33,420 bases of DNA. Origin: Gordonibacter sp. An230. GTDB taxonomy: Bacteria; Actinomycetota; Coriobacteriia; Coriobacteriales; Eggerthellaceae. The notes under the pieces are model-generated. The model worked only from the letters and a program-made list of their open reading frames with translations. It did not search any database and was not told where the DNA came from. The translations under genes and the position numbers were made by a program. Location of the stretch: NCBI RefSeq assembly GCF_002159915.1, contig NZ_NFJP01000036.1:1-33420 (forward strand), in the 5' to 3' direction. Positions 1-33,420 of this stretch are shown piece by piece; position 1 is the stretch's first letter; the number at the start of each line of letters is the position of its first letter.

Positions 1-76
<76 letters not shown>

Positions 77-186
77 ACCAGGGGCTGCGAAAGCTGCGGC
101 CCGAAGCCCACGTTTGCCGACCCTCGGGCAGTCCGTCGCCGATCCACTGGCGGCCGCCCGTCGCCGATCCTCGAGCGAAAAGCGAA
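77..186. other. Short non-coding stretch downstream of rpmE
   Basis: No gene is seen. The only structure is a 13-bp direct repeat, CCGTCGCCGATCC, at 133-145 and 158-170. The sequence next to the poly-C run may itself be unreliable. Confidence 0.4.
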
Positions 187-211
187 AGCGCCCGGTCGAT
201 GACCGGGCGCT
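187..211 (-). terminator. Rho-independent terminator of rpmE
   Basis: An 11-bp perfect stem (187-197 with 201-211) closes a 3-nt loop. On the minus strand it is followed by a T-rich tail, TTTCGCTTTTCGC. It lies 32 bp beyond the rpmE stop, as expected for a simple intrinsic terminator. Confidence 0.8.
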
Positions 212-242
212 CGTCTGACGCGGAACGTCGGCGCGAAAAGCG

Positions 243-731
243 CTATTCGACGGCAGGAGCCTCCGCAGCGGCCTCCTGGGCCTCCGCGACCACGGAATCC
301 GCAGCGGCGGCCTCTTCCCCGGCGGCCTCCGCCTCGGTGCCGGCCTCGACAGCCGCTTCCTCAGCGGCTTTCTTAGCCTCGGCGGCAGCGGCCTTCTTCG
401 CGAACTCCTCGGCGCGCTTGGCCTTCTCGGCGGCCTTCGCCTCGCGTTCGGCCTTGCGCTTGGCCTCCGCCTCGGCCACCGCGGCGGCACGCGCGGCCTT
501 GCGGGCAGCCTCGCGCTCGGCCACCGTCTCCTTGGCGGCACCGAACTTGTCAGCGAAGCGCTGGACGCGTCCGCCGGTGTCGACGAAGCGCTGCTGGCCG
601 GTGTAGAACGGATGGCACACGTTGCAGATGTCGATCTTCAGCTCGGGCTTCGTGGAACGCGTCGTGAACGTGTTCCCGCAGCTGCACTTGACCGTGCACT
701 CCATGTACTCCGGATGAATTCCCTGTTTCAT
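243..731 (-). CDS. rpmE: 50S ribosomal protein L31 with long Ala-rich tail
   Basis: Large-subunit ribosomal protein L31, 162 aa. Residues 1-64 are the complete L31 domain of the zinc-binding (C+) type: it starts MKQGIHPEY and carries Cys16, Cys18, Cys36 and Cys39, then the conserved CHPFYTG and GRVxRF segments. The family normally ends near residue 70. Here about 95 further residues follow, first an Ala/Lys/Glu/Arg region that should form a long charged helix (about 65-120), then an acidic Ala/Glu tail. ATG at 731 is preceded by AAGGAG at good spacing. It is monocistronic, with its own extended -10 promoter at 790-798 and a terminator at 187-211. The L31 assignment is firm; any role for the tail (RNA contact, ribosome bridging) is unknown. 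Confidence 0.95.
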
Positions 732-789
732 GTTCCTGGTTCTCCTTTACGAGCCTTGGTTTCCGACCAAGGCGAAGACAAGCTTTTGC

Positions 790-798
790 ACTATAGCA
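790..798 (-). promoter_or_regulatory. Extended -10 promoter of rpmE
   Basis: On the minus strand this reads TGCTATAGT, that is TGn followed by TATAGT, about 60 bp upstream of the rpmE ATG. No convincing -35 lies 17 bp further up. The rest of the gap, 799-1036, holds no gene, only an imperfect direct repeat in which AGAATTTGC (830-838, 893-901) and CGATCATG (808-815, 862-869) both recur. Confidence 0.5.
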
Positions 799-1036
799 CA
801 GATCGCCCGATCATGCACGGAGTTCTCGGAGAATTTGCAGGAATCTATAGGGTCCCTCGCGCGATCATGAGAGGGTTCGCCGATCGCCTCACAGAATTTG
901 CGCTTGGTGAACAGCTTTTGACAACCGAAGGGAAGAGAGATGGCCGCGCATTTTGGCGAGCTGGGAAAACGACGGGAACGAACCCTCTCCGCGCAGATGC
1001 CTAAGCCGCATGAGCGACAAAACCGTTCACCAAACG

Positions 1037-1073
1037 CGCATTTCCGACGTTTCGAGGAAGAATCGGAAACGCG
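1037..1073 (-). terminator. Possible terminator of the DUF1848 gene
   Basis: An 11-bp stem with one mismatch (1037-1047 with 1063-1073) closes a 15-nt loop, 48 bp beyond the stop at 1121. On the minus strand it is followed by GCGTTTGG and later TTTTG, a weak T tract, so termination is only possible. Confidence 0.35.
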
Positions 1074-1120
1074 GCGCGGGGCACCACCCGCGAAAGCCCC
1101 GTCGCCGTCTGCGCGATCCG

Positions 1121-2074
1121 TCAAAAGAGGCGCCCTTGCCTCTCCCACAGGCTGCGCTGCCCTGCGCGAAACCCCAGCGCCGCCGCGTCGCACCCTCCCA
1201 AAAGCGCCGGGGAGGCAGGGTCGTGCCGCCTGCGGTTCTCCGCGATGACGCCCGGGTTGAAATTCGCGTAGCAGTAAGCGCACCCGTGGGCGCACGTGTT
1301 GTACGCACCGATATCCACGCTCTCAACGCACCCGCACGAATCCCGCTGGTTTTTGTCCCTCGCCGCTCGGAAGGCGCATCCCGACCGAGCCCGGCCGGAT
1401 ATCCGCTCGATCAGCGCGGCGTCGATGCAACGTCCCCGCCCGATGTCATGACGCGACAAGTCGGCCTCCTCGGCACATGTCGACATCTCGAGGCCCGCCG
1501 CCCGCGCGATGCCGGACAACCTGCCCGCAAGGCGATCCTGCTCCTGCGCCGTGCCGCCGCGCACGCTCTCCTGCCCCATCCTGCGAACAGCACGGTAATC
1601 CGCGTCCAGAAAACTGATGACCACGCGCTTCGTGCAGTCGTGCAGCGCATCCGCCAAAGAGCCGAACCGCTCCGCATGCCACTCCTCGGTATGCGCTTTG
1701 CCGAGGAAGACGGGGTCGTAGTGCCAGATCACCCGCTCGGGACCCACGGCCTCCGCAAGCCGCCTGAACGTGTCCGCCACCGCGTCCTTGCCGCGCACGC
1801 CCGGCTCCACGTCCCTGCCGTACGGCGTGAGGGTGAACTGGAAGTAGTAGACGAACCCGCGCTCGTCCAGCTCGCGCAACCGTCCGAGCATCGGCGCGGG
1901 ATCCTTCGTCCAGAACACGATGGCGTCCACCGTCTCGGCATCGAGCCGCCACTTCGCCACCTGATCCGCATTGAAGGGGTTGCGCGTCGCCACGAACCCC
2001 TCCCGCACCCGGTTGAAGAACCACTCCGAGTAGAACCTCGGAATGTCGGTTCTCCTGCTCGCGCTGATGATCAC
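1121..2074 (-). CDS. DUF1848 family protein with C-terminal CX3CX2C motif
   Basis: 317-aa protein of the DUF1848 family, recognised from its N-terminus IISASRRTDIPRFYSEWF, the early ATRNPF segment, VFWTKDP, and the C-terminal block DIGAYNTCAHGCAYCYANF followed by HDPASP. CAHGCAYC is a CX3CX2C pattern like the 4Fe-4S motif of radical SAM enzymes, here near the C-terminus; C-G-C just before it adds further cysteines. No biochemical function is established that I can name. I chose GTG at 2074 rather than the ATG at 2095: GAAGGG precedes GTG at about 6 nt, and the family begins at the IISASRR segment. It stands alone between rpmE and the aldolase gene, all on the same strand with sizeable gaps. 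Confidence 0.85.
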   Translation of the reverse strand: MIISASRRTDIPRFYSEWFFNRVREGFVATRNPFNADQVAKWRLDAETVDAIVFWTKDPAPMLGRLRELDERGFVYYFQFTLTPYGRDVEPGVRGKDAVADTFRRLAEAVGPERVIWHYDPVFLGKAHTEEWHAERFGSLADALHDCTKRVVISFLDADYRAVRRMGQESVRGGTAQEQDRLAGRLSGIARAAGLEMSTCAEEADLSRHDIGRGRCIDAALIERISGRARSGCAFRAARDKNQRDSCGCVESVDIGAYNTCAHGCAYCYANFNPGVIAENRRRHDPASPALLGGCDAAALGFRAGQRSLWERQGRLF

Positions 2075-2175
2075 AGCTGTCCCTTCCCTTCGCATTCAGC
2101 CGAATCGCCGACACCGAGCGACGGGCCCCCGGACGCCTCTTCGGACGCGAGCAGCCCGAAGCGAAAGGCAGCGCC

Positions 2176-3075
2176 CTACGAGAGGAACGCCCCGTTCACG
2201 GGAAGGCGGTACGCTTCGGCGATGCCGCGCAGCCCTTCGTCGGGGATCGAGAACGGGAGCTCGCCGCCGCTCATCGCCCGGGCGCTCACGTAAATGCCTG
2301 CGGCCTTCGAGAGGGCGTGCATGAGGCCGAAAGCCGCATCGAAGGTGGGGCCAGGGCAAAACGCGCCATGGTGCGCCCATACGCACGCGTCAAAGGAGCG
2401 CATCGCCTCTGCCGTGGCCGCAGCGACGGCAGGACCGCCCGGCACCATCCACGGCACCACGCCGATGCCGCGCGGGAACGCCACCATGCTCTCCATGAGC
2501 ACCTTCCACAAGGCGCGCGTGAAGGTGCGCGCATCGGGAGGCAGCACGCTCGTAAGCGCCACTATGTCGGCGGGATGGGCATGGTAGAGAACACGGTCGG
2601 CCCCGCCGGTGACCTCCTTGCGCACGGCATGGACGGCCGCGTGGCTCGCAAGCTCGCTCGTGGGCACCGCGCCGCCCTTGAAGCCCCAGACAATGCGCCA
2701 TGCGTCTCCCGAGGGGCCGATCTCCACGATGCCAGCCGCGGCATCGGGATCGAGCGGCACAGCCCGCAGATGAGCGCCTGCAGCCGTCACCATCAGGAAC
2801 TCGCCGCGCAAGCCATCCGCTTGAACCCCGAGGGAAACCCACGAACTGGGATTGTCGTAGAAAAACGAACGGCACGAGGCCACGTCCTCAGGCGCAAGGC
2901 GGTACGACAGGTTTCCGCCGTTGCCCTCGTGCCAGCCCTGGCTCCAGCCGTCGGCGCACAGGCGCACGAACGCCTTTGCGAACGACTGCTGCTCCACGGC
3001 CACGCCCGAGACGGCCCCTTTCGCCGCCGACACGCCCTTGTCGAGCATCTCCTGCGCGTTGTCGAGAAATCCCAT
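2176..3075 (-). CDS. rhaD: Rhamnulose-1-phosphate aldolase-like class II aldolase
   Basis: 299-aa zinc-dependent class II aldolase most like RhaD, which cleaves L-rhamnulose 1-phosphate to dihydroxyacetone phosphate and L-lactaldehyde. Visible RhaD features are WSQGWHEGNGGNLSYRL, the SELASHAAVH segment, the metal-binding HAHP motif, and a later HHGAF that supplies the third histidine. The first ~30 residues (GFLDNAQEMLDKGVSAAKGAVSG) precede the usual RhaD start and look like an amphipathic helix. ATG at 3075 follows GGAGGAAG at ideal spacing, so the extension is translated. No rhamnose isomerase, kinase or transporter lies nearby, so the substrate is inferred from the family only; fuculose or another ketose phosphate is possible. 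Confidence 0.8.
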   Translation of the reverse strand: MGFLDNAQEMLDKGVSAAKGAVSGVAVEQQSFAKAFVRLCADGWSQGWHEGNGGNLSYRLAPEDVASCRSFFYDNPSSWVSLGVQADGLRGEFLMVTAAGAHLRAVPLDPDAAAGIVEIGPSGDAWRIVWGFKGGAVPTSELASHAAVHAVRKEVTGGADRVLYHAHPADIVALTSVLPPDARTFTRALWKVLMESMVAFPRGIGVVPWMVPGGPAVAAATAEAMRSFDACVWAHHGAFCPGPTFDAAFGLMHALSKAAGIYVSARAMSGGELPFSIPDEGLRGIAEAYRLPVNGAFLS

Positions 3076-3131
3076 GAGCTTCCTCCCATCCACGGACGTC
3101 GTGCGCCGCAAGCCGGCGCTCTTCGCGCACG

Positions 3132-3140
3132 ATTGTAGCA
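3132..3140 (-). promoter_or_regulatory. Extended -10 promoter of the aldolase gene
   Basis: The minus strand reads TGCTACAAT, an extended -10 about 57 bp upstream of the aldolase ATG. No clear -35 is seen. The same nonamer occurs at 4956-4964 upstream of the zinc-ribbon and lgt genes. Confidence 0.5.
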
Positions 3141-3256
3141 CGGCTCCCTCCCTCAGCGAGCGACCCGACGCAAGCCCCAAAACGACCGCATCGCCACCTC
3201 GGCGCCCGATCGAGGAAGCTCGTACTTGCGCGCAGCCCATCCGCCCCAAAACGCGC

Positions 3257-3287
3257 GAGCGCCCGCCCCATGATCGGGCGGGCGCTC
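3257..3287 (-). terminator. Terminator of the desulfoferrodoxin gene
   Basis: A perfect 12-bp GC-rich stem (3257-3268 with 3276-3287) closes a 7-nt loop, 31 bp past the dfx stop. On the minus strand it is followed by GCGCGTTTTGG. It is a strong structure with a short T run. Confidence 0.7.
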
Positions 3288-3317
3288 AAAGCCGCGCTCG
3301 GCGCGAATGGCCGTCGG

Positions 3318-3698
3318 CTACAGCTCGGCGACCCAAAGACCGTGGAGATTGCAGTACTCGTACACCTTCACAGGCGCGTCGCCTTCGGCCACGGCGAAAT
3401 CGGCCGTCGGCGCATCGGCAGACGTGAGCTCGCGGATCTGGTAGCCGCGCTTCGTAACGAGGCAGACGAACGCGATGAGATGCTCATCGGTCATGGGGTG
3501 AAGCGTGCTGCCCACCTCCACATGGACGTTCGCGCCATCCACCGAGACGACGGGCACATGCTTCTCAACAGCTGCGTCGGTGGTGTTGGCCGTAAGCTCG
3601 ACCATCGGCTCGCCACAGCACGCAAGCGGCACGCCCGCGTCGAACGGCTTGACAGCCACGTTGCCGCAATGCAGACACTTGTAGAATTTGAGATCCAT
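3318..3698 (-). CDS. dfx: Desulfoferrodoxin (superoxide reductase)
   Basis: 126-aa class I superoxide reductase that reduces superoxide to hydrogen peroxide in the cytoplasm of anaerobes, using electrons from rubredoxin-type donors. The N-terminal desulforedoxin-like site has Cys8, Cys11, Cys27 and Cys28 for the FeS4 centre. The catalytic Fe(His)4Cys site is complete: EKHVP with Lys46 and His47, HPM with His67, His73, then Cys116 and His119 in EYCNLHG. Length is normal. ATG at 3698 follows AAGGGGGACT. It starts 43 bp after the lgt stop on the same strand and has its own AT-rich upstream sequence (a TATAGA -10 candidate at 3731-3736), so it may be transcribed both alone and by read-through. 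Confidence 0.95.
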   Translation of the reverse strand: MDLKFYKCLHCGNVAVKPFDAGVPLACCGEPMVELTANTTDAAVEKHVPVVSVDGANVHVEVGSTLHPMTDEHLIAFVCLVTKRGYQIRELTSADAPTADFAVAEGDAPVKVYEYCNLHGLWVAEL

Positions 3699-3741
3699 GA
3701 TGAGTCCCCCTTCTGTCCTTTGATTTCCAATCTATATGCTA

Positions 3742-4572
3742 CTATTTTTGTTGCATTTCTGGAAGCCCCCGCTGCGGCCTTTTCACGACAAGCGCATAAA
3801 TGAGCACGCCCGCTCCCACCACGATGAGCGGCGCCGACAGAAGCTGCCCCATCGTGAGCCATCCGCCCCACAGGTACCCCAGCTGCACGTCGGGCTCGCG
3901 CACGAACTCGACGAGGAAGCGGAAGCAGCCGTACATCACCAGGAACAGCCCGAGGAACGTGCCGCGAGGCCGCGGCGGCAGACGACGCGAGAGCAAGTAG
4001 AGCACCGTGAAGATAACGACGCCTTCGAGCAGAGCCTCGTAGAGTTGCGAAGGATGGCGCGGCATGGTGCCCGCTGCACCACCGAACACCACGCCCCACG
4101 GCGCGTCGGTGGGGGCGCCCCACAGCTCTCCGTTCACGAAGTTCGCACAGCGACCAAACAGGAGGCCGAGCGGCGCGCCGATGCAGCCGAGGTCGGCCAA
4201 CGTGAGATACGGTATGCCGGTGAGCTTTCCCGCCACGATGCCCGACAAAAGCGCGCCGACAAGACCTCCGTGAAAGCTCATCCCGCCCTCGTTGAACGCG
4301 AGTATCTTCTCGGGATGCGCCAGGTAATACCCGTCGCCGTAGAAGAGCACGTAGCCCAAGCGCCCACCCGCGATGACGCCCACGATGACGCAGAACATGA
4401 TGGTGAGGAGCGAGTCGGCGTCCACCCGCACGCGCCAACGACGCGCAACGCGCCAGACGACGAAGCCAGCGCACAAAAACCCCAGCACATAGGCCACACC
4501 GTACCAGCGCACGGTGAGAGGCCCGAAGGAAAACAAGACGGGATCGATGCTGTGGTAGATGTCGTTGAGCAT
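3742..4572 (-). CDS. lgt: Prolipoprotein diacylglyceryl transferase
   Basis: 276-aa polytopic membrane enzyme that moves diacylglycerol from phosphatidylglycerol to the lipobox cysteine of prolipoproteins, the first step of lipoprotein maturation. It has the conserved start (SIDPVLFSFGPLTVRWYG), SFHGGL, the Lgt signature GRCANFVNGELWG, and PRHPSQLYEA, within about seven hydrophobic segments. The open frame continues upstream, but family alignment and AAGGAG four bases before the ATG fix the start at 4572. The gap to the upstream zinc-ribbon gene (4573-4696, 124 bp) shows no strong promoter, so the two are probably cotranscribed from 4956-4964. The C-terminal tail (VKRPQRGLPEMQQK) is cytoplasmic and positively charged. 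Confidence 0.95.
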   Translation of the reverse strand: MLNDIYHSIDPVLFSFGPLTVRWYGVAYVLGFLCAGFVVWRVARRWRVRVDADSLLTIMFCVIVGVIAGGRLGYVLFYGDGYYLAHPEKILAFNEGGMSFHGGLVGALLSGIVAGKLTGIPYLTLADLGCIGAPLGLLFGRCANFVNGELWGAPTDAPWGVVFGGAAGTMPRHPSQLYEALLEGVVIFTVLYLLSRRLPPRPRGTFLGLFLVMYGCFRFLVEFVREPDVQLGYLWGGWLTMGQLLSAPLIVVGAGVLIYALVVKRPQRGLPEMQQK

Positions 4573-4696
4573 GGGGCTCCTTCGATGGTTTCCAAGAGGC
4601 GTCGCGCGATATCCGAATCGGACGAGCCGACGGGACGAGCGCACGACGAAGCGAGCATGCAACCGAGGCGAATCGGGGCCGACCGATGAGGCGGCG

Positions 4697-4915
4697 TCAC
4701 TCCCTTCCCATGCCGGCACCCACCTCTAAGGCAGCGAACCGGACTTCCTCCCGCAGCTCGGAAGGGATGCGCTGCATGCTCGACACAACGGCGCCGCAAC
4801 GCGGGCAGCGCAGGGTGAACAGGGCCAGATCGGCGCGAACCACCATCATGGCCTCGTAGCGGCACACGTCTAGCCCTTCGATCCCGCAGGCGGGACACGA
4901 CACGCCCTTGCTCAT
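4697..4915 (-). CDS. Small zinc-ribbon protein
   Basis: 72-aa protein with two Cys pairs, CPAC near residue 7 and CPRC near residue 38, typical of a small treble-clef or zinc-ribbon fold, followed by a helical tail. ATG at 4915 is preceded by AAGGAG at 9 nt; an ATG at 4939 lacks a good site. It precedes lgt by 124 bp on the same strand and has an extended -10 promoter just upstream. I do not recognise a characterised family, and its function is unknown. Confidence 0.7.
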   Translation of the reverse strand: MSKGVSCPACGIEGLDVCRYEAMMVVRADLALFTLRCPRCGAVVSSMQRIPSELREEVRFAALEVGAGMGRE

Positions 4916-4955
4916 CGGCCCACGCTCCTTCGCTCGCACGCTTCCTCGTCAACCC

Positions 4956-4964
4956 ATTGTAGCA
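4956..4964 (-). promoter_or_regulatory. Extended -10 promoter of zinc-ribbon/lgt genes
   Basis: The minus strand reads TGCTACAAT about 40 bp before the zinc-ribbon ATG. No matching -35 is evident. It is identical to the motif upstream of the aldolase gene. Confidence 0.5.
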
Positions 4965-5031
4965 GAACCCGCGAAAGACGAGCTCGCGAATGCGCAGGCG
5001 AATCCTCCGTAGCCTCAGGCCGTCACGAACA

Positions 5032-5053
5032 GCGGCCGCCTCTCGGCGGCCGC
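5032..5053 (-). terminator. Hairpin downstream of the nfu/Cys-rich operon
   Basis: A perfect 9-bp all-GC stem (5032-5040 with 5045-5053) with loop TCTC lies 5 bp past the stop of the Cys-rich gene. The following minus-strand sequence TGTTCGTG has few Ts, so it may act as an mRNA 3' end stabiliser rather than a classical terminator. Confidence 0.5.
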
Positions 5054-5058
5054 GGGCC

Positions 5059-5352
5059 CTATAGCAAGAATCGGTTCGGGTTGCCTTGTCGTCGCACGTC
5101 GTCGCCCTCGCGTTGCGCCAAGCTCGGACCGCGCTCGAGAAAGTGCACGCAGAAACGGCAGATCTCCTTCACGGCGGCGTCGTAGTCGCGCTCGGGATTG
5201 AGCAGGACGTTGAAATCCTGGCACACCACATGGGTGTCGCGCGCGCACGCCGCGAATCGGCAGTCAGCCGGACACGGCTCGCCGGGGATGTTGTGCGGGC
5301 AGCGCGACCTCATCTCCTCGTCGCAACCGCGCCGCTCCCAGCACCTCGCCAT
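5059..5352 (-). CDS. Cys-rich conserved hypothetical protein
   Basis: 97-aa protein with nine cysteines (residues 4, 10, 18, 27, 31, 36, 44, 65 and 68), including CPADC-type and CRFC spacings that could bind zinc or an Fe-S cluster. I do not recognise the family. ATG at 5352 follows AAGGGGGAG closely. It lies 34 bp downstream of the NFU gene on the same strand and shares its promoter, so a link to Fe-S cluster chemistry is a reasonable guess from context only. Confidence 0.65.
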   Translation of the reverse strand: MARCWERRGCDEEMRSRCPHNIPGEPCPADCRFAACARDTHVVCQDFNVLLNPERDYDAAVKEICRFCVHFLERGPSLAQREGDDVRRQGNPNRFLL

Positions 5353-5386
5353 CGCTCCCCCTTCGGCTCTCTCGTCCCGCGCAGGC

Positions 5387-5620
5387 CTACAGGTCGGCAG
5401 GAACGACCTTCGTCACGCCCGGAACGCGCTCCTTGAGGATGCGCTCGACACCGTTCGCAAGCGTCATCTGGGACATCGGGCAGCCTTTGCAGGCGCCTTG
5501 CAGCTCGACGGACACCACGCCGTCCTCGTCGACATCGACGAGCCTCACATCGCCGCCGTCAGCCTGCAAGCTCGGGCGGATAAGGTCGAGCACGGCCGCC
5601 ACGTCATTTTTCTCTACCAT
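5387..5620 (-). CDS. NifU C-terminal domain (NFU) Fe-S carrier protein
   Basis: 77-aa protein made only of the NFU domain, which carries or transfers Fe-S clusters to client proteins. It shows RPSLQADGGDVRLV, then the cluster-binding CKGCPMSQMTL with Cys44 and Cys47, and ends with VPGVTKVV. There is no N-terminal IscU-like or A-type domain, as is common for Actinobacteria. ATG at 5620 follows AAGGAG at 7 nt. It is the first gene of a two-gene operon with the Cys-rich protein. Confidence 0.9.
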   Translation of the reverse strand: MVEKNDVAAVLDLIRPSLQADGGDVRLVDVDEDGVVSVELQGACKGCPMSQMTLANGVERILKERVPGVTKVVPADL

Positions 5621-5660
5621 GGTATCGCTCCTTCTTAGAACCGGCTGTTATCGGGCACCG

Positions 5661-5669
5661 ATTCTACCA
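5661..5669 (-). promoter_or_regulatory. Extended -10 promoter of the nfu operon
   Basis: The minus strand reads TGGTAGAAT, 40 bp upstream of the NFU ATG. No clear -35 is seen. Confidence 0.5.
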
Positions 5670-5785
5670 TAGACCGCACACCGCTTTGCGAGTGCCGAGG
5701 AAATGCGGAGAGAATGCGCAGGGAACGGCCCGCGCGCTAGCGCACCGGAAGCAAAAGCCCCGACGAACCCGAACGCAGAGGACCG

Positions 5786-7276
5786 TTAGGCCGTTGGCTT
5801 CCAGTCCTCTCCGAGCACCACGAGCACGTCGCTCTCGAACGAGTAGAACCCGTTTCCCGCCACCGTGCGACCGAACCCGAGAGCGTCGACGACCGTCTGG
5901 GCCGCCGCCTCGAAAGCGTCGTCGTTGTAGACAACGAGCGTCTCATCGTAGGCGTCGTAGACATCGGTGTTGCCCGTCTCGACCACCTTGAAGCCCCGAC
6001 CCTCAAGCGTGCCGGCAAGCTGCGCCGCCCCGCCCGTGACGGCCGAGCCGTTGCGCACGGTGATCGTGAAGCTGGCGGGATCGACGCTCGGCGCCTCGCT
6101 CTCCGCGGCAGGCTCCTCCCCCTTCTCGACGCGTTCCATCATCGCCGCCCATGCGTCGGAAGAGACTGCGTAGAGGCTCGACCCGTCTCGCTGGCGCTCC
6201 TGGCCGGGCACGAGCGCGCCCCGCACTGCGGAGGCGCCCATGCCGCGCAGTCCGTCGGCCAATTCGAGCGCGCCCCACACGCCAAGATCGGTGTGGAATG
6301 CTCCGCCCACCTCGTCGAGCAGGTAAAGGAGGTCGAGCGTCCCATCGCCGAGCAACTCGAGCGAGAGCGCTCCGAGCACGGCGCGCTGGTTTGCCGCCTG
6401 CTGCTCGACACCGCGCTCGAAATTGGATGCGCGCAGGAGCGTGAGGGCCTCACGGCTCCCGAGCGTCTGCCGTCCGGCAGGCAGGTACACGTCGCCTGCA
6501 ACAGGATCGTCCACTTCCTCCGAGACGTCAACTTCGATACCGCCCACCGCGTCGACAAGCCGCATGATGCCTGCGGCATCCGTCTTCACAAGATGCGCGA
6601 TATCGACGCCGGCGAAACCGGCCAGCGCCTTCAGGAGCGCCGCGTCTCCGCTCGCCGCCGCATCCCTGACGGAGCGCGCTTCCCCGTCCGTGAGCACAAC
6701 CTCGAGATCTGCGGGAATCGACACGATGGTGACCGTGCGCGCCGCTTGGTCGACGCGCACAAGCGCGAAGGCATCGGGCCCTTCGACGGCACCGGCCGAA
6801 CCGGCCTCGTCAAGATCGGCCGCCACGAGCGCGTAGAACGGCTCGCCTTCCTTCGCGGCAACGAGCGCGGACGAGGCGTCTGAGCCGGTAAGGCCCATCC
6901 TGCCGTCGATCGAACCGAAGAACGTGGCCACGCCCACCGTTCCGGCCGCGACGAGCGCGACGAGCGCGCACGCGACGAGCACGGCGACGCGCTTCGTCCG
7001 TGTTCGCCGACGCGCCTCGTCGGCGAACTCCCGACGGCTCACGCGGCGCGCGTACTGCGACGCGCTCTCGCGCGTGTCCGTGGAGGGCAGGATGGTGTCC
7101 ACGTAGCCCCGGGTTGCGCGCCTTTGCTTGCGCGGGTTCGAGAACCCCACGGACGCAGCGTTCGTGTCCGCTCGAGAACGGCGCGGCACATGGGTCCCCA
7201 CCGTGGCAGTGCGCAAGCGGCGCGAAGTCAGCTTCGAGCGCGTGGCCGTGAAGCCCTTCTTTCGGCGAAAAGCCAT
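5786..7276 (-). CDS. LytR-CpsA-Psr family membrane protein, divergent, with LytR_C domain
   Basis: 496-aa protein. A long basic cytoplasmic N-terminus (1-95) is followed by one membrane segment (about 97-120), an extracellular LCP-like domain (about 145-300) and a C-terminal LytR_C domain (about 395-496, starting ITVRNGS). LCP enzymes attach wall glycopolymers to peptidoglycan from polyprenyl-phosphate carriers. The fold signature is present (RTVTIVSIPAD, VKTDAAGIMRLVDAVGGIEVDV, LPAGRQTLGSREALTLLR), but usual catalytic arginines are missing: IPRDT has become IPADL (187-191), and the R-x-R...R-x-x-R-Q-Q stretch has become LRASNFERGVEQQ. It may be non-catalytic. ATG at 7276 lies 8 bp after the murA stop, so the two are cotranscribed. 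Confidence 0.8.
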   Translation of the reverse strand: MAFRRKKGFTATRSKLTSRRLRTATVGTHVPRRSRADTNAASVGFSNPRKQRRATRGYVDTILPSTDTRESASQYARRVSRREFADEARRRTRTKRVAVLVACALVALVAAGTVGVATFFGSIDGRMGLTGSDASSALVAAKEGEPFYALVAADLDEAGSAGAVEGPDAFALVRVDQAARTVTIVSIPADLEVVLTDGEARSVRDAAASGDAALLKALAGFAGVDIAHLVKTDAAGIMRLVDAVGGIEVDVSEEVDDPVAGDVYLPAGRQTLGSREALTLLRASNFERGVEQQAANQRAVLGALSLELLGDGTLDLLYLLDEVGGAFHTDLGVWGALELADGLRGMGASAVRGALVPGQERQRDGSSLYAVSSDAWAAMMERVEKGEEPAAESEAPSVDPASFTITVRNGSAVTGGAAQLAGTLEGRGFKVVETGNTDVYDAYDETLVVYNDDAFEAAAQTVVDALGFGRTVAGNGFYSFESDVLVVLGEDWKPTA

Positions 7277-7284
7277 CGCCGCCC

Positions 7285-8559
7285 CTACCGACCTGTCTCG
7301 ACACGCGCGACATCGGCACCGAGGGAGCGCAGCTTTCCAACGTAGTCCTCGTAGCCGCGATCGATATGGGAGATGTTGTGGACGCGCGTCTCGCCCTCGG
7401 CCACAACGCCCGCGAGCACGAGGGCCGCGCCTGCGCGCAGATCGGTGGAGGACACGTCGGCTCCCTGCATAACGTCAACGCCGCGCACGAGGGCGTGATG
7501 ATCCTCGATGGCGATGTCCGCGCCCATGCGGGCGAGCTCGCTAGCGAACATGAACCTGTTCTCGAACACGTTCTCCGTGATGATCGACGTGCCTTCGGCA
7601 CGTGCCGCGAGCAGCATGAACTGCGCTTGGAGGTCGGTGGGGAACCCGGGATGCGGCAAGGTCTGGATATCGATGGGGCGAAGGGGCCGGCTGCGACGCA
7701 CGGTTATCCAGTCCTCCCCCGTCTCAACCTCGCAGCCCATGGACGAGAGCTTCATAAGGGCGACGCGCAGATACGACGGATCGACGCCCCGCACGGTGAG
7801 CGGCCCTCCCGTCAGCGCGCCTCCCGCGAGGAACGTCCCCGCCTCGATGCGGTCGCCCACCGTCGTATGCTCGCAGGGACGCATGTCGTCGAGCGGGACG
7901 CCCTCCACCTCGATGACGGCCGTCCCCGCGCCGCTCACCCGCGCACCCATCGACGAGAGCATGCTCGCAAGGTCGACGATCTCGGGCTCGCGCGCGGCGT
8001 TCTCGATAATCGTGCGGCCCTCGGCAACGACGGATGCCATGAGCAGGTTCTCCGTGGCTCCCACGCTGGGAAAGTCGAGCACGACGTGGGCGCCGCTCAA
8101 CCCCTGCGGCGTGGACGCCTCGAGGAATCCATGGTCCATCGAGAACTCCACACCGATAGCCTCGAGCCCCACGAGGTGCATGTCGATCTTTCGGGCACCG
8201 ATCTGGCAACCTCCCGGCATGGCCACACGGGCGCGCCCGAAGCGTCCGATGAGCGGCCCGAGCACCGAGATGCTCGCACGCATCTTCGACACGAGCTCGT
8301 AGGGGGTCTCCCAAGCGGCCACGGCGGCCGTGTCCACGAGAAGGCTGTGCCCGTCTCGCTCGACGACGGCCCCCAAACGGCGCAGCACTTCGGACATGAT
8401 ACCGATGTCCGAGATGAGCGGAACGTTGCGAAGCGTGGTCGCGCCGCGGCCAAGCAAGGCTGCGGCAATGAGCTTGAGTGCGGAGTTCTTGGCGCCGGAA
8501 ACGGGCACCTCGCCAGCCAGCGTGTCGTTGCCTTGTACGATGATGATCTCTTCGGCCAT
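7285..8559 (-). CDS. murA: UDP-N-acetylglucosamine 1-carboxyvinyltransferase
   Basis: 424-aa enzyme of the first committed step of peptidoglycan synthesis, transferring enolpyruvate from PEP to UDP-GlcNAc in the cytoplasm. It has GEVPVSGAKNSALKL near the N-terminus with the catalytic Lys-Asn pair, the MPGGCQIG loop with Cys118 (the residue alkylated by fosfomycin, so sensitivity is expected), and HPGFPTDLQAQF. ATG at 8559 is favoured by GGAGGATGC upstream and by family length; the open frame extends further but without conserved sequence. It is followed at 8 bp by the LCP-like gene, giving a cell-wall operon. Confidence 0.95.
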   Translation of the reverse strand: MAEEIIIVQGNDTLAGEVPVSGAKNSALKLIAAALLGRGATTLRNVPLISDIGIMSEVLRRLGAVVERDGHSLLVDTAAVAAWETPYELVSKMRASISVLGPLIGRFGRARVAMPGGCQIGARKIDMHLVGLEAIGVEFSMDHGFLEASTPQGLSGAHVVLDFPSVGATENLLMASVVAEGRTIIENAAREPEIVDLASMLSSMGARVSGAGTAVIEVEGVPLDDMRPCEHTTVGDRIEAGTFLAGGALTGGPLTVRGVDPSYLRVALMKLSSMGCEVETGEDWITVRRSRPLRPIDIQTLPHPGFPTDLQAQFMLLAARAEGTSIITENVFENRFMFASELARMGADIAIEDHHALVRGVDVMQGADVSSTDLRAGAALVLAGVVAEGETRVHNISHIDRGYEDYVGKLRSLGADVARVETGR

Positions 8560-8730
8560 GGAAGCATCCTCCGTGCCCGCCTCAGGGGCTTCGGGTATTG
8601 GTTTCATTGGACGATGGGCGCCGTCGGAGGCGCATGCGCTGCGGTACCCCATTATAGGAACTGCCGAACGGCGCGCCCACCCCCATCACAACGAAAGCAG
8701 AAGGGCCGATGGCAACGGGGTTCGTCGTGG

Positions 8731-8898
8731 GCCGACGCAGCAAGACGGCAAGAGCCCCCTCGCGCCGGCGACCGATCCGTTTCGCGGCCATCGGGCAAGC
8801 TCTCGCTCGCCCGACCCCGAGCCGCGCGCCCTACCAAGCGCATCGCGCATTGGAGGCGAAAGGGATCCGAAAAAGGCGCAAGGGGGCTCCGAAGCGTC
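8731..8898 (-). repeat. Long imperfect hairpin between tsf and murA (possible repeat copy E)
   Basis: This 168-bp intergenic structure has 34-nt arms at 8752-8785 and 8856-8889 that pair at 26 of 34 positions, with a 5-nt internal loop. Outside them GCCGACGCAGC (8731-8741) pairs in part with GCGTCGG near 8893-8899, and an inner hairpin TCGGGC/GCCCGA lies between. In inverted orientation the outer box reads GCTGCGTCGGC, close to the GCAGCGTCGGC box of the his-operon repeats. The opposite end box is poorly kept, so membership is tentative. It could also end tsf transcription, although no T tract follows. Confidence 0.5.
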
Positions 8899-8930
8899 GG
8901 ACTCAAGCGACCGGAAAACCGTCGAAGCGG

Positions 8931-9791
8931 CTACTCTCCGAGGACGAAACGCTTGAAGCCGACGATCTTGATCTGCCCGCCCAAGGTCTTGGCCACCTCG
9001 GCGGTGTAGTCGGCCACGCTCTGATCCGGGTTCTTCACGAAAGCCTGCTCGGTGAGCGTGTTCTCCTTGAAGAACTTCTCCAGGCGGCCGGTGGCCATCT
9101 TCTCCTGGATGGCCTCGGGCTTGCCGGACTCGGCGGCCTGGGCCATGTAGATGGCCTTCTCATGCTCGACGATGGCGGGGTCGACGGCGTCGCGGTTCGC
9201 GGCGACGGGAGACGCGGCGGCCACCTGCATGGCGATGTCGCGGCCGTAGGCCTTGAAGCCGTCGGACGCAGGGTCGATGCCCTCCACGTCGAACTGCACG
9301 AGCACGCCGATCTTGCCGCCGCCGTGAATGTAGGACGACACTCCGCCGCCCTCCACCACCGCGAAGCGGGCGAGCTGCACGTTCTCGCCCAGCGTGTGGA
9401 TGGCGTCGGTCACGACGGCCTCCACCGTCTCGCCCTCGGCGTCGGCGGCCTTCAAGGCCTCCAGGTCGGCGGGCTTGGCGGCCAGCGCGGCGCGGGCGAT
9501 CTTCTCGGCGTAGGCCTTGAACTTGTCGTTCATGCCCACGAAGTCGGTCTCGCAGTTGATCTCCACGACGGCGCCCGTCGTGGCGTCGTCGGAGACGATG
9601 GCCATGACCGTGCCCTCGTTGGTGGCGCGGCCGGCCTTCTTGGCAACGGCGGCCAGGCCGCGGGTGCGCAGGACGTCGACGGCCTTGTCCATGTCGCCCT
9701 CGGCCTCGACGAGCGCCTTCTTGCACTCCATCATGCCGGCGCCGGTCATCTCGCGAAGCTCCTTGACCAGGGAAGCGGTGATCTCAGCCAC
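8931..9791 (-). CDS. tsf: Elongation factor Ts
   Basis: 286-aa guanine nucleotide exchange factor that regenerates EF-Tu-GTP. The N-terminal UBA-like domain (ITASLVKELREMTGAGMMECKKAL) and the TDFVGMND segment are diagnostic, and the two core domains follow at full length. It lies 94 bp downstream of rpsB on the same strand, the standard rpsB-tsf order, with a GC hairpin between them. Confidence 0.97.
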   Translation of the reverse strand: MAEITASLVKELREMTGAGMMECKKALVEAEGDMDKAVDVLRTRGLAAVAKKAGRATNEGTVMAIVSDDATTGAVVEINCETDFVGMNDKFKAYAEKIARAALAAKPADLEALKAADAEGETVEAVVTDAIHTLGENVQLARFAVVEGGGVSSYIHGGGKIGVLVQFDVEGIDPASDGFKAYGRDIAMQVAAASPVAANRDAVDPAIVEHEKAIYMAQAAESGKPEAIQEKMATGRLEKFFKENTLTEQAFVKNPDQSVADYTAEVAKTLGGQIKIVGFKRFVLGE

Positions 9792-9842
9792 GTTGTTCCT
9801 TTCTCTCGCGATGCGCGCCTCGGTGCTGCGCGCGGGGTGGGA

Positions 9843-9863
9843 GCGCCGCCCGGAAGGCGGCGC
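9843..9863 (-). other. Intercistronic hairpin between rpsB and tsf
   Basis: A perfect 8-bp stem (9843-9850 with 9856-9863) with a 5-nt loop and no T tract. It may slow read-through or mark an RNA processing site between the two genes. This is inferred from structure only. Confidence 0.45.
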
Positions 9864-9885
9864 ATTCGTTCGGTGGGAAGGTCAG

Positions 9886-10686
9886 TTACTCCGCAGCCGC
9901 GGCAGGAGCCTCGGCGGCCTCCGGAGCGGCGACGACCGGCTCGGCAGGAGCCTCGGTCGCGGCGGGGGCCTCGGCCTCGCCCGCCATCTCGGCGGCAGTC
10001 ACCGGCGCGCCCACGCCCGCAACGACGGCATCGGCGACGAAGTCGGCCAGCAGGCGCACGGAGCGGATGGCGTCGTCGTTGGCCGGGATGCCGTAGTCGA
10101 CGTCGTCAGGGTCGCAGTTCGTGTCGAGCGTGCCCACGACGGGGATGCCCAGGCGGCGCGCCTCCCTGATGGCGATCTCCTCACGGTTCGTGTCGATGAC
10201 GAACACAGCGTCGGGCGTGCGCTTCATATTGCGGATGCCGTTGAGGTTGGTCTGCAGCTTCGACAGCTCCTTGCGAAGAAGGATCTGCTCCTTTTTCGGC
10301 AGCACCGCCATCCGGCCGTCGGCCTCCATGGCCTCAAGCTCCTCCATGCGCGTGACGCGGGAGCGGATCGTGACGAAGTTCGTCAGCATGCCGCCAAGCC
10401 AGCGGGCGTTCACGTAGGGCATGCCGCAACGGTTCGCCGCCTCGGAGACCGCCTCCTGAGCCTGCTTCTTCGTGCCCACGAACAGCACGGTGCCGCCCTT
10501 CTTGGCCAGCTCGGACACGAACGTGTACGCCTGATCGAGGCCCACGAGCGTCTGCTTGAGGTCGATGATGTAGATGTCCCCGCGGCTACCGAAGATGTAG
10601 GGCTTCATCTTGGGGTTCCAGCGGCGCGTCTGATGGCCGAAGTGGCTGCCCGCATCGAGCAGCGTCTTGATGCCGACTTTCGTCAT
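9886..10686 (-). CDS. rpsB: 30S ribosomal protein S2 with Ala/Glu/Pro-rich tail
   Basis: 266-aa small-subunit ribosomal protein. The start [24 protein letters not shown], then [26 protein letters not shown], and the [22 protein letters not shown] block are all S2 hallmarks. From about residue 229 the chain becomes an acidic Ala/Pro/Glu tail of ~38 residues beyond the folded domain. ATG at 10686 follows GGAGAG; an upstream in-frame start has no site. It is the first gene of rpsB-tsf and diverges from tetR. Confidence 0.97.
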
Positions 10687-10800
10687 AGCTCTCTCCATTC
10701 GTTAGTCCTCTGCCCGCGGTCGTCCCCTGGATCCGCAGCCTTTTTCAGATGGCCACTGGCGGATCGGGTCGCACGAGCATGCGTAATTAGAAACTGTGAG

Positions 10801-10829
10801 ATTTTAACCGATGAAACCGGTCGGCGCAA
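10801..10829 (-). promoter_or_regulatory. Promoter of rpsB-tsf
   Basis: On the minus strand, TTGCGC (10824-10829) is separated by 17 bp from TAAAAT (10801-10806). The predicted start near 10794 leaves a leader of ~108 nt before rpsB, enough for autoregulation by S2, though no specific structure is recognised. Confidence 0.5.
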
Positions 10830-10863
10830 GGTGCGATTCCGCACAACTGCGTTTCGAAAGCCT

Positions 10864-10921
10864 CTTGACGAGTGAACGATCGTTTACTTTAATGGTGGTG
10901 AACGATCGTTCACTCGTCAAG
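10864..10921 (+). promoter_or_regulatory. tetR promoter with two interdigitated palindromic operators
   Basis: A -35 TTGACG (10865-10870), a 17-bp spacer and a -10 TTTAAT (10888-10893) face tetR. The spacer is filled by a palindrome, GTGAACGATCGTTTAC (10872-10887). A second, perfect copy, GTGAACGATCGTTCAC (10898-10913), covers the predicted start site. The flanks extend the symmetry: 10864-10887 and 10898-10921 form 24-bp inverted arms with one mismatch around a 10-bp centre. Operator centres are 26 bp apart. TetR autorepression is the obvious inference. Confidence 0.8.
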
Positions 10922-10934
10922 GGAAAGGCCCTGG

Positions 10935-11552
10935 ATGACGGACACAAAAGAGGATATCCTGCACGTTGCGCTTCGCCTGTTCGCACGCAAAGGATACGAG
11001 GGCACCTCGGTCAGCGACATCGCCGGAGAGCTCGGCATGACGAAAGGGGCCCTCTACAGGCACTACAAGAACAAGCAAGACATCTTCGACAGCATTTTGG
11101 AGCGCATGCGCCGAATGGACGTCGAGAGGGCCCGACGCCACGAAGTGCCGGAGAAGACGTTCGAGGAATCGCCGGCGGCCTACCGCGCCACCAAACTTGG
11201 GGACGTCCGCGCCTTTCTCGAAGCGCAGTTTGATTTTTGGACCGCAGACGAGTTCGGCCGCGATTTCAGGAAGATGCTGGCTTTGGAGCGGTACCGGAGT
11301 CACGAAATGATGGAGTTGTATCAAACATGCCTGGTGAGCGGCCCTGTCGATTACACAGAGGATCTCCTTCGAGAGCTGATGGAGCGGGAGGTCTTGAACG
11401 AAGCCAATCCGAAGCAGCTCGCGCTCGAGCTCTACGCGCCGTTCTTCTTGCTGGTGAGCGCCTCGGACGCATCGGTCGAAAACGAAGAGGAGGCCCGGCT
11501 GCTCTCGGCGCATATCGAACGGTTTATCGAAAGGGTCGCGATCGCGAGATAA
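10935..11552 (+). CDS. TetR family transcriptional regulator
   Basis: 205-aa repressor. Residues ~8-55 form the TetR DNA-binding domain, with the helix-turn-helix TSVSDIAGELGMTKGALYRHY. The remainder is a helical ligand-binding and dimer domain with no recognisable inducer family. ATG at 10935 has GGGAAAGG upstream. The gene sits right behind the double palindrome and 43 bp before a methyltransferase gene on the same strand, so autoregulation and control of the methyltransferase are likely. It diverges from rpsB. Confidence 0.92.
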   Translation: MTDTKEDILHVALRLFARKGYEGTSVSDIAGELGMTKGALYRHYKNKQDIFDSILERMRRMDVERARRHEVPEKTFEESPAAYRATKLGDVRAFLEAQFDFWTADEFGRDFRKMLALERYRSHEMMELYQTCLVSGPVDYTEDLLRELMEREVLNEANPKQLALELYAPFFLLVSASDASVENEEEARLLSAHIERFIERVAIAR

Positions 11553-11595
11553 GCCGACCCGACGCAGGCCACGGAAGGCGAGGAGCGTGAAGGCG

Positions 11596-12360
11596 ATGGA
11601 GGACGCAAGGGTTCAAGGATTCGAATTCAGCCTCATCAACGAGTATTTCACAGAGCTCGAGCGGCAGGGGCCGGGCAGTGCGGAGGAGACTTTGCGAGCG
11701 TTGAGCTTCGTGGATCTCCCGAGTTTGACGAGGATCGCCGACCTGGGGTGCGGAACGGGCGCCCAAACCATGGTCCTGGCGCAGTACACGGATGCGAGCA
11801 TCACCGCGCTTGACTTGTACGCCGGTTCGATCGACAAGCTCAACTCGGAGGTCGCGAAGCGCTGTTTGCAGAACAGGGTGAAGGGCATCGTCGGGTCGAT
11901 GGGCGAGCTGCCGTTCGAGGACGAGGAACTCGACCTCATCTGGTCCGAGGGCGCCATCTCCAACATCGGTTTCGAGAAGGGCCTGCGTTATTGGAGAAGG
12001 TTCCTCCGGAAGGGCGGCTACGTCGCCGTGACCTACGAGTCGTGGTTCACCGAAGAGCGTCCCGCCGAAATCGAGAAGTGGTGGATGGACGCGGTTCCCG
12101 AAATCAGCACCATCGCACGCAACGTCTCCCTCATGCAGAAGGCGGGCTACGTTCCCGTCGCCACGTTCACGCTGCCCGAAAGCTGCTGGACGGACAACTA
12201 CTTCGCCCCGCAAGAGGCGCGGCGGGAGGAGTTCCTACAGCAGCACGCAGGAGAGAAAGCCGTTGAGGACATGATGTCTTTCATGAAGCGCGAGGCGGAC
12301 CTGTACGAGAGGCACAAGGAGCACTACGGGTACGCGTTCTACATCGGAAAGAAGCTCTAA
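11596..12360 (+). CDS. Class I SAM-dependent methyltransferase
   Basis: 254-aa methyltransferase of the Methyltransf_11/25 type. The SAM-binding motif I is IADLGCGTG, the acidic end of strand 2 is ITALDLY, and DLIWSEGAI is motif IV, followed by LRKGGYVAVTYESW. The C-terminus (residues ~195-254) is charged and helical. I prefer ATG at 11596, which has AGGAG at 10 nt, over GTG at 11587, where the site is too close. The substrate cannot be told from sequence. Adjacency to TetR suggests a small inducible modification or detoxification unit. Confidence 0.88.
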   Translation: MEDARVQGFEFSLINEYFTELERQGPGSAEETLRALSFVDLPSLTRIADLGCGTGAQTMVLAQYTDASITALDLYAGSIDKLNSEVAKRCLQNRVKGIVGSMGELPFEDEELDLIWSEGAISNIGFEKGLRYWRRFLRKGGYVAVTYESWFTEERPAEIEKWWMDAVPEISTIARNVSLMQKAGYVPVATFTLPESCWTDNYFAPQEARREEFLQQHAGEKAVEDMMSFMKREADLYERHKEHYGYAFYIGKKL

Positions 12361-12695
12361 GCGCGAAGCGCTCGAGCCACGCGCCCTCGCACGCACCTCG
12401 ATGAGCGCTTTTCGACACGCTGGCCGACCGTGCTCGCTTCGAAGGCGCAGATCGCGATTTCCGCATGCCCGCACCAAGCGCATCGACGGGAAGAGGAGGC
12501 AGGGCGCACCGCGCCGCCGAGCCCTTTTCGAGCGCCCGAAGGCGCACCCCCCCCCACGGGGGGCAACGCTTCGACGGCCTTCGCCGTCGGCGCGCGAGGG
12601 AGCCCGCGCGCGGACCGGAAAGTTTTCCAGCTGGGCGCAAGGCTTTTCGGGTACCATGGATTGCGCAGAGTCCCCCGCCCCGCTAAGGAGCACCG
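12361..12695. other. 335-bp spacer with GC hairpins between methyltransferase and engB
   Basis: No gene is supported. It contains a C9/G7 run pair (12547-12563) and a 7-bp hairpin at 12572-12589 (arms CGACGGC and GCCGTCG, loop CTTC) that could be a terminator for the tetR operon, but with no T tract. No clear engB promoter was found. Confidence 0.45.
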
Positions 12696-13277
12696 ATGAA
12701 CATCAACAACGTGGTTTTCGAGCGGTCCTTCGGCACATCGTCGCAACTGCCCGCCTCCACCTTGCCCGAGATCGCCTTCGCCGGGCGCTCGAACGTTGGC
12801 AAGTCGTCGCTTCTGAACAAGCTGTTCAACCGCAAAGGGCTGGCCAAGGTGTCGCAGACCCCCGGCAAGACGGCAACCATCAACTTCTTCTCATGCGACA
12901 GCGTGCGCTTCGTCGACCTGCCGGGCTACGGCTACGCGAAAGTGTCGAAGTCGGAAAAGGAGCGCTGGGCCGAGCTCATCGAAGGCTACTTCGCCCAGGA
13001 ACGCAACCTGGCGCTCGTGGTGTCCCTCGTGGACATCAGGCATGCGGTGTCGGCGCTCGACGAGGGGATGGTCGGCTTTCTGCGCGAGGCCGGGCTTCCC
13101 TTCGCCGTGGCGCTCACGAAGGCGGACAAGCTGAGCCGCCAGCAGCAGGCGAAGCAGAAAAGCGCCATCGTGCGGCAACTGGGCCTCGCCACCGACGTGC
13201 CCACGGTGGTGTGCTCCTCCGAGAAGGGCACCGGCATCGACGAGTTGCGCGCGCTTGTCACGACCGCGGCGAGCTAG
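12696..13277 (+). CDS. engB: Ribosome biogenesis GTPase EngB/YsxC
   Basis: 193-aa TRAFAC GTPase needed for late 50S subunit assembly. All G motifs are visible: G1 GRSNVGKSS, the TPGKT switch region, G3 DLPGYGYA, G4 TKADK and G5 CSSEKGTG. The length fits the family. ATG at 12696 is preceded by AAGGAG at 5 nt. It converges on rnhA with only 17 bp between the two stops. Confidence 0.96.
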   Translation: MNINNVVFERSFGTSSQLPASTLPEIAFAGRSNVGKSSLLNKLFNRKGLAKVSQTPGKTATINFFSCDSVRFVDLPGYGYAKVSKSEKERWAELIEGYFAQERNLALVVSLVDIRHAVSALDEGMVGFLREAGLPFAVALTKADKLSRQQQAKQKSAIVRQLGLATDVPTVVCSSEKGTGIDELRALVTTAAS

Positions 13278-13294
13278 GGCATGGCTGCGCGCCC

Positions 13295-13774
13295 CTACCC
13301 CTCGAACCCCTCATCGACGAGGCGGTTCCTCCCGTCGGCGGCAGCGGTGGCCAGCTCGTCGCACCGCTCGTTCTCAGGATGCCCCGCATGCCCTTTCACC
13401 CACACGAACGTGACGACGTGGGGCCGCTTGGCCTCGATCAGACGCTTCCACAGATCGACGTTCTTCACGGGCTGCTTCTGAGCGTTCTTCCATCCGCGCT
13501 TGAGCCAGCCGTCCACCCAGTGCTGGTTGAACGCGTTCACCACGTACTGGGAGTCGGAGTACAACGTGATGTCACAAGGGCTTTTGAGCGCTTCGAGCGC
13601 CGCGATGACGCCGAGCAGCTCCATGCGGTTGTTCGTCGTGCGTTCGAAGCCCCGGGAAAGTTCCTTCTCGTGCACACGGCCGTTGCGGTCGACGAAGCGC
13701 ATGACGGCGCCGTAGCCGCCCGGCCCGGGGTTCCCGCGGGCGGCCCCGTCGGTGAAGATGTCAACGTGAAGCAA
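13295..13774 (-). CDS. rnhA: Ribonuclease HI
   Basis: 159-aa endonuclease that removes RNA from RNA-DNA hybrids. Catalytic Asp9 ([14 protein letters not shown]), Glu52 (NNRMELLG), Asp74 (YSDSQYV) and Asp139 (ERCDELA) are all present, along with the basic-protrusion region and [11 protein letters not shown] carrying the catalytic-loop His. The start must be TTG at 13774, because the first strand begins right after it and no ATG or GTG is available; AAAGG lies 8 nt upstream. An extended -10 promoter is at 13813-13821. Confidence 0.95.
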
Positions 13775-13812
13775 GGAACGAGCCTTTCGGATCGGGATCG
13801 GACTGGGAGAGC

Positions 13813-13821
13813 ATCATACCA
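13813..13821 (-). promoter_or_regulatory. Extended -10 promoter of rnhA
   Basis: The minus strand reads TGGTATGAT about 40 bp upstream of the rnhA TTG. No clear -35 is seen. Confidence 0.5.
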
Positions 13822-13927
13822 TGCGCCGCCCCCAAGGGAGCTCGCGCGCAGACGAGATCCATCATCCCCCGGTGAGAGCGCCCTTCCCTGCGCGAGCGAA
13901 CGGAAACAACGGAGCCGCCCCGTCCAA

Positions 13928-13945
13928 CGGCGCGGTTGCGCGCCG
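13928..13945 (-). terminator. Hairpin downstream of the ICMT-like gene
   Basis: A 7-bp GC stem (13928-13934 with 13939-13945) with loop GTTG, 12 bp past the stop at 13958. No T tract follows on the minus strand, so termination is uncertain. Confidence 0.35.
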
Positions 13946-13957
13946 CAGAGGGGAAAC

Positions 13958-14476
13958 CTACACGTACCTTCGCACGCGGCGGCAATAGGCGCGGTACTCC
14001 TCGCCGAACGCCTCCTCGCATTCGCGCTCCTCCGCCTTGATGATCGCATGGGCAGACACCTGGAACGCCAACACGAGCGCGAACAGCAACGCCGATTGGG
14101 CGAGCAGCGCGCATCCAAGGAAGTACAGGAAGTAGGACACGTACATCGGATTGCGCGAGAAGCGGTAAACCCCGTCCTGCAGAAGACCGCTTGCCGGCGG
14201 ATGCGCGAACCGCACTGTCGACGCGATGAGCAGCGCAACCCCCGTCCCGTACACGACGCATCCGGCTGCGACAAGGAGCGTCGGCTCCGTCTCGATGCTC
14301 AGGAAGAACGGATAGAGAACGATCAGCGCGTTCGAGATCTGGTACACAGCGCAGCCCGCGCGCTCGCGTCCGGCAAGCGGCGGGAAGCGCGCCGCGCGCG
14401 CGAGAGCCCGCTTGTCGAGGGCGGCCAGCAAACCGAATCGAATGACGAACAGCGGGACCATCAGAAGAAACGCCAT
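13958..14476 (-). CDS. Isoprenylcysteine carboxyl methyltransferase-family membrane protein
   Basis: 172-aa integral membrane protein with about four hydrophobic segments. The C-terminal half has the ICMT/PEMT signature: GLLQDGVYRFSRNPMYVSYFLYFLG, then AEERECEEAFGEEYRAYCRRVRRYV. In this fold the RNPxY segment and the C-terminal E...Y...V region bind SAM. Bacterial members usually have unknown lipid-like substrates, so no specific reaction is claimed. ATG at 14476 follows GGGAGGG. It sits alone between rnhA and the metG terminator. Confidence 0.85.
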   Translation of the reverse strand: MAFLLMVPLFVIRFGLLAALDKRALARAARFPPLAGRERAGCAVYQISNALIVLYPFFLSIETEPTLLVAAGCVVYGTGVALLIASTVRFAHPPASGLLQDGVYRFSRNPMYVSYFLYFLGCALLAQSALLFALVLAFQVSAHAIIKAEERECEEAFGEEYRAYCRRVRRYV

Positions 14477-14524
14477 GGACCCTCCCTTCCACGCGATCGC
14501 AGGCCGGCGCAGTTGACCACCGGA

Positions 14525-14623
14525 GGGCGCCTCCGCACCTGAGGTCGCGGAGAAAACGAGGGCGAGGGACGCTTCGACACGCGAACCCTCGCCCTCGACA
14601 CGAGATCAGGCGCGGAGGCGCCC
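14525..14623 (-). terminator. metG terminator nested inside a second inverted repeat
   Basis: The inner stem is a perfect 12 bp (14557-14568 with 14586-14597) around a 17-nt loop, and on the minus strand TTTTCTC follows, giving a good intrinsic terminator about 60 bp past metG. It is enclosed by a second perfect 12-bp inverted repeat (14525-14536 with 14612-14623), arms GGGCGCCTCCGC and its complement, making a two-tier structure. Confidence 0.75.
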
Positions 14624-14655
14624 CGCAACGTCGAACGGTTCCGCCGATCATCAGA

Positions 14656-16683
14656 TCAGCGGAGTTGAGAAGGATGCTTGGCGAAGAAGTCGAAGCGGGG
14701 CGGCAGCTCGCGGATGCGATGACGCCCCGCGTCCTGCTCGCTGGCGCCGCACAGCTCGTCCATGCTTTCGAAATCGTAGTTCCAGCTGAAGAAGTCGTCG
14801 AACTCGAAGCTCAGGTAGTCGCAGATCTTCTCCGTGCCGAAGGGCACCACGGGATGCATGAGAAGCGTGGCGATGCGAAGCAGGTAGAACGAGTCGACGA
14901 GCACCTGGCGACGCGCCGCATCGTCGCTCGAAAGCTCCGCCTCCCGAATGCCATCGGCCCAACGCTTGTTCGCCCAGCGGATGAACTCGTCCATGAGCGA
15001 CATGACGGTGTGCAGCTCCACGCGATGCATCGCCTCGTCGTAGGCGGCGAGCGTCCTCTGAGCCCTTTCCACCGCATCGCGGGACACCTCGCCAAGCGGC
15101 AAATGCCCCTCGAAGTTCTTCTGCGCCTCGTAGAAGCAGCTGCGGGCCAGGCGGTTGAACACGTTCGTGAGCAGCGCGCCCTCCTTGAGCACCGGATCTG
15201 CGACGCGGGGATCGGCCAGCTCCTCGGGCGTGGCAAGGAAGGGCTTGGGCTTGAAACCCACCGATCTCTGATCGAGGCCGAGCGCGAGGAAGTGCGCGCG
15301 CAGCTGCTCGACCGTGTAGTGGTCGAGCAGCTCGTCGGCCGCGGGCGGCTTCACCGCCCCCGACGAAGAGGCCTTCTTGTCTCCGAACAGGATGTGGTGG
15401 TTCGCCACGAGCGTGGTCTGGCGGATGGGGTGTTCGGAAGGACCGGGGGCGAGGATGTCCCCAGGTCGCAGCGCCTCGATCATGGCAGGCTGGGCCACGC
15501 CGTAAAAATACAGGTTGTCCTGCCCTATGAACTGGTACACCTCGGCGTCCTCCGAGCACCACCAATCCCGCCAGCTGCCTCGCGGCAAGCCCATTTGATC
15601 GTTCACCGCCATCGTGAACGACATGGGCGCCCACAGGCTCTCGGGCCAGCACCACACCGTGAGGCCGTCGAGGCCGTCGATGACAGGCGCCTTCACGCCC
15701 CATTCGATATTGCCCGTGATACGGAACGGCACGAGCGCCTTGCCGGTGCGGAAGCGGATGCCCGCGCGGGCCAGCACCTCGCGCGCCGCGTCGCGCGCAT
15801 CGATGTCGGCGAATTCGATCTCGAAGCTCTGCTTGCCCTTCTCCGCCTCCCTCAGCGCATGCGCAGGCAGCTCTCCCGCCACCTCCTCGTAGGCCTCGCG
15901 CGCCTCGTTTTTGATGTGGACGACGGGCGCGCCGAGGAATTCCTTGATGGTCTGAGGCACGATGGCGCGCACGTTCGGATCGGCTTCGAGCGCCGCCACA
16001 TGCGCGCGTAGGAAGTCGGCGAACGCGGGCAGATCGAAGTACCAGTTCTCTACCGGGCGCATCTCGGGCACCGTGCCCGTGAGCGTCGACTTCGGCGCTA
16101 TGAGGTCCTCGGGCGCGTAACTGTGGCCGAGATCGCACTCGTCGGCGTAGCCATGCTCGGACTTGCATCCCTGCACGGGGCAGCGGCCCTGCACCTGCCG
16201 GCCATTGAGGAACGTGCCCGCCTCGACGTCGTAGAACTGCAGCGTGGCACGCTTGCGCAAATGCCCGTTCTCATGCAGCTTCTCGATGAACTTCTCGCTG
16301 ATGAGCTGGTGGACATCGCCCGAATGCCCGATGTTGGAACCCTCGTAGATGTCGAGGCTGATGCCAAAGGCCGAAAGCGCGGCCTTCTGGCGCTCGTGAT
16401 TGGCCAGCACGTACTCCTCGATGGTGCCGTCGAACTCCCCCGCCTCGACAAGCTTGCGGTATCCCTCGTTGATGGGCGAACCGAAGCAGTCGGTGCCGCT
16501 TATGAAGCGGACGTTCGCCGCGCCGATGCGGTCGCGCAAAAAGCGCGCGAAGGCGTCGGCCGGCACGAAAACGCCGGCGATGTGGCCGAAGTGCAGGGCT
16601 TTGTTGCCGTAGGGCATGCCAGCGGTGACGACGGCCCGCTTGGGCCAAGGCGTGCGTTCCGTGTCAGTGCGCGATGCTGCCAT
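14656..16683 (-). CDS. metG: Methionyl-tRNA synthetase (atypical)
   Basis: 675-aa class I synthetase that charges tRNA-Met. The HIGH-type motif is HFGH (31-34) within TAGMPYGNKALHFGH. A zinc-knuckle-like Cys set (168, 173, 183) follows, then ITGNIEWGVKAP and FIGQDNLYFY. The canonical KMSKS loop is not seen; its place (436-442) has KKASSSG. Residues ~255-320 form extra sequence between the knuckle and the IEWG segment. ATG at 16683 follows AAGGAG at 10 nt and lies inside the end of sppA (20-nt overlap), so translation is probably coupled. It is the last gene of the fsa-rho-sppA-metG cluster, with a strong terminator after it. Confidence 0.92.
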   Translation of the reverse strand: MAASRTDTERTPWPKRAVVTAGMPYGNKALHFGHIAGVFVPADAFARFLRDRIGAANVRFISGTDCFGSPINEGYRKLVEAGEFDGTIEEYVLANHERQKAALSAFGISLDIYEGSNIGHSGDVHQLISEKFIEKLHENGHLRKRATLQFYDVEAGTFLNGRQVQGRCPVQGCKSEHGYADECDLGHSYAPEDLIAPKSTLTGTVPEMRPVENWYFDLPAFADFLRAHVAALEADPNVRAIVPQTIKEFLGAPVVHIKNEAREAYEEVAGELPAHALREAEKGKQSFEIEFADIDARDAAREVLARAGIRFRTGKALVPFRITGNIEWGVKAPVIDGLDGLTVWCWPESLWAPMSFTMAVNDQMGLPRGSWRDWWCSEDAEVYQFIGQDNLYFYGVAQPAMIEALRPGDILAPGPSEHPIRQTTLVANHHILFGDKKASSSGAVKPPAADELLDHYTVEQLRAHFLALGLDQRSVGFKPKPFLATPEELADPRVADPVLKEGALLTNVFNRLARSCFYEAQKNFEGHLPLGEVSRDAVERAQRTLAAYDEAMHRVELHTVMSLMDEFIRWANKRWADGIREAELSSDDAARRQVLVDSFYLLRIATLLMHPVVPFGTEKICDYLSFEFDDFFSWNYDFESMDELCGASEQDAGRHRIRELPPRFDFFAKHPSQLR

Positions 16684-17725
16684 CGTTCTCAAGCTCCTTC
16701 AACGCATGTGCGATGTCGTCGGCGGTTGCGCCCCGTGCGGACATGAGGCCGAGCAGGCTGGACAGGCTGTCTCCCACCGGATCCATCTCGGTAGTGACGT
16801 AGAACTCGACGCCTGCCAGCTCGGCTGCTTTCGCCACGGCGTCCTCCTTCGTGCCGATCTCGTCGGCCAAGCCGTTTTCCACAGCCTCCATGCCGGTGAA
16901 CGTGAGCCCAGTGGCAAGAGCGCGCACCTCGTCCTCGACCATGCCGCGGCCCTCGGCCACGGTCTGGATGAAAGTCTCGTTGATCTGGTCGACCTGGTTC
17001 TGGTAATATGCCCGTTCCTCCTCGGTGAGCGGGCGCGTGCCATAGCTGGAGTCTTTGCTGTCGGCGCTCGTGACGTTGTCCACCGATATGCCGAGCTTCT
17101 CCATGAGGCCGGACAGATCGGTGATCTGCATGACCGTGCCGATGGCCCCGATCGCCGTGGTCTTGGCGGTGAAGATGTAGTCGGCCTGTGACGATATCTC
17201 ATAAGCGGCGCTCGCGTTCATAGAAGCGCTCGACACCACGACGGGCTTTCCGGTCTCCTCGCGGAACTGCCTCACGTAGGAGGCCATCTCCTCGCCAGCC
17301 GTGGCGGTGCCGCCGCCGGAGTCTACGCGCAGCACGACGGCTTTGACATGGACGTTGTCCGCAGCGACGTCGAGTTGCGCCTTCAGACCTTCGGGGCTGC
17401 ATGTCGTGCCGTCGTACTGGATGGCTCCGTCTATGTTGATGACGGCCACCGCGTCTCCAGTGAGGTAGTCGAGATCGTTCACGCCGCTCGTGCTCAGAGG
17501 ACCCATCGACGACGCGAACATCGACGTGCACGACACCATGCCTACGGCGAGAAGCGCGAACACGCATAAGACCGACACGAGCGCGACGATCCATCCATGA
17601 CTCTTCTTCGGAGGCTGCATGTAATACGGCTGCTGCGGCGAGCTGGGAGCCGGCGGCGGGCACGCGGGCTGCGCAGCGGGCTGCCCCCACACCTGCTGCT
17701 GCCAATTGCTGTTGTCTTGTGGCAT
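16664..17725 (-). CDS. sppA: Signal peptide peptidase SppA (S49 family)
   Basis: 353-aa membrane-anchored serine protease that degrades cleaved signal peptides. A Gln/Pro-rich cytoplasmic N-terminus (1-40) is followed by one membrane segment (about 44-66) and the S49 domain from ~90: VAVINIDGAI, VVLRVDSGGGTATAGEE, VVVSSASMNASAAYEI with the probable nucleophile Ser172, and IGAIGTVMQ. The partner lysine is probably Lys224 in SKDSSYG. ATG at 17725 follows GAGGAGGG; an ATG at 17746 is less well placed. It lies downstream of rho and overlaps metG. Confidence 0.9.
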   Translation of the reverse strand: MPQDNSNWQQQVWGQPAAQPACPPPAPSSPQQPYYMQPPKKSHGWIVALVSVLCVFALLAVGMVSCTSMFASSMGPLSTSGVNDLDYLTGDAVAVINIDGAIQYDGTTCSPEGLKAQLDVAADNVHVKAVVLRVDSGGGTATAGEEMASYVRQFREETGKPVVVSSASMNASAAYEISSQADYIFTAKTTAIGAIGTVMQITDLSGLMEKLGISVDNVTSADSKDSSYGTRPLTEEERAYYQNQVDQINETFIQTVAEGRGMVEDEVRALATGLTFTGMEAVENGLADEIGTKEDAVAKAAELAGVEFYVTTEMDPVGDSLSSLLGLMSARGATADDIAHALKELENDGSIAH

Positions 17726-17862
17726 GTTCCCTCCTCGGTCGGACATGAGACCATACTACCGCAGAACGGCAACGCCCGCGGCCGTCGAAAGCAGTTGTCC
17801 GAGGCATTTACACGAGAGCGCTTCGGCGCCCCTCCCGTCCCGCGCCTGACGGAAGAGGCGTC

Positions 17863-19530
17863 TCAGAACTCGATGGCGCCGTCCGCTTTTGTGCTGTGCT
17901 GCGCCTTCTTGGCCGTGCGCAGCAAGAACTCTTGGTTGGTGTCGGTTTGCTTGAGCGACTTGATGAGCATGTCCATGGCGCGTTCGGTGCTGCTTGTGTT
18001 GGCGAGGATGCGGCGCACGGCCCAGATGAGCGGCGCCTCCTGCGGATCGAGCAACAGGTCCTCCTTGCGCGTGCCGGACGCCACCGGATCGATGGCCGGG
18101 AAGATGCGCCGGTCGGCCAGGTTTCGGTCGAGCTTGAGCTCCATGTTGCCCGTGCCCTTGAACTCCTCGAAGATGACCTCGTCCATCTTCGACCCTGTTT
18201 CCACCAGCGCGGATGCGAGGATGGTGAGGCTGCCGCCCCCCTCGATGTTGCGGGCGGCGCCGAGGAACTTCTTCGGCGGGTAGAGCGCTGTGGAGTCCAC
18301 GCCGCCCGACAGGATGCGGCCCGATGCCGGCTGCGCCAGGTTGTAGGCGCGCGCGAGCCGCGTGAGCGAATCGAGGAGGATGACGACGTCCTTGCCGCAC
18401 TCCACGAGGCGCTTCGCCCGCTCGATGACGAGCTCCGACACGGCGATGTGGTTCTCGGTGGGCATGTCGAACGTGGAGGAGACCACTTCGCCTTTGATGG
18501 AACGCTGCATGTCCGTGACCTCTTCGGGGCGCTCGTCCACGAGCAGGCACATGAGGTGCACCTCTGGATTGTTTGCGCTGATGGAAGCAGCGATGTCTTT
18601 TAGGATCGTGGTCTTTCCGGCCTTGGGCGGGCTCACGATCAAGCCGCGCTGGCCCTTGCCGATAGGGCTGACGAGATCGATGACGCGGGCGGTGACGGCC
18701 TGCTTCCCGTGCTCCATGATCAGACACTCGTCAGGATACACCGGCGTGAGGTCCCCGAAGCGCACGCGCGGGCCCAACTGGTCGATCGGCGTGCCGTTCA
18801 CGGACGTGACCTTCTGGATGGCGGCGTACTTTTCGTTCTCGCGGGCCGGACGCGTCTGCCCGCACACAAGATCCCCTTTGCGCAGCCCGTTGCGACGGAT
18901 GGTGGACAAGCCCACGTAGCAGTCCGTCTCGCTGGGCAGGTAGCCCTGGGTGCGAAGGAATCCGTAGCCGTCGGCCAGGATGTCGAGGATGCCCGATACC
19001 TCTATGAAGCCCTCAGCCCGCACGCTCGCCTCGAACACGGCCTCCACGAGCTCGGCCTTCTTCAAGCCCGTCACGTCCACGCTGAGTTCGGCGGCCTTCT
19101 CGCGAAGCTCAGCCACCTTGAGCTTGGCGAGATCTTCGCGCGACACGCTGGGCTGAACTTCGCGCGGCCCTTGGTTGCCATGCTGGCGGCGTTGGCGGCG
19201 GATGTTCTGGTTGCCGTTTCGACCGTTGCCCTGCTTGCCCTGGCCGCCGTTTTGCTTCTGACGGGTCCCGCCGCCCGCATTCTGCTTGCCTTGGGCACCC
19301 GCGTTAGCGGAGCGCTTGCCCTGCCCCGCCCCTTGGCCAGACGCCTTCACCGATTTTCGCGGCATGCGCGCAGGCCGCCCCGAAGGCGCGGAGTCGCCTT
19401 TGGCAGCGTCGGCGGGCTCCTTTGCAGGCTTGGCCGTTTTCACGCTCGTGGAACGGCGGCGCGCCGGGGCTTTTTGTTCGGCATCGCCCGCAGCAGCGGC
19501 GTGCGTTTGGACCGCTTCGTTCTCGCTCAT
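17863..19530 (-). CDS. rho: Transcription termination factor Rho with disordered N-terminal arm
   Basis: 555-aa hexameric RNA helicase that ends transcription. Residues 1-128 are disordered: Ala/Lys/Pro-rich, then a Gly/Gln/Asn/Arg-rich stretch (about 65-123). The Rho N-terminal helical domain (about 132-170), the RNA-binding cold-shock-like domain (about 173-250, ILDILADGYGFLR) and the ATPase domain follow, with Walker A PPKAGKTT (~301-308), LLVDERPEEVTD, and the Q/R-loop region GGVDSTALYPPKKFLGAARN. ATG at 19530 overlaps the TGA of the aldolase gene as ATGA. Long N-terminal insertions are common in actinobacterial Rho proteins. Confidence 0.96.
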   Translation of the reverse strand: MSENEAVQTHAAAAGDAEQKAPARRRSTSVKTAKPAKEPADAAKGDSAPSGRPARMPRKSVKASGQGAGQGKRSANAGAQGKQNAGGGTRQKQNGGQGKQGNGRNGNQNIRRQRRQHGNQGPREVQPSVSREDLAKLKVAELREKAAELSVDVTGLKKAELVEAVFEASVRAEGFIEVSGILDILADGYGFLRTQGYLPSETDCYVGLSTIRRNGLRKGDLVCGQTRPARENEKYAAIQKVTSVNGTPIDQLGPRVRFGDLTPVYPDECLIMEHGKQAVTARVIDLVSPIGKGQRGLIVSPPKAGKTTILKDIAASISANNPEVHLMCLLVDERPEEVTDMQRSIKGEVVSSTFDMPTENHIAVSELVIERAKRLVECGKDVVILLDSLTRLARAYNLAQPASGRILSGGVDSTALYPPKKFLGAARNIEGGGSLTILASALVETGSKMDEVIFEEFKGTGNMELKLDRNLADRRIFPAIDPVASGTRKEDLLLDPQEAPLIWAVRRILANTSSTERAMDMLIKSLKQTDTNQEFLLRTAKKAQHSTKADGAIEF

Positions 19531-20189
19531 GCGCCCTGCACTTTCTCCCAGTCCTTCAAAAATGCCTCGAGGCCGCGGTCGGTCAGCGGATGCTGCACGC
19601 ACTTCTTGAGCGCGGCGAAGGGCACGGTGGCGATGTCGGCGCCCATAAGGGCGGCCTGCGCCACGTGGTTCGCGCTGCGCACGGACGCGGCGATGATCTC
19701 CACGTCGTGGCCGAAGTCGTAGTTGCCCACGGCGGCCACCACGTCTTCGAGCTGCGCGAGGCCGTTCTCGGAGATGTCGTCGAAGCGGCCCACGAACGGG
19801 CTCACGTAGCGGGCGCCGGCGCGGGCGGCCATGATGGCCTGCGGCACGGTGAAGCACAGCGTCATGTTCACCGGGATGCCCTCGGCGGCCAGCTGTTTCG
19901 TGGCAGCCAGGCCCTCGATCATCGTGGGGAGCTTCACCACCACGTTGTCGGCGAGCGCGGCGAGCTCGCGGCCGTCGCGGATCATCTCGTCGCGCGTGGT
20001 GGCCACGCTCTCGGCGGACACGGGACCGTCGACGATCTCGCAGATGCGCTTGATATGGTTGTGGAAGTCGGCGAGCTTGCCGCCCGTGCGCGCGTACAGC
20101 GTCGGGTTCGTGGTCACGCCCGCGAGCACGCCCCAGCTGGCCGCCTCCTCGATCTCGGCGAGATCGGCGGTGTCGAGAAAGAACTTCAC
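19527..20189 (-). CDS. Transaldolase / fructose-6-phosphate aldolase family protein
   Basis: 220-aa single-domain TIM-barrel aldolase of the short transaldolase group (MipB/TalC/FSA). It starts MKFFLDTADLAEIEEAASWG, with GVTTNPTLY, the Schiff-base lysine Lys86 in VVVKLPTM, NMTLCFTVPQAIMAARAGARYVSPFVGR, and KCVQHPLTDRGLEAF. Both transaldolase (pentose phosphate pathway) and fructose-6-phosphate aldolase activity occur in this group; sequence alone does not decide here. The start is GTG at 20189, after AAGGAGG at 5 nt. It is the first gene of the rho operon, with a clear promoter at 20313-20341. Confidence 0.9.
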   Translation of the reverse strand: MKFFLDTADLAEIEEAASWGVLAGVTTNPTLYARTGGKLADFHNHIKRICEIVDGPVSAESVATTRDEMIRDGRELAALADNVVVKLPTMIEGLAATKQLAAEGIPVNMTLCFTVPQAIMAARAGARYVSPFVGRFDDISENGLAQLEDVVAAVGNYDFGHDVEIIAASVRSANHVAQAALMGADIATVPFAALKKCVQHPLTDRGLEAFLKDWEKVQGA

Positions 20190-20225
20190 CCAATCCTCCT
20201 TATAAGTTGGCTTTCCGATTGGAGA

Positions 20226-20243
20226 GCGCGCACGGATGCGCGC
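20226..20243 (-). other. Hairpin in the fsa/tal leader
   Basis: A perfect 7-bp stem (GCGCGCA with TGCGCGC) with a 4-nt loop in the untranslated leader, about 25 bp upstream of the Shine-Dalgarno sequence. It may stabilise the mRNA. Confidence 0.4.
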
Positions 20244-20312
20244 AGAATTCCATGATGGGGAGATGCATTGTGATGGGTTTTCTTCCTTCGGAAGACGTCA
20301 GAACTGAATTTC

Positions 20313-20354
20313 ATAGTATCGCATGTGCCGCCTTCGTTCAAGCGCGAAGGCGGC
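20313..20354 (-). promoter_or_regulatory. Promoter of the fsa-rho-sppA-metG operon with overlapping inverted repeat
   Basis: On the minus strand, TTGAAC (20336-20341) is followed after 17 bp by TACTAT (20313-20318), about 124 bp upstream of the aldolase GTG. A perfect 10-bp inverted repeat, GCCGCCTTCG with CGAAGGCGGC (20327-20336 and 20345-20354), spans the -35 and could be an operator or the end of an upstream transcript. Confidence 0.6.
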
Positions 20355-20878
20355 CTGTTCGTGGATTTGCGGTGGAGGAGGGGCTACGGATCGATTCTGA
20401 AACGGGCACCGGGTTAGCTTTCTTGGGAGGGATTCGAAGCGACGCCCCAATCCGAAAAACCGTCCGCATCGAATCCCGGCGGGGAACCACACCCCCGTCG
20501 AAGCCCGGGCTTCGAGAGCCTTGGAATCCAACGAGCCATCCCCATCCGCCCTGTTCGCATCGCGCCACCATCGCAGGGCATCCTGCCTGCAAAATAAGGA
20601 CGGGCAGCTACGTGTCCACAAAACAGTTCAGACGCCAAACCTGAGGGAGCGTCCAATTTCAGCCTAGCACATCTGCGCACATGGAATGCGCCTGAAGGAA
20701 TACTCTGCAGCGCCTCAAAAAGAGAACCGACGGGTATGGCAAAGGCCGCACTCGGCATAGACAGAGCAAACGCTTTTTAAAGAAACTCGGCTATCGAGAG
20801 CATCCATCGAAGCTCGGAAGGATCGCATTGTTCAACCAGGCGCTTCGCTGATCGCGAAAGCATCCGTCTTTTTGAACA
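20355..20878. other. Gene-free stretch upstream of the rho operon
   Basis: No gene, RNA or repeat is supported in these ~520 bases. Short open frames on both strands lack ribosome sites and family features. GC falls from here towards 22300, in keeping with decayed or imported DNA. Confidence 0.5.
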
Positions 20879-21620
20879 TCAACCAAAGATGCAGCTCCAC
20901 CATGAAACCCCTCGTTTCGCCGGTCGCAAGATCCGTCCATGTTCCTCCAACAGCCCCGCCGCATCTCCATTGATCCAGTTCAGGATCAACGCAACGGCAG
21001 GCCATCCCGTCTCTTCCGCAGCCATGCTTTCGTTGAGCAAAGTTTGCGTATGGCGAGCTCTTCGCATCATCGCACGCCCTGCATCGAAGCAGCTTACCAA
21101 AGGGCTGTCACGACGCGCTTCAAACGCGCCTCGCTGAAGCTAAACGATTGAGCCATCTTCGCCTCAGCACACACTGAGCGCAACTTCGACGCAAAGAGCG
21201 AGATATCCGGGCAAATCTTTAGACCCTCCACATACCCGGCAGAGGGAGAAAACCCGATGATCGCGAAACGTTCGAGCCCCCCAAATCGCAACTGAGCCTT
21301 TCAGCACCCAACGGAGCGAGAGACTTGATCGCCCGAGAAAAGAGTTGCGTTATCGATGGACGAGATCTTGCCACCCTCATGACCAGAGAAGAAAGCCTTA
21401 GGAATGGACGATTCGAAATTCCGGTTTCGGCATCTGCGACAGCGGAATCCCCGAAAGCACGCTGAGCAGGAGGCAGCTCGCTTGCAGCAGCGCCCATAAA
21501 GCCAAACGCTCTCATCTTCAAAGCGCTCCTCCGTGCAATCAGCACTTCGCCGATCGCCATCCCGAACCCCTTTTTGTTTCTTTGTCGCGTCCAGGCACAT
21601 ACCGCCCGTTCCGTCTTCAC
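20879..21620 (-). pseudogene. Decayed gene remnant, possibly of a membrane protein
   Basis: Protein-like segments run down the minus strand but hop between frames: GTG at 21620 overlaps the TGA of the lipoprotein gene and leads to MAIGEVLIARRSALK; a hydrophobic stretch ALLQASCLLLSVLSGIPL follows in another frame; then FFSGHEGGKISSIDNATL in a third; then LERFAIIGFSPSAGYVEGLK and QTLLNESMAAEETGWPAVAL. This looks like a protein with an N-terminal membrane segment that was second in an operon with the lipoprotein, broken by several indels. The family is not recognised; a permease or exporter subunit is a guess. Confidence 0.4.
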
Positions 21621-21955
21621 CCGATGTAAAGCTCTTCGACTATTATTGGCTCCGAAGCAGGAACCAAATACACCAATTCAACGTTGGATCCCACTTCAAG
21701 GGAATCCAAATCTCCCGCAACCACTTGCGCCCTCCCATAATCAAAACACGGAGCATCGGAGGGCAGTTCTTCGACATAGCCTTTCTCGACATGCACGCGG
21801 AAAGTTTCTTTTACGCTGTCCACCTCCATCACAACTCCGGAACTGCGCTGCTGGTGAACGCCTCCTACAACATGGCGCCCCTCTTCTCTTGCCCCGCAAG
21901 AGCCCAATGAAACCACAAGCGCTGCGCCCAACACCAAAGCTATGATCCTCTTTAT
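21617..21955 (-). CDS. Small lipoprotein, start codon ATA (perhaps a pseudogene)
   Basis: 112 codons. The N-terminus reads KRIIALVLGAALVVSLGSC after the first codon, a textbook lipoprotein signal with lipobox SLGSC, followed by a 93-residue soluble domain of beta-rich look (GVVMEVDSVKETFRVHV, VEELPSDAP). The first codon at the expected place (21953-21955) is ATA, preceded by CGAGG at 8 nt. TTG at 21937 would remove the positive charges of the signal. Either ATA serves as a rare start or an ATG mutated and the gene is dying. Its TGA overlaps the GTG of the decayed downstream gene. The function is unknown. Confidence 0.5.
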   Translation of the reverse strand: MKRIIALVLGAALVVSLGSCGAREEGRHVVGGVHQQRSSGVVMEVDSVKETFRVHVEKGYVEELPSDAPCFDYGRAQVVAGDLDSLEVGSNVELVYLVPASEPIIVEELYIG

Positions 21956-22322
21956 GTCGAAAACCTCGGCATCTACGAAAAGAACACCCCGTTATGCTGC
22001 GAATAATGAGAAGCGTTGCGATTTGGAATCTCCAACCTTCGTCCCTTCAGCCGTTGACTACAAAGGCATGCATGAAATGAGATATGTCGCTTTTACAAAA
22101 TACCATCGTACTCCAGCTGCAACCATGGAATTCTCCGCACCCGATACGCTTTTGGATTCGACGGGAAAAGCGGTCATGTTGCCGCTGTTGATGCAATCAC
22201 GTTCTCTAAGCCGGTTGGCATTTTTCGTAAGAGCGGTTCGGGATTCGGCCCCTTGCTGCGCAAAAGCAGCAAACGCAAGCCCGATATCGGCCGTCAGCCT
22301 ACTTCCGAGTCTAGCGCAAAGA
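21956..22322. other. Low-GC spacer between hisI and the lipoprotein gene
   Basis: No convincing gene is present. A 96-codon open frame on the minus strand (22058-22348) overlaps hisI and has no ribosome site. GC is near 50%, clearly below the flanks. Confidence 0.45.
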
Positions 22323-22667
22323 CTAGGAAGGCGGAAACCATCGATCACCTACGCTGATCGAGCGGAAGAAACAAGAGCGTGTGCCCGTGTGGCAGGCGGG
22401 TCCTGCCGGATGCACGAGCGCAAGCAGCGTGTCGGCGTCGCAGTCGTAGCGCAGCTCCACGACCTTCTGGGTGTTGCCGCTGGTGGCACCCTTGTGCCAG
22501 AGCTCTTGCCTGCTGCGGCTCCAGAACACCGTCTCGCCGCGCTCCATCGTAAGCGAAAGCGATTCCTCGTTCATCCACGCCATCATGAGCACCTCGAGCG
22601 TGTCCGCGTCCTGCACGATGCAGGGGATCAGCCCGTCGGCGTTGTAAGTCAGTTCAGGGACGTCCAT
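22323..22667 (-). CDS. hisI: Phosphoribosyl-AMP cyclohydrolase
   Basis: 114-aa enzyme of the third step of histidine synthesis, opening the purine ring of PR-AMP. Metal and zinc ligands are visible: YDCDADT (Asp75, Cys76, Asp77, Asp79), then ACHTG (Cys92) and SCFF (Cys99). Only the HisI domain is present; the HisE pyrophosphohydrolase is neither fused nor nearby. ATG at 22667 has GAGGAG at 8 nt. A 7-bp inverted repeat (22341-22347 with 22355-22361) lies within the last codons. hisI is separated from hisF by a decayed yhcG and is probably read from the promoter at 23206-23234. Confidence 0.94.
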
Positions 22668-23104
22668 GATGTTTTCTCCTCGCTCGCAAATTGCGCAACA
22701 GCTGCCGCGCTAGCGCCTTCTCGCATCCGCTTCTCGATATCCTCCTGCAAAGGCAGCAACTCGGCGAACCCCTCCGGCAGCACCTCGGCGAGCCGATACT
22801 CGCTCACCCCCATCGGCTTGCCGTGTCGCGCAGAACGTACTCGGCTACCACGTTGCCTTTGGTCTTAATTTCAACCCTCGCTCCCCTTGCAGAGAGCGAC
22901 CAAACCAAAAGACTTTGATTACGAAGCACCGCACGACTCCACCCGTTCTCGATGGTGGCCTGCACGGACCACTCGCGTTCAGCCCCTGGTTCCGTCTTAT
23001 CGGGAAGGTGGGTTATACGGCCCCAGGGAATTCTGCAGCAGCTGCTGCAGAATTCAGAATCCACCTCAGTGGCGAACTTCTGCATCGTTATTGTTGGCGA
23101 GCAT
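22649..23104 (-). pseudogene. yhcG-like (DUF1016, PDDEXK nuclease) pseudogene
   Basis: About 456 bp remain of a gene usually near 1 kb. ATG at 23104 follows GAGGAGG and gives MLANNNDAEVRH, then a stop. In another frame IPWGRITHL and ATIENGWSRAVLRNQ match the DUF1016 N-terminal domain. There the sequence jumps to the C-terminal end: SFGLVALCK in one frame, NVVAEYVLRDT in another, and, after a 1-nt slip near 22818, KPMGVSEYRLAEVLPEGF to a stop at 22649. The nuclease core between is deleted. The remnant overlaps the hisI start by 19 nt. YhcG proteins often accompany mobile or restriction loci. Confidence 0.8.
23028..23055. repeat. Perfect 28-bp palindrome inside the yhcG remnant
   Basis: Arms GAATTCTGCAGCAG (23028-23041) and CTGCTGCAGAATTC (23042-23055) are exact reverse complements with no spacer. 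It lies where DUF1016 would encode the residues just before IPWG. The origin is unknown: it may be an inversion-duplication scar or the footprint of a lost element. Confidence 0.75.
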
Positions 23105-23175
23105 GGCACAGCCTCCTCTTTCCTCTATTCGAGCATTCACAAGGCTGTCCCGAGAACCGCGGCGAAAGCGCCGGG

Positions 23176-23234
23176 CTTGGTTAGGCTTCTTGCCAACCAA
23201 GAAGCAGTATAGCAAACACTTGTTCTTATTTCAA
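23176..23234 (-). promoter_or_regulatory. Strong promoter with overlapping hairpins before the yhcG remnant and hisI
   Basis: On the minus strand TTGAAA (23229-23234), 17 bp, then TATACT (23206-23211) preceded by TGC: a near-consensus extended promoter. Immediately after the -10 lies an 8-bp inverted repeat GCTTCTTG/CAAGAAGC (23185-23192 with 23198-23205). It overlaps a second possible pairing, CTTGGTT/AACCAAG (23176-23182 with 23195-23201). The two exclude each other and could serve as operator or attenuator. The promoter now most likely drives hisI. Confidence 0.65.
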
Positions 23235-23245
23235 GTAGAGAAGCG

Positions 23246-24010
<765 letters not shown>

Positions 24011-24019
24011 CTTCGTCCT

Positions 24020-24159
24020 TCCGTCGTCGCTGACGCAACGACGGACGTGCCGACGCTGCGCGGGCCTCTCGCGGCCCGTTTGCCGCTCCAGTCACGTGCC
24101 AAGGCACGCTTCGTCAAACCTTCCCGGCAACCGCGCTCGCGAGAGGCTCGCTCGCTGAC
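24020..24159 (-). repeat. Structured repeat copy D between hisA and hisF (inverted)
   Basis: This spacer contains the repeat in the orientation opposite to copies A-C. The box CTCGCTGAC (24151-24159) is the complement of GTCAGCGAG, and GCCGACGCTGC begins at 24050. Long-stem arms 24064-24084 and 24126-24147 pair at 19 of 21 positions with one bulge, yet share no sequence with the stems of A-C. The apical CGTGC/GCACG hairpin (24095-24108) is kept, as is the small terminal hairpin (24020-24027 with 24038-24045). Confidence 0.75.
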
Positions 24160-24177
24160 CGTGCCGGAACCTCAACG

Positions 24178-24951
24178 CTACAATCCGCAGGGATTCGCAG
24201 CCACGGCGGCCGCTTCCGCGATGCGCGTGGCCTCGGCGCAGGCACGCACGCCGTCGGCCACCGTGAGCGTGCCCTCGTACACGGCGCGCCCCGCGATGAC
24301 GCCCTCGATGCAGCCGGCCACACGGCCGAGCGCCTCGATGTCGGCGATGCCGGCCACGCCGCCCGACGCGGTCACCGGATGGCCGAACGCCTCGGCCATC
24401 CGCACATAGGCGGCCGGGTCGATGCCGGTCTGCATCCCGTCGCGCGCGATGTCGGTGTACACGAGGTGCCGGAATCCGAGCGCCGCCATGTCGCGTGCCA
24501 GCTCCTCGGCCGCCACGCCCGCGCCCTCGCGCCAGCCGGCCACGGCCACCTCGCCGCCCTTCGCGTCGATGCCTGCGCACAAGAGCTTGCCGTACTGCGC
24601 GATGGCGGCCTCGGCGAAGGCGGGATCGGCCACGAGCGACGTGCCCAGCACCACGCGCGACACGCCCGCGTCGGCCAGGCGCGCGATGGTGTCGAGCGAG
24701 CGCACGCCGCCGCCCACCTCCACCTTGAGCAGCGTCTTGCGCATGATGCGCTCGATGATGGCGATGTTCTCAGGCGTGCCCGAGCGCGCGCCGTCGAGGT
24801 CCACCACGTGCAGCCACGTCGCGCCCTGCTCTTCGAACAGCTGCGCCTGCGCGGCGGGGTCGTCGTGGTACACGGTCACGCGGCTATAATCGCCCTTGGC
24901 GAGGCGGACGGCCAAGCCGTCCAGGATGTCGATGGCCGGAAGCAGGTACAC
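24178..24951 (-). CDS. hisA: Phosphoribosylformimino-5-aminoimidazole carboxamide ribotide isomerase
   Basis: 257-aa TIM-barrel isomerase converting ProFAR to PRFAR. It shows YLLPAIDILDGLAVRL with the catalytic Asp, the LHVVDLDGA strand, VEVGGGVRS, YTDIARDGMQTG with the second Asp, and TASGGVAG. The start is GTG at 24951, only three bases after the hisH stop, with a GGGG site inside hisH, so translation is coupled. The Trp-pathway PriA variant is possible in Actinobacteria, but nothing here proves dual substrate use. Confidence 0.94.
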   Translation of the reverse strand: MYLLPAIDILDGLAVRLAKGDYSRVTVYHDDPAAQAQLFEEQGATWLHVVDLDGARSGTPENIAIIERIMRKTLLKVEVGGGVRSLDTIARLADAGVSRVVLGTSLVADPAFAEAAIAQYGKLLCAGIDAKGGEVAVAGWREGAGVAAEELARDMAALGFRHLVYTDIARDGMQTGIDPAAYVRMAEAFGHPVTASGGVAGIADIEALGRVAGCIEGVIAGRAVYEGTLTVADGVRACAEATRIAEAAAVAANPCGL

Positions 24952-24954
24952 GGC

Positions 24955-25638
24955 TCACGCCCCTTTCACGATGGACACGAAATTGCGCAGCAGACGCGCT
25001 CCGGCGTCCGAACTCTTCTCGGGATGGAACTGCACGCCGAACGCGACGTCGCCGTACTGGACGGCGCTCGGGAACGTCACGCTGTGCGCGGTCTCGCCGA
25101 TGACGAACGGGCCCGACGGCGCGATGAAACCGTGCGTGAAGTAGAAGTAGGTGCCCGACGGTATGCCGTCGAACAGGGGCGAGCTCCCATCGACCTCGCC
25201 CTCCTGCCGCTCGCCGGGAAACCGCACCGTGTTCCAACCCACGTGGGGCACCTTGTAGGAGAGGCCTTGGTCATCCTGTTTTGGCATCGCGCCCACGACG
25301 CCGGGTAGCACGGCGAGGCCGCGGGCGTTGTGCGTGGAGGACTCGTCGTCCTCGTCGGGCGCGCCCTCGACGCCCTCCTCGAACATGAGGTGCATTCCCA
25401 GGCAGATGCCCAAGAACGGCACGCCGGCGGCGATGCGATCGCGCACGACGCCGGCCTGCCCGAGCGCCTCCATCGTGGCGGCCGCGTCGGCGAACGCGCC
25501 CACGCCCGGCAGCACGACGGCGTCGGCGCGGGCGATGACGGCAGCGTCGTCGGTGACGAGCACGTCGCCCCCCGCGGCCGCCAAGCCGCGCTCGACGCTC
25601 TTCAGGTTGCCCTTACGGTAGTCGACGATGGCAATCAT
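24955..25638 (-). CDS. hisH: Imidazole glycerol phosphate synthase glutaminase subunit
   Basis: 227-aa class I glutamine amidotransferase that supplies ammonia to HisF. It begins MIAIVDYRKGNLKSVERGL, has LPGVGAF, the nucleophile in GICLGMHLMFEEG, and the His-Glu pair in QFHPEKSS. ATG at 25638 matches the family start but has no good Shine-Dalgarno site. The frame stays open upstream through repeat copy A (TTG at 25758 onward), giving a peptide ending ISGTAKTLAD, which may or may not be translated. Confidence 0.95.
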   Translation of the reverse strand: MIAIVDYRKGNLKSVERGLAAAGGDVLVTDDAAVIARADAVVLPGVGAFADAAATMEALGQAGVVRDRIAAGVPFLGICLGMHLMFEEGVEGAPDEDDESSTHNARGLAVLPGVVGAMPKQDDQGLSYKVPHVGWNTVRFPGERQEGEVDGSSPLFDGIPSGTYFYFTHGFIAPSGPFVIGETAHSVTFPSAVQYGDVAFGVQFHPEKSSDAGARLLRNFVSIVKGA

Positions 25639-25671
25639 AGTCGCATGTTCCAATCTCACGTACCCGATCAT

Positions 25672-25821
25672 GTCAGCGAGGGTTTTCGCGGTGCCCGAGA
25701 TTGGCGTGTTTCGCGGCCGAGCGTGCTTCGCACGTGAGGGTAAGCGAAAAAGCGCCAAGATCGGGTGCCGCGGAAGCCCGCAGCGTCGGCCCGTTCCGGC
25801 GGCCGTCAGGCCGACGGAACC
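25672..25821 (+). repeat. Structured repeat copy A between hisB and hisH
   Basis: A 150-bp copy that starts GTCAGCGAG at 25672 and ends one base before the hisB stop codon. Module 1 is a long hairpin: arms 25681-25714 and 25744-25778 form about 27 Watson-Crick pairs, topped by CGTGC-TTC-GCACG (25722-25734). A box GCAGCGTCGGC leads into module 2, a 28-nt hairpin (25793-25820) with GTTCCG/CGGAAC at its base. Copy B is about 90% identical. Confidence 0.85.
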
Positions 25822-26415
25822 CTACAGCGCGCCCTTCGTGGAAGGCAGGGCGTCGCCGATGCGCGGGTCGCATTCGACGGCCTGGCGCAGGGCCCGCGCG
25901 GCGGCCTTGAACGACGCCTCCACCAGGTGGTGCGCGTTCTCGCCCGCCAAGCTGCGCACATGCAGGGTAAGGCCCGCGTTCGCGGCGAAGGCGATGAAGA
26001 ACTCCTTGGCGAGCGACGCGTCGAACGAGCCCAGCATGACGCACGGTACGTCCACGGCCCAGTGCAGCTGACCGCGGCCGGAGATGTCAACGGCCGCCAG
26101 CACGAGCGCCTCGTCCATCGGCAGCGCGAGCGAGCCGAACCGCGCGATGCCGCGCTTGTCGCCGAGCGCACGGGCGACGGCCTGGCCCAGCACGATGCCC
26201 GTGTCCTCGACCGTGTGGTGCCCGTCGACCTCGAGGTCGCCCTTCGCGCGGACGTCGAGGTCGAACAGCCCGTGCCGCCCGAACGCCGCGAGCATGTGGT
26301 CGAAAAACCCGATGCCCGTCTCCGCGTCGACGATGCCCGTGCCGTCGAGGTTCACGGCGATGCGGATGTCCGTCTCGTTCGTGGTGCGCTCGACAATGGC
26401 AGTTCGTTGGTTCAT
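25822..26415 (-). CDS. hisB: Imidazoleglycerol-phosphate dehydratase
   Basis: 197-aa monofunctional IGP dehydratase without the histidinol phosphatase domain. It has VNLDGTGIVDAETGIGFFDHML, the manganese-binding DGHHTVEDTG, RGIARFG, ENAHHLVEASFKAAARAL and a normal C-terminus. ATG at 26415 starts at the family-conserved N-terminus; GAGA is the only site upstream. The frame is open further through repeat copy B, giving a peptide close to the one upstream of hisH. Each neighbour is separated by a structured repeat. Confidence 0.96.
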   Translation of the reverse strand: MNQRTAIVERTTNETDIRIAVNLDGTGIVDAETGIGFFDHMLAAFGRHGLFDLDVRAKGDLEVDGHHTVEDTGIVLGQAVARALGDKRGIARFGSLALPMDEALVLAAVDISGRGQLHWAVDVPCVMLGSFDASLAKEFFIAFAANAGLTLHVRSLAGENAHHLVEASFKAAARALRQAVECDPRIGDALPSTKGAL

Positions 26416-26451
26416 GTTCGTCTCTTTCTCTAAGCTCACTGGTCCAGCAAA

Positions 26452-26650
26452 GTCAGCGAGGGCTTTCGTGGTGCCCGAGATTGGCGTGTTTCGCGGCCGA
26501 GCGTGCTTTTGCACGTGAGGGCAAGCGAAAAAGCGCCAAGATCGGGTGCCACGGAAGTCCGCAGCGTCGGCCCGTTCCGGCGGCCGGCAGGCCGTCGGAA
26601 TCCGAACCGCAGCGTCGGCCCGTTCCGGCGGCCGTCAGGCCGACGGAACC
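26452..26650 (+). repeat. Structured repeat copy B between hisC and hisB, module 2 duplicated
   Basis: A 199-bp copy in the same orientation as A. Long-hairpin arms are near 26461-26494 and 26525-26559, with apical CGTGC-TTTT-GCACG. Relative to A, one stem pair changed from C-G to T-A on both arms, a compensatory change. The 42-bp terminal module occurs twice, at 26559-26600 and 26607-26648. The last 16 bases lie inside hisC and supply its final codons (Val-Pro-Ser-Ala) and its TGA. Confidence 0.85.
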
Positions 26651-27726
26651 TTCAAGTCGCACTTCCCCATCACGGCATCGCGCAAGGCGCGCAAGAACGC
26701 GTCGTTCTCCTCACGTGAGCCGATGCTCACGCGCAGGCAGTCCTCCAAGCCCGGCGCGCGCGAGAAATCGCGCACGAGCACGCCGCGGCCGTAGAGCATC
26801 TCCCAGGCGGTGCCGGCGTTCTCCAGGCGGAACAGCACGTAGTTCGCGTCCGACGGGTACGGCTTCACGCCGGGGATGCGCTTGAGGCCGTCGACGACGC
26901 GGGCGCGCTCCTCGATGATGGCGCGGATGCCCGGCTCGAACTTCGCGCGGTTCGCGTACACGACGCGCGCGATGGCCTGCGACACGGCGTCCACCGAGTA
27001 CGGCTGGCGCACCTTGACGAACTCGCGGATGACCTCGGCGTCGCCCAGAAGGTAGCCCATGCGCACACCGGCCAGGGAGAACGCCTTCGAGAACGTGCGC
27101 AGGATCACGAGGTTCTTGTGCTGTGCCAGGTAGGGGCGCATCGTCTGGCGCGAGAACTCGAAGTACGCCTCGTCCACCATGACGAGCGCGTCGGTGGCGT
27201 CGAGCACGCGCAGCATGAACTCCTCGCTGGCGAGCTGGCCCGTGGGATTGTTGGGGCTCGTGATGACGAGGTAGTCGATGCCGCCCTCGGCCAGGCGCGC
27301 GAGCACGGCCTCCTCGTCGATGGAGAAGTCGGGCCGACGCGGCACGTCCACCACCGCCGTGTTCGTGAGGCGCGCGTTCGCCTCGTACACCGAGAACGTG
27401 GGTGGCAGGTTCAAGCACGTGCGGCCCGGCCCGCCCCACGCGAGCGCAAGGTTGAACAGCAGCTCGTCGCCGCCGTTGCCCACGAGCACCTGGTCGCGGT
27501 CGAGCCCGTTCGCCTCGGCGATCATGTCGCGCAGGTCGTTGGCGAGCGGATCCGGGTAGCGGTTCAAGGCCACGCGCTTCACCTCGCGCATGATCTCGTG
27601 GCGAACCTCCTGATCCACGTCGTGCGGGTTCTCGTTCGCCGAGAGGAGCGCATCGGCCGGCAGGTACTTGGGGTCGTAGGGCGTAAGGCCCGCGAGCTGC
27701 GGGGCCGAGCAGCACACGCTACGCAT
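26635..27726 (-). CDS. hisC: Histidinol-phosphate aminotransferase
   Basis: 363-aa PLP-dependent class I/II aminotransferase. It has SANENPHDV near the start, GNGGDELL, TSPNNPTGQ, DEAYFEFS, and the PLP lysine in RTFSKAFSLAGVRMGY. ATG at 27726 overlaps the hisD stop by 8 bases and has GGTGGAG just upstream; GTG at 27735 is an alternative. The final codons come from repeat copy B, so the natural C-terminus was probably altered when the repeat inserted or spread. Confidence 0.95.
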   Translation of the reverse strand: MRSVCCSAPQLAGLTPYDPKYLPADALLSANENPHDVDQEVRHEIMREVKRVALNRYPDPLANDLRDMIAEANGLDRDQVLVGNGGDELLFNLALAWGGPGRTCLNLPPTFSVYEANARLTNTAVVDVPRRPDFSIDEEAVLARLAEGGIDYLVITSPNNPTGQLASEEFMLRVLDATDALVMVDEAYFEFSRQTMRPYLAQHKNLVILRTFSKAFSLAGVRMGYLLGDAEVIREFVKVRQPYSVDAVSQAIARVVYANRAKFEPGIRAIIEERARVVDGLKRIPGVKPYPSDANYVLFRLENAGTAWEMLYGRGVLVRDFSRAPGLEDCLRVSIGSREENDAFLRALRDAVMGKCDLKVPSA

Positions 27727-29071
27727 CGGCTCCACCGTCCCCGCGGCGCGCCCCGTCGCCGCCCTCGATCCCGTAGACGTTGCCCCAGTCGAGCAGGTTC
27801 TTGCGCATCTCGACGCTCATCGCGTGCGCCCACAGGCCCTCGTGGCGCGCGATGGCCATGACGGCGTCGGCATCGTCGGCGAGCGCGGCCGAGGAGTACT
27901 GGATGACGCTCGACTTCTTCACGAAGTCGTCGACGGAAAGCGGCGAGGAGAAGCGAGCCGTGCCGCCGGTTGGCAGCGTGTGGTTGGGGCCGGCCACGTA
28001 GTCGCCCACAGCCTCGGGCGTCCACGCGCCCAGGAAGATGGCGCCGGCATTGCGGATGGCGCCCAAGAGGTCGAAGGCGTGGTCAACGTGCAGCTCCAAG
28101 TGCTCGGGCGCGATGACGTTCACGGCCTCGACAGCCTGCGCCAAGTCCTGGCACACTACGACGAGCCCCTGGTCGGCGAGCGACGCCGTCGTGATCTCGG
28201 CGCGCGTGGAGGACGCGAGGTGGCGTTCCACCATGCGCTCCACCTCGTCGGCGTACTCCTCGTCGAGGACGACCAGGTAGCATGCGGCAAGCGGGTCGTG
28301 CTCGGCCTGGGCCATGAGGTCGATGGCCACGAGCGCGGGGTCGGCCGTGGAGTCGGCCACGACGCACACCTCGGAGGGACCGGCGATCATGTCGACGCCC
28401 ACATCGCCCGACACGATCTTCTTCGCGGCCGCCACGTAGGCGTTGCCGGGGCCGGTGATCTTGTCCACCGGCGCGATGGACTCGGTGCCGTAGGCGAGCG
28501 CGGCCACCGCCTGCGCGCCGCCCACCGCGTAGATCTCGGTGACGCCGGAAAGGCGGCAGGCCTCGATGACGGCGGGGTCGAGTGAGCCGTCGGCGGTGGG
28601 AGGCGTGACGCACACGATGCGCTTCACGCCCGCAACAGCGGCCGGCAGCGCGTTCATCAGCACCGACGACGGGTAGAGCGCGCGTCCGCCCGGCACGTAG
28701 ATGCCCACGGACTCCAGCGGCTCCACCTTCGAGCCCACGAGCGCGCCGTCCTCGCGCACGGTGAACCAGCTCTGCTGGCGCTGGCGCTCGTGGAAGTCGC
28801 GGATCTGCTTCGCGGCAGCGCGCAGGGCGTCTGCCAGCTTGTCGTCGACCGCGGCTGCGGCCTCGGCGATGGCGGCCTGGCTCACGCGGAAGCCCTCCAC
28901 GCGCACGCCGTCGAACTTTTCCGTGAGCTCGCGCAGAGCGGCGTCGCCCCGTTCGCGCACGTCCTCGACGATGGCGGTGGCCGCCGTGAGCGCGGCTGCG
29001 TTGAACGCGCCGGTACGCTTGAGGTGGGCGTTGGAGAATTCCTCGCCTGCTTTGAGGATGATGCGGCGCAT
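27719..29071 (-). CDS. hisD: Histidinol dehydrogenase
   Basis: 450-aa zinc enzyme catalysing the last two oxidations, histidinol to histidine, with NAD. It shows GIYVPGGRALYPSSVLMNALPA, KITGPGNAYVAAAKK, MIAGPSEVCVVAD, the zinc-site histidines in QAEHDPLA and EHLELHVDHA, and GPNHTLPTGGTARFSSPLSVDDF. The C-terminal ~15 residues are Gly/Asp/Ala-rich. ATG at 29071 follows AAGGAAG and lies 3 bp after the hisG stop; it overlaps hisC at the other end. Confidence 0.97.
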   Translation of the reverse strand: MRRIILKAGEEFSNAHLKRTGAFNAAALTAATAIVEDVRERGDAALRELTEKFDGVRVEGFRVSQAAIAEAAAAVDDKLADALRAAAKQIRDFHERQRQQSWFTVREDGALVGSKVEPLESVGIYVPGGRALYPSSVLMNALPAAVAGVKRIVCVTPPTADGSLDPAVIEACRLSGVTEIYAVGGAQAVAALAYGTESIAPVDKITGPGNAYVAAAKKIVSGDVGVDMIAGPSEVCVVADSTADPALVAIDLMAQAEHDPLAACYLVVLDEEYADEVERMVERHLASSTRAEITTASLADQGLVVVCQDLAQAVEAVNVIAPEHLELHVDHAFDLLGAIRNAGAIFLGAWTPEAVGDYVAGPNHTLPTGGTARFSSPLSVDDFVKKSSVIQYSSAALADDADAVMAIARHEGLWAHAMSVEMRKNLLDWGNVYGIEGGDGARRGDGGADA

Positions 29072-29074
29072 GGT

Positions 29075-30877
29075 CTACTTCCTTTCCTCGGCGGCCGCGC
29101 TCAGCGCGTCGCGCGCGAGCGTGCGGGCCAATTGTACGATACGCGCGTCGGTGCGGAACGCGCAGGTGTTCGAGAAGAAGCGGGCGGTCGAGGAGAGCAC
29201 CTCGTCGACCACCACGAGGTCGTTCTCGCGCAGGGTTGTGCCGGTTGCCGTGATGTCCACGATGCGCTCGGCCATGCCCGTGAGCGGGGCGAGCTCGATG
29301 TTGCCGTGCAGCTTCACGATCTCCACCTGGACGCCGGTCTTGGCGTAATGGGCGGCCGTGATGCGCGGGTACTTCGTGGCCACGCGGATGGAGCCGAGAC
29401 GGCGATAGTGCTCGCCCGTGGCCTCGGCGGCTCCGGCGGGCTCGGCCACGACGAAGCGGCACGCGCCGTATCCGAGGTCGACGAGCTCCACGACGTCGCG
29501 CTCGGCCTCGAGCAGCGAGTCCTTGCCGCAGATACCGCAGTCCGCCGCGCCCGACGCCACGAAGGCCGGCGCGTCGGTGGGCCGCACGATGACGTACTCG
29601 ACGCCGGGGTTGCGGATGATGAGCTGCCGCCCCGGGTTCGCAAGGCCGGTTACATCGAGGCCCGCCGCCTCGAGCGCCGCCACCGTGTCGGCGTTGAGCG
29701 AGCCCTTCGGCACCGCGATGCGCAGGGGCTTTGAATCCGCAGGTTCGCACCTGTCAGCGAGGGCTTCCCCGGCATCCGAGATCGTGGGGATGACGGAGGC
29801 GTGGCGCACTTCGGCACGCGAGCCTCCGGCATCGCCGCGAGATCGGGCGCCAGGGGAAGCCGCAGCGTCGGCACGTTCCGTCGGCCGGCAAGCCGGCGGA
29901 ACGGAAGACGCCGCCATGGCCTGCTCGAGGAAGAAGGCGAAGCCGGCGGCGGGACGGCTCTCGCCGTAGGCGGCGACCATGTTGTCGTAACGGCCGCCGC
30001 TGCCGAGCGGCGAACCCAGACCGGGCGCATAGGCCTCGAACACGATGCCCGTGTAGTAGTCGAACGAGCTCATGACCGAGAAGTCCACAAGCAGTTTATC
30101 GGCCAGCCCGCGATCGGCCAGCAGGTCGAACGTGACCGCGAACGCGTCGAGGCCGCCCTCGCAGCCGAGCGGCTCCACGAGCGCGCGCACCTCGTCGATA
30201 GCCTCGCGCCCCCCGCGGATGCGCGGCAGGGCGCGGATGGCCGAGGCAAACGCCGACGGAACGCCTGCCTCGGCGGCGCCATCCCCCGTCAGGCGGTCGA
30301 GCTCGACGAAGTTGGAGCGGTGGTAGGCGTCGAGCACCTGCTCCCTCCACGCTTCGGGAGCCCCACAAGAGGCGAGCAGCGCCCGCAGCACACCCACGGT
30401 GGCGAGCGCCAGGCGGCAGCCGCGCGCGCCGACCAGCTCGAGCGCATTGGCGAGCAGCTCCACCACCTCGGCATCGGCCCAGGCGCCGGCCTCGCCGACG
30501 CACTCGATGCCGATCTGCGTCATCTCGCGCGCCTCGGCCTGCGCACGTCCGTCGGCCTCGCGGAACACGCGCTGCATGTAGCGGAAGCGCAGCGGCCCCG
30601 CCTGTCCGGCGAAGCGCGTCGCGCACATGCGCGCCACCTGCAGCGTCACGTCGGGGCGCATGGCCAGGAGGTCGCCCCGCGCGTCGAAGAATTTGAACGG
30701 CGATCCCGGCACGCGGCCGCCCGCGCGCATGACGTCCATGACCTCGAGCGTGGGCGTCTCGATGGGCAGGTAGCCGCGCTCGGCGAAGCACGCTTGCACG
30801 TCGCGGGCGATGCGCTCGCGCGCCGCCGCCTCGTCGCACAGCACGTCCCGGAATCCCGCCGGCGTCACCAGGTTCAT
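29075..30877 (-). CDS. hisZG: HisZ-HisG fusion: ATP phosphoribosyltransferase regulatory plus catalytic subunits
   Basis: 600-aa fusion for the first step of histidine synthesis. Residues 1-~322 are HisZ, a HisRS-like regulatory subunit without anticodon domain (LVTPAGFRDVL, DVTLQVARM, FRYMQRVFREADGR, the late GSGGRYDNM). Residues ~384-600 are short-form HisG (RIAVPKGSLNADT, CGICGKDSLLE, KYPRITAAHYAKTG, DITATGTTLREN). HisZ and short HisG normally act together as separate chains. The linker (about 325-375) is the translation of repeat copy C. No stop or frameshift separates the halves. ATG at 30877 follows AAGAGGCGAGG; an in-frame ATG at 30952, inside the leader palindrome, is an alternative. 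Confidence 0.93.
   Translation of the reverse strand: MNLVTPAGFRDVLCDEAAARERIARDVQACFAERGYLPIETPTLEVMDVMRAGGRVPGSPFKFFDARGDLLAMRPDVTLQVARMCATRFAGQAGPLRFRYMQRVFREADGRAQAEAREMTQIGIECVGEAGAWADAEVVELLANALELVGARGCRLALATVGVLRALLASCGAPEAWREQVLDAYHRSNFVELDRLTGDGAAEAGVPSAFASAIRALPRIRGGREAIDEVRALVEPLGCEGGLDAFAVTFDLLADRGLADKLLVDFSVMSSFDYYTGIVFEAYAPGLGSPLGSGGRYDNMVAAYGESRPAAGFAFFLEQAMAASSVPPACRPTERADAAASPGARSRGDAGGSRAEVRHASVIPTISDAGEALADRCEPADSKPLRIAVPKGSLNADTVAALEAAGLDVTGLANPGRQLIIRNPGVEYVIVRPTDAPAFVASGAADCGICGKDSLLEAERDVVELVDLGYGACRFVVAEPAGAAEATGEHYRRLGSIRVATKYPRITAAHYAKTGVQVEIVKLHGNIELAPLTGMAERIVDITATGTTLRENDLVVVDEVLSSTARFFSNTCAFRTDARIVQLARTLARDALSAAAEERK
29753..29903 (+). repeat. Structured repeat copy C inside hisZG, translated as linker
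   Basis: It starts GTCAGCGAGGGCTTCCCC and ends with the GTTCCG/CGGAAC hairpin (29875-29902), preceded by GCAGCGTCGGCACGTTCCG, as in copies A and B. Long-stem arms 29762-29800 and 29822-29861 pair at about 32 of 39 positions, although most of the stem differs from A and B. On the minus strand it is open in the HisZ-HisG frame and encodes about 50 residues. The box reads Leu-Ala-Asp in the same frame as the open frames upstream of hisH and hisB. Confidence 0.82.
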
Positions 30878-30931
30878 TCCTCGCCTCTTCCTTTCGCTGG
30901 CCGGCCGCAGCCGGGATGGCGTCGATGCGAA

Positions 30932-30955
30932 CGAATGCTTCACGTGAAGCATTCG
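30932..30955. promoter_or_regulatory. Perfect 24-bp palindrome, parS-like, in the his leader
   Basis: The centre reads TGCTTCACGTGAAGCA, which matches the ParB site consensus TGTTTCACGTGAAACA at 14 of 16 positions, with the two changes symmetric. The perfect symmetry extends four bases further on each side. It lies in the transcribed leader, 55-78 bp before the hisZG ATG, so a leader hairpin or repressor operator are alternatives. Confidence 0.55.
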
Positions 30956-31005
30956 CCCCGGAGCCGCGACGCGCCTGAGGCACGCTGCAGTCCTCGCGCT
31001 CCGAT

Positions 31006-31033
31006 ACTTTATCACAGTAGAGTGCTAAAGCAA
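31006..31033 (-). promoter_or_regulatory. Promoter of the his operon
   Basis: The minus strand has TTGCTT (31028-31033), 16 bp, then TAAAGT (31006-31011) preceded by TGA, an extended -10. The leader would be about 120 nt and includes the 24-bp palindrome. No His-rich leader peptide, T-box or terminator is seen. Confidence 0.5.
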
Positions 31034-31034
31034 G

Positions 31035-31325
31035 CGTTTTCAACGATACGCATCATTTTACGACACGAACGGCCGCGGGCCCGCCCGCATGCGCAGAGCC
31101 GCGCCGAATCGAGCGCGATCCGCACAAAAAACTTCTTCGTGAATGCCCGGCAGGCGGAAAAGGGCGGCCATCGGCTTCCTGAAGCAGAAAAGTTCTAGCG
31201 TTTCCCCAGTTCATGAAAAAACAGCGTTCGTGTCGGTCGCTGAAAACCTTTCACGTGGAGGATTTTCGTGCGCAAGAGGCTCGGTTGGCGTGCAGCCGCC
31301 TCGAAGCTCGTTCGACGCTATGCAG
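31035..31325. other. Divergent spacer between the his operon and padR
   Basis: About 290 bp with no supported gene. An open frame of 46 codons from ATG 31213 runs into the padR promoter and lacks a ribosome site. A half-match to the parS core, TTTCACGTGGAG, lies near 31250. Confidence 0.45.
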
Positions 31326-31354
31326 TTGCACTATATACAGTATGACTGTATAAT
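31326..31354 (+). promoter_or_regulatory. padR promoter with palindromic operator
   Basis: TTGCAC (31326-31331), exactly 17 bp, then consensus TATAAT (31349-31354). A perfect inverted repeat, TATACAGT-ATG-ACTGTATA (31334-31352), fills most of the spacer and enters the -10. This is the expected geometry for autorepression by the PadR protein encoded 37 bp downstream. Confidence 0.8.
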
Positions 31355-31390
31355 GCGGCATGCAGATGCCGACGACCGAGAGCGACCCGC

Positions 31391-31714
31391 ATGGCCAGTA
31401 GAGACAAGCACCTCCCCTTGACCGAGACCGCGTTCTACACGCTGCTCGCGCTGCGCCAGCCTGCGCACGGCTACCTGGTCATGCAGAAGGTCAAGGAACT
31501 GAGCGGCGGCGCGGTGTCCATGGCGGCCGGAACCATGTACGGGGCGCTGGACAACCTGCAGAGGCAGGGCCTCATCTGCCAGGTGGGGTCGCCGGACGGC
31601 CGCAGGAAAACCTACCAGATCACGCCGTACGGCAGCGAGGTGCTCGAACTCGACGTCCGGCGGATCGAGCACATGGCCCGAGCGGCGAGGGAATCCGGAG
31701 GCGACCATGCGTAA
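31391..31714 (+). CDS. PadR family transcriptional regulator
   Basis: 107-aa winged-helix repressor of the short PadR type (PadR-s2). Visible features are LTETAFYTLLALRQPAHGYLVMQKV, GTMYGALDNLQRQGLI (recognition helix and wing start) and RRKTYQITPYGSEVL. A short C-terminal helix provides dimerisation. ATG at 31391 has a weak GAGAG upstream. Its stop overlaps the start of the DUF2812 gene by 8 bp, so the two are coupled. The operator at 31334-31352 implies autoregulation. Confidence 0.93.
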   Translation: MASRDKHLPLTETAFYTLLALRQPAHGYLVMQKVKELSGGAVSMAAGTMYGALDNLQRQGLICQVGSPDGRRKTYQITPYGSEVLELDVRRIEHMARAARESGGDHA

Positions 31715-32318
31715 ACTCGCGAGCTTTTACGACCTGGACAAAGAGGCTGCCTGGCTCGGCCGCCTAGCTGAGGAGGGATGGGCGTTTCGAAGCCGCGGCT
31801 TGCTCGGATACGACTTCGACAAGGCGGACGCGGGAAGGCGCGTCTACCGGATCGATTACCGCGTTTTCAGAACCCTGGCGGACTTCGACGACTACGTCCT
31901 GCTCTTCCATGACGCGGGATGGCGGCACGTTTGGGGAAGCAAGAGCTCCGGCTTCCAGTATTTCGAGGCGGTCGGCGACGACCCGGCGGACGACATATTC
32001 TCGGACACGGCGTCGCGGGCGAGCCGCTACCGGGCGATCGCCCTTCACACGCTTCCGCTGCTCGCCGGATCCCTCTGCCTCGCGGTGTCTGCCGCGTTCA
32101 ACGGAGGCGTCGACCTTGCGGCGATGGCGGATCCCCGGTCGCTCTACTTCACGCCCGGGCTCTGGGAGCGAGCAGGGATCCCGTTCGTCGCGGGCTTCCT
32201 GCTCGAGACCCCGTTCGTGCTCATGAGGAGCTTCTGGTGGGTCCTGGCCTTCGCATGCCTGGGAATTAGCGCGTTCAGCCAAATCATGCTGTTCAAGCTG
32301 AGTCGCAAAGCCGGCTGA
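31707..32318 (+). CDS. DUF2812 membrane protein
   Basis: 203-aa protein. The N-terminal ~95 residues are the DUF2812 domain (SFYDLDKEAAWLGRLAEEGWAFRSRGLLGYDF, then YRIDYRVF and AGWRHVWGSKSSGFQYFEA). Three hydrophobic segments follow (about 111-131, 152-168 and 174-195). DUF2812 genes are typically paired with a PadR gene, and the pair is thought to act in envelope-stress or antimicrobial response; no biochemical role is known to me. The start overlaps padR (ATG at 31707). Confidence 0.88.
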   Translation: MRKLASFYDLDKEAAWLGRLAEEGWAFRSRGLLGYDFDKADAGRRVYRIDYRVFRTLADFDDYVLLFHDAGWRHVWGSKSSGFQYFEAVGDDPADDIFSDTASRASRYRAIALHTLPLLAGSLCLAVSAAFNGGVDLAAMADPRSLYFTPGLWERAGIPFVAGFLLETPFVLMRSFWWVLAFACLGISAFSQIMLFKLSRKAG

Positions 32319-32339
32319 GCGATCGCCCGCGCAGCGAAT

Positions 32340-32360
32340 GCGGGACCCGTCCCGTCCCGC
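32340..32360. terminator. Hairpin between convergent genes
   Basis: A 7-bp stem (GCGGGAC with GTCCCGC) with a 7-nt loop in the 55-bp gap between the DUF2812 and DUF2797 genes. It has no T tract on either side, so function is uncertain. Confidence 0.35.
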
Positions 32361-32373
32361 GCCGCCGTCGTCC

Positions 32374-33294
32374 CTAGAATAGCGAGATCTGCTGAGGCTC
32401 GTAGGCGTACTCGCACACCACTTCGTCCACGAGCAGCTCCACCTCGTGGGACTCCCACTCCTTCACGGACACGACGTAGTTCGTGCCGCCCTGCTCGAAC
32501 ACAAGCGCGCCGCCCACCATGCCGATGCAGCGCCCGCCGCACTCGTTGTCGTGCCCCTCGGGAACCTGCAGATCATGACAATCAGGCGAGGGACCGCCGA
32601 AATAGTAAGGGGAGAGATCCTGAACGGGCTCGGGAGCGAAACCCGTCTGCGCCACTGCGGGAACCTCGGCAAGCACCGCCGCCCGCTCGTCCAAAACGCG
32701 CACGGCCTCGGCGGGGTCGTATCGCTCCTCCACGAGCAGACGCGTCTTGAGCGACGCGCGCATCGTCTCGAGGATGCCCGGCTGCGCGCACAGAGCCGCC
32801 TCCAGCTCGCGCGCCTCATCGGCGCATGAGAAGCGCCCCACGACGCGCGCCGCCCGTGCACCCTGCTCGAGCAGCCGCTCGATGCCGCGCGTCTCGGATG
32901 AGATGCCGGCCTTCACGTGCTGCGGCGAGAAATACGCGAGGTAGACGAAATGCGGCGTGAGGTTGTAGGCGCGCTGCTGGGGCGAGACGAAGTCGGCATA
33001 GTAAAACGACGGGTTGAAGCCGGTCGCCTCGACGCATGCGGGGCACATTGTCTCCTTGGCGTCGGGAAGTAGCTCCACGTTGAGCGGACAGCAGCTCTTC
33101 TCGGAGGTGGCCAGATCGAAGCGGCCGACGCAGCGACGGCGCGGCAAACGGCGCAGCGAGAAGGTGCGTCCGCGCACGGAAAAACGATGCTGGACACCGG
33201 CGTCGACGTCGTTGATCAGGAGATACGGGCCGGATTCGGCGTCGAAGCCATGTCCTGCCAGAACAGCCGTGAGGCCGTCGATGAATCGGGTCAT
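32374..33294 (-). CDS. DUF2797 family protein
   Basis: 306-aa protein. The central part matches DUF2797: FVYLAYFSPQHVKAGISSETRGIERLLEQGARAARVV (in which K-x-G-I-S and EQGA are family hallmarks). The N-terminal part has a probable zinc site (Cys55, Cys68, Cys69, then Cys84 and Cys87 in CPAC). The C-terminal ~80 residues form a beta-rich region of unknown role. The start is ATG at 33294 after AAGGAC at 7 nt; the frame continues upstream without conserved sequence. A TATCAT -10 candidate is at 33346-33351. The function is unknown. Confidence 0.85.
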   Translation of the reverse strand: MTRFIDGLTAVLAGHGFDAESGPYLLINDVDAGVQHRFSVRGRTFSLRRLPRRRCVGRFDLATSEKSCCPLNVELLPDAKETMCPACVEATGFNPSFYYADFVSPQQRAYNLTPHFVYLAYFSPQHVKAGISSETRGIERLLEQGARAARVVGRFSCADEARELEAALCAQPGILETMRASLKTRLLVEERYDPAEAVRVLDERAAVLAEVPAVAQTGFAPEPVQDLSPYYFGGPSPDCHDLQVPEGHDNECGGRCIGMVGGALVFEQGGTNYVVSVKEWESHEVELLVDEVVCEYAYEPQQISLF

Positions 33295-33398
33295 AGAAAT
33301 CGTCCTTGTCGAACTCGTAGCGGTTAGGTCGTTATTCCAACACGAATGATAGCGCACCGACATCATAAAGGGCGTCGACGTCGAGCAGTCACGAAAAA

Positions 33399-33410
33399 CC
33401 CCCCCCCCCC
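33399..33410. repeat. Poly-C run near the window end (probable artefact)
   Basis: Twelve Cs followed by GGCCG and a further C5 that ends the window. As at the other end, this looks like low-quality contig-edge sequence. Confidence 0.7.
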
Positions 33411-33420
33411 GGCCGCCCCC

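Follow-up and report, generated by a model that had tools for sequence, protein, structure and literature searches.

Protein-coding palindromes are best known from the Rickettsiales. The Rickettsia and Wolbachia palindromic elements (RPE and WPE) are described as interspersed palindromes that lie in frame in unrelated conserved proteins, where they encode a recognisable peptide, and that are also intergenic; their insertion sites are common to some orthologues and missing in others (PMC10969869, PMC3767692, PMC2229807). The length of RPEs is given as 105–146 bp (PMC2229807), and they are also described as elements of ~105–150 bp that lie in frame in Rickettsia genes. For Methanocaldococcus jannaschii, PMC2229807 cites a paper about coding palindromic repeats, and a 2024 review regards a process similar to that of the Rickettsiales coding palindromes as conceivable in other prokaryotes (PMC10969869). 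REPs, as described in PMC3733652, lie mainly downstream of genes and can supply stop codons, and some lie inside ORFs of several species. As to the host gene studied here, HisZ and HisG are separate chains in the solved structures of its relatives (5m8h, 8oy0, 1z7m, 1usy). Fusions of the two have already been published, since PMC9413887 reports hisZ and hisG fused in various genomes; its passages on the subject name neither the fusion of the present lineage nor the linker, and the word hisZ is absent from the text of PMC1963479, which it cites for the fusion. A literature search of titles and abstract openings returned no paper on the HisZ-HisG fusion of this lineage.

The window, by which we mean the whole 33,420-nt stretch of DNA analysed here, carries on its minus strand a single open frame of 600 codons running from 30877 to 29075. 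This gene, hisZG, encodes a fused ATP phosphoribosyltransferase with a HisZ-like regulatory half followed by a short HisG. Profile searches place PF13393 (HisRS-like, HisZ fold) at residues 8–319, which corresponds to 29921..30856 on the minus strand, and PF01634 (HisG) at residues 432–587. TIGR00443 (HisZ) covers residues 10–323 with 272.3 bits, barely over its cut-off of 271.65, and TIGR00070 (HisG) covers residues 385–567 with 190.8 bits against a cut-off of 75.75. The TIGR00070 and PF01634 stretches together delimit the HisG half (residues ~385–587; 29117..29725, minus strand), which is the short form with the C-terminal regulatory domain absent; no other domain was matched in the chain, whose last residue is 600.

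Between the two halves lies a complete copy of a repeat, in frame, at 29738..29904 on the minus strand (residues ~325–380; covariance model). The repeat model R1, built on 14 copies from elsewhere in the genome with the linker copy excluded, matches it over its full length (model positions 1–170 of 170; 148.9 bits, E 7e-34), and the copy spans both end boxes of the repeat. A chance match is excluded because, with nhmmer, the best of 2,060 codon-shuffled linkers reaches 7.1 bits (E 0.048), against 123.4 bits for the real linker. In the AlphaFold2 prediction residues 336–378 are the only segment with a pLDDT under 50, the mean over the protein being 86, and the repeat-encoded linker of ~56 residues is probably disordered. 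The earlier note on this DNA had read the locus as one frame joining HisZ to HisG, with a linker of ~50 residues that coincides with a repeat copy including both end boxes, so that a normally non-coding hairpin would serve as a protein linker. These readings stand: both Pfam and TIGRFAM profiles match the two halves, the linker is a full-length match to the repeat, and it is an in-frame copy of a hairpin repeat that is mostly intercistronic. We also considered whether the linker frame is specially free of stops, as a coding design would be, and rejected this; it is open in 31 of the 72 other repeat copies, against an expectation of 0.38. Among the other frames two antisense and one sense are clearly more open than expected, and one sense frame is less so.

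The repeat unit is 164–171 nt long in an alignment of 14 genome copies and the linker copy. A small 5' hairpin comes first, followed by the conserved box GCCGACGCTGCGG and a long, imperfectly paired hairpin, and the unit closes with the end box CCTCGCTGACTT..CGCCAACCTGCG. RNAalifold predicts 44 base pairs for the 14 copies, of which 33 are backed by one or more two-sided compensatory changes; the three copies of the his operon have folding energies that lie 3.9 to 6.2 standard deviations below those of shuffled sequence. Identity with a known RNA family was rejected, as an Rfam scan of window positions 22000–31200 gave no family at gathering score, and a literature search found no description of this repeat family. 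The covariance model recognises 39 copies in this genome (50 rows minus seven reverse-strand echoes of the palindrome and four low-scoring rows). The repeat is present in all 24 relatives searched, with from at least three to at least 64 matches each, a count based on 117 candidates scored per genome and inclusive of reverse-strand echoes. A survey of 149 genomes of the class, with stricter filters that lose weak matches, found it in 37, all within families f1–f3 of one order. We recognised no target duplication by eye at the hisB-hisH and hisZG sites, the end boxes are inverted only loosely by comparison with the terminal inverted repeats of MITEs, and no mobilising enzyme was identified for the repeat. 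Mobilisation by RAYT-type transposases was rejected, since the presence of Y1 transposases does not follow copy number in 14 genomes: Y1_Tnp is absent from G070 and G041, with at least 48 and at least 60 repeat matches, and three are present in G040, with at least three matches. This genome has one Y1_Tnp gene.

Most copies lie at the ends of genes. Of the 39 copies in the genome, 35 have a co-directional upstream gene, gene directions being those given by a small codon model for which this window served as training set; 25 of these follow the stop codon of that gene (17 within 6 nt), seven enclose it and three are read through, namely those in hisZG, the tail of PhnJ and the tail of CarA. Within the window, complete copies found by the covariance model on the minus strand separate hisC from hisB (26437..26603) and hisB from hisH (25657..25822), the latter beginning at the hisB stop codon. 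Ahead of the hisC-hisB copy stands a second 5' hairpin with its box (26607..26650, minus strand), which encodes the C-terminus of hisC (..KVPSA-stop), so that the hisC stop codon comes from the 5' hairpin of the repeat. Two further copies are diverged: one between hisA and hisF lies antisense to the his genes (24016..24174, plus strand; 62 bits), and one (14498..14667, minus strand; 98 bits) lies at the 3' end of an ORF that we take to be a methionyl-tRNA synthetase gene. The names of hisC, hisB, hisH, hisA and hisF are likewise our assignments from the sequence. At the hisC site Candidatus Gordonibacter avicola keeps only the 5' hairpin, and in the sister lineage G003 a different repeated stretch (TGTCATCCTGAGCGAGCG..., the L037/L238 pair) supplies the hisC stop. 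The 166 bp of repeat that separate hisB from hisH in the window have no counterpart in G003, whose two genes overlap (TGATG) and leave no spacer. We note that the open frames of hisH and hisB extend upstream into the repeat (window 25638–25758 and 26415–26514), and automatic annotation may therefore set their starts too early, inside the repeat.

HisZG is not the only protein with the repeat in frame. The leucyl-tRNA synthetase (LeuRS) of this genome carries an antisense copy in frame at the border of the editing domain (L192; G000, C8:74302-74469), which it has in common with Candidatus Rubneribacter avistercoris, and the LeuRS of the Gordonibacter MAG G036 holds one in sense orientation at this very site. 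Independent insertion at a single site therefore does happen. The repeat is present in LeuRS in these three of 24 genomes; the other 21 have an unbroken match, and none of the 13 of these that were scanned contains it. A search with the linker peptide, which uses the frame of the linker and is biased to that frame, returned in-frame copies within PriA (G041 and G031), MurD (G075), a coproporphyrinogen oxidase family protein (G063) and a PorC-PorD-type 2-oxoacid:ferredoxin oxidoreductase with a delta-type domain (L327 in G070, L313 in G094 and L324 in G023), and all four host families were confirmed by profile; the oxidoreductase of G092 (L357) has the repeat too. G070, G092 and G031 presumably belong to the genus Eggerthella, and G070 is presumably a match to Eggerthella lenta. 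In the PorC-PorD-type protein the repeat sits between two 4Fe-4S motifs, and the gene, found in 14 of 17 genomes, has a full copy in four, a partial one in two (weak, E 0.001 and 0.005) and none in eight. PriA gives an unbroken match in 13 of 17 genomes, and G027 has a partial copy; the PriA motif scan caught six of the 17 loci. Of the 30 loci from the linker-peptide search, 11 have long open flanks on both sides, six have an internal stop and 13 a short flank; two of the 11, L330 and L334, are relatives' open frames in which translation would continue across the repeat, and no family search confirmed their host proteins. The encoded peptides share 22–43 identical residues with the HisZG linker over 44–65 aligned positions, always above 500 shuffles. 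Since most were found by their likeness to the linker, this alignment is descriptive and not an independent test, although the G036 LeuRS and PhnJ were found independently of that search.

To follow the insert in the linker itself, we compared the hisZ-hisG junctions at 158 loci. HisZ and HisG halves lie in one frame at 155 of these; the loci comprise two overlapping sets (L021–L099, and L100–L178 from named genomes, the window included), and the fused loci are hence also counted as 103 distinct proteins. Of the three loci not scored as fused, L050 and L168 lack the HisG half at a contig end. At L115, from an Adlercreutzia MAG, HisZ and HisG are in different frames, as a result of either a frameshift or a true split. 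By nhmmer at E below 1e-3 the repeat is present in seven of the 103 distinct linkers, all in one orientation and with the frame kept. Copies are nearly full-length in the window, Ca. Gordonibacter avicola and Candidatus Aphodovivens avistercoris G052, and partial or diverged in G092, G089, Gordonibacter 28C and Aphodovivens G083. The linker of G006 gives an eighth, weak match (E 0.003 with nhmmer, 1e-9 with the covariance model), and that of Enteroscipio G066 retains the 3' box alone (E 0.15), its flanks matching those of Ca. G. avicola. We built a quick tree of both halves without the linker (102 rows, one short protein having been dropped; 26 of 99 inner branches left open and some branches long), on which the repeat is present in eight rows and needs at least six changes, and on which the repeat label is mildly clustered (16 of 500 shuffles as low).

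This distribution could reflect a single ancestral insertion in the Gordonibacter-Eggerthella-Enteroscipio-Rubneribacter group, with many later losses that were partial or complete, as opposed to repeated independent insertions at a hot spot. The insertion point, orientation and frame are the same in the window, Ca. G. avicola and Gordonibacter 28C, which have a common 5' junction (..GCx TCT TCx, then GTTCCG), and nearly the same in G092; the remnant 3' box of Enteroscipio G066 follows the same TCTTCG flank, and the pattern of full, partial and absent copies recurs in the PorD-type protein. Against this, the inserts of G052 and G089 occupy other linker positions, the G052 copy is closest to others from the same genome (support 0.97), and LeuRS has received opposite orientations at one site, antisense in two genomes and sense in a third. 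The window and Ca. G. avicola have linker copies of one subfamily, yet these are not each other's nearest copies. We regard a single ancestral insertion as quite conceivable, with a chance that falls just short of even. We also note that the HisZG linker of Gordonibacter P2775 holds another repeated stretch, TGTCATCCTGAGCGAGCG... (the L037/L238 pair), which we take to be a widespread repeat. The same letters stand in the hisC-hisB spacer of G003, where they supply the hisC stop, and different repeats therefore exploit the same tolerant places.

An alternative of another kind is that the repeat linker is functional, its length or its mRNA hairpin being selected, for example to tune the coupling of HisZ to HisG or translation. 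The hairpin of the linker copy is very stable (-89 kcal/mol, z -6.2), and long linkers recur: the 103 linkers, mostly of 8–20 residues, measure at most 22 residues in 87 proteins and at least 28 in 16, most of these 16 being repeat-free. However, a stable hairpin characterises the repeat family as a whole, shortened copies are frequent, the linker is predicted to be disordered, and the sister lineage and most relatives manage without a repeat linker. Selection on the insert is thus improbable in our estimation. The linker of L093, at 96 residues, contains an internal duplication, so linkers lengthen by other means too.

By comparison of the genomes, the fusion is an old trait of the order and predates the repeat insert. 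The tree pairs the window with G003 (SH-aLRT 90; halves 89 and 94% identical), and G003 is fused through a linker of 12 residues with no repeat. In families f2 and f3 of the order all 12 loci are fused, with linkers of 16–28 residues that contain no repeat at E below 0.1, whereas in other orders hisZ and hisG are separate, adjacent and co-directional at eight of eight loci, and the hisZ stop lies 23–29 nt ahead of where the HisG domain is projected to begin; these 12 and eight loci were picked by hand among the matches and are not a random sample. The unfused HisZ proteins of other orders (L301–L308) continue for 103–105 residues beyond the matched region, or 123 in one where the match ended earlier, and fused HisZ is without this C-terminal part of ~100 residues. 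Because unfused HisZ is longer by this amount, the fusion looks like a deletion, and the simplest fusing event would be an in-frame deletion that removed ~100 codons at the HisZ C-terminus along with the stop and a short spacer.

The earlier note had proposed the reverse order of events, with an intercistronic repeat inserting at the hisZ stop, removing it and so fusing the genes. The usual position of the repeat at stops is in keeping with this idea (25 of 35 copies after a stop, 17 of them within 6 nt, seven containing it and three reading through), and the fusion and the repeat family, as sampled, are both confined to the order, so that a very old link between them retains a slight chance. 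Yet most fused relatives are without a trace of the repeat, the sister G003 is among them, as are the f2 and f3 loci, and an insertion would not remove the ~100 residues that are missing from fused HisZ. With 155 of 158 loci fused and the repeat in seven of 103 linkers, the repeat as cause of the fusion is refuted for this lineage, and we consider the proposal very unlikely as a whole. The note had itself named fusion through unrelated linkers in all relatives as a result that would speak against it, and this is largely what we found, since fusion is near-universal and most relatives share it with other linkers. The other result that it had named, an assembly or sequencing error masking a stop between two genes, has a negligible chance of being correct and was rejected, as 103 distinct proteins show the fusion and come from a large number of independent assemblies, of which several are single-contig genomes.

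An old fusion made by deletion, followed in some lineages by in-frame insertion of the repeat into a tolerant linker, is the reading that we hold with high confidence, on the strength of these sequence comparisons. The deletion, across adjacent hisZ and hisG, would date from the base of the order or close to it; it would have taken ~100 C-terminal hisZ codons, the stop and the spacer, and left a single chain with a short linker, typically of 8–20 residues. In a later step that some lineages went through, this one among them, a ~170-nt palindromic repeat able to move or amplify would have inserted in frame into that linker, to be read as a probably disordered spacer of ~56 residues that the enzyme appears to tolerate. 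Copies that land in frame at tolerant places would survive and could be translated; in other lineages the insert may have shrunk through in-frame deletions, often with loss of the long hairpin, or vanished. The element would have entered other proteins in the same way, and hence would work like the coding palindromic elements of Rickettsia.

More generally, and tentatively, Coriobacteriales may possess protein-coding palindromes of their own, which prefer stops and domain borders and the sense orientation, lengthen linkers and tails (HisZG, LeuRS, PriA, PorD, MurD, CarA and PhnJ), supply disordered segments and are possibly inserted under the guidance of RNA or of the hairpin. We put this wider picture forward as a possibility rather than as the probable case. 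It would concern an actinobacterial family, related to the culturable Eggerthella and Gordonibacter, in which full copies, in-frame remnants and empty sites are found at the same places of core enzymes, and the family makes testable both the non-lethal entry of a hairpin element into coding sequence and the neutrality of such inserts. The picture of the locus is also corrected, in that the fusion of HisZ with HisG has long been characteristic of the order and seems to have been accompanied by loss of the HisZ C-terminus.

Compared with the short-form HisZ-HisG ATP phosphoribosyltransferase, the enzyme has the same two subunits (TIGR00443 and TIGR00070) but as a single chain, with a HisZ that is C-terminally shorter than the unfused HisZ of other orders. 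The repeat resembles the GTAG/CGTC-tagged REPs in lying mostly downstream of genes, in being able to provide stop codons and in having some copies within ORFs, and differs from the REP/REPIN systems with RAYT in its unit of ~170 nt, as against a tagged palindrome of 20–40 bp, and in that RAYT-type transposases do not follow its copy number. Its closest parallel is with the Rickettsia and Wolbachia palindromic elements, a likeness that is set by their published descriptions and claims no relation in sequence. Here too the element is a stem-loop palindrome (three copies with z from -3.9 to -6.2, and covariation at 33 of 44 pairs), and it gives a similar peptide in frame in unrelated proteins, namely HisZG, LeuRS, PriA, the PorD-type protein, MurD and the coproporphyrinogen oxidase family protein. 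It likewise occurs between genes, and some orthologues have it at a site where others lack it. With in-frame copies in several core proteins, the analogy to Rickettsia palindromic elements that the earlier note had drawn therefore holds. In contrast to RPE and WPE, most copies here lie at or near stop codons in sense orientation, and copies are in frame in both orientations. The copies are 164–171 nt long with two hairpins, as against the 105–146 bp of RPEs, and their hosts are Coriobacteriales (Actinomycetota) and not Rickettsiales; the repeat is therefore not classed as an RPE, although it works like one.
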